Shown here piece after piece: positions 1 through 64,000 of a DNA stretch of 64,000 nucleotides; the stretch's first letter is position 1, and each line of letters opens with the position of its first letter. The position numbers and the translations under genes were made by a program. Source of the DNA: Stappia stellulata DSM 5886 (GTDB taxonomy: Bacteria > Pseudomonadota > Alphaproteobacteria > Rhizobiales > Stappiaceae); contig NZ_AUIM01000010.1 of the NCBI RefSeq assembly GCF_000423705.1, positions 248,001-312,000 of the forward strand. The letters are read 5' to 3'. The notes below the pieces were generated by a model that ran no database searches, was not told where the DNA came from, and saw nothing but the letters and a program-made list of their open reading frames with translations.

Positions 1-83
1 CGAGTGATCTGACACATCTTCATGGTTGTCATCCTAACGCCGTGGTCTGACGGGAAAACTTATGCGATCAAGCGGCAATGAAA

Positions 84-111
84 AAGCCCGGAGCGTTTCC
101 GCCCCGGGCTT
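84..111 (-). terminator. Rho-independent terminator of the F1-ATPase operon
   Basis: A 12-pair stem (one G-U wobble when read on the minus strand) with a TTTC/GAAA loop is followed on the minus strand by five T. It lies about 30 bases past the atpC stop codon, where the atpHAGDC transcript should end. Confidence 0.85.
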
Positions 112-138
112 CAATGTTTCAATTTGCGTGTCGGCGTG

Positions 139-546
139 TCAGTTGGAGCCGACAGCCTGCTCCATCTCGCGAAGATGATCGAGCGCGATCTGCGCGCGCA
201 TGCGCGATGCGTCGTCACTCGCGTCCGCAACGTCTTCCTCGGCCTCACGGATCTGCCGTGCAATGTCGTCGGCCTTGAGATCGGCCATCGGCACCGCCAG
301 TTCCGCGAGAACCGTCAGCCCCTTGGGGCCGGCCTCGGCGAAACCGCCGCGCACGAAGAATGCTTCTTCGGACGCGGACGGACGCGAGACCCTGAGCACC
401 CCGGGGCGCAGCGTCGACATCATCGGAGCATGTCCGGCCATGACGCCGAACTCACCCTCGCTGCCGGGAACCACGACCTGCGTCGCCTCTTCCGACAGAA
501 GAAGCCGCTCCGGGGAGACGAGTTCGAACTGGAATGCTTCGGCCAT
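139..546 (-). CDS. atpC: F1F0 ATP synthase epsilon subunit
   Basis: This 135-residue protein is the epsilon subunit of the F1 sector. It sits in the central stalk with gamma, couples rotation to catalysis and can inhibit ATP hydrolysis. The N-terminal beta-sandwich is recognisable by LVSPERLL and the [14 protein letters not shown] segment, followed by a short helical C-terminal hairpin. Length fits alphaproteobacterial epsilon. It is the last gene of atpHAGDC, 24 bases after atpD, and is followed by a strong terminator. The family assignment is secure; the inhibitory role is known for the family and cannot be read from the sequence. Confidence 0.97.
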
Positions 547-570
547 GTCGTGCCTCGGTCCTTGACTGTC

Positions 571-2034
<1,464 letters not shown>

Positions 2035-2919
2035 TCAGAGCGCTTCGGCGCCCGAGATGATTTCGATCAGCTCCTTGGTGATCTGAGCCTGACGCTGACG
2101 GTTGTAGCTCAGCGTCAGCTTGTCGATCATTTCACCGGCATTGCGTGTCGCATTGTCCATCGCACTCATCCGCGCGCCCTGTTCAGAAGCGGCGTTCTCC
2201 AGCAGCCCCCGGAAGATCTGCACGGAGATGTTGCGCGGCAGAAGTTCCGCGAGAATCTCGCCCTCGTCGGGCTCGTACTCGTAAACGGCCTCGTTGCCCT
2301 CCGGCAGTTCGGCCTCCGCGTTCTCGAAGGTCGCCGGAATAAGCTGCTGCGCAGTCGGCACCTGACTGATCACCGACCTGAAACGGGAGTAGAACAAGGT
2401 GCAGACGTCGAATTCGCCGTCGTCGAACATCTGGCGAACGAGAATTCCGATTTCGTCGGCGTTCTCGAAGGCCACACGCTTGACGTGACGCAGCTCGATC
2501 GTCTTGACGATGTGCTTGCCAAGATCACGCTTCAGACTGTCGAAGCCCTTCTTGCCAACACACAGGATCTTCACCGTCTTGCCGGCCGCAAGCAGCGTCT
2601 TGGCCCGCTCGCGGGCCAGTTTCGCGATCGAGGCGTTGAAACCGCCGCACAGCCCGCGCTCGGCGGTGGCGACGACCAGAAGATGGACGTCGTCCTTGCC
2701 GTTGCCCGCAAGCAGGAGCGGCGCGTCGTCGCGCCCCTCAAAGGCGGTTGCAAGATTGGCCAGAACGGCTTCCATGCGTTCCGCATAGGGCCGCGCAGCT
2801 TCCGCAGCCTCCTGGGCGCGACGCAGCTTCGCCGCGGCCACCATCTGCATGGCCTTGGTGATCTTCTGCGTCGCCTTAACGGAGGCGATCCGGTTTCTTA
2901 GTTCCTTCAGGCTCGGCAT
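2035..2919 (-). CDS. atpG: F1F0 ATP synthase gamma subunit
   Basis: Gamma is the rotor shaft inside the alpha3beta3 ring. The 294-residue protein starts with [11 protein letters not shown] and the helix rich in [14 protein letters not shown], and ends with the family helix containing [14 protein letters not shown]. These N- and C-terminal helices form the coiled coil that enters the F1 cavity. The central Rossmann-like part contains GLCGGFN. Normal length, in operon between atpA and atpD. Confidence 0.98.
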
Positions 2920-2954
2920 GGCCGCCCCTTGTCCTGGATGCCGTCAAACACGCG

Positions 2955-4484
2955 TCAGGCGAAGTTCTTGGTAAAGGCTTCGATCGCCGCCTTGAGACGT
3001 CCCTCAAGGTCAGCGTCGAGGGCTTTCTTGTCCCAGATCGCATCCAGGAGATCGGCATGTTCGCCACGCAGGTTGAGCAGAAGCCCTTCCTCGTAGTCAC
3101 CGACCCGGTCGACCGCGACCTTGTCCAGGTAGCCGTTGACGCCGGCGTAGATCACGGCGACCTGCTCCTGCGTCTTCAGCGGCTGGAACTGGCCCTGCTT
3201 CAAAAGCTCGGTCAAACGCGCGCCACGGTTCAGCAGGCGCTGGGTCGTTGCGTCGAGATCCGAACCGAACTGGGCGAAGGCCGCCATCTCGCGGTACTGG
3301 GCCAGCTCGCCCTTGATCTTGCCGGCGACCTGCTTCATCGCCTTGATCTGGGCCGAGGAGCCGACACGCGACACCGACAGACCGACGTTCACCGCCGGGC
3401 GAACGCCCTGGAAGAACAGATCCGTCTCGAGGAAGATCTGGCCGTCGGTGATCGAGATCACGTTGGTCGGAATGAACGCCGACACGTCGTTGCCCTGCGT
3501 CTCGATGACCGGGAGCGCGGTGAGCGAACCGAGGCCGTTGTCCTCGTTCAGCTTGGCCGAGCGCTCGAGCAGACGCGAATGGAGGTAGAACACGTCGCCC
3601 GGGAAGGCTTCACGTCCCGGCGGACGACGAAGCAGCAGCGACATCTGGCGATAGGCCACGGCCTGCTTGGTCAGATCGTCGTAGCCGATCACCGCGTGCA
3701 TCGAGTTATCGCGGAAGAATTCGCCGATCGCGGTGCCGGAGAACGGCGCCAGGAACTGGAGCGGCGCCGGATCGGACGCCGTCGCAGCGACGATGACCGA
3801 GTACTCCAGCGCGCCCGATTCCTCGAGCTGCTTGACGAACTGGGCAACGGTCGAACGCTTCTGACCGACGGCAACGTAGATGCAATAGAGCTTCTCGCTC
3901 TCATTGTCCGTCGCATGCATCGGCTTCTGGTTCAGGAACGTGTCCAGAATGATCGCCGTCTTGCCGGTCTGACGGTCACCGATGACCAGCTCGCGCTGAC
4001 CACGGCCGACCGGGATCAGGGCATCGATGGCCTTGAGGCCGGTCGACATCGGCTCGTGAACGCCCTTGCGCGGCAGAATGCCGGGCGCCTTGACGTCGAC
4101 GCGGCGCATTTCGGTCGACTCGATCGGCCCCTTGCCGTCGAGCGGGTTGCCGAGCGGATCGACGACGCGACCCAGCAGACCCTTTCCGACCGGAACCTCG
4201 ACGATGGCGCCGGTCCGCTTGACCGTATCGCCTTCCGAGATGCTGCGGTCGGAACCGAAGAGCACCACACCGACATTGTCGGTTTCCAGATTGAGCGCCA
4301 TACCCTTGATGCCGCCGGGGAACTCGACCATCTCGCCGGCCTGGACATTGTCGAGACCATAGACACGAGCGATACCATCACCCACGGAAAGCACCTGACC
4401 GACCTCTGAAACTTCGGCTTCCTGGCCGAAATTCTTGATCTGGTCCTTGAGGATGGCGGAGATTTCCGCTGCCCGAATATCCAT
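2955..4484 (-). CDS. atpA: F1F0 ATP synthase alpha subunit
   Basis: Alpha alternates with beta in the F1 hexamer and carries non-catalytic nucleotide sites. The 509 residues include the N-terminal segment [16 protein letters not shown], Walker A GDRQTGKT at about 169-176 and a conserved [18 protein letters not shown] segment with the arginine finger. The start codon overlaps the last base of atpH, indicating tight coupling. F0 genes (atpIBEF) are absent, as expected for alphaproteobacteria, which keep F0 in a separate operon. Confidence 0.99.
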
Positions 4485-5044
4485 CAGCCGACCTCTTTCA
4501 TCGCGAACTTGAGGGAATTGAGTTTTGTCTTGAGCGAAGTGTCGATCATGCGGCTGCCGACCTTGACGACAAGGCCGCCGATCAGAGCAGGATCAACCTT
4601 CGCGGAGATAGTCACGACCTTTCCGGTCGCAGCATTGAGCGCTTCTTTCAGCGTGGAAAGCTGCGCCTCGGACAGGGCATTCGCCGACACCACGTCCGCT
4701 GCAACCTCGCCGCGGCGCCGCGCCACTTCGGCACGGAAGGCATCGATCATTCCCGGAACCGCAAAGAGCCTGCGGTTCTTGGCGGCCAGTTTCAGGAAGC
4801 TCGCGGCCAGACCGGTCATGCCGGCCTTGTCGAGAACTGCGGTGAGCGCCTTCAACTGGTCGTCGGCGGAAAACACCGGGCTGTAGACGAGACGACGAAG
4901 ATCGTCGCTGTCCTGAAGCAGCTTCTCGAAACCGGCAAGGGCTTTCTCGACCTCCGCCACGGAGCCCTGCTCCTCTGACAAGTCGAGCAGCGCCGTCGCG
5001 TAACGGGAAGCCACACCTGATATGAGAGATACGTTGTCGGTCAC
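4484..5044 (-). CDS. atpH: F1F0 ATP synthase delta subunit
   Basis: Delta (OSCP-type) tops the F1 head and joins it to the peripheral stalk. The 186-residue protein has the all-alpha N-terminal domain ([14 protein letters not shown] near residues 12-25) and the family C-terminal signature [19 protein letters not shown]. It is the first gene of the minus-strand F1 operon. The 238-bp gap to priA (5045-5282) should hold the operon promoter, but I could not pick convincing -35/-10 boxes there. Confidence 0.97.
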
Positions 5045-5282
5045 AGGGTCCGTGCTCTCTGAGGCGGGTTAGGCCGGAGCTCTCAGCTAGGCTGATTGCA
5101 AGGCGTTGGAAAATCTTGAAATTTTGGGAAATTGGCGGACCACCGGTCCGGCCCGTTCCCCAAAGCCGCGCTCCGATTACCACAGGGCTTTGAAGGGTGC
5201 AACATAGCCACACAGCCCAAATGGAGCAAACCGCCCGGAAAAAGGGCGAATAGACGATCGGCAGGCAGCCACATTGCCGCGA

Positions 5283-7520
5283 TCACCAGAAACTTTGCGG
5301 ATCGATGTCGACCTGAACACGCAGTCCGCCGCGGGCTTTCGGGGCTTTGGCGAGCCAGGCGCGCAACAGGCCCTGCAGGTCCGTGGCGCGCGATGCCATG
5401 ACGAGCAAACGAAACCGGTGGCGGCCGCGCACCAGGGCAAGCGCGGCTTCGGCCGGCCCGAGAACCGTCAGCCCCGGGTCGACCGGCGCGGCGCGGGCGA
5501 GTGCGCGGGCATGGGCGTGCGCCGCCGCCTTGTCGGGGCCCGAGACGATCAGTCCGGCAAGCCGTCCGAACGGCGGAAGACCGGCGGCCCGTCTGGCCGC
5601 GATCTCCGCCTCGTAAAAGGCGGCGCCATCGCCGGAGGCAAGCGCCTTGATCACCGGATGGTCCGGCGCGTGGGTCTGCAGAAAGCCGCGCCCGCCGCCG
5701 CCGATGCGCCCGGCGCGCCCCGTCACCTGGGCGAGAAGCTGATAGGTCCGCTCCGCCGCCCTTGGATCGCCATTCGCCAGCCCGAGATCGGCGTCGACGA
5801 CCCCCACCAGACGCATCAGCGGAAAATTGTGCCCCTTGGCGACCAGCTGCGTGCCGACCACGATATCGGCGCCCCCCTCCTCGATCACCCGCATCTCGCG
5901 GCGCAGGCGGTCGGCACCGCCCTGTATGTCCGACGACAGCACCAGCACCCGCGCGTCGGGAAACGTTTCCACCGCCTCTTCCGCGATGCGCTCGACACCG
6001 GGGCCGCAGGCGACCAGCGACTGGGTGTCGCCGCAGGCCGGACAGTGGTCGGGGGTCGGTTCGGCGTGTCCGCAGTGATGACAGGCCAGCTGCTTGCGAA
6101 ACCGGTGTTCCACCAGCCAGGCGGTGCAGTTGGGACACTGGAAGCGGTGGCCGCAGGATCGGCACAGGGTCAACGGGGCATAGCCGCGCCGGTTCAGGAA
6201 AAGGAGCGACTGCCCGCCGCCGGCCAGCGTCTTGGCAATGGCGGTGCGCAGCGGCGGCGACAGCCATTGCCCGCGCTCCGGCTTGTCGATGCGCAGATCG
6301 ACGATCGCGATCTCCGGCAGGGGCGCGCCGCTCGCCCGCTCCGGCAGGTCCAGCTTCCGGTAGCGCCCCGACAGGGCGTTGACCTGGCTTTCCACCGAGG
6401 GCGTCGCGGAGGCGAGAACCACGGGAAAGCGGGAAATATGTCCGCGCACCACGGCCATGTCGCGCGCATTGTAGGGCACGCGGTCATCCTGCTTGTAGGC
6501 GCCGTCGTGTTCCTCGTCGACAACGATCAGCCCGAGTTCGGCAAAGGGCAGGAAAAGCGCGGAGCGTGCCCCCACGACCACCCGAACCTCGCCGTCCGCG
6601 ACCCCGCGCCAGACGCGGGCGCGCTGCTTGGCCGTGATCTCGGAATGCCACTCTGCCGGGCGCACGGCGAAGCGGCGCTCGAATCGCTCCAGGAACGCGC
6701 TGGTCAGCGCGATTTCGGGAATCAGCACCAGCGCCTGCCCTCCCTGGCGCAGCACCTCGGCGACCGCCTCCAGATAGACCTCGGTCTTGCCCGAGCCGGT
6801 GACGCCGTCGAGGAGAAACGTCCCGAAACCCTTGCCGATGCTGTCGATCAGCGCGCTGGCCGCCTTGTCCTGCATAGCGGTCAGCACCGGCGGGCCGAAG
6901 TCCGGATCCGGGCATGGCGCCGGCGGGGCGGCGGGCATGGAAACCACTTCCAGGGTGCCATGCGCCAGAAGGCCGTCGATCACCGACGGGCTGACGCCTG
7001 CCGCATGCGAAAGTCCGCTTTTCGACCAGGCCATTCCCTCCGCCAGCGTTTCCAGGACGCGCTTTCGCGCCGGCGTCAGCCTGTCGGGCGGCGCCTCGCC
7101 CGCAGCAAGACGCACGCCCGCCACCGGCGGCTCCGGCTCGAGCGCCTCCGGGGAGCGCAACACCATGCGCAACACCATGCCGGGGGTGGCCAGGGTCCAG
7201 TTGGCGACCCAGTCCACCAACGCCCTCAGATCGGGGGCAAGCGGCGGAACACGGTCGTAGTGATGGAGGATGTCCCTGAGCCGGGCGGACGGGATTTCGG
7301 CGGCGGCCTCACCGTCGAGGATGTCCCACACGGCGCCGATCACCTCGCGGGGGCCAAGCGGCACGCGCACGATCGCGCCGGGCGCCACGGTCATCCCCGG
7401 CGGCACCCGGTAGCTGTAGGCCATGCCGATCGCCACGGGCAGCAGCACCCGCGCGACCACCGGCGAATCAGAGCCGAACAGATCGTTCGCGACGGCTCGG
7501 GAGGAAGCGATATCGGTCAT
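5283..7520 (-). CDS. priA: Primosomal protein N' (replication restart helicase PriA)
   Basis: PriA is a 3'-5' helicase that recognises stalled forks and reloads the replisome. The 745-residue protein shows an N-terminal DNA-binding region, Walker [12 protein letters not shown], a DEEH Walker B box ([11 protein letters not shown]), and a zinc-binding insert with eight cysteines (pairs CRSCG, CPNC, CHHCG, CPACG) between the helicase lobes. The later helicase motifs include [10 protein letters not shown]. The start is supported by AAGGA eight bases upstream of the ATG. Divergent from the aldolase gene at 7665 and upstream of the F1 operon, a common Rhizobiales arrangement. Confidence 0.98.
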
Positions 7521-7664
7521 GGGTCCTTGCAGGCTGCGACTGCGGCACGAGGGGCGTTGCGCGGGCGAATCGGGACTGTCGTTGCAGGCTATCCTAAGGT
7601 ATGCAGACGCACGACCGCATCAATTCCGGACCCATGTCCGAACCGCCAGGGAGCACGCACCGCC

Positions 7665-8318
7665 ATGAAATTCTTCGTTGACACCGCCGACACCGGGGAC
7701 ATCAAGGACCTTGCGGCCACCGGCCTGCTCGACGGCGTCACCACCAACCCCTCGCTCATTCTCAAGTCCGGCCGGCCGATGAAGGATGTCATCACCGAGA
7801 TCTGCGATCTTGTCGAGGGGCCCGTCTCGGCCGAGGTCACGGCGACCGACGCCGACGCGATGATCGCCGAAGGCCGGGCGCTCGCCGGCATCGCGGACAA
7901 CATCGCGGTCAAGCTGCCGCTGACGCTCGACGGGCTGAAGGCCTGCCGCACGCTCACCGGCGAAGGCCACATGGTCAATGTCACGCTGTGCTTTTCGGCC
8001 AACCAGGCACTGCTCGCCGCCAAGGCCGGCGCGACCTTCGTCTCGCCCTTCATCGGCCGCCTCGACGACATCAACATCGACGGCATGGACCTGATCCGCG
8101 AGATGCGCATCATCTATGACAACTACGGCTTCGAGACCGAGATCCTCGCCGCCTCGATCCGCACGGCCAATCACGTCAAGGAATGCGCAATGGTGGGCGC
8201 CGATGTCGCCACCGTGCCGCCGGCCGTGCTCAAGGGTCTGGTCAAGCACCCGCTGACCGACAAGGGCCTGGAGCAGTTCCTCGCCGATTGGGCGAAGACC
8301 GGCCAGAGCATTCTCTGA
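7665..8318 (+). CDS. fsa: Fructose-6-phosphate aldolase / small transaldolase
   Basis: A 217-residue protein of the short TalC/FSA branch of the transaldolase family, a TIM barrel forming a Schiff base on lysine. The N-terminus [16 protein letters not shown], the substrate loop GVTTNPSLI, and the Schiff-base lysine in AVKLPLT (about K83) are visible. It either transfers dihydroxyacetone between sugar phosphates in the pentose phosphate pathway or cleaves fructose 6-phosphate; sequence alone does not settle which. I chose the internal ATG at 7665 because the family motif begins there and a GGGAG ribosome site precedes it. Confidence 0.93.
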
Positions 8319-8381
8319 CATCGCTTGCGGGCGGGGGCGGAGATTGCCACCCCCGTCCGCGTGCCATGGTAGCCTCACGCC

Positions 8382-9350
8382 ATGACCGACGGCGATTCGC
8401 TCCTCGTATCGGCCCGGCCCGACGTCAATGCCGCGATGGAAGACTGGCTCGACCATCTCGGCTCCGAACGGCGGCTGGCCGACAAGACCCTCATCGCCTA
8501 TGAGCGCGATGTGCGGCAGTTCCTGCGCTTTCTCACCAATCATCTGGGCGCGCCCCCCGCCATCTGCGACCTGTCGGATCTGAAGCCTCTCGATTTTCGG
8601 GGATTCCTCGCCGAGCGACGCCGCGCGGGTGCCGAAAGCCGGTCGCTGGCGCGCGGCCTTTCGGGGCTGCGCTCTTTTCTCGGGTTTCTGGAACAGCGCG
8701 GCGAGATCAACGCCGCCGCCGCCACCGCAGTGCGGGCTCCCCGCCAGCCGCGATCCCTGCCCAAGCCCGTCTCCGCCGGCGACGCGATGACCCTGGTCGA
8801 TGCCGACAGCGGCATGGACGAGGAGCCGTGGATCGCCGCACGCAACGCCGCCGTGCTTACCCTGCTCTACGGCTGCGGACTGCGGCTGTCGGAGGCGCTG
8901 TCGCTCACCGGGCGCACCGCCCCGCGCAAGGGGGCACAAACGCTGCTCATCCGGGGCAAGGGCGGGCGCGAGCGCATTGTCCCGCTGTTGCCGGTGGTAA
9001 GCGAGGCGATCGAGGTCTATCTGGCCGGCTGCCCCTATGTCCCCGATGCCGACGGGCCGCTGTTTTTCGGCGCGCGGGGCGGCCCGCTCAGTCCGCGCAT
9101 CGTGCAATACGCCATGGAACGGATGCGCAGGGCCCTCGGGCTTCCCGACAGCGCCACGCCGCATGCGCTGCGCCATTCCTTCGCCACCCATCTTCTGGCC
9201 GGTGGCGGAGACCTGCGCACGATCCAGGAGCTGCTCGGGCATGCCAGTCTGTCGACCACCCAGATCTACACCGAAGTGGATGCGGCCCGCCTGCTGGACA
9301 GCTACGACAAGGCGCATCCGCGCGGGCGCGGCAGAACGCCGCGCCAGTGA
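8382..9350 (+). CDS. xerC: Tyrosine recombinase XerC (chromosome dimer resolution)
   Basis: A 322-residue site-specific recombinase acting with XerD at dif to resolve chromosome dimers. The N-terminal SAM-like core-binding domain (about residues 15-110) is followed by the catalytic domain with R168 (CGLRLSEAL), K193 (GKGGRER), H261/R264 (HALRHSFATHLL), H287 (LLGHASLSTTQ) and nucleophile Y296 (QIYTEVD). All catalytic residues are present. Its chromosomal setting beside priA and the lack of integrase-like neighbours favour a housekeeping role over a phage integrase. Confidence 0.94.
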   Translation: MTDGDSLLVSARPDVNAAMEDWLDHLGSERRLADKTLIAYERDVRQFLRFLTNHLGAPPAICDLSDLKPLDFRGFLAERRRAGAESRSLARGLSGLRSFLGFLEQRGEINAAAATAVRAPRQPRSLPKPVSAGDAMTLVDADSGMDEEPWIAARNAAVLTLLYGCGLRLSEALSLTGRTAPRKGAQTLLIRGKGGRERIVPLLPVVSEAIEVYLAGCPYVPDADGPLFFGARGGPLSPRIVQYAMERMRRALGLPDSATPHALRHSFATHLLAGGGDLRTIQELLGHASLSTTQIYTEVDAARLLDSYDKAHPRGRGRTPRQ

Positions 9351-9417
9351 CGGGCGCGCACTGACCGGGCACACGGTTCCACTTGCAGTTGGCCCCGGAA
9401 AATCTCAGACTCCGCGG

Positions 9418-9852
9418 ATGACGGTCGGCAACGCGTTTTTCAGCGCCTCATCTGCGGTGGTTTTCTTCCTCGCGTTTTGCGCAGGCGCGATGCCGGAGCG
9501 TGCCCACGCCCAGGATCCCTGCCGGGTTGCCGAAGCCGGACATTGGGTCAATCCATCCGCCCGCACGCAGCAGATCAAACGCATCGAAGTCGAGAGCCAC
9601 TGCGAGAACGGACAGCTCGTCGCCCGCATGCGCGCCTTCACGAAGTGTTCGCCGCGTGATTGCAAATGGGGCTGGACGGATGCTTACCGCACCTCGAACG
9701 GTCGGCTTTTCGCCCGTTTTCCGGGGTTTTTCGGCGCCCGGGAGATCCAGGTCATCTTGATGGGCAACCGGATCGAGGCGCTGGTCACCATCGATCCGCA
9801 CGATCCTCGGGAACCCGATGCCTTTCACGCGGCCATTCTGTCGCGCGAATAA
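9418..9852 (+). CDS. Exported hypothetical protein with a CxxxDCxWG motif
   Basis: I do not recognise a named function. The 144-residue product starts with a hydrophobic signal segment (about 6-25) ending near ERAHAQ, so it is probably exported to the periplasm. The mature part begins with a GHWVNP segment and has paired cysteines, including CSPRDCKWGW, a motif I associate with uncharacterised beta-rich periplasmic domains. The ATG at 9418 is chosen because the signal peptide begins there; the frame stays open upstream inside xerC. It lies 67 bases after xerC on the same strand. Confidence 0.7.
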   Translation: MTVGNAFFSASSAVVFFLAFCAGAMPERAHAQDPCRVAEAGHWVNPSARTQQIKRIEVESHCENGQLVARMRAFTKCSPRDCKWGWTDAYRTSNGRLFARFPGFFGAREIQVILMGNRIEALVTIDPHDPREPDAFHAAILSRE

Positions 9853-9999
9853 CGCCCGTCGGCCTTCAACGGCCCGCGGCTGGCCGTGGGGCACGCCCCG
9901 CGCTATTGTTTACGTCGCGTCTTCCAGGGATTACCCATCACAAGGAAGGCGCAAGAAGCGCGCGGCGGCCGCCGCGCCTCGCCAACGGAGGAGACCACC

Positions 10000-10239
10000 A
10001 TGCGTATTCTGACCGGATTGACGAGTGTTGCCGCCCTTGTCGCCTTCACCACCGCGCCCGCCATCGCGGAGTGCAACTGGATGAAGAGCGCGCAGTCCGG
10101 GATGTCGCCTGTCGCAAGCGTGGAAGCGCCGCCGACGGATGCCATCGCCACCAACGACCTGAGCGACGATCTGGTGAAAGCGGGCGAGGCCGAGGCCACG
10201 CCGACGCCTCCGCTGGACGGGGAGGCGGCGACGGACTGA
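10000..10239 (+). CDS. Small exported protein, function unknown
   Basis: A 79-residue protein with a clear signal peptide (MRILTGLTSVAALVAFTTAP, cleavage after AIA near residue 22) followed by ECNWMKS and a low-complexity acidic, proline- and alanine-rich tail. A strong GGAGGAG ribosome site sits 8 bases before the ATG at 10000. Small periplasmic proteins of this layout occur in many Rhizobiales but no function is known to me. It is monocistronic and ends at a strong bidirectional terminator. Confidence 0.65.
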   Translation: MRILTGLTSVAALVAFTTAPAIAECNWMKSAQSGMSPVASVEAPPTDAIATNDLSDDLVKAGEAEATPTPPLDGEAATD

Positions 10240-10267
10240 ACGTCTTCGCGACAACCGCGAGCAAACG

Positions 10268-10303
10268 ACAAGACCCGCCTTTCGCATGAAAGGCGGGTCT
10301 TGT
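10268..10303. terminator. Bidirectional terminator between the small exported protein and lpd
   Basis: A perfect 16-bp inverted repeat with loop GCAT, with a short T run on the plus-strand side (GTTTTC). It lies between two convergent genes, so it probably ends both transcripts. Confidence 0.88.
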
Positions 10304-10344
10304 GTTTTCAACGCGCGGCCTTGCCGGCCCCCGGCCGACAGAAT

Positions 10345-11754
10345 TCAGGCGTGGATCGGCTTGGCAAAGGCGGCCATCGCCGCTTCCTTGACGGCCTCGC
10401 TCATGGTCGGATGCGCATGGCAGGTGCGCGCCAGATCCTCCGAGGACCCACCGAACTCCATCAGGACGGCGGCCTCGTGGATCATCTCGCCCGCCCCGTG
10501 ACCGATGATGTGAACGCCGAGAACCTTGTCGGTTTCCTTGTCGGCCAGAACCTTCACGAAGCCCTCGGTGTGGTTCATCGCCTTGGCGCGGCCATTGGCC
10601 ATGAAGGCGAACTTGCCGACCTTGTAATCGATCCCTTCGGCCTTCAGCTGCTCTTCCGTCTTGCCGACATCGGCGACTTCGGGGCTGGTGTAGACCACGC
10701 CCGGAATCACACCGTAGTTCACATGGCCGGCCTGCCCGGCAAGGATCTCGGCAAGTGCGACACCTTCGTCCTCGGCCTTGTGCGCCAGCATCGGACCGGC
10801 GATCACGTCGCCGATTGCATAGATGCCCGGCACATTCGTCTGATAATGCGCGTCCGTCTTGACGCGGCCGCGATCGTCCAGCGCGACGCCGGCCTCTTCC
10901 AGACCAAGGCCCGCCGTCACCGGACGTCGACCGATGGCGACCAGCACGACATCGGCTTCCAGCGTCTCGGCCGCGGCTTCGCCACCCGCCGCCGGCTCCA
11001 CCGTCACGGCAAGCTGCTTGCCCTTCTTTTCCACGGCGGTGACCTTGGAGGACAGATGGAAGGTCATGCCCTGCTTTTTCAGGATGCGCTGGAAATTGCG
11101 CGACACGTCCGCATCCATCGGGCCGAGGATCTTGTCCATGAATTCGACGACGACGACTTCCGATCCGAGGCGACGCCAGACGGATCCGAGTTCCAGCCCG
11201 ATGACACCGGCGCCAACCACGATGAGCTTACCGGGCACCTTGTCGAGCTCAAGCGCACCGGTCGAGGACACGACCTGCTTTTCGTCGATCTCGACGCCTG
11301 GCAGCGGGGCCACGTCGGAGCCGGTCGCGATCACGATCGACTTGGCCTCGAGAATCGTGGTCGAATCGTCGTCTGCCTTTACCTCGACCCGACCCGGAGA
11401 AAGGATGCGGCCGGTGCCGTGATGGGCGGTTATCTTGTTCTTCTTGAACAGGTAATCGATACCGCCGACGTTGCCGTCAATGGTCTTCTGCTTGTGGCCC
11501 ATCATGGACTTGAGATCGAGCTTGGGCTTGCCGACCTTGATGCCGAAGTCCTCGAAGCTGTGACCGGCCTCTTCGAAGAGTTCCGAGGTATGCAACAGCG
11601 CCTTGGACGGGATGCAGCCGATGTTCAGGCAGGTGCCGCCATGGGTCGCGCGTTTTTCCACCACGCCGACCTTCAGGCCAAGCTGGGCCGCCTTGATGGC
11701 GCACACATAGCCGCCAGGACCGGTTCCGATGACGAGAAGATCATAGTCTGCCAT
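10345..11754 (-). CDS. lpdA: Dihydrolipoyl dehydrogenase (E3)
   Basis: E3 reoxidises dihydrolipoyl groups on the E2 component using FAD and NAD+. The 469-residue flavoprotein has the FAD-binding GTGPGGYV loop at about 10-17, the redox disulfide [13 protein letters not shown] (C42 and C47), a second nucleotide-binding [11 protein letters not shown] loop, and the C-terminal HAHPTMSEA segment holding the catalytic His. The ATG at 11754 is preceded by AGAGGCG; an in-frame upstream extension lacks family similarity. Its place at the end of the suc block marks it as E3 of the 2-oxoglutarate dehydrogenase complex. Confidence 0.97.
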
Positions 11755-11861
11755 TGCAAGTCGCCTCTTTGTTCGCAGCGCGCCGGCGTCACACGGCCGG
11801 CTTCTGGAAATCGTGTTTCGCAATCGGGGCTTCGCGCTCCGCAATCGCTCTGCGTGATAAA

Positions 11862-11891
11862 AGCGGGTGCTGCGGAACACCGCGTGCCGCT
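11862..11891. terminator. Imperfect hairpin with flanking T runs below the LysE gene
   Basis: An imperfect stem (AGCGG/CCGCT outer pairs, GCGG inner pairs) flanked by seven T on the plus side and TTTTA on the minus strand. It lies just after the stop of the minus-strand LysE-type gene and before lpd, so it may reduce read-through into lpd. Confidence 0.5.
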
Positions 11892-11919
11892 TTTTTTCGT
11901 GTCCGCTCCACCGCCGGGC

Positions 11920-12534
11920 CTATCGCTCCGAGAGGGCGAGGCGCAGGCCGAAACCTGCAAATGCGACCGCGACGGTCCGCCGGATCCAGGCCATCGCGCG
12001 GGCACTGCGCAGGACCCGCGCCCCGACCGCGGAGGCGAACAGTCCGTAAAGGCAGAAAACCGCGAAGGTGATCGCCATGAACGCGGTCCCCATCTCGACC
12101 ATCTGCCGGGTCGCGGAGCCGGCACCCGGTGTGATGAACTGGGGGATAAACGCCAAAAAAAACACCGAGAGCTTCGGGTTCAGGATGTTGATCAGGCACG
12201 CGGTGCGCGCGATCCGGAGCCGGCCCGGCGGTACGGCGGCCGCGCTGCCGAGGGACAGCGGTCCCGTATCGCGCAGGGTCTGCCACGCCAGATAGAGCAG
12301 ATAGGCGGCGCCGGCATATTTCAGGACCTGAAACACGACAGCGCTCGCGTGCAGCAGCGCCGCAAGCCCGGCGACCGACGCGAGGAGCGCCGGAACGATC
12401 CCCAGCGTACAGCCGACCGCTGCGGCGACGGCGCCCCCGCGTCCGTGCGCGAGACCTGTCGCAACCGTGTAGATGACCCCGGTCCCCGGGATCATCACCA
12501 CAATCAGCGCTGCAACGAGAAACTCCGTTCCCAT
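11920..12534 (-). CDS. LysE/RhtB family amino-acid exporter
   Basis: A 204-residue polytopic inner-membrane protein with about six hydrophobic segments. The family signature near the N-terminus (VVMIPGTGVIYTVATGLAHGR) matches LysE/RhtB exporters, which export amino acids such as lysine, threonine or homoserine lactone-related compounds. The substrate cannot be read from the sequence. It lies between sucB and lpd on the same strand, 35 bases from sucB, an unusual guest in a TCA-cycle operon. Confidence 0.9.
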   Translation of the reverse strand: MGTEFLVAALIVVMIPGTGVIYTVATGLAHGRGGAVAAAVGCTLGIVPALLASVAGLAALLHASAVVFQVLKYAGAAYLLYLAWQTLRDTGPLSLGSAAAVPPGRLRIARTACLINILNPKLSVFFLAFIPQFITPGAGSATRQMVEMGTAFMAITFAVFCLYGLFASAVGARVLRSARAMAWIRRTVAVAFAGFGLRLALSER

Positions 12535-12569
12535 GGGTTACCTTCCCACTCCGCGCCGGCGTCGGGCCC

Positions 12570-14111
12570 TTAAAGGTCCAGCACCAGGCGTTGGATGTCT
12601 TCCAGGCTTTCCTTGACGCGCACCAGGAAGGTGACGGCTTCCTTGCCGTCGACGATGCGGTGATCGTAGCTGAGCGCCAGATACATCATCGGGCGGGCGA
12701 CGATCTCGCCGTTCACCACCATCGGACGCTCCTGGATCTTGTGCATGCCGAGGATACCGGACTGCGGCGCGTTCAGGATCGGCGACGACATCAGCGAGCC
12801 GTAGACGCCGCCGTTGGAGATCGTGAAGGTGCCGCCCTGCATGTCGGCCATGCCGAGCTTGCCGTCCCGCGCCTTGCGGCCCAGACCGGCGATGGTCTTC
12901 TCGATCTCGGCGATCGACATTTCGTCCGCGTCGCGCACCACCGGCACGACCAGACCGCGGTCGGTGCCGACGGCAACGCCGATGTGGCAGAAGTTCTTGT
13001 AGATCACGTCGGTGCCGTCGATCTCGGCGTTGACGGCCGGGACGTCCTTCAGCGCATGGCAGACAGCCTTGGTGAAGAAGCCCATGAAACCGAGTTTCAC
13101 GCCGTGCTTCTTCTCGAAGAGATCCTTGTACTGCTTGCGCAGCTCCATGACCGGGCCCATGTCCACCTCGTTGTAGGTGGTCAGCATGGCGGCCGTGTTC
13201 TGGGCATCCTTGAGGCGGCGCGCGATGGTCTGGCGCAGCTTGGTCATGCGCACGCGCTCCTCGCGCGGCTCGTCCTCAGCCGGCGGCGCGGCGCGTGCCG
13301 GCGCCGGAGCGGAAGCCTGCTGCGCCGACTGACCGGTCATGCCGGACGCGACGGCGGCGATCACATCGCCCTTGAGGACCTGGCCGCGCTTGCCGCTGCC
13401 CGACACCTGATCGGCGGAGACACTCTTTTCCTGCATCATCTTGGATGCGGACGGCGCGGGCGGCATGTCGGTGCCGGAGGTCTTGGCCGGAGCCGGCGTG
13501 GCCGCGGCCTTGGCGGCAGGAGCAGCCGCAGCCGCCCCCTCGCCGGTGGCGATCTTCAACAGCAACTGGTTCGGGGTGACCGTGTCGCCGGTGGCGGCAG
13601 CGATCTCCACGACGGTGCCGGCGACCGGCGCCGGAATTTCCTGGGCGGCCTTGTCGGTTTCCAGTTCGACGAGAATGTCGTCGGCCTTCACGGCGTCGCC
13701 GACCTTGACGAACCATTCGCCGACATCGGCTTCCGTCACACTCTCGCCGGCGGCCGGCACGACGACGTCGACCGTCTCCTGCGCGCCCGTTTCGGCCTGC
13801 TTCGGCTCCTCGGCCTTTGTCTCGGATTTCGCTGCTGCGGGCTTGGCGGCCGCGGGCTTTTCAGCGGCGCCGGAGCCTTCCTCGATCTGGCCGAGAAGGG
13901 TTCCGACCTCCACCGTGTCGCCTTCCTTGACGAGCAGGTCCCCCAGCGTTCCGGATGCGGGTGCGGGCACTTCGACCGTCACCTTGTCGGTTTCCAGCTC
14001 GACGATCGGCTCATCGGCGGATACGGCATCGCCGGGCTTCTTGTACCACTGCGCGATGGTGGCCTCGGTAACGGACTCGCCAAGGGTGGGCACTCGGATT
14101 TCGGTCGCCAT
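12570..14111 (-). CDS. sucB: 2-oxoglutarate dehydrogenase E2 (dihydrolipoyl succinyltransferase), two lipoyl domains
   Basis: E2 transfers the succinyl group from lipoyl-lysine to CoA. The 513-residue protein has two N-terminal lipoyl domains: residues 1-77 with the ELETDK lysine at K43, and about 113-190 with a second ELETDK at K154. Ala/Pro/Lys-rich linkers join them to a peripheral subunit-binding domain (about 235-275) and a C-terminal acyltransferase core with the catalytic DHRIVDG motif. The ATG at 14111 starts [17 protein letters not shown], the normal family start. Two lipoyl domains are unusual, since many proteobacterial SucB proteins have one. Confidence 0.97.
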
Positions 14112-14246
14112 GATCTCAGTCTCTTTCATCCACTGGCAGCGCGGCCACTGCATCGGCCCGCGTGCGAAACGTCGGGGCGCCATCCGCCCCCTGGCCTTGC
14201 CGCCCGCGACGCTTGGCGGGGACGGAAGGTCACGAAATGCTGCAAG

Positions 14247-14279
14247 GGTCCCGGCCGCGCGTTGCTGGCGGCCGGGACC
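14247..14279 (-). other. Intercistronic hairpin between sucA and sucB
   Basis: A perfect 12-bp GC-rich inverted repeat with a 9-base loop, starting 7 bases after the sucA stop. There is no T run, so it looks more like a processing or mRNA-stability element than a terminator. Confidence 0.6.
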
Positions 14280-14285
14280 TCAAGG

Positions 14286-17270
<2,985 letters not shown>

Positions 17271-17454
17271 CACAATAGCGGGGAATCCCCCGCCCGCCTG
17301 TTGAGGGGAGCCCTTTCACGCAGCGCCCCAGAGAACGGATGTGGGATGGGCAGGCGCAGGGCGTGTCCCGCGCCAACCCCCTTGTCAGTCCATACAGTCC
17401 CATCGGTACACGGGAACATACCCCAAGGGAAGGTCCCGTAGCCGATATGGTGCT

Positions 17455-17482
17455 GCGGTCACGGTTAATTTCCCGTGACCGC
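17455..17482 (-). other. Hairpin after sucD
   Basis: A perfect 10-bp inverted repeat (GCGGTCACGG arms) with an AT-rich 8-base loop, beginning 7 bases after the sucD stop, with no T run. Probably an mRNA 3'-end stabiliser or processing site in the 218-bp gap before sucA; that gap may also hold an internal promoter, which I could not identify. Confidence 0.5.
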
Positions 17483-17488
17483 GCGCAA

Positions 17489-18397
17489 TCAGCCCTTGAG
17501 AACCTCAAGCAGCGTCTCGCCAAGCTTGGCGGGAGACGGCGAGACCTTGATCCCGGCCGCTTCCATCGCCGCAATCTTGTCTTCCGCACCGCCCTTGCCG
17601 CCGGAAATCACGGCGCCGGCGTGACCCATGGTGCGGCCCGGAGGCGCCGTGCGGCCGGCGATGAAACCGGCCATCGGCTTGGAGCGGCCCTTCTCGGCCT
17701 CGTCCTTGATGAACTGCGCGGCCTCTTCCTCGGCCGAGCCACCGATCTCGCCGATCATGATGATCGATTCCGTCGCGTCGTCGGCGAGGAACATCTCCAG
17801 GATGTCGATGAACTCGGTGCCCTTGACCGGGTCGCCGCCAATGCCGACGGCCGTGGTCTGGCCGAGACCCGCGTTGGACGTCTGGAACACCGCCTCGTAG
17901 GTCAGCGTGCCGGAGCGCGACACGACGCCGACGGAGCCCTTCTTGAAGATGGAGCCCGGCATGATGCCGATCTTGCACTCTTCCGGCGTGAGGACGCCCG
18001 GGCAGTTCGGGCCGAGGAGGCGCGAGTTGGACTTCTCCAGCCGGCGCTTGACCTTGACCATGTCGGCGACCGGAATGCCTTCCGTGATGCAGACGATGAA
18101 GGGAACTTCCGCGTCGATCGCCTCGATGATCGCGGCGCCCGCGCCTGCCGGCGGGACGTAGATCACGGAAGCATCCGCGCCGGTCGCTTCCTTCGCTTCA
18201 CCAACTGTGGCGAAGATCGGAAGATTCGCCGCGCCGTCGAGACCGGACGACCAGGTTTCGCCGCCCTTCTTCGGATGCACGCCGGCGACCATCTTGGTGC
18301 CGTAGTACTCAAGCGCCTGTTCGGTGTGGAACGTGCCGGTCTTGCCGGTCAGTCCCTGAACGATGACCTTGGTGTCTTTGTTGACGAGAATGGACAT
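17489..18397 (-). CDS. sucD: Succinyl-CoA synthetase alpha subunit
   Basis: The alpha subunit of the enzyme making ATP or GTP from succinyl-CoA. The 302-residue protein has an N-terminal CoA-binding Rossmann domain ([17 protein letters not shown] near residues 12-28) and the phosphohistidine segment [13 protein letters not shown] near residue 250. Its ATG overlaps the sucC stop codon as TAATG, giving translational coupling that fits the 1:1 subunit ratio. Confidence 0.98.
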
Positions 18398-19596
18398 TAT
18401 GCGCCCCCCTTCACGGCCTTGACGATCTTCTGCGCCGCATCGTCGAGATCGTCGGCGGCGATAACGTTCAGGCCGCTTTCATTGATGATCGTCTTGCCCT
18501 GCTCCACGTTCGTGCCCTCGAGGCGCACGACGAGGGGAACCTGAAGCCCGACGTCCTTCACGGCCGCGACCACGCCTTCGGCGATCACGTCGCAGCGCAT
18601 GATGCCGCCGAAGATGTTGACCAGGATGCCCTTCACGTTCGGGTCCGACGTGATGATCTTGAAGGCCGCCGTGACCTTTTCCTTGGAGGCGCCGCCACCG
18701 ACGTCCAGGAAGTTGGCCGGCTCCGCGCCATAGAGCTTGATGATGTCCATGGTCGCCATGGCAAGGCCTGCGCCGTTCACCATGCAGCCGATGTCGCCAT
18801 CGAGCGCCACATAGGCGAGGTCGTATTTCGAGGCCGCGATTTCCTTGGCGTCTTCCTCGGTCTTGTCGCGCAGCTCCATGATGTCGTCATGGCGGAACAG
18901 CGCATTGCCGTCGAAGGAGACCTTGGCGTCGAGAACGCGCAGGTGGCCGTCCTTCATGACGATCAGCGGATTGACCTCGAGCAGCGCCATGTCCTTCTCG
19001 ACGAAGGCGGTGTAGAGGATCGGGAACAGCGTCATGCCGTCGGTGCGTGCGTCACCGGTGAGCTCAAGCGCGTCGCAGAGCTTGGCTGCGTCGGCCTCGG
19101 TCACGCCCGTGTCCGGATCGATCGGCAGGGTGACGATCTTTTCCGGCGTCTCTTCGGCCACCGCCTCGATGTCCATGCCGCCTTCCGTCGAAACGACGAA
19201 GGCCGGCCGGCCGACCGTGCGGTCGACGAGGATCGACAGATACAGCTCGCTCTCGATGTCGGCGCCGTCCTCGATGTAAAGACGGTTGACGACCTTGCCG
19301 GCATCGCCGGTCTGCGCGGTCACCAGCGTGTTGCCGAGCATGTCGGCCGCGTGCGACTTCACCTCGTCGATCGAGAAGGCGAGGCGGACGCCGCCCTTGG
19401 CGTCGGGGCCGAGTTCCTTGAACTTGCCCTTGCCGCGGCCGCCGGCGTGAATCTGCGACTTCACCACCCAGAGCGGACCGGGAAGCTGCTTGGCGGCAGC
19501 CTCGGCCTCGTCGACGGAAAAGATGGGCACGCCGTTTGCGACAGGCGCGCCAAAGGCCTTGAGCACCTGCTTGGCCTGGTATTCATGGATATTCAT
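18397..19596 (-). CDS. sucC: Succinyl-CoA synthetase beta subunit
   Basis: The 399-residue ATP-grasp subunit binds the nucleotide and succinate. The N-terminus [19 protein letters not shown], the [15 protein letters not shown] nucleotide-binding segment and the C-terminal [13 protein letters not shown] segment are typical. It follows mdh by 75 bases and is coupled to sucD. Confidence 0.98.
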
Positions 19597-19639
19597 GCGT
19601 CACTCCCCCAGTGTCGGAGACGGTTCGCGTTATGCGAAA

Positions 19640-19660
19640 CGGGAGGCTCGAGGCCTCCCG
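19640..19660 (-). other. Hairpin after mdh, possible weak attenuator
   Basis: An 8-bp perfect stem (CGGGAGGC arms) with a 5-base loop, followed on the minus strand by only three T. It lies between the mdh stop and the sucC start and may lower read-through without ending the transcript. Confidence 0.5.
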
Positions 19661-19671
19661 CATGTCTTGGT

Positions 19672-20637
<966 letters not shown>

Positions 20638-20649
20638 CTATTGCTTCCC

Positions 20650-20659
20650 TTTACGTAAA
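20650..20659 (-). promoter_or_regulatory. TTTACGTAAA palindrome upstream of mdh
   Basis: A 10-bp perfect palindrome just upstream of the mdh ribosome site. The core TTTACGTAA recurs in the same orientation upstream of sdhC (30215-30223). I infer a shared operator for TCA-cycle operons; the binding protein is unknown. Confidence 0.4.
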
Positions 20660-20752
20660 ATGGAGCACATACCGCATCAACGGTCGCGCATGGCGATAAA
20701 CCCTTTGGCGTCTGGGCGCAAGCCAATCGAAGGGATAGGGCATGAGGGTGCC

Positions 20753-21919
20753 CTAAGAGTCACCTTCGCTCAGCCAGTCCTCGGAGCGCATCTCGACAAG
20801 GCGCGAGACCGTGCGCTGGAACTCGAAGGATTCGGTCCCGGTGGTGGCCACATAGAGCCCGTCGGGCTCGGCCTCTGCCGAAAGAACAAGCTTGTTTCGG
20901 TTGTTGTACAGCGTGTCGATCAGGGTGATGAAGCGCTTTGCCGCGTTGCGTTGCGCCAGCTCCATGACCGGCACGTTCTCGATCACGAAGGTGTGGTAGG
21001 AGAGGGCCAGGCGCTGATAGTCGGCCGCCCCCAGTGGCTGCTCGCAAAGTTCCGTAAACGTAAAGCGGGCAACGCCGGCGGCGGTTCGCGACACCGGAAT
21101 GTGTCGCCCCTTGACCTCCAGCTCCTCGCTGTGAGCCTTCAACCCGTGGGTCAGCTTGCGCCACAGGTCTTCCACCCCGCGCTCGGCCTCGGAACCGAGC
21201 GGCGAAAGATACAGCGGCGCGCCGGCAAGTTTCTCCAGGCGGTAGTCGGTGCGCGCATCGAGGCAGACCACGTCCACCCGGGTTTTCAGCAGCTCGACAA
21301 ACCCCAGGAAATGCCCCCGGTTGAGGCCGTCCTTGTACAGGTCGTCGGGCGCGACGTTGGAGGTTGCGACCACCACCACGCCCTGCTCGAACAGCCGCGT
21401 GAACAACCGCCCGAGAATCATCGCATCGGCGATGTCGGTCACGGTGAATTCATCGAAACACAGCAGACGCGTTTCCTCCGACAGTTCCGCCGCCACGGGG
21501 GGAATCGGATCGTCGCCGGCGATCTCGCCGTCGCGGATCGCCGCACGGACCCGGTGCACGCGCTCGTGCACATCCGCCATGAACTCATGGAAATGCACGC
21601 GTCGCTTCTTGCGGGCCACCGCAATGTCGAAGAACAGGTCCATCAGCATGGTCTTGCCGCGACCGACCTTGCCCCAGACGTAAAGCCCCTTGGGCGTGTC
21701 CTTTGCGGCGCCGCGCTTGCCGAAAAGCCAGCCGAGGGCGCTTTTTTTCGAAGCCGGCCCGGTTTCGGCAAGGACCGCGTTAAGCCGGTCGAGCGCGGCC
21801 ACGACATCCGCCTGGGCGGGGTCGTGCTCGATCTCGCCCGCCTCGATCAGCGCCTTGTAGCGACCGTCCACCGTATGGGTGATGGCGATGGGAGAGGATC
21901 TTGCGTCCGACAGGCTCAT
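20753..21919 (-). CDS. zapE: Cell division ATPase ZapE (AFG1 family)
   Basis: A 388-residue AAA-type ATPase of the AFG1/ZapE family. In E. coli ZapE acts at the FtsZ ring; mitochondrial AFG1 handles inner-membrane proteins. Walker A is GKVGRGKTMLMDLFF, followed by RRVHFHEFM, and Walker B LLCFDEFTVTD is present. I start it at ATG 21919 (MSLSDARSS); a start 10 codons upstream is also open. It lies just upstream of mdh on the same strand, a placement common in alphaproteobacteria. Confidence 0.93.
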   Translation of the reverse strand: MSLSDARSSPIAITHTVDGRYKALIEAGEIEHDPAQADVVAALDRLNAVLAETGPASKKSALGWLFGKRGAAKDTPKGLYVWGKVGRGKTMLMDLFFDIAVARKKRRVHFHEFMADVHERVHRVRAAIRDGEIAGDDPIPPVAAELSEETRLLCFDEFTVTDIADAMILGRLFTRLFEQGVVVVATSNVAPDDLYKDGLNRGHFLGFVELLKTRVDVVCLDARTDYRLEKLAGAPLYLSPLGSEAERGVEDLWRKLTHGLKAHSEELEVKGRHIPVSRTAAGVARFTFTELCEQPLGAADYQRLALSYHTFVIENVPVMELAQRNAAKRFITLIDTLYNNRNKLVLSAEAEPDGLYVATTGTESFEFQRTVSRLVEMRSEDWLSEGDS

Positions 21920-22072
21920 CGCATGCAGCCTTGCGGCGCGGCACCGCACGGGAACGGGCGGGAACGAAGATCGTGTTGCACAGCCGGAAGAAACGTCACG
22001 TCACCCTCGCAAACAACGTTCTTTAGGCGGGGATACCGCGCCGGACAAAGGCTCGCAAGTCGCGCAAGGCGC

Positions 22073-22108
22073 AAAACGGCCCGACACGGCCGGCGGCCGG
22101 GCGCTTTT
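22073..22108 (-). terminator. Terminator after the AhpD-like gene
   Basis: A GC-rich hairpin (GCCCG/CGGGC outer pairs with inner GGCC pairs) followed on the minus strand by CGTTTT. It begins four bases past the stop of the gene at 22112. Confidence 0.6.
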
Positions 22109-22111
22109 CAC

Positions 22112-22525
22112 TCAGTCTTTGCCGGAGGTCTTGGGCAGGAAGGCTTCGTCGACCGGCACCTGCAGCGCGGTCGCAAGGCGATTTGTTTCGCTTGCCATAC
22201 CGACGATCGCGAGAAGTTCGCCGAGCTGCGCCTCGCTCATCCCCTTGGCACGCGCCGCCGCCGTATGCGAGCGGATGCAGTATTCGCAGCCGTTGACGAT
22301 GGAGACGGCGACATAGAGCATCTCCTTCATCACGGGATCGATCTCGCCCGGCCCCATCACCTCCTTCAGACTGCCCCATGTCCGCTCCAGCAGCGCCGGG
22401 TCATTGGCGAGCACCCGCCAGAAGTTGTTGATGAAGTCCGTGTTGCGTGTGGTCTTTATGTCCTCGATGACCGCCGACGCGCGCTCGGGCAAGTCGGCGT
22501 CGTCCAGGACGGGCCAGATCGACAT
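22112..22525 (-). CDS. AhpD-like carboxymuconolactone decarboxylase family protein
   Basis: A 137-residue protein with the AhpD-type active site: E68 and C80-E-Y-C83 with H87 (CEYCIRSH). In AhpD this set reduces a peroxidase partner through a thiol-disulfide relay. The protein may be a peroxidase-linked reductase, but no partner peroxidase is adjacent. The ATG at 22525 has GGAGACAG before it. All relay residues are intact. A second member of this family is encoded at 24583-24945. Confidence 0.85.
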   Translation of the reverse strand: MSIWPVLDDADLPERASAVIEDIKTTRNTDFINNFWRVLANDPALLERTWGSLKEVMGPGEIDPVMKEMLYVAVSIVNGCEYCIRSHTAAARAKGMSEAQLGELLAIVGMASETNRLATALQVPVDEAFLPKTSGKD

Positions 22526-22559
22526 GGGCTGTCTCCGCTTGTCGTTACCGAAACCGCAC

Positions 22560-23129
22560 TCAGCGGAACACGGAAATCGGCGCGCCGCTCGTTGTGCGGC
22601 CGGAAAAGCGTTCCGCGCCTGTGGCATAGAGCTGCGCGACCGTTGCTCCGGTGGTGTCCTTCAGGATCACTTCCTTGCCCTGAAGGTCCCAGGCCGAAAC
22701 GGTTTGCAGGGTCGGCGTGGCGCAGCCGCGGGAGTTGGCGCGATAGCCGCCTTCCCAGGTGGTCAGCGTCATGAAGAGCTTGCAGTTGTCGGCCCCCGAC
22801 GCCAGCGACCAGCCACCGAGCATGTCGCTGCGTCCGATCTCGCGTGCGCCGGCGGGCGGGCCGCCGGCAAGCGGATCGACGCCGGCCACCTGGGTGTCGC
22901 CGTCGAGCGGCGCCGTGCCGTCGAGCGTCTGTGTGTCGCGGGGATTCAGGCTCGGATCGAGCGGCTCGAGCGACTGGCTCGCGACCGGCGCGGTCGGTGT
23001 CGCGGGCAATGGCGCCGAGCGGTTGCCGTAGCCAAGCCGCTGGCAGCCTGCGAGCGCGAGTGTCAGGCAGACGACGGCAGTCATCTGCGTGCCCAGCCGG
23101 GGCATGCGAAGCGGGGCGGTTCGGATCAT
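22560..23129 (-). CDS. Omp19-like lipoprotein with AprI/Inh metalloprotease-inhibitor domain
   Basis: A 189-residue lipoprotein. The signal peptide ends in the lipobox LALAGC (lipidated C29). A Pro/Thr/Asp-rich linker (about 30-95) leads to a C-terminal beta-barrel domain of the Inh type, with GGWSLASG, a cysteine pair about 30 residues apart, and WDLQGKEVILKDTTG. Brucella Omp19 has this layout and inhibits proteases. AAGGAAAG supports the ATG at 23129; two in-frame Met codons downstream are alternatives. A protective envelope role is inferred. Confidence 0.8.
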   Translation of the reverse strand: MIRTAPLRMPRLGTQMTAVVCLTLALAGCQRLGYGNRSAPLPATPTAPVASQSLEPLDPSLNPRDTQTLDGTAPLDGDTQVAGVDPLAGGPPAGAREIGRSDMLGGWSLASGADNCKLFMTLTTWEGGYRANSRGCATPTLQTVSAWDLQGKEVILKDTTGATVAQLYATGAERFSGRTTSGAPISVFR

Positions 23130-23348
23130 GCGCTGTCTTTCCTTGTGCTGTCCGTCCGGCAGGAGTCGGTTGCGCAGTCTAGCGCAACAGTCTGGGCGCT
23201 GCCCATATCGATCCTCTCCGTTTATGGTGACCAAATCGTTGACGCAACCGTCATGCTTGCCATCAAACTGCCGCAGTAAAGCGGCCAGAGTGTGTATTCG
23301 GTCTGGGGAGACCTTCAAGGAGTGGCGCAACACAATCAGGAGCGCCCC

Positions 23349-23927
23349 ATGCCGCAAACACCAGAAACCGGCTCAACCGGATATTTTCGCAAACTTTCCT
23401 TCGCCGACCAGCCTCGTTTTCGCGACCATCTCCTGCGTCTCGACCCCGGCGCCAGGCAGGCGCGGTTCGCCATGCCGGCGAGTGATGCCTTTTTGCGCTG
23501 CTATGCGGAGACCAGCTTTTCACTGGACGCCATCCTGCACGGGTATGTCGTCGACGGCCACGTGCGGGCCGTGGCGGAGCTGCGGCCCTGCGGCGATCCC
23601 CAAACGGCGGAAGCCGCCTTTTCCGTCGAAGACAGCTGCCGCCAGAGCGGCGTCGGAACCCGGCTGATGGAACTGACGCTGATCGCCGCCCGCAACCGGG
23701 GGTGCCATCACATCTACATGAACTGCCTGGCGACCAACCGGGCGATGCAGCAGCTCGCCCGCAAGTTCACCAAGGACCTGACCTTCGAGATGGGCGATAT
23801 CGTCGGTCGCATCGACCCGCGTTCGGCCTCCCCCTTCAGCCATCTGCGCGAACACACCTCCGACATCTTCGGCGCGCTCGACGGCCTGATCGACGGTTCG
23901 CGCGCTCTGCTTCGAAGCCATCCCTGA
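23349..23927 (+). CDS. GNAT family N-acetyltransferase
   Basis: A 192-residue protein with a GNAT fold: beta strands leading into the acetyl-CoA loop SCRQSGVGTRLMELTLIAA (Q/R-x-x-G-x-G type, about 97-115) and the following NRGCHHIYMNCL segment. The substrate is unknown. The start at 23349 is preceded by AGGAG. It faces away from the Omp19-like gene across a 219-bp gap and converges on the gene at 23960. Confidence 0.83.
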   Translation: MPQTPETGSTGYFRKLSFADQPRFRDHLLRLDPGARQARFAMPASDAFLRCYAETSFSLDAILHGYVVDGHVRAVAELRPCGDPQTAEAAFSVEDSCRQSGVGTRLMELTLIAARNRGCHHIYMNCLATNRAMQQLARKFTKDLTFEMGDIVGRIDPRSASPFSHLREHTSDIFGALDGLIDGSRALLRSHP

Positions 23928-23959
23928 GGCAGGTTCCCCCCTTGGACACGCGGTTCCGG

Positions 23960-24409
23960 TCATGCAGAGCGGCGCCGGATGCAAGGGTCAATGCCGCAAC
24001 CGGCAAAGCGCATTTCGATGTCCCGGCGCAGCGTCGCAAAGACGCTCCGCGCCTCCTGGAGCGCGCTTGACGCAGGCCCGCAAGGCTCCAGCGGCCAACT
24101 GGCATGGCGCGCCGGCCAAGGCCACACGCGGGCAGTCGCCGCCGCCACTCCCGGTGTCAGGGCGACGATGATGTCCGGCGACGGCGCATGCGGAAGCGCG
24201 AAAAGCTCCCAGGACTTCGGCACGAGATCGCCGCAGGAAATGCCGTTCTCGGCAAGCACCCGTGCCGTCGCCGGCGCGAGATGACCGGCCGGCGCAAGTC
24301 CGGCGGAAAACGCGCGTATCGTGCCGTCGCTGATCGCGTTGAGGCAGGCTTCGGCCATCGGGCTGAGGCCGGCATTGTCGTTACATACAAACAAGATCGT
24401 GGTCGCCAT
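23960..24409 (-). CDS. LMW-phosphatase/arsenate-reductase fold protein with degenerate P-loop
   Basis: A 149-residue protein with the opening ILFVCNDNAGLSPMAEA, which aligns with the CxxxxxR-S-P loop of low-molecular-weight tyrosine phosphatases and thioredoxin-type arsenate reductases. The nucleophile cysteine is kept (C9), but the arginine that binds phosphate or arsenate is Leu15. The general-acid Asp-Pro near the C-terminus appears as Glu-Pro (PLEPCGP). It probably does not work as a classical phosphatase or arsenate reductase. The start is set at ATG 24409, before which the upstream frame has no family similarity. Confidence 0.7.
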   Translation of the reverse strand: MATTILFVCNDNAGLSPMAEACLNAISDGTIRAFSAGLAPAGHLAPATARVLAENGISCGDLVPKSWELFALPHAPSPDIIVALTPGVAAATARVWPWPARHASWPLEPCGPASSALQEARSVFATLRRDIEMRFAGCGIDPCIRRRSA

Positions 24410-24582
24410 GCTCGTTCCCGCCGCTTGCCTCGCCCCCATAAACCCGCGAGGAGCAGTAACGTTCCGGCAAAACGCGAGTATGACGAAACGCGGGTGAGGC
24501 CCGGCGAAATCATGGCGACTTCGGGATCTTGCCTTCGGCGGGACGCGGGCGTGCCGTTGCAGCTTCGGCCGCCCGCCGGAGC

Positions 24583-24945
24583 TCAGCTCTCCTCGCCCCG
24601 GGGAGCCGCGAAGCTGTCGAAGGCGGCCAGCGCCTCCGCGCCGTAAATCATCGACGGGCCGCCGCCCATGTAGACCGCAACGCCGATGGCCTCCATCACT
24701 TCCGCGCGTGTCGCGCCGTATTTCGCCGCCGCCTTGGCGTGATAGGCAAGGCAACCGTCGCAGCGCGCGGCGATCCCGATTGAGAGCGCAATCAGCTCCT
24801 TGGTCCTGGAATCAAGCGCGCCCTTCCCGATGGCCGAGCGGGCGATCTCGTGAAATCCTTTCGCCACGCCGGGAATTCCGCTGCGAAGCTCCGCCATGCG
24901 GGCATCCGTCTGGGTGATGAAGGCGTTCCAGTCGCTGACGGCCAT
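24583..24945 (-). CDS. Carboxymuconolactone decarboxylase / AhpD-like protein
   Basis: A 120-residue member of the CMD family with E50, C62-D-G-C65 and H69 (CDGCLAYH), the AhpD-type redox relay, followed by a GVAVYMGGGPSMIYGAEAL helix typical of the single-domain alkylhydroperoxidase-like proteins. GGAGACAG lies 7 bases before the ATG at 24945. The physiological partner is unknown. It is close to a MAPEG protein gene transcribed divergently. Confidence 0.85.
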   Translation of the reverse strand: MAVSDWNAFITQTDARMAELRSGIPGVAKGFHEIARSAIGKGALDSRTKELIALSIGIAARCDGCLAYHAKAAAKYGATRAEVMEAIGVAVYMGGGPSMIYGAEALAAFDSFAAPRGEES

Positions 24946-25130
24946 GTGCCTGTCTCCTTGGTGTCTTGAATGACCTCGCAGGCCATTTGCCCAAGTCACA
25001 CCATCGCAGCTCGCGAAGCGCCATGCGCTGGATCAAAATCTCTCCCGGAACCGCCGCGCCGCCTTGACGGCGGACCGAAAAGAGAAAAAAACACAAGGAC
25101 CGGCAGCCCCGTCAGGTCAGGACAGTCTTC

Positions 25131-25508
25131 ATGCCATTTGCCATCTGGTGCGTTTTCGCAGCCGCTCTTCTGCCGATCCTTTCGGCCTTCCCCGCCAAGC
25201 TTTCGAAGGACTTCGACAATGCGCGCCCGCGCGACCCGGAGTACTGGAAGAGCGGCTTTCGCGCGCGCGCGGCCAGCGCGCAGGCGAACGGTTTCGAGGC
25301 ATTCCCGATTTTCGCCGTCGCGATCATCGTCGGCCTTTGGCAGGGCGGCGATGCAATCTGGATCGACCGGCTCGCCGGGCTCTTCATCGGCGCGCGGCTG
25401 ATCTATGTGTTTTGTTACTGGAGCGACCGCGCCACCCCGCGCTCGCTCGCCTGGGCCGTCGGCTTCCTGTCGACCATCGCGATCTTCACCAGTCCGGTCT
25501 GGAGCTGA
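25131..25508 (+). CDS. MAPEG family membrane protein
   Basis: A 125-residue inner-membrane protein with four predicted hydrophobic segments. The loop KDFDNARPRDPEYWKSG and the segment QANGFEAFPIFAVAIIVG match bacterial MAPEG proteins (membrane-associated eicosanoid/glutathione metabolism family). Family members in eukaryotes use glutathione; the bacterial substrate is unknown. AGGAC precedes the ATG. Confidence 0.87.
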   Translation: MPFAIWCVFAAALLPILSAFPAKLSKDFDNARPRDPEYWKSGFRARAASAQANGFEAFPIFAVAIIVGLWQGGDAIWIDRLAGLFIGARLIYVFCYWSDRATPRSLAWAVGFLSTIAIFTSPVWS

Positions 25509-25840
25509 GGGCGAGCCGAGGCGCGCCGGACCGTTCGAGCCGGTAGACTTCGGCCTCGCTGTCGCCGGCCTCGCTGTCGAAATGCACGCGCGGCACGTGA
25601 TTCGCGGGCTGAAGCGGACCGCGGAACACCGCGTGCCTTGTCGCGTCAGTGCCCTGGCAATCGCGTCACCATCCAACCCAACCGCCTCCCGCGCGTCATC
25701 CTTTCCCGGATCCGCCTCCAAACACGGCGGGACGGCTTGCGTCGCCCGCACGGCTGCGTTGCGGCGTCCCGGCAGCAAAAAGCCGCCCCGAAGGACGGCT
25801 TTTCAAATGTCGGCATGGATGCCTGCGTGTGCGTCGCGCC
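25509..25840. other. Intergenic stretch between the MAPEG gene and sdhB
   Basis: 332 bases without a convincing gene. It contains the sdh terminator near 25781-25800. On the minus strand a 47-codon open frame (25486-25629, GTG start) runs into the MAPEG gene and ends there; its product is not recognised and it may be a gene remnant. No tRNA or repeat seen. Confidence 0.5.
25781..25800 (-). terminator. Terminator of the sdh operon
   Basis: Read on the minus strand this is an 8-pair stem (AGCCG and CC arms with one G-U wobble) closed by a TTCG tetraloop and followed by five T. It lies 40 bases past the sdhB stop. Confidence 0.85.
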
Positions 25841-26623
25841 TCAGACCCGGCGTTCGACCATCATCTTCTTGATCTCGGCGATGGCCTTGGCCGGGTTCAG
25901 GCCCTTGGGGCAGGCCTGCGAACAGTTCATGATCGTGTGGCAGCGGTAGAGGCGGAAAGGATCTTCCAGATCGTCGAGACGCTCGCCGGTTGCCTCGTCG
26001 CGGCTGTCGATCAGCCAGCGGTAGGCCTGCAGCAGAACGGCCGGGCCGAGGTAGCGGTCGCCGTTCCACCAGTAGCTCGGACAGGACGTCGAGCAGCAGG
26101 CGCAGAGGATGCACTCATAAAGCCCGTCGAGCTTGGCACGATCCTCGTGGGACTGGCGCCATTCCTTTTCCGGAGCCGGCGTCGTCGTCTTCAGCCAGGG
26201 CTCGATGGAGCGGTGCTGGGCGTAGAAGCGCGTCAGGTCCGGAACCAGATCCTTGACCACCGGCATGTGCGGCAGCGGATAGATCTTCACCGGCCCGGCG
26301 CCGATTTCTTCCATGCCCCGGGTGCAGGCCAGCGTATTGGTGCCGTCGATGTTCATCGCGCAGGAGCCGCAAATGCCTTCGCGGCAGGAGCGGCGGAAGG
26401 TCAGCGTCGGGTCGATCTTGTCCTTGATGTAGATCAGCCCGTCGAGCACCATCGGCCCGCAGTCTTCCTTGTCGATGAAATAGGTGTCGACGCGCGGATT
26501 GCGCCCGTCGTCCGGGTTCCAGCGGTAGATCCGGAACTCGTGCAGGTCGTTGGCGCCGGTCGGTTTGTCCCAGACCTTGCCTTCCGTTATCCGCGAGTTC
26601 TTGGGAAGCGTCAGCTGTACCAT
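25841..26623 (-). CDS. sdhB: Succinate dehydrogenase iron-sulfur subunit
   Basis: SdhB carries electrons from the flavoprotein to ubiquinone through three clusters. The 260-residue protein shows the [2Fe-2S] cysteines in [13 protein letters not shown], the [4Fe-4S] motif [15 protein letters not shown], and the [3Fe-4S] set with [11 protein letters not shown]. The ATG at 26623 begins [12 protein letters not shown]; longer in-frame starts run back into the upstream methyltransferase and lack similarity. Last gene of the operon, followed by a terminator. Confidence 0.98.
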
Positions 26624-26678
26624 CTTGTTTCGCTCCGCGTTTGGCCCGCCTTTGGCGGCGGCCTCGTCATCCGGATCT

Positions 26679-27524
26679 TCAGGCGCCGCGCCGGAAGATC
26701 GTGTTGTCCCTGGTCGCTCCGGCCGCATGATAGCCGCGGGCCTGAAGCTGTGAAATGCAATCGTCCTGCCAGTGCTCCCGGCAGTTGGTCTCCAGCAGGA
26801 TGGCGCCCGGAAGATCGTGGTCATCCAGTGCGCGCAGATACGGCAGAAGCGCCCGGTCCTCAAAACCCTCCACGTCGATCTTCAGCACATCGACGCGGGC
26901 AATGCGGTGGTCCGCCAGAATGTTGGCCAGCGGGCGCACCTGCACCGGACGGGACCGCCAGTCGCCGGCCCATTCGCCGGTCGTGAGGTCCCCAACCAGC
27001 GTTGCGAACCCGCAGTTCGACGGTTCGCTCCACAGATCCAGAACCTCGTCGCGGGCGCCGACCGCCACATTCTCCACCTCGACATCGCCCAGCTTGTTGG
27101 CGGCAAGATTGAAGGCAAGCTTCGCCGCCGTGTCGCTGTCGGCCTCGATCGCCAGCACCCTTGCGCCGCGGCGCGCGGCATCCAGGCTGTAGCTGCCAAC
27201 ATTGGCACCGATGTCGACAAACACGGTGCCTGGACGAAGCAGGTCGCCCAGCAGGCCGTGTTCGGCGCGTTCCGGCAGGCGTCCGCGGGCCATGATCTTG
27301 CGATCGTCGTAATTGGCCTCCGGATAAAGACGAAAGCGCAATCCCTCCGCCTCGCGGTCGAAGGGACCGCGATAATGACGGGCAACGAAGGCACGCACGC
27401 GCTTGCGCCAGCGCGGCGACAGTTCGTGCCGGTCGGCAAGCGCCCAGGCAAACCGTGCCCGCCCCCCGGCACGATAGGTGCCGAAGGGAGAGTTCACATC
27501 CGTTATCCGTGCCGGCATCGACAT
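26679..27524 (-). CDS. FkbM family SAM-dependent methyltransferase
   Basis: A 281-residue protein of the FkbM methyltransferase family. The SAM-binding motif I is [10 protein letters not shown] at about 101-110, acidic motif II ends VLAIEAD, and the family signature [13 protein letters not shown] lies near residue 210. FkbM-type enzymes O-methylate sugars or other hydroxyls; the substrate here is unknown. GAGAGGCGAAG precedes the ATG. It sits between sdhA and sdhB on the same strand (27 bases after sdhA, 55 before sdhB), so it should be co-transcribed with respiratory complex II genes without an obvious link in function. Confidence 0.9.
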
Positions 27525-27551
27525 GATGCTTCGCCTCTCGCCGGGCCGTCC

Positions 27552-29381
27552 TCAGTAGACGCGGGCCTTGGGCGCGATCTTCTTCGGATCGATGCCGCCT
27601 TCCTCGAGGGTCGTCAGCGGATCGGTGACGACGGCACGATAGTCGAGCGTCGTCTTGCCGTCCTCGGCGACCCAGGCGAGCGTGTGCTTGCGCCAGTCGT
27701 CGTCGTTGCGACCGCCCAGCGGACCGTCCTTGTAGTCCTCGCGGGCATGGGCGCCACGGCTTTCCTTGCGCGCCTCGGCGCCATAGACCGTGGTGATCGC
27801 GTTGGCCATCAGGTTCTCCAGCTCCAGCGTTTCCACCAGATCGGAGTTCCAGATCATCGAACGGTCGGTGACCTTGAGGTCGGACAGTTCGCCCCAGATC
27901 GCGGAAATACGCTCGCAGCCCTGCTTCAGGCTCTCCTGGGTGCGGAACACCGCCGCGTCTTCCTGCATCGCGCGCTGCATCTTCTCGCGCAGCTGCGCCG
28001 TCGGCGTCTTGCCGTCGGCATGGCGCAACTTGTCGAAGCGGGCCATGATCTTGTCGCAGGACGCTTCGTTCGGTGTCGGCACGGCCGTCTTCGGATCGAC
28101 GGTCTCCGCGGCGCGAATCGCCGCGGCGCGGCCGAAGACCACAAGGTCGATCAGCGAGTTGGAGCCAAGACGATTGGCGCCATGCACGGACGCACACCCC
28201 GCCTCGCCAACAGCCATCAGGCCGGGCTGGATCGCGTTCGGATCGTCCTTGGTCGGGTTCAGCACCTCGCCCCAGTAGTTCGTCGGGATGCCGCCCATGT
28301 TGTAGTGCACGGTCGGCAGAACCGGGATCGGCTCCTTGGTCACATCGACGCCGGCGAAGATCTTCGCCGATTCCGAGATACCCGGGAGACGCTCCCCGAG
28401 AATGTCCGGATCCAGATGATCGAGATGCAGGAAGATGTGGTCCTTGTCTTTGCCCACACCCCGGCCTTCGCGGATCTCCATGGTCATGCAGCGCGACACC
28501 ACGTCACGCGACGCCAGATCCTTGGCCGACGGAGCGTAGCGCTCCATGAAGCGCTCGCCCTCGGAGTTGACCAGATAGCCGCCCTCGCCGCGCGCGCCCT
28601 CGGTGATCAGGCAGCCTGCGCCATAAATGCCGGTCGGATGGAACTGGACGAACTCCATGTCCTGGAGCGGCAGGCCTGCGCGCGCCACCATGCCGCCGCC
28701 GTCGCCCGTGCAGGTATGCGCGGAGGTCGCGGAGAAATAGGCACGGCCGTAGCCGCCGGTCGCCAGCACCACCATCTTGGCGGAGAAGCGATGGATCGTG
28801 CCGTCGTCGAGGTTCCAGGCGATCACGCCCTGACACACACCGTCTTCCGACATGATCAGGTCGAGCGCGAAATACTCGATGTAGAATTCCGCGTTGTTCT
28901 TCAGCGACTGGCCGTAGAGCGTGTGCAGGATGGCATGACCGGTGCGGTCGGCCGCGGCGCAGGTGCGCTGCACGGGCGGACCGTCGCCGTAATTCTGCAT
29001 GTGACCGCCGAAGGGACGCTGATAGATGCGTCCGTCCTCGGTGCGCGAGAAGGGCACGCCGTAATGCTCCAGCTCGTAGACCGCTTTGGGGGCTTCGCGG
29101 GCGAGATACTCCATCGCGTCGGTATCGCCGAGCCAGTCGGAGCCCTTGACGGTGTCGTACATGTGCCACTGCCAGCTGTCGGGCGTCATGTTCTGAAGGC
29201 TGGCGGCAATGCCGCCCTGCGCCGCGACCGTATGCGAGCGGGTGGGGAACACCTTGGAAATACAGGCGGTTCTCAGGCCCTGTTCGGCCATGCCAAGCGT
29301 TGCCCTGAGGCCCGCGCCACCGGCTCCGACCACCACAACGTCATAGCTGTGATCGACGAAGGAATAGGCTTGTCCTGACAT
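27552..29381 (-). CDS. sdhA: Succinate dehydrogenase flavoprotein subunit
   Basis: SdhA oxidises succinate to fumarate with covalently bound FAD. The 609-residue protein has the dinucleotide loop [14 protein letters not shown] at about 15-28, the flavinylation histidine in [10 protein letters not shown] (H50), and catalytic-region motifs HPTGIYG and [19 protein letters not shown]. It starts five bases after sdhD ends. Family-length and complete. Confidence 0.99.
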
Positions 29382-29385
29382 GTAT

Positions 29386-29769
29386 TCAGCCTCCGAAGCT
29401 GATTTTGAGAACGGCGAACACCGATGCGAGGCCGATGAACGTCGAAAAGAAGATATTGCCCATCAGGGCGAGGAATTTCAGGCCTTCGCCGTGAATGTAG
29501 TCCTCGATGATCACCTGCATGCCGAGCTTCATGTGATAGACGGCGGACAGGATCACGAGGAGCAGGACGATCGCGACGAGCGGATTTCCCAGCGCTGCGG
29601 AAACGCTCGCGTAATCGCTGCCCTGGAGCGCGACCACGAGGACCACGAAAAAGGAAATCAGCACCACATTGGCCACGGCGGTGACCCGCTGGCGCCAGAA
29701 ATGGGAGGTTCCGTCCTTGGCCGAGCCAAGACCGCGAACCCGGCCGAGAGGCGTGCGCATATCAGTCAT
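29386..29769 (-). CDS. sdhD: Succinate dehydrogenase membrane anchor subunit D
   Basis: A 127-residue membrane protein with three hydrophobic helices. The segment [22 protein letters not shown] carries the conserved histidine and Asp-Tyr of the heme b/quinone site. AGGGAGATG precedes the ATG at 29769. It lies between sdhC and sdhA. Confidence 0.95.
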
Positions 29770-29782
29770 CGTCTCATCTCCC

Positions 29783-30181
29783 TCAGCGAACCGCGTAGCC
29801 GATGACCCATAGAAGGATCGTGACCGCGACGGAGCCGATGATCGTTGCACGGGCAAGCCACTCACGGGCTTCGGTTCCGAAGCCGTGCCCCATGTCCCAG
29901 ATGAAATGGCGAAGGCCGCCGAGCATGTGATGGATCAGCGCCCAGGTGAAGCCGAACAGCACCAGCCGGCCGAGGAAGGAGCCGAAAATTCCGTTCACGA
30001 ATTCGAAATAGGCCGGTCCGGCCGCGGCGGACACCAGCCACCAGGCGACAAGGATCGTGCCGAAGTACAGCGCCGCACCCGTGATGCGGTGCAGGATCGA
30101 CATGACCATGGTCATGATGGGCTTGTAAATCTGGATATGCGGCGACAGTGGCCTGCTGTTTTTCATCCCGACATCCGACAT
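29783..30181 (-). CDS. sdhC: Succinate dehydrogenase cytochrome b556 subunit
   Basis: A 132-residue membrane anchor with the family start [20 protein letters not shown], the HRITG motif, and the heme-ligand region [14 protein letters not shown]. Three transmembrane helices are predicted. First gene of the operon sdhC-sdhD-sdhA-fkbM-sdhB; a TTTACGTAA motif lies 34-42 bases upstream of the ATG. Confidence 0.96.
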
Positions 30182-30214
30182 GGGTTGTTCTCCCGTCTCC
30201 CCGATCGCCTCACG

Positions 30215-30223
30215 CTTACGTAA
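30215..30223 (-). promoter_or_regulatory. TTTACGTAA motif upstream of sdhC
   Basis: On the minus strand the 178-bp gap upstream of sdhC contains TTTACGTAA, the same 9-mer and orientation as upstream of mdh. The adjacent GTTATAGCTAACG could be part of the promoter. Role as a shared operator is an inference. Confidence 0.4.
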
Positions 30224-30359
30224 ACGTTAGCTATAACAGGGCCTTGTATCCCAGCCTTCTAACCCCATCGCAGCGGAACGTCAAAATATCCTATCGGCCA
30301 AGACGGATACGGATTGGAAACGGCAGGCCGGCGCCGGCCGGGAGGTCGAAGGCCGGCGG

Positions 30360-31040
30360 TCAGAGCGGACGCGGACGAGATGACCTATAGGTAAGGCGCT
30401 TGTAGAGATGCAGCATCATCACGGTCGCGAAGATCGGCGTCAGCAGGTTGAGAAAGGGAATCGCCAGAAATCCGGCAATCGCGAGACCGGAGAGGAAAAC
30501 GGTCGTGGAATGGGCGCGGCGAAACGCACGCGCCTCCACCGCCGACATGTGCCGCATTGCGGCGAACTCGAAGAATTCGCGTCCGAGCAGATAGCCGTTG
30601 ACGACAAAGAAGGCGATCAGATTGACGCCCGGAATCAACAGCAGAAACAGCGCGAAAATATTGCCGAGAATGACCACGCCGGTGAACTTGATCGCCTGCG
30701 GAATCGCCTCGGAAAGCGGCATAGCACGCCCCGGAGGATCCCGCGGATAGCTTCTCCGTTCGACAACCTCGGCAATATCGTCTTGCAGGATGCCCGCGAT
30801 CACCGCCGTGACAGGGGCGACGAGATACCCGAGCACGAAGATCGCACCGATACCGGTGAGCAGCGACAGCACCGTTTCCAGCCACGGATACGGCAGCGTC
30901 ACCAGTGTGGCCACCGCGCCGTTCAGCGCCACCCAGACCAGCAGGAGCAGGAGCAGCGTATAGCCAAGCGTCTTCCAGAAGATCGCGCGCAGCGGCTGTT
31001 CGAAGATCTGGGTGAGCGCGGTGAGCGCGGAGGAAATCAT
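30360..31040 (-). CDS. CysZ/EI24-type membrane protein
   Basis: A 226-residue integral membrane protein with about six hydrophobic segments. The N-terminal start MISSALTALTQIFEQPLRAIFWKTL and the conserved segments GYLVAPVTAVIAGILQDDIA and NGYLLGREFFEFAAMRH fit the EI24/CysZ family. E. coli CysZ takes up sulfate; many alphaproteobacterial members are untested, and no sulfate genes are nearby, so the substrate is uncertain. Confidence 0.82.
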   Translation of the reverse strand: MISSALTALTQIFEQPLRAIFWKTLGYTLLLLLLVWVALNGAVATLVTLPYPWLETVLSLLTGIGAIFVLGYLVAPVTAVIAGILQDDIAEVVERRSYPRDPPGRAMPLSEAIPQAIKFTGVVILGNIFALFLLLIPGVNLIAFFVVNGYLLGREFFEFAAMRHMSAVEARAFRRAHSTTVFLSGLAIAGFLAIPFLNLLTPIFATVMMLHLYKRLTYRSSRPRPL

Positions 31041-31118
31041 GTCGGTCGGGCGTCCTGGTTCTCTGTCGTGTCCACCCGCTTCAGGTAGGTCGCGGGGCGC
31101 TTCCGCACAAGCCGCGTG

Positions 31119-32060
31119 TCACGCCGCCTCGACCCAGGAACGAATCAGCCAGTGTGCGATGGACAGCGGCGGCGGGATCTTCAGCCCGTCCGGGTGCCTG
31201 TCCTCCAGCATCGCCCGCGTTTCGTCGCGCGAGAACCAGCGACAGGCCTCCAGTTCGGTTTCGTCCATGCGGATCTCGGTGCTTTCGGCACGCCCCTCGC
31301 AGCCGATCATCAGCGAGGCGGGGAAGGGCCAGGGCTGGCTCGCGCGATAGCCGACGGCGCCGACATGAACGCCCGCCTCTTCCATCACCTCGCGCCGCAC
31401 CGCTTCCTCGATGGTCTCGCCCGGCTCGATGAAGCCCGCAAGGGTGGAGAACACCCCCTCCGGCAGGCGCGGCGGACGGCCCATCAGACAGCGCTCGCCG
31501 TCGGTGACGAGCATGATCGCCACCGGATCGGTGCGCGGGAAATGCAAGCCGCCGCAAGACGCGCAGTCGCGGCGATAGCCGCCCTGGGTCATGGCGCTTG
31601 GGGCGCCGCAGCGCGAACAGAAGCGGTGCGTGTCATGCCAGTGCAGAAGCGCGCTCGCCTGCGCCAGAAGTCCCAGATACCCGGAAGGCAAGACGCCTTG
31701 TACGGCGAGCGAGCGTGTGTCGATGCACTTCAGATCGGGATGAGCGGCCTCGATCTCTTCCACCGTGCGCGACACGGGAACGGCGAAGACCGGCGCGGTG
31801 TCCGGATCGCCGAAGCCGAGGAGGATCGTCTCATCGCCACGCATGACGAGGGCATCACCGAGCGCGCGCCCATGCAGCAGCTCGAGCCGACCGTTCGCGA
31901 CGTCGAGCACCGGGCGCCCTTCGCTGACGAACAGAAAGCGGGCATTCGCCGCGCCGCGATGCGCCTCGAACCAGGCGGCATCGCCCCGATGCTCGGACTG
32001 GCGCTCGAGCGGATTTCCCGTGAAGGCGAAACCGAAGCCGGTCTGCGGCAGGTCGTTCAT
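31119..32060 (-). CDS. nudC: NAD+ diphosphatase (NADH pyrophosphatase)
   Basis: A 313-residue Nudix hydrolase that cleaves NAD(H) to NMN(H) and AMP, and removes NAD caps from RNA in bacteria studied. It has a zinc ribbon (CSRCG and CASCG), and a Nudix box beginning GFIEPGETIEEAV and continuing to REVMEEAGV. The SQPWPFPASLM motif, which marks the NudC subfamily, follows. The ATG at 32060 is preferred; the longer frame upstream overlaps the HIT gene without similarity. Confidence 0.96.
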   Translation of the reverse strand: MNDLPQTGFGFAFTGNPLERQSEHRGDAAWFEAHRGAANARFLFVSEGRPVLDVANGRLELLHGRALGDALVMRGDETILLGFGDPDTAPVFAVPVSRTVEEIEAAHPDLKCIDTRSLAVQGVLPSGYLGLLAQASALLHWHDTHRFCSRCGAPSAMTQGGYRRDCASCGGLHFPRTDPVAIMLVTDGERCLMGRPPRLPEGVFSTLAGFIEPGETIEEAVRREVMEEAGVHVGAVGYRASQPWPFPASLMIGCEGRAESTEIRMDETELEACRWFSRDETRAMLEDRHPDGLKIPPPLSIAHWLIRSWVEAA

Positions 32061-32109
32061 GAAGACGGTCCTTGTGTCCCGGCGTGTCCCGACGCAGGGC
32101 GAAAACGGG

Positions 32110-32529
32110 TCACCGGTTTGCCCCGGCGATTGCCTGTGCAAGCCGCTCCGCCAGATCGCGCCCGCTATCGGGGGCATAGGGCTCGGCCGCACCGCTGCCC
32201 CAGACCGGCCCCGGCCAGGCGGCGTCGCCAACGAACCGGGCGACGATATGCACATGGAGCTGCGGAACCATGTTGCCCAGCGCCCCGACATTGAGCTTGT
32301 CGCAGCCGCTGACCGCTTTCAGCGCCTTGCTCGCGCCGGCGATTTCCTCGATCAGCCGCAGCCGGTCGTCGGCGCCAAGGTCGACAAGCTCGGTCACGCC
32401 GGCGCGCTTGGGAACGAGCAGCAGCCAGGGGTAGCGCGCATCGTTCATCAGCCGGACGGTGCACAGGTCGAGATCGAGGACAGCCAGGCTGTCGCCGGCA
32501 AGGCGATGGTCGAGGGTAAAGTCGGACAT
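32110..32529 (-). CDS. HIT domain protein
   Basis: A 139-residue member of the histidine triad nucleotide-binding superfamily. The motif MVPQLHVHIVARF aligns with the H-x-H-x-H-x-x signature with Gln at the first position, a variant I recognise in this alphaproteobacterial subgroup. The last histidine, normally the nucleophile, is kept. The likely reaction is hydrolysis of dinucleoside polyphosphates or AMP conjugates, unproven. Lies 49 bases upstream of nudC on the same strand, forming a possible nucleotide-pyrophosphate pair. Confidence 0.86.
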   Translation of the reverse strand: MSDFTLDHRLAGDSLAVLDLDLCTVRLMNDARYPWLLLVPKRAGVTELVDLGADDRLRLIEEIAGASKALKAVSGCDKLNVGALGNMVPQLHVHIVARFVGDAAWPGPVWGSGAAEPYAPDSGRDLAERLAQAIAGANR

Positions 32530-32696
32530 GTGCGGTTCCCCGGCCGGACGGCGTTTGATGATGGCGGCACTATACAAGCGCCGCGCAGCGGCACCACCCC
32601 CGTCGCGGTCAAACAAACGACAGCCGTTGACGCCTTCGCCCTTCCGTTGCATCCAAATCCCCTGGGGCATGACAGCCACCGGGGAGGATCGCATCG

Positions 32697-34334
32697 ATGC
32701 TGAGCGACGCACAGACCTACGAAGAGCTTCTCGCCCGCTTCCAGTGGCAGGTGCCGGCGCATTACAACATCGGCGTCGACATCTGCGACAAATGGGCAAG
32801 GCGCGAGCCCGACCGCCCGGCGCTGATCTGCATTTCCGAGGACGGCGCACGCGAAGAGGTGACCTACGGCGACCTCATGGCGCTGTCCAACCGCATCGCC
32901 AATGCCTTTGCCGCCGACGGCGTGACGCGGGGCGACCGGGTCGCCATCCTGCTGCCGCAGGCGAAGGAGACGGCCGCGGCCCATATCGCGGTCCACAAGC
33001 TCGGCGCGATCTCCATTCCGCTGTTCATGCTGTTCGGCGACGAGGCGCTCGCCTTCCGTCTTGGCGATTCCGGGGCGAAAGCCGTCGTCACCAACGCAAC
33101 CGGGGCCGCCAAGCTTCACGCCATCCGCGCGCAGCTGCCGGATCTGGCAAGGACCTACACCATCGACGGCGCGCAGCCGGGAACCACCGACCTGCATGCC
33201 GCCCTCGCCGACCAGCCGGACAGCTTTACGCCCGTCGACACGCATGCCGACGATCCGGCGATCCTGATCTACACCTCCGGCACCACCGGCCAGCCCAAGG
33301 GCGCGCTGCATGCCCATCGCGTTCTGCTCGGCCATCTTCCGGGCGTCGAGATGAGCCACGACCTGTTTCCGCAGATTGGCGACCGGATCTGGACGCCGGC
33401 CGACTGGGCCTGGATCGGCGGACTGCTCGATGTGCTGATGCCGGCCCTTCATCACGGGGTCTGTGTCGTTGCCTGCCGCTTCGCGAAATTTACAGCCGAG
33501 GCCGCCTTCGAGTTGATGGCCAGGGAAAAGGTGCGCAACGCCTTCCTGCCGCCAACGGCGCTGAAGATGATGCGCGCCCACGGCGATCCGGACCCGTCCC
33601 TTCCCCTTGAGATGCGCACCGTCGCCAGCGGCGGCGAGACGCTCGGCACGGAGTTGCTCGACTGGGGGCGGCGGGTGTTCGGCGTGACGATCAACGAGTT
33701 CTACGGCCAGACCGAGTGCAACATGATCGTCTCCTCCTGCGCCGCGATCATGCCGCCGCACCCCGGTATCATGGGCCGGGCGGTCCCCGGCCATGACGTG
33801 CGGATCGTCGACGGGTCCGGCACGCCGGTCGCCGATGGCCAGGAGGGCAACATCGGTGTGAAGCGCGGCGATCCGGTGATGTTCCTGCGCTACTGGAACA
33901 ACCCGAAAGCCACCGAGGCGAAGTTCGCCGGCGACTTTCTGCTGACCGGCGACCGGGGCGTGCGCGACGCCGACGGCTGGCTCCGTTTCGTCGGACGCGA
34001 CGACGACGTCATTACCTCCGCCGGCTACCGGATCGGCCCGGGCGAGATCGAGGACTGCCTGATCGGCCATGCCGCCGTCAGCATGGCCGGCGTTGTCGGC
34101 AAGCCCGACCCGCAGCGCACGGAAATCGTCAAGGCCTATGTCGTGCTCGCCGAAGGGGTCGATCCAAGCGGCGATCTGGCGCGCGAGCTGCAAGAGTTCG
34201 TCAAAGTGAAGCTCGCAGCCCATGAATACCCGCGCGAGATCGCTTTCGTCGACACGCTGCCGATGACGACGACGGGCAAGATCATCCGCAAGGAGCTGAG
34301 GCAGCGCGCCGCGCGAGAGACAGACGGCGCGTGA
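32697..34334 (+). CDS. Acyl-CoA synthetase (AMP-forming)
   Basis: A 545-residue ANL-superfamily ligase. Motifs in order: P-loop IYTSGTTGQPKG (about 198-209), adenylate-binding YGQTECN, GDRGVRDADGWL, and the C-terminal catalytic lysine in TTTGKIIRKEL. The sequence is close to acetyl/propionyl or medium-chain acyl-CoA synthetases; the acyl chain length cannot be read with confidence. GGGGAGGA lies 8 bases before the ATG. Single gene, divergent from the HIT gene. Confidence 0.9.
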   Translation: MLSDAQTYEELLARFQWQVPAHYNIGVDICDKWARREPDRPALICISEDGAREEVTYGDLMALSNRIANAFAADGVTRGDRVAILLPQAKETAAAHIAVHKLGAISIPLFMLFGDEALAFRLGDSGAKAVVTNATGAAKLHAIRAQLPDLARTYTIDGAQPGTTDLHAALADQPDSFTPVDTHADDPAILIYTSGTTGQPKGALHAHRVLLGHLPGVEMSHDLFPQIGDRIWTPADWAWIGGLLDVLMPALHHGVCVVACRFAKFTAEAAFELMAREKVRNAFLPPTALKMMRAHGDPDPSLPLEMRTVASGGETLGTELLDWGRRVFGVTINEFYGQTECNMIVSSCAAIMPPHPGIMGRAVPGHDVRIVDGSGTPVADGQEGNIGVKRGDPVMFLRYWNNPKATEAKFAGDFLLTGDRGVRDADGWLRFVGRDDDVITSAGYRIGPGEIEDCLIGHAAVSMAGVVGKPDPQRTEIVKAYVVLAEGVDPSGDLARELQEFVKVKLAAHEYPREIAFVDTLPMTTTGKIIRKELRQRAARETDGA

Positions 34335-34354
34335 CCCCGGCCCAGGATTTTTCC

Positions 34355-34383
34355 TTGCAACGCAGGCGCGGAATCGACATATA
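34355..34383 (+). promoter_or_regulatory. Probable sigma-70 promoter of the SRP RNA
   Basis: TTGCAA (34355-34360) and CATATA (34378-34383) are separated by 17 bases and placed six bases before the 5' end of the SRP RNA at 34390. Confidence 0.55.
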
Positions 34384-34389
34384 GGGCGC

Positions 34390-34485
34390 GGGAGGTTGGT
34401 GGTGGACGAGCCACTCGCCAACCGGGTCAGGTCCGGAAGGAAGCAGCCCCAACGAGTCGGGCACGGGTCACCGTGCCAGCCTCCC
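34390..34485 (+). ncRNA. ffs: Signal recognition particle RNA (4.5S, small bacterial type)
   Basis: A 96-base RNA whose ends pair (GGGAGG with CCTCCC). The apical part holds the SRP-specific GGTCAGGTCCGGAAGGAAGCAG segment broken into its symmetric and asymmetric loops and the GGAA tetraloop, which bind the Ffh M domain. The RNA guides nascent membrane proteins to FtsY. The position just upstream of dnaX is conserved in many proteobacteria. Confidence 0.95.
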
Positions 34486-34641
34486 ACCCTTTCCCTTTCA
34501 GCTGTTGAAACGTCTTCCGTGTCGTGTCCTCGCGCCGGCAGGGCGGCATTTGCCGTTTTCCCTTCGCACACGCACAAGAAAACGCGGACAGGAACGGAAT
34601 AGCCCTCAACATGGGCGCCCCGCAGGTTTAAGCTGACCGGC

Positions 34642-36549
34642 ATGGATGATCTCGCCCCAACACCCCGCAGCGACGGAACGGACGCCGAATATCGCGTGCT
34701 TGCGCGCAAGTACCGGCCCGCGACCTTCGAGGACCTCGTCGGCCAGGAGCCGATGGTCCAGACCCTGCGCAACGCCTTCGAGACCGGACGCATCGCCCAG
34801 GCGTGGATGCTGACCGGCGTGCGCGGTGTCGGCAAGACCACGACGGCGCGCATTCTCGCCCGTGGCCTCAACTACGAAATCCCCGGCGAGATCGACCGGC
34901 CGACCGTGCATCTCGACAAGCCGGGCGTGCATTGCGAGGCGATCATGAACGGCCGCCATGTCGATGTGATCGAGATGGACGCCGCCTCGCACACCGGCAT
35001 CGACGACATTCGCGAGATCACCGAGGCCGCGCGCTACCGGCCCGCATCGGCGCGCTACAAGGTCTACATCATCGACGAAGTGCACATGCTGTCGAAGTCG
35101 GCGTTCAACGGCCTGTTGAAGACGCTGGAAGAGCCGCCCGAGCATGTGAAATTCATTTTCGCCACCACCGAGATCCGCAAGGTTCCGGTCACGGTGCTCT
35201 CGCGCTGCCAGCGCTTCGACCTGCGCCGGATCGACGCCGACGACATCGTGGGCCTGCTCAGGCGGATCGCGCAGTCGGAAGCCATGGCCGTGTCCGACGA
35301 GGCACTGGCGCTGATCGCGCGGGCCGGCGAAGGATCGGCGCGCGATTCGCTGTCGCTGCTCGATCAGGCGATGGCCCATGGCGCAGGCACGCACGGCGAG
35401 ACGGAGATCGGCGCCGAAACCGTGCGCGCCATGCTTGGCCTTGCCGACCGCGCCCGCGTCATCGACCTCTTCACCCATCTGATGAAGGGCGACGCCGCCG
35501 CCGCGATGGCGGAGTTCAAGGCGCAATATGCGGTTGGCGCGGACCCGGTCGTCGTGCTCTCCGACCTCGCCGAATTCACCCATCTCGTGACCCGTCTCAA
35601 GATCGTGCCGCAAGCGGGCGAGGAAGCCTCCGTCACCGAGACGGAACGGCTGCGCGGCCGAGAGCTCGCCGACAAGCTGTCGCTGCGGCTGCTGTCGCGG
35701 AGCTGGCAGATCCTGTTGAAGGGCATCGCGGAAGTACAGGCGGCCCCCAAGCCCAATCTCGCCGCCGACATGGTTCTGGTGCGCCTTGCCTATGCCGCCG
35801 ACCTTCCCGACCCGGAAGAGGCGCTCAAGCTTCTGCGCGAGGGCAAGGCATCGGATCTTGCGGCGGCCCTGCCGGCCAACCCGGGCGCGCCCACCGGTGG
35901 CGGGTCGCCTCAGGCACACTCTCCGGACCAGGCCCCGGCGCAGAGCGCACCGGCCGCCGTTGACGCCGCCTCTCCGCCGGCAGCGCCTCAGGCCTCCGCC
36001 GCTCCGGAGGCCGACCCCGCCCCGCGCCGCTTTCAGGCACTGGCCGGCGGCGGTGGCAACGGCGGTGCCTCCGCCACGGCGCCATACCCGGCTCCGCGCC
36101 TGGTGCCCCAGCCGGAACCGGTCGTCGCGCTCGGGTCACTGGCCGATTGCGCCGAGCTTGCCCGGAAAAAAAGCGACCTCCATCTTCTGTTCATGATCGA
36201 GCACCAGATGCGGCTCGTGAACTTCGTGCCGGGCCGGATCGAGTTTCAACCGACGGAGAAGGCCGACCCCGACCTTGCCGGAAAGCTCGGCCGCATGCTG
36301 ACCGAATGGACGGGCATGCGCTGGATCGTCAGCGTCTCGCGCAGCCAGGGGCGACCGACGCTCCACGAGGAGCGCACGGCGAACAGGCACCAGTTGCTCT
36401 CCGATGCAAAATCCGAGCCGACGGTCGCGGCCCTCTTGTCCGTCTTTCCCGGTGCGAAGGTGGTGGATGTGCGCATCCAGGAGGCGGAGGACATGACCCC
36501 GCCCCTTGACATGGCGCCGGACGAGACCGAAACCGACCCCGACATGTGA
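34642..36549 (+). CDS. dnaX: DNA polymerase III subunit gamma/tau
   Basis: The clamp-loader ATPase of 635 residues. Walker A is [12 protein letters not shown] (about 59-70), Walker B is [11 protein letters not shown] and the sensor/arginine region includes [12 protein letters not shown] Pro/Ala-rich linker (about 415-490) leads to the tau C-terminal domain. The usual four zinc-binding cysteines after Walker A are not kept; the region reads [15 protein letters not shown], as in other Rhizobiales. A run of seven A at 36166-36172 lies in frame near codon 509. It follows the SRP RNA and precedes ybaB-recR. Confidence 0.97.
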
Positions 36550-36607
36550 GGCGCGGGCGAAACCCGTCCCGCCTGGCCGCAACACGGCCGCGCCAAGGAG
36601 ATCCGTC

Positions 36608-36928
36608 ATGGACTTTATGAAGATGATGAAGCAGGCGAAGCAGATGCAGGAGCAGATGGGCTCCCTGCAGGAGGAAATCGCCGCGGTGAGCGTCGAGGGC
36701 AGCGCCGGCGGCGGCATGGTCAGCGTCACCATGACCGGCAAGGGCGAGATGACCGCCCTCAAGATCGACCCCTCGCTCGTCAAGGAAGAGGACGTCGAGA
36801 TCCTGGAAGACCTGATCCTTGCCGCCCATCAGGACGCCAAGGCAAAGTCCGAAGCCATGCTCCAGGAAAAGACCCAGGAACTGATGGGCGGTCTCGGCCT
36901 GCCCCCCGGGTTCAAGCTGCCGTTCTGA
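36608..36928 (+). CDS. YbaB/EbfC family nucleoid-associated protein
   Basis: A 106-residue DNA-binding protein. The helical N-terminus ([19 protein letters not shown]), the central strand [15 protein letters not shown], and the C-terminal helix ending [14 protein letters not shown] are characteristic. It forms dimers that bind DNA and is tied to recombinational repair by its conserved linkage to recR. AAGGAG precedes the ATG at 36608. Confidence 0.93.
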
Positions 36929-36935
36929 TCGATCC

Positions 36936-37544
36936 ATGAGCAACAAGGCGGTCGCGGGGCCGGAAGTGGAAAAGCTGATCCAGCTCCTGGCGAAACTGCC
37001 GGGGCTGGGGCCGCGCTCGGCGCGGCGCGCAGCGCTTCACCTGATCAAGAAGAAAGACCAGCTGCTCGTCCCGCTCGCCCAGGCGATGGGGGTTGCGGTG
37101 GAGCGCGTCACCATATGCTCCACCTGCGGCACCGTCGACACCTGCGATCCCTGCACCATCTGCTCCGACCCGCGCCGCGACACCTCGACCATCATCGTGG
37201 TGGAGGATGTCGCCGACCTCTGGGCGCTGGAGCGCGCGGCAGCACTGAACTGCGGCTATCACGTGCTCGGCGGAACGCTGTCGCCGCTCGACGGCATCGG
37301 CCCGGACGATCTCACCATCACCCAGCTCGTCGAGCGGGTCGCCGGGGGCGAGGTCTCCGAGATCGTGCTTGCGGTCAATGCCACGGTCGAGGGACAGACG
37401 ACCGCCCATTACATCACCGACCGGCTGCGCGGGATGGACGTACGCGTCACCCGGCTGGCGCATGGCGTCCCGGTGGGGGGCGAGCTCGACTATCTCGACG
37501 AGGGCACGCTGACCCAGGCACTGAAGGCCCGCACGTCCTTTTAA
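36936..37544 (+). CDS. recR: Recombination protein RecR
   Basis: A 202-residue recombination mediator that works with RecF and RecO to load RecA on gaps. It has an N-terminal helix-hairpin-helix ([16 protein letters not shown]), a C4 zinc finger in the 61-76 region (CSTCG and CTIC), and a Toprim domain starting [14 protein letters not shown]. Seven bases separate it from ybaB. Complete. Confidence 0.97.
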
Positions 37545-37630
37545 CACGCGCGTGCCCCGGTCACCCGCCTTTCGCAGCGACACCATTCATTGCTAGGATC
37601 GCGGTCGTTCCGCCTCCGCCGGAGATCCCG

Positions 37631-38842
37631 ATGCCGCGCCTCGCCCTGCCCTGTCTTCTCGCCGCCCTTGCCCTCGCGTTCCTGCCCGCCAGGGCCCTTG
37701 CCGGCCCTTTTGACGCGCAGTTCCGCCAGTTCCTCGACCGCGAGATCGCGCCAGCCGCCATTGCTGCGGGCGTTCCCCGCGCCGTCGTGACCCGCGAACT
37801 GTCGGGCATGACGCCCGACTCCTCGCTGCCCGGTCTCGGTCGCCCTGATGCGCCGGAGACTGCGCCCTCCGTCAACTATCAGTCGGAGTTTCGCGCCCCG
37901 GCCGGCTATTTCCGCGACAGCCAGTTCAACGCGCTGGTGGCGCAGGGGCGACGGCTCGCGAAACAACATGCCACCACACTTGCCCGGATCGAGCGCGAGA
38001 CCGGCGTGCCGGGCCGCATCGTCCTGGCGATCTGGGCGCGCGAGTCGGGCTATGGCCGCGCGAAGATCCCCAAGGACGCGCTGCGCACGCTTGCGACCCG
38101 CGCCTTCATGGGCCAGCGGCGCGATCTCTTTCGCAAGGAGACCGTCGCGGCCCTCCGGATCCTCGCAGAGGGCCACATTTCGCGGTCGCGGATGAAAAGC
38201 TCCTGGGGCGGGGCGATGGGCCAGCCCCAGTTCCTGCCCTCAAGCTTCCTGCGCCATGCGGTCGACTACGACGGCGACGGGCGACGCGATATCTGGACGT
38301 CCGTTCCCGACACGCTCGCCTCCATCGCGCAGTATCTCAAATGGTACGGCTGGGTGGCAAAGCGCGATTGGGGTTACGAGGCGGTGATCCCGCCGTCCGT
38401 CTCCTGCACCAACGAGGGGCCGGATCGCGGGCGGCCGATTTCAGACTGGATCGCCAATGGCGTCACGCGCGTGAAGAACCGCCCCTTCCCGGCCCATGAG
38501 GTGCCGCAACCGGGCTTCCTGTTGATGCCGGCGGGACGCTACGGTCCGGCGTTCATCGCCACCGACAATTTCTATGTGCTGAAATCCTACAATGAGTCCG
38601 ATGTCTACGCGCTTTTCGTCGGCCATCTCGCTGACCGCTACGGCAACAATCGGGGCTTCGTGCAGGACTGGACGCCGATCAGAACCCGCTCGCGCGGCGC
38701 GGTGCGCAAGATCCAGCTCGAACTGGAGGCAAAAGGCCACGACGTCGGCGGCGCCGACGGCCTGATCGGCTTCAAGACCCGCCGCAGCCTGGGCGCTGTA
38801 CAGGAAAAGGCTGGGCGGAGAGCGACCTGCTGGCTGGAGTGA
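37631..38842 (+). CDS. Lytic murein transglycosylase (MltB/SltB type) with peptidoglycan-binding domain
   Basis: A 403-residue exported enzyme that cleaves the MurNAc-GlcNAc bond with 1,6-anhydro product formation. Signal peptide 1-24 ends at ALA. The catalytic glutamate is E138 in AIWARESGYGR. The family motif SWGGAMGQPQFLPSSFL and the DGDGRRDIW segment follow. A C-terminal peptidoglycan-binding repeat (RGAVRKIQLELEAKGHDVGG to about residue 395) completes it. GGAGA lies 6 bases before the ATG. It follows recR by 86 bases. Confidence 0.93.
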   Translation: MPRLALPCLLAALALAFLPARALAGPFDAQFRQFLDREIAPAAIAAGVPRAVVTRELSGMTPDSSLPGLGRPDAPETAPSVNYQSEFRAPAGYFRDSQFNALVAQGRRLAKQHATTLARIERETGVPGRIVLAIWARESGYGRAKIPKDALRTLATRAFMGQRRDLFRKETVAALRILAEGHISRSRMKSSWGGAMGQPQFLPSSFLRHAVDYDGDGRRDIWTSVPDTLASIAQYLKWYGWVAKRDWGYEAVIPPSVSCTNEGPDRGRPISDWIANGVTRVKNRPFPAHEVPQPGFLLMPAGRYGPAFIATDNFYVLKSYNESDVYALFVGHLADRYGNNRGFVQDWTPIRTRSRGAVRKIQLELEAKGHDVGGADGLIGFKTRRSLGAVQEKAGRRATCWLE

Positions 38843-38855
38843 GGGGCGTCTGATC

Positions 38856-38969
38856 TTACCCGCTGTCGTCCCTCTCCGGCAGCTTGCGGACGAGCAGCCA
38901 GCCGGCGAACCCGATGAAGGCGAAGGTTCCCAGATTGAGGATGGTATCGAGCAGATCGCCGCTGATCAT
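38856..38969 (-). CDS. 37-residue single-span membrane peptide coupled to the BCCT transporter
   Basis: A short frame starting MISGDLLDTILNLG with one hydrophobic segment (about 10-28, including FAFIGFAGWLLV) and a charged C-terminal tail (RKLPERDDSG). Its ATG overlaps the BCCT stop codon in an ATGA arrangement, so translation is likely coupled. No function is known to me. The layout resembles small accessory subunits of transporters and oxidases. The clean membrane pattern and overlap support a real gene. Confidence 0.6.
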   Translation of the reverse strand: MISGDLLDTILNLGTFAFIGFAGWLLVRKLPERDDSG

Positions 38970-40456
38970 TGCACTGCCTCCTCCCTGAGCGCCCTGACGA
39001 AACACACCATCAGCAAGATGGTGATAAAGACGAAGGGCAGGGCCCCGAGCGCGATCAGCTTCTTGATCGCATCCATCGACCCCGACAGGATCATGGCGTA
39101 GCCGAGAACCCCGAGCAACACGCCCCAGATCAGGCGGATGCCGGGCTTGGGATCGGGGTCGCCGCCAGTGGAAAAGGTCCCCAGCACGAAGGCCGCGCTC
39201 ACCACGCTGGTGACGATGAACAGGAAGGCGGCAACGATGGTTGCGAGTGTCGTCAAGGTGGCGAAGGGCATCCGTTCCAGCAGGGCAAAGGTTGCCCGCT
39301 CCGCGTTGGCGGCGGCCATCGCGGCCAGCTCCCCGGTGCCCTGCAGCGCTTCGTAAAGGCCGATGCCGCCGAAGACGCCGAACCAGACCATGGAAAAAAG
39401 CGTTGGCCCGATCAGCACGCCGAAGATGAACTCGCGAATGGTGCGCCCCTTCGAGATCCGGGCGACGAAAACGCCGACAAACGGGCCCCAGGCGATCCAC
39501 CAGACCATGTAGGTCAGCGTCCAGCTCTTGAACCACTCCGCCACCTCGCTGTCGAAGAAGGTGAAGGTTTGCAGACCGCGCGGAACGACACTTGTCAGAT
39601 ACTGGCCGAAACTCCCCACGACCGAGTTCAGCAGGAACTCGGTCGGACCGAAGATCACCACGAAAATGACGAGCGCGATTGCCAGAAGCATCGCCAGATT
39701 GGAGAGCTTCGCCATCCCGCTGCCGAGATCGGTCATCAGCGCCGGCAGGTAGAAGGCGACCATGGCAAGGAAAACGGCGCCGACAAGCATGGGCCCGGCA
39801 CCCGCGCCGCCGACCAGCACGTCGATGCCGTCGGCCACCTGGAACACGCCCATGGCAATCGATCCGCCAACGCCGATGGCAATGGCGACAATGGCCATGA
39901 AGTCGGACAGCCACCCGAGCGCGCGCGCCCAGCGCTCCCCGGGAAAAAGATAGACGATCGGTGCGCTGACAAGCATGGCGGTGCCGCGCCGGAAGGCGAA
40001 ATAGGCAATCACCAGCGCCGTGGTCCCGTAGATCGCCCAGGCGTGAATGCCCCAGTGGAAGATCGTTGTCACCAGCGCCTGCTGGGCGGCTTCCGGCGCG
40101 CTCATGTAGTCTTGCGCGAAGCCGAAATGGGTCAGCGGTTCCGCAACGGCCCAGAACAGCAGGCCCACGCCCATGCCGGCGGCAAACAGCATTGCGATCC
40201 AGGAGGGGGTGGAAAACTCCGGGCGGTCGTCATCCGCGCCGAGCCGGATGGCGCCGAAGCGGGAAAACGCCAGCGCGACGCAGAAAACCAGCATGCCCGT
40301 GACCGACACCATCAGGAACCAGCCGCGGCTGCGGAAATACTGGTCCACGATCCAGGAGGCGATTGCGACGAGACCGGGGGAGTCGACAACGCCCCAGATG
40401 CCGATGGCGGCAATGACCGCAAGCGATGCGATCAACAGTATCGGCTTGACACTCAA
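38966..40456 (-). CDS. BCCT family betaine/choline/carnitine transporter
   Basis: A 496-residue secondary transporter with about 12 transmembrane helices. The BCCT signature includes GMGVGLLFWAVAEPLTHF (glycine stretch and substrate-site tryptophan/glutamate-proline) and the W-rich helix TYMVWWIAWGPFVGVFVARI. It imports a quaternary ammonium compound such as glycine betaine, choline or related osmolytes; which one is unresolved. The start appears to be TTG at 40456, with GGGGGA eight bases upstream; an out-of-frame ATG-CGT-TGA overlaps it. Confidence 0.92.
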   Translation of the reverse strand: MSVKPILLIASLAVIAAIGIWGVVDSPGLVAIASWIVDQYFRSRGWFLMVSVTGMLVFCVALAFSRFGAIRLGADDDRPEFSTPSWIAMLFAAGMGVGLLFWAVAEPLTHFGFAQDYMSAPEAAQQALVTTIFHWGIHAWAIYGTTALVIAYFAFRRGTAMLVSAPIVYLFPGERWARALGWLSDFMAIVAIAIGVGGSIAMGVFQVADGIDVLVGGAGAGPMLVGAVFLAMVAFYLPALMTDLGSGMAKLSNLAMLLAIALVIFVVIFGPTEFLLNSVVGSFGQYLTSVVPRGLQTFTFFDSEVAEWFKSWTLTYMVWWIAWGPFVGVFVARISKGRTIREFIFGVLIGPTLFSMVWFGVFGGIGLYEALQGTGELAAMAAANAERATFALLERMPFATLTTLATIVAAFLFIVTSVVSAAFVLGTFSTGGDPDPKPGIRLIWGVLLGVLGYAMILSGSMDAIKKLIALGALPFVFITILLMVCFVRALREEAVQ

Positions 40457-40848
40457 CGCATTTCCCCCGGAGCCGGTTGGAGCATGCTTACACCAGCTTG
40501 ACCCTACAAGAGGTACCGGGCCGGCGGGTCTCGTTCAAGACAATCACGCGACGACCACGGCGTTTCCGCGCGAGAGACCGCGGGACGTGTGCGGGCTGGA
40601 GTGAGAGGCGGACAGATTGTCCGCTTCCGTAGGCCGTCACCCCGGGCAAGGCGAAACCGCGACCCGGGGGCCATTGGCACCCTCAGCAAGAGTGGGGCGC
40701 GGTGCGGAGCGCCATGAGCCCCGCACTCGCCTGTGCGTTTGGCAACGTGGAATGGATCCCGGCTCGGGGGCCGGGATGACGGCGGAATTTGAAGCCGGCG
40801 CTGGTGGCACGTGACGGACCGTCCAAAAGTCCCTGCCTCCACCTCTCC
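40457..40848. other. Intergenic region between yejF and the BCCT gene
   Basis: 392 bases without a gene. It must contain the BCCT promoter and the end of the yej transcript, although no T-run terminator is visible. Its main content is a long imperfect palindrome, listed separately at 40634-40782. Confidence 0.6.
40634..40782. repeat. Imperfect palindromic intergenic element
   Basis: The element begins CCGTCACCCCGGG and ends CCGGGATGACGG, near-complementary termini. The inner arms (GGGGGCCATTGG on one side, GGAATGGATCCCGG on the other) can also pair. This is the look of extragenic palindromes seen repeatedly in Rhizobiales genomes. I found only this copy in the window, so repetitiveness is inferred. 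Confidence 0.45.
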
Positions 40849-42480
40849 CTACTCGCTGACGATCCCCGCGCCCGCCGTTTCCAGGCGGAAAGCGGCGGCC
40901 ATCAGCGCCTTGGTGTAGTCGGTCTCCGGCGCGTCGAAGATGTCGGCGGCCGGCCCGGCCTCGACCACCTTGCCGGCGCGCATGACGACCACCTCGTTGG
41001 CAAGCGCACGCACGACTTTCAGATCGTGTGATATGAAAAGATACGCGAGATTGTGCCGGCGTTGCAGGTCACGGAGCAGGTCGACGACCTGTGCCTGGAC
41101 GCTCATGTCGAGCGCGGAGGTCGGTTCGTCCAGCATGACGAATTTCGGCTCCAGCACCATGGCGCGGGCAATCGAGATACGCTGACGCTGACCGCCGGAA
41201 AACTCGTGCGGATAGCGAAACCGCGTATCGGCATCGAGACCGACCTCGACAAGGGCGGCGGAGACCTTGGCGTCGCGCTCGTCCGCAGAGATCGACGGGA
41301 AATGCACCTCCAGCCCCTCGCCGACGATATCGGCAACCGACATGCGCGGGCTGAGCGAGCCGAAGGGGTCCTGAAACACCACCTGCATGTCGCGCCTCAG
41401 CGGGCGCATTTCCTTGGAGTTCAGTCCCTCGATCTCGCGCGACCCGAACCGGATCTTGCCGGTCGAGGAAATCATGCGCATCAGGGCCAGTCCCAGCGTG
41501 GTCTTGCCCGAGCCGCTTTCGCCGACGATGCCGAGCGTCTGCCCCTCGCGCACGGTCACATCGATCCCGTCCACCGCCTTGATGTGATCGACGGTGCGGC
41601 GCAGGAAACCCCGCTTCACCGGGAACCAGACCTTGACGTTTTCCGCCGCGACGACGATGGGCTTGCGGTCGTCGGTCACCGGCGGGTCGCCCTTGGGTTC
41701 GGCTGCCAGAAGATGCTGCGTGTAGGGGTGTTCGGGTGCGGTGAAAATCCGCTCGACCGCACCGCTTTCCACGATCTTGCCTTTCGTCATCACGCAGACC
41801 CGGTCGGCCACTTTTCGCACGATGCCGAGATCATGGGTGATGAACAGCATCGCCATGCCGGTGTCGCGCTGGATGTCCTTCAGGAGCTGAAGGATCTGCG
41901 CCTGAACGGTCACGTCGAGCGCGGTCGTCGGCTCGTCGGCGATCAGGAGATCCGGCTCGTTGGCCAGCGCCATGGCGATCATCACGCGCTGGCGCTGGCC
42001 ACCGGAAAGCTGATGCGGATAGCTCTTCAGCCGGGATTCGGGGTTCTGGATGCCAACCTGTTCGAGCAGTTGCAGCACACGGGCGCGCGCGGCCGTGTCG
42101 CTCATGCCCCGATGGATTTTCAGGACTTCGGCGATCTGCTTTTCCACCGGATGCAGCGGATTGAGCGAGGTCATCGGCTCCTGGAAGATCATCGAGATCT
42201 CGTTGCCGCGAATGCGTCGGAGCCCGGCATCGTCCGCCTTGAGCACATCCTCGCCGTTGAAGAGCACTTCGCCGGTTGGATGGGACGCGGCCGGATAGGG
42301 CAGCAGACGCACGGCCGAAAGGGCGGAGACGGATTTGCCCGACCCGCTTTCGCCGACAAGCGCGACCGTCTCGCCCTTGCCGATATCAAAGGAGATCCTG
42401 TCGACAGCCAGGTTCGTCGCCCCGTTCTGGGTGAAGGCGACGGAGAGATCGCGCACGGAGAGGAGCGGCAGGTCAGTCAT
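40849..42480 (-). CDS. yejF: Peptide ABC transporter ATP-binding protein, two fused ATPase domains (YejF type)
   Basis: A 543-residue protein with two ABC ATPase domains. The first has Walker [14 protein letters not shown] and signature [15 protein letters not shown]; the second has [14 protein letters not shown] and [15 protein letters not shown]. It energises oligopeptide uptake through YejB/YejE. In enterobacteria YejABEF imports microcin C and peptides. The ATG at 42480 overlaps the stop codon of the toxin gene upstream (ATGA), so its translation may depend on that gene. Confidence 0.95.
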
Positions 42481-42881
42481 TGGCGTTGATCCAGAATTGC
42501 CCGAAGGGTTTGAACAGTGGGGGAGACAAGGCCAAGTGACGGAGCAGACCGGCTCCATCCCCATCTCGAATGGGTCAGTTCGATTTCCCTTGGAAGCTTG
42601 TCATCCGTTGTCAGCACATGACTACACTTGAGGCCGATCGCGGTCGAAAGGTGAATGGAATCCGGCAACTTCACGGACGGATATTGATTGCGGAGAACAG
42701 CGGCGAACCACAATACTTCACGAGTGACCGGCCCGACATCCAACCAGGTATTGTCCGTGGCAATCCAATTGTCATAAAGCTGGATCAGATCGTCGTTGCG
42801 GTCCCGATACGGTCGAACCAGCAATTCGGCGAGCAGGATGAAGATATTCGTATCGGGATAAAGAGACCGAATGGGTGGCAT
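42477..42881 (-). CDS. PIN-domain toxin, VapC type
   Basis: A 134-residue PIN-fold RNase. The acidic residues of the metal site are visible as D10 (YPDTNIFIL), E55 (PVTREVLWF), D74 (LPDSIHLSTA) and D93 (LTTDDKLP). VapC toxins cleave tRNA or rRNA and are held by the antitoxin encoded just upstream. The start overlaps the antitoxin stop (TAATG), and the stop overlaps the yejF start (ATGA). Hand-counted GC over 42481-42660 is 97/180, lower than neighbours, suggesting acquisition. Confidence 0.87.
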   Translation of the reverse strand: MPPIRSLYPDTNIFILLAELLVRPYRDRNDDLIQLYDNWIATDNTWLDVGPVTREVLWFAAVLRNQYPSVKLPDSIHLSTAIGLKCSHVLTTDDKLPREIELTHSRWGWSRSAPSLGLVSPTVQTLRAILDQRQ

Positions 42882-43123
42882 TAGTCATCCCATTCGTCGC
42901 GCAGGGCCCGCACGCGCTCTGTCGCTTCTTCGATTGAGACTTGTTTCTTGAGGTTGCTTCGCACGCGCTCGAGATCGGCTTTCAGGGTTTCGACCGTGGA
43001 TGGGGCGCGTTTCCCGTTCTCTGTCTCTATCGTAATGTTCACGAACGCACCTGATGGAAGACCCGCACGCAGATCCAGAGGCAGCTTCTCCGCCGGGTAG
43101 TGCTTCTTTATGATCCTGTTCAT
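42881..43123 (-). CDS. Antitoxin of the VapC-type pair
   Basis: An 80-residue protein directly before the PIN toxin and overlapping it by one base. The N-terminal half (HYPAEKLPLDLRAGLPSGAF then a short strand NITIE) could be the DNA-binding part, and the charged helical C-terminus (ADLERVRSNLKKQVSIEEATERV) is the likely toxin-binding region. The subfamily is not clear to me. The call rests mainly on position and size. Confidence 0.75.
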   Translation of the reverse strand: MNRIIKKHYPAEKLPLDLRAGLPSGAFVNITIETENGKRAPSTVETLKADLERVRSNLKKQVSIEEATERVRALRDEWDD

Positions 43124-43157
43124 GGCCGACTTCCCGATGGTTTCCTCAGCAAGACTA

Positions 43158-44318
43158 TCACGTAAAGCTCTTGCGGGGGTCGAAGGCGTCGCGAACCGCC
43201 TCGCCGATGAAGATCAACAGGCTGAGCATAAGCGAAATCACGATGAAGCCGGTGATGCCGAGCCAGGGCGCCTGAAGATTGTTCTTGCCCTGCGCCAGAA
43301 GCTCTCCGAGCGAGGCCGATCCCGGCGGCAGGCCGAAGCCGAGGAAGTCGAGCGCCGTCAGCGTCGAGATCGATCCGTTCAGGATGAAGGGCATGAAGGT
43401 CAGCGTCGCGACCATGGCGTTGGGCAGCAGGTGCCGCCACATGATCTTGGCGTTGCCGACGCCCAGCGCGCGCGCCGCCGTGACATATTCGAAGTTGCGC
43501 GCCCGCAGGAACTCCGCCCTGACCACGCCGACCAGCGCCACCCAGGAAAAGGCGAGGAGGATTGTAAAGAGCGTCCAGAAGCCCGGGATCAGCACAGACG
43601 AGACGATCAGGATCAGATAGAGCGTCGGGATCGCGGTCCACACCTCGATGAAGCGCTGGAACAGCAGGTCGAGCCAGCCGCCGTAATAGCCCTGCACGGC
43701 CCCCGCCGCGACGCCGATCACCGAGGAGGCGAGCGTCAGCGCCAGGCCGAACAGCACGGAAATGCGAAAGCCGTAGACCAGCCGCGCCACGACATCGCGG
43801 CCCTGGTCATCCGTGCCGAGCCAGTTCCAGTTGCCGACGATGCAATTTGGGTCTTCCGCACCCAGCGGATAGCGGCTGCAGCGCTCTTCCTTGTCGAGCA
43901 TCCAGGACGGCGGCGCTGGGGCCGGCACCGGGATCTCGTTGTTCACCGTGCGGTAGGAATAGCGGATCGGCGGCCACAGCATCCAGCCGTTGGCGTTGAT
44001 CTCTTCCTGGATGAAGGGATCGCGATAATCGGTGATCGCCAGGAACCCGCCGAACTTCTCCTCCGGATAGTCGACGAAGATCGGTGCCAGCACCTCGTCC
44101 TTGTAGACCACCACGATCGGCCGGTCGTAGACGAGAAGTTCGGCGACCAGCGACAGGCCGAAGAGCACCAGAAAGATCCAGAACGACCAATAGCCCCGGC
44201 GGTTGGCCTTGAAGTTGGTCAGTCGGCGCCTGTTGATCGGCGAGAGGAACCCGCGCGGGCGTCCGATGGTGTCGGCCTTGCCGGCGGCCGGCTGCTGCTG
44301 CGTGGAACGCTGATCCAT
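43158..44318 (-). CDS. yejE: Peptide ABC transporter permease (YejE type)
   Basis: A 386-residue DppC-family permease. One N-terminal membrane helix (about 45-62) and a large periplasmic segment precede the BPD_transp core of five helices. The EAA-type loop (EFLRARNFEYVTAARALGVGNAKIMWRHLLPNA) contacts the ATPase. It lies four bases after yejB and is followed by the toxin-antitoxin pair rather than directly by yejF. Confidence 0.94.
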   Translation of the reverse strand: MDQRSTQQQPAAGKADTIGRPRGFLSPINRRRLTNFKANRRGYWSFWIFLVLFGLSLVAELLVYDRPIVVVYKDEVLAPIFVDYPEEKFGGFLAITDYRDPFIQEEINANGWMLWPPIRYSYRTVNNEIPVPAPAPPSWMLDKEERCSRYPLGAEDPNCIVGNWNWLGTDDQGRDVVARLVYGFRISVLFGLALTLASSVIGVAAGAVQGYYGGWLDLLFQRFIEVWTAIPTLYLILIVSSVLIPGFWTLFTILLAFSWVALVGVVRAEFLRARNFEYVTAARALGVGNAKIMWRHLLPNAMVATLTFMPFILNGSISTLTALDFLGFGLPPGSASLGELLAQGKNNLQAPWLGITGFIVISLMLSLLIFIGEAVRDAFDPRKSFT

Positions 44319-44322
44319 CGCC

Positions 44323-45432
44323 TCAGACCTCCCGGCTCTCGAAATCGATGCGCGGATCGATCCAGGTATAAGTCAGGTCGGAAATCAGGTTCACCAGAAG
44401 GCCCATCAGCGAGAAGATGAAAAGCGTCGCGAAAACCACCGCGTAGTCCCGGTTGATCACAGCCTCGAAGCCGAGCAGCCCCAGGCCGTCGAGCGAGAAG
44501 ATCGTTTCAATCAGGAGCGACCCGGCGAAAAACGACGAGATGAAGGCCCCGGGAAAGCCGGCGATCACGATCAGCATGGCGTTGCGGAACACGTGACCAT
44601 AAAGCACCTCGCGTTCCGACAGCCCCTTTGCGCGCGCGGTCTGGACGTATTGCTTGCGGATCTCGTCGAGAAAGGAATTCTTGGTCAGGAGCGTCACCGT
44701 GGCGAAGGCGGAAAGCACCATCGCCGTCAGCGGCAACACCAGATGCCAGAAATAGTCGACGATGCGCGCCGGCCAGGAGAGCTGGTCCCAATTCTCCGAC
44801 GTCAGCCCGCGCAACGGGAACCAGTCGAAGAACGAGCCGCCGGCGAAGAGCACGATCAAAAGAACGGCGAAGAGGAAGCCCGGGATCGCGTAGCCGACGA
44901 CGATCACCGCAGAAGTCCAGACATCGAAGCGCGTTCCGTCCTGCACGGCCTTGCGGATGCCGAGCGGGATCGAGATCGAATAGGATATCAGCGTCATCCA
45001 CAGGCCGAGCGAGATCGACACCGGCATTTTTTCCAGGATGAGATCGATCACCGCGATGTCGCGGAAGTAGCTTTCGCCGAAATCGAAGCGGGCATAGTCC
45101 CACAGCATCGTGGCGAATCGCTCGAGCGGCGGCTTGTCGAAGCCGAACTGACGCTCCAGGTCCTTGATGAACTCCGGATCGAGCCCTTGCGCGCCGCGGT
45201 ACTTGGAGCCGGCGGAGCTGTCGCCGCCGGAGCTTTCCGCGCCGCTGCCGGCAAAATCGCTGCCGCCCCCGGAAATCCGGGCCGTGGCAGACACATCCGT
45301 GCCCTGCAATTGTGCGATCACCCGCTCCACGGGACCGCCCGGCGCGAACTGGATGATGACGAAGTTGATCGCCATGATGCCGACGATCGTCGGCACGATC
45401 AGCAAAAGCCGCCGCAGGATATAGGCGCCCAT
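44323..45432 (-). CDS. yejB: Peptide ABC transporter permease (YejB type)
   Basis: A 369-residue DppB-family permease. The N-terminal helix ([20 protein letters not shown]) is followed by a Gly/Ser-rich insertion (about 53-75) in the first periplasmic loop. The remaining helices and the EAA-type loop ([23 protein letters not shown]) are standard. It pairs with YejE. Confidence 0.94.
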
Positions 45433-45517
45433 CGTTTCAGCTGTCCTTGTTTGTCGTAACGATGTGTCTCGTGACGATGCGCTCAGCCGCGCCAGCGTGA
45501 CATGTCATGCGCCGCGG

Positions 45518-47404
45518 TCAACCGCCCTTGCCCAGGCGCTTCGCCTTTTGCGGATCGACCCACCAATGCAGTTCCGGGCGGAAATCATAGTCCGGCGGAT
45601 CCCCCGGCCGTCCAAAGAGATCCCACATGGCCACGGTGTGCACCGGTTTGTTCCAGTGTGGCACCCAGTAGTAGCCCGCGCGCAGCACGCGGTCGAGCGC
45701 GCGCGCGGCCACGGTCATGCGTTCGCGCGACGTCGCCGAAAGCGCAGCGTCGATCAGCGCATCCACAGCCGGACTGCGGATGCCGGACAGGTTGTTGCCA
45801 CCCGGCGTCTCCGCCGATCTCGATCCCCAGAGCTGGCGAATTTCCTCGCCGAGCGTCGCCGAGAGCGGGAAACGGCGCGACACAACGTCGAAGTCGTAGG
45901 TGTTGACCCGCGACTGGTATTGCGCCGGATCGACGACCCGGAACCGCGCCTCGATCCCGAGCCGCGCAAGCCCCTTGGCATAGGGAAGAACCACACGCTC
46001 GAAAGTCGGCGAGTTCGACAGGATCTCGAACCGGAAGGGCGCCCCGTCCGGGGTGAGCAGCGTGGCGCCGTCCCGGCGGCAGCCGGCGGCGCGCAGCAGC
46101 CGGTCGGCCTCGCGCAGCATCGTGCGGTCGTTTCCGGACCCGTCGGAGACGGGCGCCAGAACCGCCGGCCCGAAAACCGCCTCCGGCAGGTCGTCGCGAA
46201 ACGGCTCCAGCAACGCCAGTTCCTCGGCCGACGGCTCGCCCTCGGCAAACATCGGCGAATTCTGGAAAAAGGAATGCGTGCGCTGATAGGCACCGAAGAA
46301 CAGCGACTTGTTGGTCCATTCGAAATCGAACACCAGGCCCAGCGCCTGGCGCACGCGCACATCGGAAAAAATCGGGCGACGGGTGTTGAGGAACCAGCCC
46401 TGCCCGCCCGAGGGGCGGCCGTCGGGGATTTCCTCGCGAATCACCCGCCCCTCCTCGACGGCGGGAAAATTGTACTCCGTCGCCCAGGTCTTGGAGGTGA
46501 ACTCCTCGCGAAAGGTGGTCGTGCCCTTCTTGAAGGCCTCGAACCCGGCCGTGCGGTTTCGGTAGAACTCAAGTCGCAGCGTCTTGAAGTTGAAGTGCCC
46601 GCGCGCGACGGGAAGGTCCTTCGCCCACCAGTCGGCGACGCGGTCGTATTCGATGAAGCGGCCGATCTCGTGTCGCGCGACCTTGTAGGGCCCCGACGAC
46701 AGCGGCGGGGTCAGCGTCGTTCCTTCAAAATCGTAGCGCGCATAATAGGCTTTCGACAGGATCGGCATGCCGGTCACGGCAAGCGGCGTCATGCGCGACT
46801 GGCGCCCTGTGAAACGCACAGCCACGCGATGTGGCGAGAGAACCTGCGCTTCCGCCATTTCCGTCAGGGTCTGGCGGATTGCGGGATGGCCCTTTTCCTT
46901 CAGCGTCGCCAGCGAAAAGGCCACGTCCTCCGCGGTCAGGGGCGACCCGTTGTGAAACCGCGCGTCGCGACGAAGGTCGAAGACATAAAGGTTGCCGTCC
47001 GCGGACACCTCGACCGTTTCGGCGACGAGCCCGTAGACCGCGTCGGGCTCATCGAGTGCGCGCACCATCAGCGTGTCGAAACACAGCTCCATGCGCGGAG
47101 GCGCGTCTCCGGTCAAAATGAAGGTGTTGAAGGTGTTGAACGTCTGCGGATTCTGGTTGAATGCCCAGGACGGGGCGGTGAAGGCCATCCGCCCGCCCGA
47201 CGGCGCCGCCGGATCGACATAGTCGAAATGCTGGAAAGACGGGCCGTATTTCAGGTCGCCGAACACCGACAGGCCGTGCCGCGCGCCCTGCGTCGCCTGG
47301 GCGCGGGCGCCCACGACGGGACCCACAGCAGCCGCGGCAAGCGAGGCCGAGCCAACAAGCAGGCCACGGCGCGTGATCGATGCAAAGCTGGCATCACCGT
47401 TCAT
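45518..47404 (-). CDS. Peptide ABC transporter substrate-binding protein (YejA type), Tat signal
   Basis: A 628-residue family-5 binding protein. The N-terminus contains a twin-arginine signal (SITRRGLLVGSASLAAAAVG, cleavage near ARAQA). The mature part opens GLSVFGDLKYGPSFQHFDYVDP and continues through the YejA-type SBP_bac_5 domain. Its ATG overlaps the stop codon of the preceding binding-protein gene (ATGA). Two paralogous receptors in one transporter operon suggest different substrate ranges. Confidence 0.92.
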   Translation of the reverse strand: MNGDASFASITRRGLLVGSASLAAAAVGPVVGARAQATQGARHGLSVFGDLKYGPSFQHFDYVDPAAPSGGRMAFTAPSWAFNQNPQTFNTFNTFILTGDAPPRMELCFDTLMVRALDEPDAVYGLVAETVEVSADGNLYVFDLRRDARFHNGSPLTAEDVAFSLATLKEKGHPAIRQTLTEMAEAQVLSPHRVAVRFTGRQSRMTPLAVTGMPILSKAYYARYDFEGTTLTPPLSSGPYKVARHEIGRFIEYDRVADWWAKDLPVARGHFNFKTLRLEFYRNRTAGFEAFKKGTTTFREEFTSKTWATEYNFPAVEEGRVIREEIPDGRPSGGQGWFLNTRRPIFSDVRVRQALGLVFDFEWTNKSLFFGAYQRTHSFFQNSPMFAEGEPSAEELALLEPFRDDLPEAVFGPAVLAPVSDGSGNDRTMLREADRLLRAAGCRRDGATLLTPDGAPFRFEILSNSPTFERVVLPYAKGLARLGIEARFRVVDPAQYQSRVNTYDFDVVSRRFPLSATLGEEIRQLWGSRSAETPGGNNLSGIRSPAVDALIDAALSATSRERMTVAARALDRVLRAGYYWVPHWNKPVHTVAMWDLFGRPGDPPDYDFRPELHWWVDPQKAKRLGKGG

Positions 47405-49293
47405 CCCGGCCTCCCGGCCTTGGCGGCCTTTTCGGCATCCCACCACCAGATCGACGGGAACCCGTGGCTGTATTCGGGCAGGTTCTCCGGATGGGAGAAC
47501 CGGTTCCAGCGCGCGGTGCGATCGACGTCGATGTACCACTGCGGCACCACATAGGAATGCGCCATCAAGACCCGGTCGAGCGCCCGCGTTGCCGCCACCA
47601 GCTCCTCGCGGTCGGAAGCGAAGATCACCTTTTCGATCAGCGCATCGACGCCCGGGTCCTGAATGCCGGCATAGTTGCGCGACTGCGCCCTGTCGGCGGC
47701 CTCGCTGCCCCAGAAGTCGCGTTGCTCGTTTCCAGGCGACAGCGACTGCGCCCAACCGAGCGTGGTCATGTCGAAATCGCGCTCGCGGATCCTGTTGACG
47801 TATTGCGGCGTGTCGACGACGCGCAAGGTCATCTTGATGCCGATGCGCTCCAGATTGCGCGCATAGGGCAGCACATAGCGCTCCGAATTCGGATCGTTGT
47901 CGACAAACTCGATCTCGAGCGGCGCGCCCGTCTCAACGTTGACCATCTGCCTTCCGCGCAATTCATAGCCGGCTTCCTTCAGAAGCGCGACGGCCTTGCG
48001 CATGTTTGCGCGCAGCCGCGCGGGGTCGCCGTTGACCGGGTTTTCATAGGGTTCGGTGAAGACGCGCTCGGGCACCAGGTCGCGCACGCTTTCCAGGATC
48101 TCCAGCTCCTTGCCTTCCGGCAGGCCACTGGACGCCAGCTCCGTGCCGGCGAAGAAGGAGGGGATGCGCTTGTACTGGTCGAAGAAGACCGTCTTGTTCG
48201 CGGTCTCGAAATCGAAGACGAGATTGAGCGCCTGGCGCACGCGAAGGTCATCGAACGGCTCGCGCCTCAGGTTCATGACGAAGGCCTGCATCATGCCGCG
48301 TGCCTTGTCGGGGAAGGTCTCAAGCACCACCCGGCCCTGTTTCACCGCCGGAAAATCATAGCCCGTCGCCCAGTTCTTGGCGCTGTTCTCCGCCCGGAAA
48401 TCATACTGGTCGGCCTTGAACGCCTGAAGCAGCACAGTCTGGTCACGGTAACTGTCGTAGCGCACCTTGTCGAAATTGTTGGTGCCGACCCGCGCCGGAT
48501 GGTCCTTCGCCCAATAGTCCTTCACCCGTTCGTAAACCACGAAACGCCCGGGCTCCATTGCCTTGAGGCGATAGGGGCCGGAGCCCAGCGGAAGCTCAAG
48601 CGTGCTCGAGGCGATGTCGCGCGGCTGGCCGTTCGCGCCCGTGCCGGTCCACCAGTGCTTGGGCAGAATGATCATCTGCCCGACGATCTTGGGCAATTCA
48701 CGGTTGCCGGGGGCATCGAAGGTAAAGCGAACCGTACGCTCGCCGACGGCTTCGGCCTTGGCGACGTGACGATAATAGAACGCCTGGCTCGGATTGACCT
48801 CGATCAGTTTCTCGAAGGTCCACAGGAGGTCGTCGACGGAAATCGGCGTGCCGTCGTGCCAGCGCGCCTCCGGGTTCAGCCGGTACTCCACCCAGGCATA
48901 GTCCTCGGGGTAGCGGAACGCTTCGGCAATCAGCCCGTATTCCGCGTTGATATCGATCTCGTCGAGCGCCGGTTCCAGCAGCGAATCATACATCAGCCCG
49001 AGCCCCGGCGCGGGATTGCCCCGCGACAGGACCGGATTGAGGGTATCGAAGCCGGAGGGGTCCGACAGGCGCACGGTGCCCCCCTTCGGCGCATCCGGAT
49101 TGACATAGTCGAAATGCCTGAAGTCTTCCGGATACGCGGGATCGCCCGTCAGCGCTCCGGCATGACGCCAGGCGGGATCCTCCTGCGCCCGCGCCGTATC
49201 GCCGCCGGCGGACACAAGCACAAAGGCCAAAAGGCCCAGAAACAGCGGAAGGATCTTCACGGGCAGGATCTGTCGCAAGCAAGGAGTCTGCAT
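47401..49293 (-). CDS. Peptide ABC transporter substrate-binding protein (YejA type), Sec signal
   Basis: A 630-residue family-5 binding protein, first gene of the operon. The Sec signal peptide (PVKILPLFLGLLAFVLVSAG, cleavage near ARAQ) is at residues about 10-37. The mature domain has FRHFDYVNPDAPKGGTVRL and continues to the C-terminal YSHGFPSIWWWD. I place the start at ATG 49293 because the signal begins there. Four-base overlap with the second binding-protein gene. Confidence 0.92.
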   Translation of the reverse strand: MQTPCLRQILPVKILPLFLGLLAFVLVSAGGDTARAQEDPAWRHAGALTGDPAYPEDFRHFDYVNPDAPKGGTVRLSDPSGFDTLNPVLSRGNPAPGLGLMYDSLLEPALDEIDINAEYGLIAEAFRYPEDYAWVEYRLNPEARWHDGTPISVDDLLWTFEKLIEVNPSQAFYYRHVAKAEAVGERTVRFTFDAPGNRELPKIVGQMIILPKHWWTGTGANGQPRDIASSTLELPLGSGPYRLKAMEPGRFVVYERVKDYWAKDHPARVGTNNFDKVRYDSYRDQTVLLQAFKADQYDFRAENSAKNWATGYDFPAVKQGRVVLETFPDKARGMMQAFVMNLRREPFDDLRVRQALNLVFDFETANKTVFFDQYKRIPSFFAGTELASSGLPEGKELEILESVRDLVPERVFTEPYENPVNGDPARLRANMRKAVALLKEAGYELRGRQMVNVETGAPLEIEFVDNDPNSERYVLPYARNLERIGIKMTLRVVDTPQYVNRIRERDFDMTTLGWAQSLSPGNEQRDFWGSEAADRAQSRNYAGIQDPGVDALIEKVIFASDREELVAATRALDRVLMAHSYVVPQWYIDVDRTARWNRFSHPENLPEYSHGFPSIWWWDAEKAAKAGRPG

Positions 49294-49562
49294 GATGATC
49301 GCTCGGGTCCCTTTGCTGGCGCCCTGCTCCCATCGAAACGATGGACCGGCGCGTGACGGTTTAATGTCCATGATGACTATATTAGGGAACCGGATGCCAT
49401 CCCGACAGCGGCGAAACGCTTCATGACCAAAGTTTAATCGGATCGCGCCGGAGGCGCCGCCAGGAGCACGTCCCCTGACGCGCGGCATGGAGCCGCGCTG
49501 GAGCCGTCGCGAAGACGGGGGTGCGCAGCGACCGGCGATGCGGGGGGCGCGCTTGCGATTTT

Positions 49563-50942
49563 CTAGGCCACCGCTTCCTTGTCGCGATACATGCGCTTGT
49601 CGGCGAGCGCCAGTATGTCGGAAATGCTGGTCGCATCGTCGGGATAGGTTGCCCAGCCGACGCTGACCTGAATGGAAATCACATGATCGCCAACGCGCAC
49701 CGGATCGTCGAAACTCTGCCGCAGCCTGTCGGCGAGATTCGCACTGCTGCGCTGCAGGATGAGCCCCGGCACCACAACCACGAACTCATCGCCGCCGATG
49801 CGGGCGATGGTGTCGGATTCGCGCGTTTCCGCACGCAGCCGGTTGCCGATTGCCCGCAGGACCATGTCACCCACGGCATGCCCGAAGGTGTCGTTGATCG
49901 GCTTGAAGCCGTTCAGGTCGATGAAGAACACCTGGAAGCCGATCCCGGTCCGCTCGCTTAGCGAAGCCAGCTGCTCCAGCCGGTCGACGAGCAGCCGCCG
50001 ATTGGGCAGGCCCGTGAGATCGTCATGCAGCGCCATCGCCCGGGCGCGCTGCTGCGCATAGACCAGAAGCGCCGACAGAACCGCCAGGAGCGCCGTTGTC
50101 CCGACGCCGGCCAAACCGGCGAATCGGCTTTCGGCCGAGGTGCTCACCCATCCGTCAATCGGGCGTCCGGTGATCTGCCATTCACCATTGGGAAGGGTGA
50201 CGGGCAGCGTAACCGCGTCTCCCAGAAAAAGCGCGGGATCGCCCATGATCATGGCGCCGGACGCGCCGCGACCGTCCACGCCGCGCAAGGCAAAGGCGTA
50301 ACCGCCGATCTCGGGCCGGATGCCCGCATGTTCGAACAGATAGTCGGTGTCCACCACGACCGAGGCGACGCCCCAGTAGCGTCGCTCCGCCGGTCCGCTG
50401 TCGTTGTCTCCCGGCAGCAGGATCGGAGACCGGGCGATAAGGCCGCGGCCGCCCTGAACGAGATCCACCGGTCCGGCCACGAGCGTGCGGCGTTCTTCCA
50501 TCACCCGCCTGACGGCGGGCCACTGGGCCTTGTTCCTGGTGTAATCCAGACCAACCGCCCGTTCGTTTCCCTCCAGCGGATAGATGTAGCGAACCACATT
50601 TGCCGGCGCGAGCGCCAGAATACGGATTGCGGGATCGGACGCAGCAATTTCGCGGGCGAAACGATCGAACTCCGATTGCGTGACCCCCTGGTTGATCGCC
50701 GCGTAGCTGACCAGGCCCTGGGTAATGTAGACCGTGGCACTGACCGCGCCTTCGAGCCGGGCGCGGACTTCGGAGAGACGGCCAAGGGTTTCGGATTTCT
50801 GCTGTTCTCCGGCACGCTGCTGCAGGAGGACGGTCACATAGCGGGTCAGGGTCAGCCCAAGCAGACACACGAGGACGATGACGCCGATCACGATCAGCCG
50901 GTCCCTGGCACGGCTTTGCGGGATTTCGCCCCCCCGGGTCAC
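49563..50942 (-). CDS. Membrane diguanylate cyclase with CHASE-type sensor
   Basis: A 459-residue inner-membrane protein making cyclic-di-GMP. TM helix 1 is about 16-40. A periplasmic CHASE-like sensor (about 60-260) includes the FDRFAREIAASDPAIRILALAP segment. TM helix 2 is about 276-297, then a GGDEF domain with the active site RIGGDEF at 381-387 and an inhibitory RxxD site (RESD, 374-377). It is therefore a feedback-controlled cyclase. The start is GTG at 50942. The ligand is unknown. Confidence 0.92.
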   Translation of the reverse strand: MTRGGEIPQSRARDRLIVIGVIVLVCLLGLTLTRYVTVLLQQRAGEQQKSETLGRLSEVRARLEGAVSATVYITQGLVSYAAINQGVTQSEFDRFAREIAASDPAIRILALAPANVVRYIYPLEGNERAVGLDYTRNKAQWPAVRRVMEERRTLVAGPVDLVQGGRGLIARSPILLPGDNDSGPAERRYWGVASVVVDTDYLFEHAGIRPEIGGYAFALRGVDGRGASGAMIMGDPALFLGDAVTLPVTLPNGEWQITGRPIDGWVSTSAESRFAGLAGVGTTALLAVLSALLVYAQQRARAMALHDDLTGLPNRRLLVDRLEQLASLSERTGIGFQVFFIDLNGFKPINDTFGHAVGDMVLRAIGNRLRAETRESDTIARIGGDEFVVVVPGLILQRSSANLADRLRQSFDDPVRVGDHVISIQVSVGWATYPDDATSISDILALADKRMYRDKEAVA

Positions 50943-51439
50943 GGGAAAGCCTTCGCCGCCCGTTCCCCCGACCGGGACCGATGACAGAGCAGCAAGCGGT
51001 CAATGACCGGTCTTTGAGCGATCTCGCGATCAGACGCGCGCGCCGCGCGCAGGCATGCCCGTAGCGCATGCGGAGCATGAAGCCCCCATGCCGCCGGCAT
51101 CACAGAAAAAAACATTTCATGCGTTGGAATAACCCTTCCCCCACACTGCACCCCCAACCAAGGCAAGCTTTATAGACGAAACTGGTTAAAAAACACAGTC
51201 CACCTTCGTTAAAACGACAGATACCTATGGTAAACAAAGCCAATAACTGCCCGCAACACGAGCACAACTCCTTGCATCTACAATCTCTTCCTCTGCGTCA
51301 AAGTTGCATGAAAGGCGACCCCGGCCACCGAACATGCCTCACCGCAGGTCCAGACCGTCGAAAAGGCACCGACTCATGAAAAAAGGCCGGGAAGACCCGG
51401 CCTTTTCAATTCCCCAATTTCCACAGACGAGCGCCCGTC
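50943..51439. other. Long intergenic region upstream of the GGDEF gene
   Basis: 497 bases without a convincing gene. The part near 51165-51300 is AT-rich (hand count 51181-51240: 23 of 60 G/C), with two GTTAAAA repeats 23 bases apart (51185 and 51208). This is likely promoter and regulatory DNA for the GGDEF gene; the end near 51381-51406 is the cytochrome c terminator. Confidence 0.5.
51381..51406. terminator. Terminator after the cytochrome c gene
   Basis: A perfect 11-bp stem (AAAAGGCCGGG arms) with loop AAGA; both arms end in A/T runs, so it can stop transcripts in either direction. It lies 34 bases past the cytochrome c stop. Confidence 0.88.
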
Positions 51440-51997
51440 TTACTGGGCAGCGTCGGGAAGCGGCACCGGCTCGTCCGACAGGGTCCGCAGATAGGCGATC
51501 AGGTTGGCGCGATCCTCGGGTTTGCGCATGCCCGCATATCCCATCGACGTACCAGCGACGAGTTGCTTGGGTGCTGCGAGAAAGGCGTCGAGGTTGTCGT
51601 AGGACCAGGCTTCTGTGCTGTCGCCGTAGTCCTGCATCGCACCGGAGTAGCGGAAGCCGTCGACCCCGGCAGGTTGCCGGTCAACGACGTTCCAGAGCAC
51701 GGGACCGACCTTGTTGGGGCCGCCCTGCTCGAAGGCATGACAGGAGGCGCAGGCGCGAATGAGCTTCTCGCCGTCCTCTGCCGATGCGCTCGCCAGCCGA
51801 ACGCCGATCGGCGGGACATCGGGCTCGATGACCTCGGCTTCTGCCTCGTCGTCGGCTGCGGCGATGACGATTTCATATCCGGGCTTGTCCGGCTCGGACG
51901 GGGCGAAAATGATATCGGACAGAATGCCGAGGCCCATCGTCACGAGAAGGACGAACAGGACGGCGCCGGCAATCGTGTTTAGCTTGGCAGAATTCAT
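51440..51997 (-). CDS. Membrane-anchored cytochrome c (CycM-like)
   Basis: A 185-residue c-type cytochrome. One N-terminal membrane helix (about 9-32, uncleaved anchor) and an acidic linker lead to the heme domain with CASCH and a methionine ligand in GTSMGYAGM. Proteins of this kind carry electrons between the bc1 complex and terminal oxidase in Rhizobiales. The start is set at ATG 51997 (a start seven codons upstream is possible). Divergent from kdsB, a conserved neighbourhood in the order. Confidence 0.92.
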   Translation of the reverse strand: MNSAKLNTIAGAVLFVLLVTMGLGILSDIIFAPSEPDKPGYEIVIAAADDEAEAEVIEPDVPPIGVRLASASAEDGEKLIRACASCHAFEQGGPNKVGPVLWNVVDRQPAGVDGFRYSGAMQDYGDSTEAWSYDNLDAFLAAPKQLVAGTSMGYAGMRKPEDRANLIAYLRTLSDEPVPLPDAAQ

Positions 51998-52203
51998 TCC
52001 CGCTGGCTCCAACTCCATCGGCTGGCAAGGGGACGCACATGCGGCTCCCCCCGCGCAACCCCGCGCGTGGTGAAAAAGTCGCCGGAAACTACAAAGTTTT
52101 TGACGCTCGTGTCCATAGGTTTAAAAGGGCAATCCATGATACAAAACATCGCATCGCCCCTTCCCCGCAAATCACCGTGCCGAACCGGGCACGCGAGGCG
52201 TCC

Positions 52204-52968
52204 GTGACCCGGGACGCACGCGGCCGTGCACTCGTCGTCATCCCGGCCCGGATGGCCTCCACCCGGCTGCCGGACAAGCCGCTTGCCGACATCGACGGCC
52301 GGCCGATGATCGTGCATGTCCTGGAGCAGGCGCGCGCCGCCGACATCGGTCCGATCATTGTCGCCTGCGACGATGCGCGCATCGCGGTCGCGGTGGAGAC
52401 GGCCGGCGGACGCGCGATCCTGACGGACCCGGCGCTGGCCAGCGGCTCCGACCGGGTTCATGCCGCTGCGGAGGCCGCGGATCCCGATGGCGCCTTCGAA
52501 ACCATTCTCAACCTGCAGGGCGACGTTCCGATGATCGAGCCGGACGCGATCCGCGCCGCCTTTGACCCGCTCGAGGATCCCGCCGTCGACATCGGAACGA
52601 TCGCGACCGAAATCCGCGACGCGGCAAAGCGCGACGATCCCGGTTTCGTCAAGACGGTGGGAACGCCGGTGGGGGACGAGCGGCTTCGCGCGCTGTATTT
52701 CACGCGTTCCACGGCGCCAAGCGGACCGGGGCCGTTGTATCAACACCTTGGGATCTATGCCTACCGGCGGGCGGCACTCGCCCGATTCGTCGCGCTGCCG
52801 CCGTCCTGTCTGGAGCGACGCGAAAGCCTGGAGCAGCTGCGCGCGCTTGAAGCGGGCATGCGCATCGACGTCAGCCTGATCGGCAGCGCCCCGATGGATG
52901 TCAACACGCCGGAGGACCTGGAGGCCGTACGCGCCGCTCTGCGCCACCGGCGCTCCCTTTCCTCATGA
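52204..52968 (+). CDS. kdsB: 3-deoxy-manno-octulosonate cytidylyltransferase
   Basis: KdsB activates Kdo with CTP for lipopolysaccharide core synthesis. The 254-residue product has the nucleotide-binding start VVIPARMASTRLPDKPLADI and the LNLQGDVPMIEPD motif. The first ATG in frame (52039) would add 55 residues without similarity, so I prefer the GTG at 52204, preceded by GAGGCG; a GTG at 52177 is also possible. Upstream of pheA on the same strand with 16 bases between. Confidence 0.93.
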   Translation: MTRDARGRALVVIPARMASTRLPDKPLADIDGRPMIVHVLEQARAADIGPIIVACDDARIAVAVETAGGRAILTDPALASGSDRVHAAAEAADPDGAFETILNLQGDVPMIEPDAIRAAFDPLEDPAVDIGTIATEIRDAAKRDDPGFVKTVGTPVGDERLRALYFTRSTAPSGPGPLYQHLGIYAYRRAALARFVALPPSCLERRESLEQLRALEAGMRIDVSLIGSAPMDVNTPEDLEAVRAALRHRRSLSS

Positions 52969-52984
52969 CCCTGGTTCACCGCCC

Positions 52985-53875
52985 ATGACCGCAAACAAGA
53001 AGATCGTCTTTCAGGGCGAACACGGCGCCAACTCGCACACGGCCTGCCGCAATGTCTATCCCGACTTCGAACCGGTCCCCTGCGCCACCTTCGAGGACTG
53101 TTTCACCGCAATCGAGAGCGGAGCGGCGGAACTCGGCATGATCCCGGTGGAAAACTCGGTGGCGGGACGGGTCGCGGACATTCACCATCTCCTGCCGCGA
53201 TCCTCGCTCCAGATCATCGGCGAGTACTTCCTGCCGATCCGGTTCCAGCTCATGGCCCAGCCAGGCACCAGGATCGAGGATCTGAAAAGCGTCCAGAGCC
53301 ACGTCATGGCACTCGGCCAGTGCCGCAACATCATCCGCGAGCTCGGTCTGCAGGCCATCGTCGGAGCGGACACGGCCGGCTCCGCGCGTATCGTCGCCCA
53401 GGGCAAGGACCCCACCGCGGCGGCACTCGCCCCGGAAATGGCGGCGGAAGCCTACGGGCTCGAGATCCTGCGCCGCGACGTCGAGGACGCCGCCCACAAC
53501 ACGACCCGCTTCCTGATTCTCTCGCGCGAGCCACTGCGCGCGGCGAACAACGGGCCGACGGTGATCACCACCTTCGTGTTCCGCGTGCGCAATGTTCCCG
53601 CCGCGCTCTACAAGGCACTTGGCGGCTTCGCGACCAACGGCGTCAACATGACGAAGCTGGAATCCTACCAGCTCGAGGGGCAGTTCTTCGCCTCGATGTT
53701 CTATGCCGACGTGGAAGGACACCCGGACGACCGATCCGTGTCGCTGGCGCTTGAGGAACTGGAGTTCTTCTGCGCCGAGCTGAAACTGCTCGGCATCTAC
53801 CGCGCCGACCCGTTCCGCGACAAGATTCGCGAACCGGAAGCCAACCGGGCGCTTCGCCCGACACCTGGAATCTGA
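52985..53875 (+). CDS. pheA: Prephenate dehydratase
   Basis: A 296-residue enzyme converting prephenate to phenylpyruvate in phenylalanine synthesis, without a fused chorismate mutase. The N-terminal catalytic domain opens FQGEHGANSHTAC and has the HNTTRFLIL motif with the catalytic Thr. The C-terminal ACT domain (about 200-275, including ALGGFATNGVNMTKLESYQ) should bind phenylalanine for feedback inhibition. ATG at 52985. Confidence 0.95.
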   Translation: MTANKKIVFQGEHGANSHTACRNVYPDFEPVPCATFEDCFTAIESGAAELGMIPVENSVAGRVADIHHLLPRSSLQIIGEYFLPIRFQLMAQPGTRIEDLKSVQSHVMALGQCRNIIRELGLQAIVGADTAGSARIVAQGKDPTAAALAPEMAAEAYGLEILRRDVEDAAHNTTRFLILSREPLRAANNGPTVITTFVFRVRNVPAALYKALGGFATNGVNMTKLESYQLEGQFFASMFYADVEGHPDDRSVSLALEELEFFCAELKLLGIYRADPFRDKIREPEANRALRPTPGI

Positions 53876-53900
53876 ACGAATAGCAAGGACACGCCATCAC

Positions 53901-54902
53901 ATGACACGCCGCAGCTACGACGCCCTGTGCATCGGCAACGCCATTTGCGACGTCTTCGCCCATGTCGAGGAGGATTTCCTCGTCCAGGAGGAGCTGATCA
54001 AGGGATCCATGCGCCTGATCGACACCGAGGAGGCCGTTCGCCTCTACGACAAGATGGGGCAGACGACACGGATCTCCGGCGGCAGCGCCGGCAACACGGC
54101 CGCCGGCATCGCGGCCCTGGGAGGCCAGACGGCCTATTTCGGCAAGGTCCACGACGACGAACTCGGCACGGCCTATCGCCATGACATGCGCGGCACCGGC
54201 GTGCATTTCGACACGCCCGCGCTCGTCGAGGGGCCGCCCACGGCGCGCTCCATGATCCTGATCACGCCGGACGGCGAGCGCACGATGAACACCTATCTCG
54301 GCGCCTGCGTGGAACTGTCGGAAGCCGACATCGAGCCCGAGACCGTCGCGGCCTCGGCGATCACCTACATGGAAGGCTATCTCTGGGATCCGCCCGCCGC
54401 CAAGAAGGCCTTTCTCAAGGCGGCGGAAATCGCCCACGCCAATCACCGCAAGGTGAGCCTCACGCTGTCGGACAGCTTCTGCGTCGACCGCTACCGCGGC
54501 GAGTTCCTGCAGATGATGCGCGACGGCACGATCGATGTCCTCTTCGCCAACGAGCACGAGCTCAAGGCGCTCTACGAGACCGCGGACCTCGACACGGCGA
54601 TCACCAGCGTGCGGGAAGACTGCCCGCTGACAGCGCTCACGCTCGGCGAAAAGGGCGCCATGGCGATCGCCCGCGAGAAAACCGTTCAGGTTGGCGCGGA
54701 AAAGATCGACGACGTCGTCGACCTGACGGGTGCGGGCGACCTTTTCGCCGCCGGCTTTCTGCTCGGCCTGTCGCGCGATTACGATCACCGGATGTCGGCG
54801 GAGCTCGGCTGCCTGTGCGCGGCCGAGGTGATCCGCCACGTCGGCGCGCGCCCCGACCGGTCGCTGCGCCAGGTGGCGGAACAGCAGGGCTTCGCCATCT
54901 GA
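53901..54902 (+). CDS. PfkB family carbohydrate/adenosine kinase
   Basis: A 333-residue ribokinase-like kinase. The first PfkB signature is GGSAGNTAAGIAALGG and the second, with the catalytic Asp, is DLTGAGDLFAAGFL near residue 275. Alphaproteobacterial homologues are usually annotated as adenosine kinase; this is plausible but not proven from sequence. It follows pheA by 25 bases and ends at a strong terminator. Confidence 0.88.
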   Translation: MTRRSYDALCIGNAICDVFAHVEEDFLVQEELIKGSMRLIDTEEAVRLYDKMGQTTRISGGSAGNTAAGIAALGGQTAYFGKVHDDELGTAYRHDMRGTGVHFDTPALVEGPPTARSMILITPDGERTMNTYLGACVELSEADIEPETVAASAITYMEGYLWDPPAAKKAFLKAAEIAHANHRKVSLTLSDSFCVDRYRGEFLQMMRDGTIDVLFANEHELKALYETADLDTAITSVREDCPLTALTLGEKGAMAIAREKTVQVGAEKIDDVVDLTGAGDLFAAGFLLGLSRDYDHRMSAELGCLCAAEVIRHVGARPDRSLRQVAEQQGFAI

Positions 54903-54936
54903 TACCGCGTCCAGGCGCCCGGCGCCGGCTGCGAAA

Positions 54937-54981
54937 CGAAAAACCCCGGCACGGCGAGATCCGCCGTGCCGGGGTTTTTCG
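54937..54981. terminator. Bidirectional terminator between the PfkB kinase and gpmA
   Basis: A perfect 19-bp inverted repeat (CGAAAAACCCCGGCACGGC arms) with a 7-base loop and five-T/five-A flanks inside the stem ends. It separates two convergent genes. Confidence 0.92.
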
Positions 54982-55000
54982 TTCGGACGAGGACCTGGCC

Positions 55001-55621
55001 TCAGTCGGCAAGGTCCTGGATGGAAGCGACGGTGCCTTCGTCGGTCAGCCGATAGACGATCGGCGCGCCGGTCGCCAGCTCGCGCTGCAGGATCTCGTCC
55101 GGGGACAGGCCTTCCAGTTCCATCACCAGGGCGCGCAACGAATTGCCGTGGGCCGCGACGATCACGCGCTTGCCGGACAAGACCTGCGGCAGGATCTCGT
55201 TGTGGTAGTACGGCAAAACCCGTTCCGCCGTCATCTTGAGGCTTTCCCCGCCCGGCGGCGGCACGTCGAAGGAACGACGCCAGATGTGAACCTGATCCTC
55301 GCCGAAGCGCTCGCGCGCCTCGTCCTTGTTCATGCCGGTCAGGTCGCCGTAATCGCGTTCATTGAGCCTTTGGTCCCGGATCGTTTCCAGGTCCTCGTGC
55401 GCGAGCTCCTTGAGAATCAGCGTCAGGGTGCGCTGTGCGCGCGACAGGTCGGACGTGTAGGCAACGTCGAAGTCGAGCTTCATGTCCTTGAGCTTGCGCC
55501 CGGCCGCAATGGCCTCCTCCACCCCCTTTTCGGTCAGGTCGGGGTCCTTCCAGCCGGTGAAGAGGTTCTTGAGGTTCCAGTCGCTCTGGCCGTGACGGAC
55601 GAGCACGAGTAGGTGATCCAT
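55001..55621 (-). CDS. gpmA: 2,3-bisphosphoglycerate-dependent phosphoglycerate mutase
   Basis: A 206-residue histidine-phosphatase-fold glycolytic enzyme. The phosphohistidine is H10 in [12 protein letters not shown]; the second catalytic histidine is in [14 protein letters not shown]. The short form lacking a C-terminal tail is normal for alphaproteobacteria. The ATG at 55621 starts [11 protein letters not shown]. It follows dapB by 35 bases on the same strand. Confidence 0.96.
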
Positions 55622-55656
55622 GGGTCGGTCTCCAAGACAGGTGGGTCGGATAGAAA

Positions 55657-56469
55657 TCAGTCGGACAGGCCGAGCACGTCGTCCATCGAATAGAGGCCGG
55701 GCGCCTTGTCCCGGGCCCAAAGGGCGGCCTTGATGGCACCACGGGCGAAGATCTGTCGGTCCTGTGCATGATGCGACAGGGTCACGGTCTCGAGCGGGCC
55801 GGCGAACAGCACGCTGTGGTCGCCGATCACCGATCCACCGCGCAGGGTCGCAAATCCGATGTCGCCGCGCGGCCGTTCTCCGGTGATCCCGTCGCGGGTC
55901 CGCACCGAACGGTCGCCGAGATCAATGTCGCGCCCTTCGGCGGCCGCCTCGCCGAGCAGGAGCGCGGTTCCCGAGGGCGCATCGACCTTGTGCCTGTGGT
56001 GCATTTCGAGAACCTCGATGTCGAAATCCTCGTCGAGCGCGGCCGCGGCCCGGCGCACCAGCGCCGCCAGCAGGTTGACCCCGAGGCTCATGTTCCCGGA
56101 CTTGACCAGACGCGCATGACGCGCCGCCGGCCGGATCGCGGCGACGTCCTCCTCGCTCATGCCGGTCGTGCCGATCACATGGACGCAGCGCGCCTGCGCG
56201 GCAAGTTCCGCGAAGGCACGGGTGGCTGCCGGTGTCGTGAAATCGAGAACGCCGTCGGCGGCGGCAAACACCGAGAGCGCGTCGTCGGTGACGGGAACGC
56301 CAAGCGGCTGAAGGCCCGCCACCACGCCGGCGTCCTGCCCCAGGGCCGACGCACCGGAACGCTCGACCGCACCGCACAGCTCGACACCGTCCAGTTCCGA
56401 GATCGCGCGGATCAGCGCGCCCCCCATCCGGCCCGCCGCCCCGACCACGGCAAGATGCATTGTCGACAT
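55657..56469 (-). CDS. dapB: 4-hydroxy-tetrahydrodipicolinate reductase
   Basis: A 270-residue NAD(P)H-dependent reductase of the lysine/diaminopimelate pathway. The dinucleotide loop is [13 protein letters not shown] at about 8-20, and the catalytic segment [20 protein letters not shown] follows at about 155. Complete. Divergent from the LuxP-like gene across a 282-bp AT-rich region. Confidence 0.97.
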
Positions 56470-56642
56470 GATCCGTCACTCCCGTCAGTGTTCGCTGGCG
56501 GTATATCAGCTTGACCGGTCGGCGCAACGGGAGCCATCGCGCCGTCCCAACGCCAATAGCAAGAGAAAGAAGAAAAAACGCCTCAAACAACCGTCAATTC
56601 TTACAGGGCGCAACGGATCGAAAAACGTCAGATACACAACCC

Positions 56643-56683
56643 ATGAGCGAATTCACTCGTTTATAATTTCTCAATGAGCGAAT
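56643..56683 (+). promoter_or_regulatory. Promoter and direct repeats upstream of the LuxP-like gene
   Basis: A perfect TATAAT lies at 56662-56667. The 10-base sequence ATGAGCGAAT occurs at 56643-56652 and again at 56674-56683, 31 bases apart, so the copies flank the -10 hexamer on about the same DNA face. No good -35 is present 17 bases upstream. Hand count for 56641-56700 is 23 of 60 G/C. I infer an activator- or repressor-controlled promoter. Confidence 0.5.
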
Positions 56684-56721
56684 GATACTTGAAACGATGC
56701 ATGGGATCATTCAAAGTCTTG

Positions 56722-56735
56722 TTGACATAAGTCAA
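56722..56735 (+). promoter_or_regulatory. FNR/FixK-like inverted repeat TTGAC-N4-GTCAA
   Basis: The sequence TTGACATAAGTCAA matches the FNR/FixK/Dnr-type half-site arrangement (TTGAY-N4-RTCAA). Its centre is about 23 bases before the GTG start of the LuxP-like gene, in the expected 5' leader. If used it could repress, or serve an unseen promoter. The left half also looks like a -35 box, but no -10 follows at proper spacing. Confidence 0.45.
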
Positions 56736-56751
56736 AGCTTGGAATTGCAAC

Positions 56752-57885
56752 GTGAGAACAAAAAATATTTGCGATCCAAAGCATACACTACTGGCTCTGC
56801 TTCTCCTGTCGCTCGCGCTGTTTGCACAGCCCGTCGAAGCCGGCAGCGTGTCCGGCGACTACTGGACGCTACACGAGTTCCATGACCGCGATCCGCACGA
56901 AGCCTCCGTCGCAAAGCGCTTCGCCAAACGCGTCGCCAACCCCGCCGAAGCGGCACCGGCCGCGTTCGAAAGACCGGTGCGCATCGTCGTCGTTTATCCC
57001 GGTGTGCAGACCTCCGATTACTGGCGTCGAAGCGTTCTTTCGCTTCAGTCCCGGCTGCGCGAGATCGGCGTCCCGCATGAAATCGATTCGCATTTCACGC
57101 GCCCCGGAACCGAGATCCGCGAGCAGACACGACTGATCTCGCAAGCGCTGACGCACGACCCCGATTATCTCGTCTTCACGCTCGATGCCTTTCGCCACCG
57201 CATCATTGTCGAACAACTCGTCGCCGCGGGCCGGCCCAAGGTCATCCTGCAAAACATCACGACCCCGCTGCGCAGCTGGGAACGGGCGCAGCCGTTCTTT
57301 TACGTCGGTTTCGATCACAGGGAGGGGACCCGGCTGCTGATCGAGCACGTTCTCGCGGACGACAGACCCGACATGAACGACTTCGCCATTCTTTACGGCC
57401 CTCCGGGCTACGTCAGCAGCGCGCGCGGCGACAGTTTCCGCGCAGCCCTTGCCAAGCAAGCGGACAAGCGGCTCGTGGCCTCCTACTACGTCGGTTTCAA
57501 CCGGGAGAACGCGCGCGCCGCGACCCTCTCCCTCATGGAGACCAACCCGGAAGTCGACTTCATCTACTCCTGTTCAACCGATATCGCGCTCGGCGTAATC
57601 GACGCGATCGACGCTCTCGGCTTGCGCGGGAAGGTGCGAACCAACGGCTGGGGCGGCGGCAGTCAGGAACTTGCGGAGATCGCCAGCGACCGGCTCGCCT
57701 TCACGGTCATGCGCATGAATGACGACAACGGCGTTGCCATGGCGGAGGCAATCGCGCTCGACCAGCTCGGTCGTCAGGAGGAGGTGCCGCTGGTGTATTC
57801 CGGCGATTTCGTCCTGGTGACGCAAAACCACGACGCGGAAAGGATTCAGTCCCTGAAGAACCGCGCGTTTCGCTATTCGCAATGA
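56752..57885 (+). CDS. luxP: Periplasmic AI-2-binding protein, LuxP homologue
   Basis: A 377-residue exported binding protein very similar to Vibrio harveyi LuxP along its whole length. The signal peptide ends near VEA (residue 30). Residues corresponding to the known AI-2 borate-diester contacts are all present: Q86, S88 and W91 (VQTSDYW), N168 (LQNITTP), R225 (SARGDSF), S275/T276/D277 (CSTDIALG), W300 (NGWGGGS) and R321 (VMRMNDD). The start is GTG at 56752 with a weak ribosome site. The stop overlaps the next gene (ATGA). The assignment rests on my memory of LuxP; the ligand is inferred. Confidence 0.9.
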   Translation: MRTKNICDPKHTLLALLLLSLALFAQPVEAGSVSGDYWTLHEFHDRDPHEASVAKRFAKRVANPAEAAPAAFERPVRIVVVYPGVQTSDYWRRSVLSLQSRLREIGVPHEIDSHFTRPGTEIREQTRLISQALTHDPDYLVFTLDAFRHRIIVEQLVAAGRPKVILQNITTPLRSWERAQPFFYVGFDHREGTRLLIEHVLADDRPDMNDFAILYGPPGYVSSARGDSFRAALAKQADKRLVASYYVGFNRENARAATLSLMETNPEVDFIYSCSTDIALGVIDAIDALGLRGKVRTNGWGGGSQELAEIASDRLAFTVMRMNDDNGVAMAEAIALDQLGRQEEVPLVYSGDFVLVTQNHDAERIQSLKNRAFRYSQ

Positions 57886-60641
57886 TCAAGGGGTGGGCAT
57901 TCAGCTTCAACCGGTTCGTGCTTGGCCTGTTTGCCGTGGCCTTGCTAACGACGTCGGCTGCCCTGTTTTCCATCAGCTACATCGGCAGTCTTTCGATTGC
58001 GGACCGCGAATTGCAGCGTTTTGCCGCAAAGGAAAAAACGCTGGCAAATCTGGTTTTCGACCAGACGCTGGACCGCCTCGACACCTTCATGCACTCGCTC
58101 GCGGAAAACCGCACCTTGCAGGAGGCCATGCGCGCGGCGGACGACACCGCGCTTGAACGGCTCCTGGAGGAGACGGCCGTTCACCCGATCGGTGCACGGC
58201 TGGAGCTGCTGTACCTGGATCGCGAAAACAGCGTCGACTGGATCGATGCCGGATTTTCCCTCTTCGACATCAGCGCGATCCTGCCGCCGAAACAGCGCGC
58301 GATGATGCCGACCGGCATCTGGCAACTGCATTCCGGCAGTCTCAACGGCCAGCTCACCCTGATTGCGGCCGAAGCGATTCCGGTCGTGGACGACCGGGAC
58401 GGTCGGGTGCTCGGCCGTATCATCGGCGGTTTCGTCCTCAACGACAGCATCTCGCTGCTTGGCGAGCTGTCGCGCGTGCTAGAGGCGGAGAGCCTCGCGC
58501 TCGTCTCCCGAGAGCGGATCATCGCCGCCGTCGGGGACATCCGCCAGGCGGTCGATCCCGGTGAACTCAGGACCGCGCTTGCCAGTCAGAACCACACGCT
58601 GATCGGCGATCGCCTCTATATCCGCAGCACGCTGCGGCAAGACGTCTCCGGCGCGCCGACGTTCGTCGTGACCGGACGCCGCGGCGAAACCATCGAGAAC
58701 ATCCAGTCCACATATCTGGATCTCTTCACACCCTTCCTGCTCTATGTGATCGCGGGATCTCTGTTTGCCGCCTATGCCCTGCACCGCGTCACCAGCCCGG
58801 CGCTGCAACGGCTTCTCTCCTATGCCAACCTGGTCCGCAGCGGCGCATCGGACATGACCTACCATCCAGGAAAGGTGAAAGAGTTCAACAAGCTCGGCAT
58901 CGCTCTCCAGGACGCCTTTCAAGAACTCAAGGAAACCGACGCGCAGTTTCGCGGATTGATCGACGGCTCGCTGCATGGAGTCAGCATCCATGCCAACCGC
59001 AAGATCCTCTATGTCAATGACGCCCTTCTCGACATCCTCGGATACGAAAGCGAAGATGCCCGGCACGAACTCATCGGCGCCTCCGCAATCCGTCTCTTCG
59101 CGCCGGAGGAACATGAGCGTCTTCTCGCCTATTACAAGGCGCGGCTTTCGGGCGTCTCGGTGCCGTCCGTCTATGAAGCACGCGGGCTGTGCAAGGATGG
59201 CGAGCGTCTGTGGGTCGAGCTGCATGTGCGCCCGATCCGCTGGAACGGCGAAGCTGCCTTCTATGTCACCATCGCCGACATTTCCGAACGCAAGCGCCAG
59301 GAAGAGCTGATCATTCGCCAAGCCAATTTCGACAGCCTGACCGGCCTTGCAAACCGCAATCTGTTTCGAGACCGGCTGGTCCAGTCGGTTGCCCGGGCGC
59401 AATGGGGCGGCGGACTCGTCGCCCTGCTCTTTCTCGATCTCGACCGCTTCAAGAACGTGAACGACAGTCTCGGCCACAATGCCGGCGACGAGCTGATCAA
59501 GGCGACCGCCGCACGCATCACCGCCGTGCTCGACGACAATGACACCGTCGCACGGCTCGGCGGAGACGAGTTCGGAATTATCCTGACGGAGGTGCGCAGC
59601 GTTTGGGATGCAGAATTGCGGACCGCGCGAATCCTGAAAGCCATCGCCAAGCCGGTGCTCGTGGGAGCCGGCCTGGAGGTCTTCACCACCGCCAGCATCG
59701 GCGTCACCGTGTCGCCCAATGACGGCGACACCGATGAAGCGCTGCTCCGCCAGGCGGATACGGCCATGTATCATGCCAAGGCGGAAGGCGGGAACAAGCT
59801 GCGGTTTTTCTCCGGCCAGATGAACGAACACATCGCCCGCACGATGCAGATCGAAGGCGCGCTGCGCCGGACCCTCGAGAAAAACGGCCTGAGCCTTCAC
59901 TACCAGCCCGTGGTCGACGTGACGCAGAACAGAATCCTGGGCTGCGAGGCGCTGGTGCGCTGGAACGATCCCGAGACGGGAAGCTACTCGCCAGCCGAAT
60001 TCATTCCCATTGCCGAAGACACGGGTCTCATCGTTCCCCTTGGCGCATGGGTGCTGGAAGAGGCCTGCCGGTTTCACCAGGCCTGCGCGGCGCGCGGCCT
60101 GGTCCTGCCGATGATCAGCGTGAACGTCTCGCCGCGCCAGTGCCGCGACGACAACTTCGTCGAGCTGGTGCACGATACGCTCACGCGAACCGGAATGCCC
60201 GCGGAGTATCTGCATCTGGAAATCACCGAGAGCGTGATGTTCGACGAAACCGGCTCCGATCCGATCGAGACACTGCACGCCATGAAGACGCTCGGCGTGC
60301 GTCTTTCGCTCGACGATTTCGGCACGGGCTACTCGTCGCTGAGCAACCTCAAGCGCTTCCCGATCGACACGCTGAAGATCGACCGCACCTTCGTGCGCGA
60401 CCTGGAGACCAACAGCGACGACAGGGCGCTGATCGAGGCCATCGTGGTCATGGCCGCCCGCCTCGACATACAGGTGATTGCCGAAGGCGCGGAAACCGAT
60501 GGCCAGTGCCGCCTTCTGCAATCGCTTGGCTGCACGGACATCCAGGGCTATTACATCGCCCGGCCGATGCCGGCCGAGGAATTCGAAGCCTATCTGGACC
60601 ACGAAACGGCAATCCGGGCGCGCGTGGGCGGAACCGCCTGA
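57882..60641 (+). CDS. LuxQ-like membrane sensor fused to PAS, GGDEF and EAL domains
   Basis: A 919-residue inner-membrane protein. TM1 (about 12-35) and TM2 (about 281-303) bracket a periplasmic region resembling the LuxQ sensor, including GRVLGRIIGGFVLNDSISLL. A short linker and PAS domain (about 353-472) follow, then GGDEF (active site GGDEF at 560-564) and EAL (CEALVRW, E689). EAL catalytic residues (N748, D811/D812, K832, E868) are in place, so both synthesis and breakdown of cyclic-di-GMP are possible. The inhibitory RxxD site is lost (D551 in the Arg position). ATGA overlap with the LuxP-like gene. Confidence 0.93.
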   Translation: MIKGWAFSFNRFVLGLFAVALLTTSAALFSISYIGSLSIADRELQRFAAKEKTLANLVFDQTLDRLDTFMHSLAENRTLQEAMRAADDTALERLLEETAVHPIGARLELLYLDRENSVDWIDAGFSLFDISAILPPKQRAMMPTGIWQLHSGSLNGQLTLIAAEAIPVVDDRDGRVLGRIIGGFVLNDSISLLGELSRVLEAESLALVSRERIIAAVGDIRQAVDPGELRTALASQNHTLIGDRLYIRSTLRQDVSGAPTFVVTGRRGETIENIQSTYLDLFTPFLLYVIAGSLFAAYALHRVTSPALQRLLSYANLVRSGASDMTYHPGKVKEFNKLGIALQDAFQELKETDAQFRGLIDGSLHGVSIHANRKILYVNDALLDILGYESEDARHELIGASAIRLFAPEEHERLLAYYKARLSGVSVPSVYEARGLCKDGERLWVELHVRPIRWNGEAAFYVTIADISERKRQEELIIRQANFDSLTGLANRNLFRDRLVQSVARAQWGGGLVALLFLDLDRFKNVNDSLGHNAGDELIKATAARITAVLDDNDTVARLGGDEFGIILTEVRSVWDAELRTARILKAIAKPVLVGAGLEVFTTASIGVTVSPNDGDTDEALLRQADTAMYHAKAEGGNKLRFFSGQMNEHIARTMQIEGALRRTLEKNGLSLHYQPVVDVTQNRILGCEALVRWNDPETGSYSPAEFIPIAEDTGLIVPLGAWVLEEACRFHQACAARGLVLPMISVNVSPRQCRDDNFVELVHDTLTRTGMPAEYLHLEITESVMFDETGSDPIETLHAMKTLGVRLSLDDFGTGYSSLSNLKRFPIDTLKIDRTFVRDLETNSDDRALIEAIVVMAARLDIQVIAEGAETDGQCRLLQSLGCTDIQGYYIARPMPAEEFEAYLDHETAIRARVGGTA

Positions 60642-60693
60642 TTTCCAGGCCGGGAGACGAAAGCGCAGGGGCTTTTTTAAAAGGCCGAAACGA

Positions 60694-60723
60694 AAAAAGC
60701 CGGGCTCGAGAGCCCGGCTTTTT
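60694..60723. terminator. Bidirectional terminator between the sensor gene and pnp
   Basis: A perfect 13-bp stem (AAAAAGCCGGGCT arms) with loop CGAG, ending in T runs on both strands. It lies between two convergent genes. Confidence 0.9.
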
Positions 60724-60733
60724 CCGTTTTACT

Positions 60734-60760
60734 GCCCCGCCGCAACGCCTGCGGCGGGGC
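60734..60760 (-). other. Second hairpin after pnp
   Basis: A perfect 10-bp GC stem (GCCCCGCCGC arms) with a 7-base loop, starting 10 bases past the pnp stop. There is no T run of its own; with the following terminator it makes a tandem 3' structure that may protect the pnp mRNA end. Confidence 0.55.
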
Positions 60761-60769
60761 AAAGCCGGC

Positions 60770-62887
60770 TTACGCGTCGGCTTCGAGTTCCTTGCCGGTG
60801 TCCTGATCGACAACCTTCATCGACAGGCGAACCTTGCCGCGCTCGTCGAAGCCCATGAGCTTGACCCAGACCTTGTCGCCTTCCTTGACCACGTCGGTGG
60901 TCTTGGCAACCTTCTGCGGTGCAAGCTGGGAAATGTGGACGAGGCCGTCCTTGGCGCCGAAGAAGTTGACGAAGGCGCCGAAGTCCACGGTCTTGACGAC
61001 GCGGCCCTCGTAGATCATGCCCACTTCCGGCTCGGCCGCGATGGAGTTGATCCAGTTGACCGCCGCCTTGATCGCCTTGCCGTCGGCAGATGCGATCTTG
61101 ACGGTGCCGTCGTCCTCGATGTTGACCTTGGCGCCGGTCTTTTCCACGATCTCGCGGATCACCTTGCCGCCCGACCCGATCACTTCACGGATCTTGTCCA
61201 CCGGGATCTTCATGACCTCGATGCGCGGAGCGTGCTCGCCGAGCTCGGCACGTGCCTCGGAAAGCGCGCTGCCCATCTCGCCGAGAATGTGGACGCGGCC
61301 GTCACGGGCCTGGTCCAGCGCCACCTTCATGATCTCCTCGGTGATGCCTTCGATCTTGATGTCCATCTGCAGCGACGTGACGCCCTGCTGGGTGCCGGCC
61401 ACCTTGAAGTCCATGTCGCCGAGGTGATCCTCGTCGCCGAGAATGTCGGACAGGACGGCAAACTTGTCGCCTTCCTTGATCAGCCCCATGGCAATGCCGG
61501 CAACCGGAGCCTTGAGCGGCACGCCGGCATCCATCAGCGCCAGCGAGGTGCCGCAAACGGTGGCCATCGACGAGGAGCCGTTGGACTCTGTCACTTCCGA
61601 CACGACGCGAAGCGTGTAGGGGAATTCGTGGTGCGGCGGAAGCAGGGGACGAACCGCGCGCCACGCCAGCTTGCCGTGACCGATCTCGCGGCGGCCAGGC
61701 GAGCCCATGCGGCCCGTTTCACCGACCGAATAGGGGGGGAAGTTGTAATGCAGCATGAAGGTGGACTTGTAGGTCCCCTCAAGCGCATCGACGAACTGCT
61801 CGTCATCGTTGGTGCCAAGCGTGGCGACGACCAGCGCCTGCGTCTCGCCGCGGGTGAACAGCGCCGAACCGTGGGTGCGCGGCAGGATGCCGGCCTCGGA
61901 AACGATCGGGCGGACCGTCTTCAGGTCGCGGCCGTCGATGCGCTCGCCGTTTTCCAGGATCGCGCCACGCACGATGGAGGCTTCCAGGCCCTTGAACTGA
62001 CCGCCGACAACGACCTTGTCGATGCCTTCGTCGCCAGCTTCCTCGCTCAGCGTTTCCATCACCTTCGCCTTGACGGCGTCGATGGCGTTCTTTCGGGCCG
62101 TCTTTTCGCGGATCGCATAGGCGGCGACCAGATCGTCGGAGGCCATTGCCTTGATCCGGGCAGCGAGGTCGCTGTGATCGGGCAGGTTCAGCTCGCGCGG
62201 CTGGCGCGCGGCCGTTTCCGCCAGCTTGATGATCGCGTCGATCACCGTCTGCATGCTGCGGTGGCCGAACATCACGGCGCCGAGCATCAGGTCCTCGGAA
62301 AGCTCCTTGGCTTCCGACTCGACCATCAGCACCGCATCGCCCGTACCGGCGACGATCAGGTCGAGTTCCGACTCCGGCATGTCGTCGATATAGGGATTGA
62401 GGACGTATTCGCCGTTGATGTAGCCGATGCGCGCGCCGCCGATCGGGCCCATGAAGGGAATGCCCGAAATCGTCAGGGCAGCGGAGGCCGCAACCATGGC
62501 AAGAATGTCCGGTGCGTTTTCCATGTCGTGCGACAGGACCGTCAGGACGACCTGCGTGTCGCACTTGAAGCCGTCGACGAAGAGCGGACGGATCGGACGG
62601 TCGATGAGGCGCGAGGTCAGCGTCTCATGTTCCGACGGACGGCCTTCGCGCTTGAAAAAGCCACCGGGGATCTTGCCCGCGGCGAAGGTCTTTTCCTGGT
62701 AGTTCACAGTGAGCGGGAAGAAATCCTGGCCCGGGCGGGGTTCCTTGGCGGCGACGACGGTCGCAAGCACCTTGGTCTCGCCGTAGGTCGCAAGCACGGC
62801 CCCGTCTGCCTGGCGGGCGACCTTGCCCGTTTCCAGCGTCAGCGGGCGTCCGCCCCATTCGACTTCCACACGATGAATATCAAACAT
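60770..62887 (-). CDS. pnp: Polyribonucleotide nucleotidyltransferase (PNPase)
   Basis: A 705-residue phosphorolytic 3'-5' exoribonuclease of the RNA degradosome. It has two RNase PH domains (about 1-230 and 310-540), the second with [19 protein letters not shown] at the catalytic site, then a KH domain ([18 protein letters not shown]) and an S1 domain ([19 protein letters not shown]). Complete. It follows rpsO on the same strand; the leader carries a stem that may be the RNase III control site known from E. coli. Confidence 0.98.
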
Positions 62888-63014
62888 GATTTATCCTAGC
62901 TTTCGGTCACCCGCGTGAACCGCCCACATGGCGGCACACGGTACGTTCTGTCTTCAGTTGGAACGCGGAAGCCCAATGCCCCGCGTCTCCGTCAGGACGC
63001 GTCACGGGCAAGAC

Positions 63015-63063
63015 AGCAAGAGGTTCGAGCGAGGGCATCATCCGCACGCCCGAACCTCTTGCT
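63015..63063 (-). promoter_or_regulatory. Inverted repeat in the rpsO-pnp gap
   Basis: A perfect 13-bp inverted repeat (AGCAAGAGGTTCG arms) around a 23-base centre, about 130 bases upstream of pnp. A long stem here fits the position of the RNase III site that mediates PNPase autoregulation in enterobacteria. No T run follows. Confidence 0.55.
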
Positions 63064-63101
63064 ATCCTGCCCCATGACCGTCGCATCTTGCGTCAACGAA
63101 A

Positions 63102-63127
63102 ACGCGGCACCCCTTGGGGCACCGCGT
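63102..63127 (-). terminator. Terminator or attenuator after rpsO
   Basis: Read on the minus strand, ACGCGGTGCCCC pairs with GGGGTGCCGCGT through two G-U pairs, followed by TTTTCG. It begins 12 bases past the rpsO stop. Confidence 0.75.
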
Positions 63128-63138
63128 CATCCGTATCC

Positions 63139-63408
63139 TTAGCGGCGCAGGCCGAGACGCTTGATCAGCGCCTGGTAACGCGGCTCGTCGGTCTTCTTCA
63201 GGTAATCCAGAAGCGACCGGCGGTTGCTGACCATCTTCAGGAGACCGCGGCGGGAATGATTGTCCTTGCCGTGGGTCTTGAAGTGGCCGGTCAGGTTCAC
63301 GATCCGCTCGGTCAGGACAGCGACCTGCACGTCGGCAGATCCGGTGTCCCCGTCCTTGATCGCATATTCCTTGATGAGTTCCGCCTTGCGTTCTGCGGTA
63401 ATCGACAT
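63139..63408 (-). CDS. rpsO: 30S ribosomal protein S15
   Basis: An 89-residue ribosomal protein that binds 16S rRNA early in assembly. Typical segments are [16 protein letters not shown], the [14 protein letters not shown] loop and [20 protein letters not shown]. It lies three bases after truB and upstream of pnp, the conserved truB-rpsO-pnp order. Confidence 0.98.
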
Positions 63409-63411
63409 CGG

Positions 63412-64000
63412 TCAGGTCCTTTCGAGACTGATCGCTGCGGGGTCTTCCGCAGCGAGATTGAAAACGCGCTTCGGCAGCAACTCGCCCCGTTCGACCTCGC
63501 CGATGGCCACCAGTTCTCCAAGAGAAGTGACGGACACGAGGCCCTTGAACAGCGGCGCGTCACGCCCGCGCAGCAAAACGCCCTGCCCTCGTCTGAGGCG
63601 GGCGGCATCCTGTCGGGAGACGGCCAGCGCCGGGATGTCGTCCAGCGCGGTCGCTACAGGCAGAATTACAGACGCATGGGCCTCGTCGAGGCCTTCGCCG
63701 GGCGCACACTGCCCCAACTCCTCGAGAGTTTCCAGCGGAATCATGTCGTCCTCGCCGAAGGGCCCGACGAGAAGACGGCGCAACGCGGTCACATGGCCGC
63801 AGCTGCCGAGCCGATGGCCGAGATCGCGTGCCAGCGCCCGGACATAGGTGCCCTTGCCGCATTCCGCCTCGAAGATCGCGTGATCGGCATCCGGACACTC
63901 CACCAGGTCGAGCCGGTGGACGGTGATGTCGCGCGCGGCAAGCTCCACCTCGGCGCCGTCGCGGGCAAGGTCATAGGCGCGTGCGCCATCGACCTTGATC
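63412..64000 (-). CDS. truB: tRNA pseudouridine(55) synthase TruB, 3' part
   Basis: The gene runs off the window end; only the C-terminal about 195 residues are present and the start lies beyond 64000. Frame to the edge reads IKVDGARAYDLARDGAEVEL, then VHRLDLV and CGKGTYVRALARDLGHRLGS, all TruB motifs (KxGKR-like and GTYVRAL). The enzyme makes pseudouridine 55 in the tRNA T-loop. No frameshift is seen in the part visible. Confidence 0.95.
   Translation of the reverse strand, partial: IKVDGARAYDLARDGAEVELAARDITVHRLDLVECPDADHAIFEAECGKGTYVRALARDLGHRLGSCGHVTALRRLLVGPFGEDDMIPLETLEELGQCAPGEGLDEAHASVILPVATALDDIPALAVSRQDAARLRRGQGVLLRGRDAPLFKGLVSVTSLGELVAIGEVERGELLPKRVFNLAAEDPAAISLERT

Follow-up and report, generated by a model that had tools for sequence, protein, structure and literature searches.

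A LuxP/LuxQ-type gene pair with a PAS-GGDEF-EAL output in Stappia stellulata: a candidate AI-2 receptor acting on cyclic di-GMP

We identified in Stappia stellulata DSM 5886 two coupled genes encoding a LuxP-type periplasmic binding protein and a LuxQ-like membrane protein whose output is PAS-GGDEF-EAL (Table 1; the window is the whole stretch of 64,000 nucleotides that was analysed). With a probability of about two in three (0.68), the pair is a two-part extracellular AI-2 receptor that shifts the balance between the making and the breaking of cyclic di-GMP (c-di-GMP); the best reading would be a listen-only AI-2 receptor that sets c-di-GMP directly. A preliminary description of this DNA had reported the pair and interpreted it in a similar way. 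The observation is confirmed, including the positions of the two open reading frames (ORFs) and their ATGA coupling, and the interpretation is supported.

Table 1. Features of the LuxP/LuxQ-type gene pair, in window coordinates
Feature	Position	Strand	Basis
LuxP-type periplasmic binding protein gene, 377 aa, GTG start	56752..57885	+	ORF; PDB LuxP match, model
Probable signal peptide, about residues 1-30	56752..56841	+	By eye: charged start, leucine-rich stretch ending VEA
Span with pocket residues Q86, S88, W91, N168, R225, S275, T276, D277, W300, R321	57007..57714	+	Alignment to Vibrio LuxP
ATGA start/stop overlap of the LuxP-type and LuxQ-like genes	57882..57885	+	ORF coordinates
LuxQ-like membrane protein gene, PAS-GGDEF-EAL output, 919 aa	57882..60641	+	ORF, Pfam, NCBIfam
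First membrane helix, about residues 9-35, start of predicted helix 9-74	57906..57986	+	Hydrophobic stretch, model
LuxQ-type periplasmic domain (PF09308), residues 38-249	57993..58628	+	Pfam, PDB fold ranks
Long helix: second membrane segment and cytoplasmic stalk, residues 269-319	58686..58838	+	Model
PAS domain (PAS_9), residues 372-469	58995..59288	+	Pfam
GGDEF domain, motif GGDEF intact at residues 560-564	59322..59798	+	Pfam, residue check
EAL domain, every catalytic residue examined present	59859..60566	+	Pfam, residue check
Terminator-like hairpin, 13 pairs, between the pair and the opposing pnp	60694..60723	+	

The upstream product had been described as matching Vibrio LuxP over its length, and this holds: four LuxP sequences topped a phmmer search against the PDB (E 7.6e-90 to 2.9e-89, the best spanning residues 33-376), whereas the next family followed at E 1.7e-15. 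The predicted model (pLDDT 89.6) superposes on AI-2-bound LuxP (1jx6) with an rmsd of 1.5 Å over 341 columns and a TM-score of 0.96 to the target; the failure to superpose that the preliminary description had allowed for did not occur. All ten residues named there as AI-2 contacts pair one-to-one with Vibrio LuxP (Q77, S79, W82, N159, R215, S265, T266, D267, W289 and R310). Three of them we take to be AI-2 contacts. The other seven are named as hydrogen-bonding AI-2 in 1JX6 (PMC9687752). However, a complete set of contact residues is a less specific mark than it may seem: five more distant cousins share six or seven of these ten residues, and what distinguishes the window protein from them is Gln at 77 together with Asp at 267, which all five lack. 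Residue counts over the LuxP rows were made on the 90 rows left after removal of nine duplicate loci of genomes already included. A tree of 94 rows, from which one locus containing an X (L020) was omitted, places the window protein within 89 LuxP-type rows and sets the five cousins apart with support 100 and a long-branch warning; both this tree and that of the GGDEF-EAL halves (below) were built quickly, contain unresolved forks and carry such warnings. The conserved pocket suggests that AI-2 is the ligand of the Stappia protein.

As to the membrane protein, the HMM search proposed for its supposed LuxQ-like periplasmic region places that region above the Pfam cut-off for PF09308 (56.4 versus 25.7 bits). 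Residues 27-391 align to positions 23-387 of NCBIfam LuxQ_Vibrio at 99 bits, the full-length cut-off of 1200 lying far above, and the match to PDB LuxQ 3c30 has an E-value of 1e-7. The predicted periplasmic fold finds LuxQ at all of the PDB ranks 1-6, albeit with only 12-18% identity to solved LuxQ and TM-scores of 0.51-0.56 by query length, membrane helices counted in; a fold unlike LuxQ, another outcome that had been named as refuting, was thus not seen. Across 64 systems with differing outputs, the distances among LuxP proteins correlate with those among LuxQ-type periplasmic regions (r 0.83, against a maximum of 0.09 in 1000 permutations; 0.42 for remote pairs), a correlation that is partly due to shared ancestry. 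Since a TctC-type binding protein adjoins a LuxQ-type domain in two loci (L147 and L148), the domain by itself does not mean AI-2.

The resemblance to LuxQ ends at the input, because GGDEF and EAL domains replace the histidine kinase/receiver output, as had been claimed; Pfam recovers the PAS domain as well as GGDEF (E 7e-44) and EAL (E 5e-71). In each of the 19 proteins compared, both the GGDEF motif and the examined EAL residues are intact; the set consists of the window protein and the products of 18 GGDEF-EAL loci out of the 19 described below (L020 excepted). No inhibitory RxxD site lies ahead of the GGDEF motif in the window protein. To judge from the intact active sites, the receptor would change c-di-GMP directly. 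One origin of the GGDEF-EAL halves of alpha- and gammaproteobacterial systems has support 62 in the quick tree.

In the mechanism that we propose, the LuxP-type protein would close on AI-2 in the periplasm, probably as the borate ester as in Vibrio, while sitting on the LuxQ-type domain of its partner. The ligand-driven rearrangement would then travel along the second membrane helix and, by way of the PAS domain, reach GGDEF and EAL, shifting the balance between synthesis and degradation of c-di-GMP. By analogy with LuxQ, in which the ligand switches off the kinase mode, the ligand-bound receptor might favour breakdown, at odds of roughly 55:45; MbaA responds in the opposite sense.

The source of the signal was addressed by a search for luxS, which the preliminary description had suggested. 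None was found in the organism's own genome (0 of 1), where AI-2 self quorum sensing would require it, or in the set of this genome and 60 relatives (0 of 61; 5 of 14 controls positive), so that any AI-2 signal would come from other species. Among genomes carrying LuxP of the window type, many of them MAGs of which the completeness is not given, luxS was found in none of 27 alphaproteobacteria and in 26 of 27 gammaproteobacteria, and the latter thus have AI-2 at hand.

The luxS results also bear on the main rival explanation, in which the same machine would sense, in place of AI-2, a borated or furanose sugar (for example L-xylulose, or a compound from algae or a host). Vibrio LuxP responds to L-xylosone and L-xylulose, most strongly when boric acid is present (PMC12921845), PDB entry 4yr7 holds, by its title, LuxP with a borated deoxy-xylulofuranose, the PDB matches place the LuxP-type protein in a sugar-binding fold family, and a Stappia without a detected luxS fits such a ligand as well. 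We nevertheless consider it unlikely, as all ten AI-2 pocket residues are those of Vibrio LuxP, including the two changed in the distant cousins, and nearly all the gammaproteobacteria with this LuxP type carry luxS. Decay of the receptor, with signalling lost, is a good deal less probable still. It would suit one same-genus genome, G001 (89% complete, 7% contaminated), in which N159, R215, T266, D267 and R310 are changed, and three sister-genus genomes that retain the LuxQ-type protein and in which LuxP was not found, cases which together indicate that the AI-2 input is dispensable in kin. However, the window copy is intact in its pocket and in both catalytic domains, and the pair, adjacent with the same 4-base overlap, is retained in 14 of the 14 same-genus genomes searched.

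That constant overlap likewise argues against a binding protein that serves an ABC transporter and lies beside the c-di-GMP protein only incidentally, a reading to which we give very little credence. LuxP-like proteins of about 33% identity do occur in three other Stappia genomes, and cousins in other genera (L109 and L111) adjoin, by eye, ABC ATPase and permease ORFs; but reading the ORFs adjoining the Stappia pair by eye revealed no ABC transporter gene, and the tree sets the five cousins apart. An ABC sugar receptor was accordingly dropped on its neighbours and on the comparison with the distant cousins. Polyamine sensing of the NspS-MbaA type, which shares the layout of binding protein and GGDEF-EAL receptor (PMC8967002) and has been reported from S. 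meliloti, an alphaproteobacterium (PMC9993111), seems the most improbable of all: the binding protein matches Peripla_BP_4 and LuxP, and no polyamine-binding family is among its Pfam or PDB phmmer matches, on which ground a polyamine receptor was dropped.

Among the known systems that the pair resembles is Vibrio LuxPQ, with which it shares the ten pocket residues, the LuxQ-type periplasmic domain, the luxP-luxQ order and the predicted folds, but from which it differs in having PAS-GGDEF-EAL in place of the HisKA-HATPase-receiver output and no luxS found in its genome. ScrB-ScrC of V. parahaemolyticus likewise combines a binding protein with a GGDEF-EAL receptor, but differs in signal and binding protein. 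In NspS-MbaA of V. cholerae, a periplasmic binding protein also controls a membrane-bound enzyme capable of both synthesis and degradation of c-di-GMP (PMC8967002), but the ligand is a polyamine. AI-2 acts directly on a c-di-GMP enzyme in the YeaJ/GAPES1 and dCache_1 receptors too (PMC12268683, PMC11796354), whereas there the membrane protein itself binds the ligand, without LuxP, and AI-2 is recognised in a form that either lacks borate or is not settled. In Neptuniibacter, Marinomonas and Desulfuromonas, LuxP homologues adjoin PAS-containing proteins (PMC2561040), and RefSeq holds 267 LuxP proteins, three of which were tested and bound AI-2 (PMC12268683); in the portions of these two sources that we consulted, neither an example from Alphaproteobacteria nor a GGDEF-EAL output is mentioned.

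The combination of LuxP with GGDEF-EAL is not unique to Stappia. In 80 related loci, LuxP is partnered by histidine kinases (35), GGDEF-EAL (19), GGDEF (2) and SpoIIE (1) proteins, proportions that are biased because the window protein supplied the peptide patterns from which the search started, and 80 of 86 loci were retained. Partner classes were assigned by regex motifs and then checked by Pfam for each of the 35 kinase partners (ten individually and 25 together with two Vibrio proteins) and all 19 GGDEF-EAL partners; outputs in the phylum draw were read from motifs except for nine proteins. Eight loci are without a partner, and the one scanned (L058) has a LysR-type gene next. Locus L079 has a LuxQ-type periplasmic part only, its class being read from motifs.

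LuxP has been described outside Vibrio before, and so have other AI-2 receptors that act on c-di-GMP, although two papers of 2025 still confine LuxP to Vibrio (PMC11796354, PMC12503165); what is new is the LuxPQ input rewired to c-di-GMP. There is a slightly better than even chance that LuxP-LuxQ is a widespread plug-in AI-2 sensor and not a Vibrio invention, rewired more than once among histidine kinases, c-di-GMP enzymes and a SpoIIE phosphatase, that Alphaproteobacteria, being without luxS, use it only to eavesdrop, and that Stappia sets c-di-GMP without a phosphorelay. AI-2 as a true interspecies signal is disputed because its receivers are few. Since Stappia has a conserved LuxP and no luxS that we could find, any response to AI-2 must be to others, so that it offers a clean case for such a signal and may turn its neighbours' AI-2 straight into a sit-or-swim decision. 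A direct c-di-GMP output could be tested without the metabolic disturbances that accompany luxS mutations, and the range of outputs behind the LuxPQ input provides a natural set of chimeras from which to learn how kinases and cyclases are driven by a periplasmic binding protein.

Around the pair, a scan of the plus strand for sigma-70 promoters found nothing, and the pnp-side hairpin is weak alone because five terminator-like sites were found in the region against 3.9 expected by chance. Stappia is a marine bacterium. A recent plasmid origin was considered and dropped, as a search of a plasmid collection at E 1e-30 returned six records, all Vibrio, and it is also disfavoured by like neighbours in related loci, where the upstream side was compared. 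Five Labrenzia/Roseibium-type loci (L026-L030) have the ATGA-type spacing in common, and the upstream neighbours are alike in these and in L020 and L021, judged by ORF length, and in L100-L102, judged by sequence reading.

The LuxP-type gene and the LuxQ-like gene are joined by an ATGA overlap in the ORF coordinates, just as the preliminary description had it, and are flanked by dapB and pnp, both on the opposite strand (names assigned by reading ORFs). The genome is 4.6 Mb in 12 contigs and 100% complete.

Coordinates of the two genes of the pair in the window
Feature	Position	Strand	Basis
LuxP-type gene	56752-57885	+	ORF reading
LuxQ-like membrane protein gene	57882-60641	+	ORF reading

Four LuxP sequences in the PDB match the binding protein with an E-value of about 1e-89 over residues 33/37-376, bearing out the full-length match; the next family, sugar-binding proteins, follows from 1.7e-15, and Pfam returns Peripla_BP_4 plus a weak Peripla_BP_1 and nothing else. 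The AlphaFold model (pLDDT 89.6) superposes on the AI-2-bound LuxP structure 1jx6 at 1.5 Å over 341 columns (TM 0.96 to target), and ranks 1-8 of the fold search are LuxP chains. All ten residues named earlier as contacting AI-2 align with V. campbellii LuxP (locus L018): Q86, S88, W91, N168, R225, S275, T276, D277, W300 and R321 correspond to Vibrio Q77, S79, W82, N159, R215, S265, T266, D267, W289 and R310, of which we take S265, D267 and W289 to be AI-2 pocket residues. The other positions, Q77, S79, W82, N159, R215, T266 and R310, are described as hydrogen-bonding AI-2 in 1JX6 (PMC9687752).

Among 90 LuxP-type rows, which include the window protein and two Vibrio, these residues are kept as follows: Q77 87/90, S79 88/90, W82 90/90, N159 89/90, R215 89/90, S265 70/90, T266 89/90, D267 87/90, W289 90/90 and R310 89/90. 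The ten matches carry less weight in the light of a control, five more distant LuxP relatives of 28-32% identity: S79, W82, R215, T266 and R310 are retained in all of them, as are N159 and W289 in 4/5, while position 77 is D or E and position 267 is A in 5/5, and position 265 is N in 4/5. Since all five differ at 77 and 267 and share most other pocket letters, Q77 and D267 are the telling ones, and the window protein carries the equivalents of both. By visual reading, two of the five (L107, L108, L109, L110 and L111, about 30% identity) adjoin ABC transporter ORFs; carrying D/E at position 77 and A at position 267, the five possibly form a separate sugar family, which, if so, name searches could mistake for LuxP.

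Residues 38-249 of the membrane protein score 56.4 bits with Pfam LuxQ-periplasm (PF09308), above the cut-off of 25.7, and PAS, GGDEF and EAL domains come after them, in agreement with the proposed LuxQ-like input and PAS-GGDEF-EAL output. NCBIfam LuxQ_Vibrio aligns residues 27-391 to model positions 23-387 at 99 bits, below its full-length cut-off of 1200. For the model of residues 1-323 (pLDDT 84), ranks 1-6 are all LuxQ structures, with TM 0.77-0.80 to target and identity 12-18% (TM 0.51-0.56 by query, membrane helices counted in); chemoreceptor and other dCache domains rank after them. The GGDEF motif is intact, the RxxD motif that defines the inhibitory site of GGDEF domains is absent, and the EAL catalytic residues examined are all present, both here and in 18 complete GGDEF-EAL relatives of the same type. 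The genome has 18 EAL-domain matches, this one among them. The observation is confirmed, and sequence and predicted folds support the reading of a LuxP-LuxQ-type receptor wired to GGDEF-EAL, with AI-2 as putative ligand and predicted enzyme activity.

In Vibrio, AI-2 on LuxP is described as converting LuxQ from kinase to phosphatase (PMC3386761), and NspS-MbaA is described as a case in which a binding protein can set whether a GGDEF-EAL enzyme makes or degrades c-di-GMP (PMC8967002). By analogy with NspS-MbaA, LuxP input would switch the enzyme between c-di-GMP synthesis and breakdown; its sign is a guess, as ligand would lead to breakdown by analogy with LuxQ and to synthesis by analogy with MbaA.

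luxS, whose presence had been left open, was not found in this genome or its 60 relatives, with 5 of 14 control genomes positive. Of the genomes behind the 80 LuxP loci of a wider scan, 77 distinct ones were searched (two loci apart); grouped by record titles, luxS was found in 0/27 Alphaproteobacteria (six of them from the window's genus), 26/27 Gammaproteobacteria, 9/9 Campylobacterota, 2/9 Desulfobacterota (one partial) and 0/5 others. In Alphaproteobacteria, as is known from the literature, SahH is used and luxS is missing (PMC524169, PMC2561040). Because luxS is absent there, the alphaproteobacterial receptors, if AI-2-sensing, would sense only the AI-2 of others.

Among 61 genomes, this one and its 60 relatives, 17 have PF09308, 16 of them above cut-off: 14/14 of the same genus, 3/6 of another genus of the family and 0/41 others; the window's own periplasmic region as query retrieves the identical 17. 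Each of the 14 same-genus genomes has LuxP immediately upstream of the LuxQ-type gene, and the two share the same overlap. In the three genomes of the other genus (G030, G036 and G033; loci L100, L101 and L102, respectively) the LuxQ-type GGDEF-EAL gene is kept, adjoining dapB, and LuxP was found neither at these loci nor elsewhere in the genomes (E 1e-30); as read from sequence, what is left is an orphan receptor half. Periplasmic-domain scores are 24-38 bits there versus 37-71 in Stappia. The LuxP of genome G001 (L013, L103) has N159, R215, T266, D267 and R310 all changed (pattern QSWGQSSEWP) and a long tree branch, and its partner LuxQ-type gene is full-length; ligand change, decay or poor assembly (7% contamination) are options. 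In an even class draw, LuxP was found at E 1e-70 in 8/385 genomes, own included; in an even phylum draw, PF09308 was found at E 0.001 in 16/398, 14 above cut-off, and eight of these genomes belong to one genus, with LuxP adjoining a kinase-like ORF at all eight loci.

The GTDB genome scan with the window LuxP yielded 86 relatives, of which 80 were kept; by title they come from Alpha- and Gammaproteobacteria, Desulfobacterota, Campylobacterota, a Magnetococcales MAG, a Bacteriovorax and a Denitrovibrio. According to passages of two 2025 papers, LuxP occurs in Vibrio alone (PMC11796354, PMC12503165), a claim that stands against a 2008 account of homologues in Oceanospirillales and deltaproteobacteria, some adjoining PAS proteins (PMC2561040), and against the 267 LuxP proteins counted in 2025, three tested ones of which bound AI-2 (PMC12268683). 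A 2016 table gives 115 LuxQ-periplasm proteins, 112 of them kinases and 1 a c-di-GMP enzyme (PMC4822843). In the passages found by searching the open-licence PMC literature, neither a c-di-GMP output for a LuxP-LuxQ input nor an alphaproteobacterial LuxP is described.

Adjacent partners at the 80 loci are a histidine kinase (35), GGDEF-EAL (19), GGDEF alone (2), a SpoIIE phosphatase (1), LuxQ-periplasm plus PAS only (5) or LuxQ-periplasm only (3); no such partner was found at 8, 6 are cut by a contig end, and one has a GGDEF-EAL 606 bases off, without a LuxQ-type match. LuxQ-periplasm was detected in 26/27 kinase partners of one scan (two Vibrio included) and in 10/10 scanned singly, one under cut-off. 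The LuxP tree gathers the GGDEF-EAL rows of Stappiaceae into a single clade of 18 (99), next to alphaproteobacterial kinase rows, and two further GGDEF-EAL groups are gammaproteobacterial. The GGDEF-EAL label needs 5 changes, of which 3 are forced by starred branches; in some cases the change may be a loss of the catalytic part. Distances between LuxP proteins track those between LuxQ-periplasm domains, with r 0.83 over 64 systems and 0.42 in remote pairs, as would be expected of a unit, with shared descent contributing.

The SpoIIE phosphatase partner (L054:7158-9392, a Desulfococcaceae genome) is a fusion with LuxQ-periplasm and PAS. Eight Oceanimonas, Oceanisphaera and Marinobacterium partners (L050, L056, L057, L060, L073, L069, L079 and L087) stop after the PAS or periplasmic domain, and no output domain was found in them (L079 by length and motif only). 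Motilimonas eburnea has two LuxP-type genes on one contig (L058 and L091), with no adjacent LuxQ-type gene found at either, a pattern repeated in Psychromonas (L094 and L095). A luxPQ pair lies on an 83-kb Vibrio fluvialis plasmid that its record types as mobilizable (L019, NZ_AP028132.1). At L147 and L148, a TctC-type binding protein, not LuxP, precedes a LuxQ-periplasm-PAS-GGDEF-EAL protein; the LuxQ-type domain may serve binding proteins other than LuxP.
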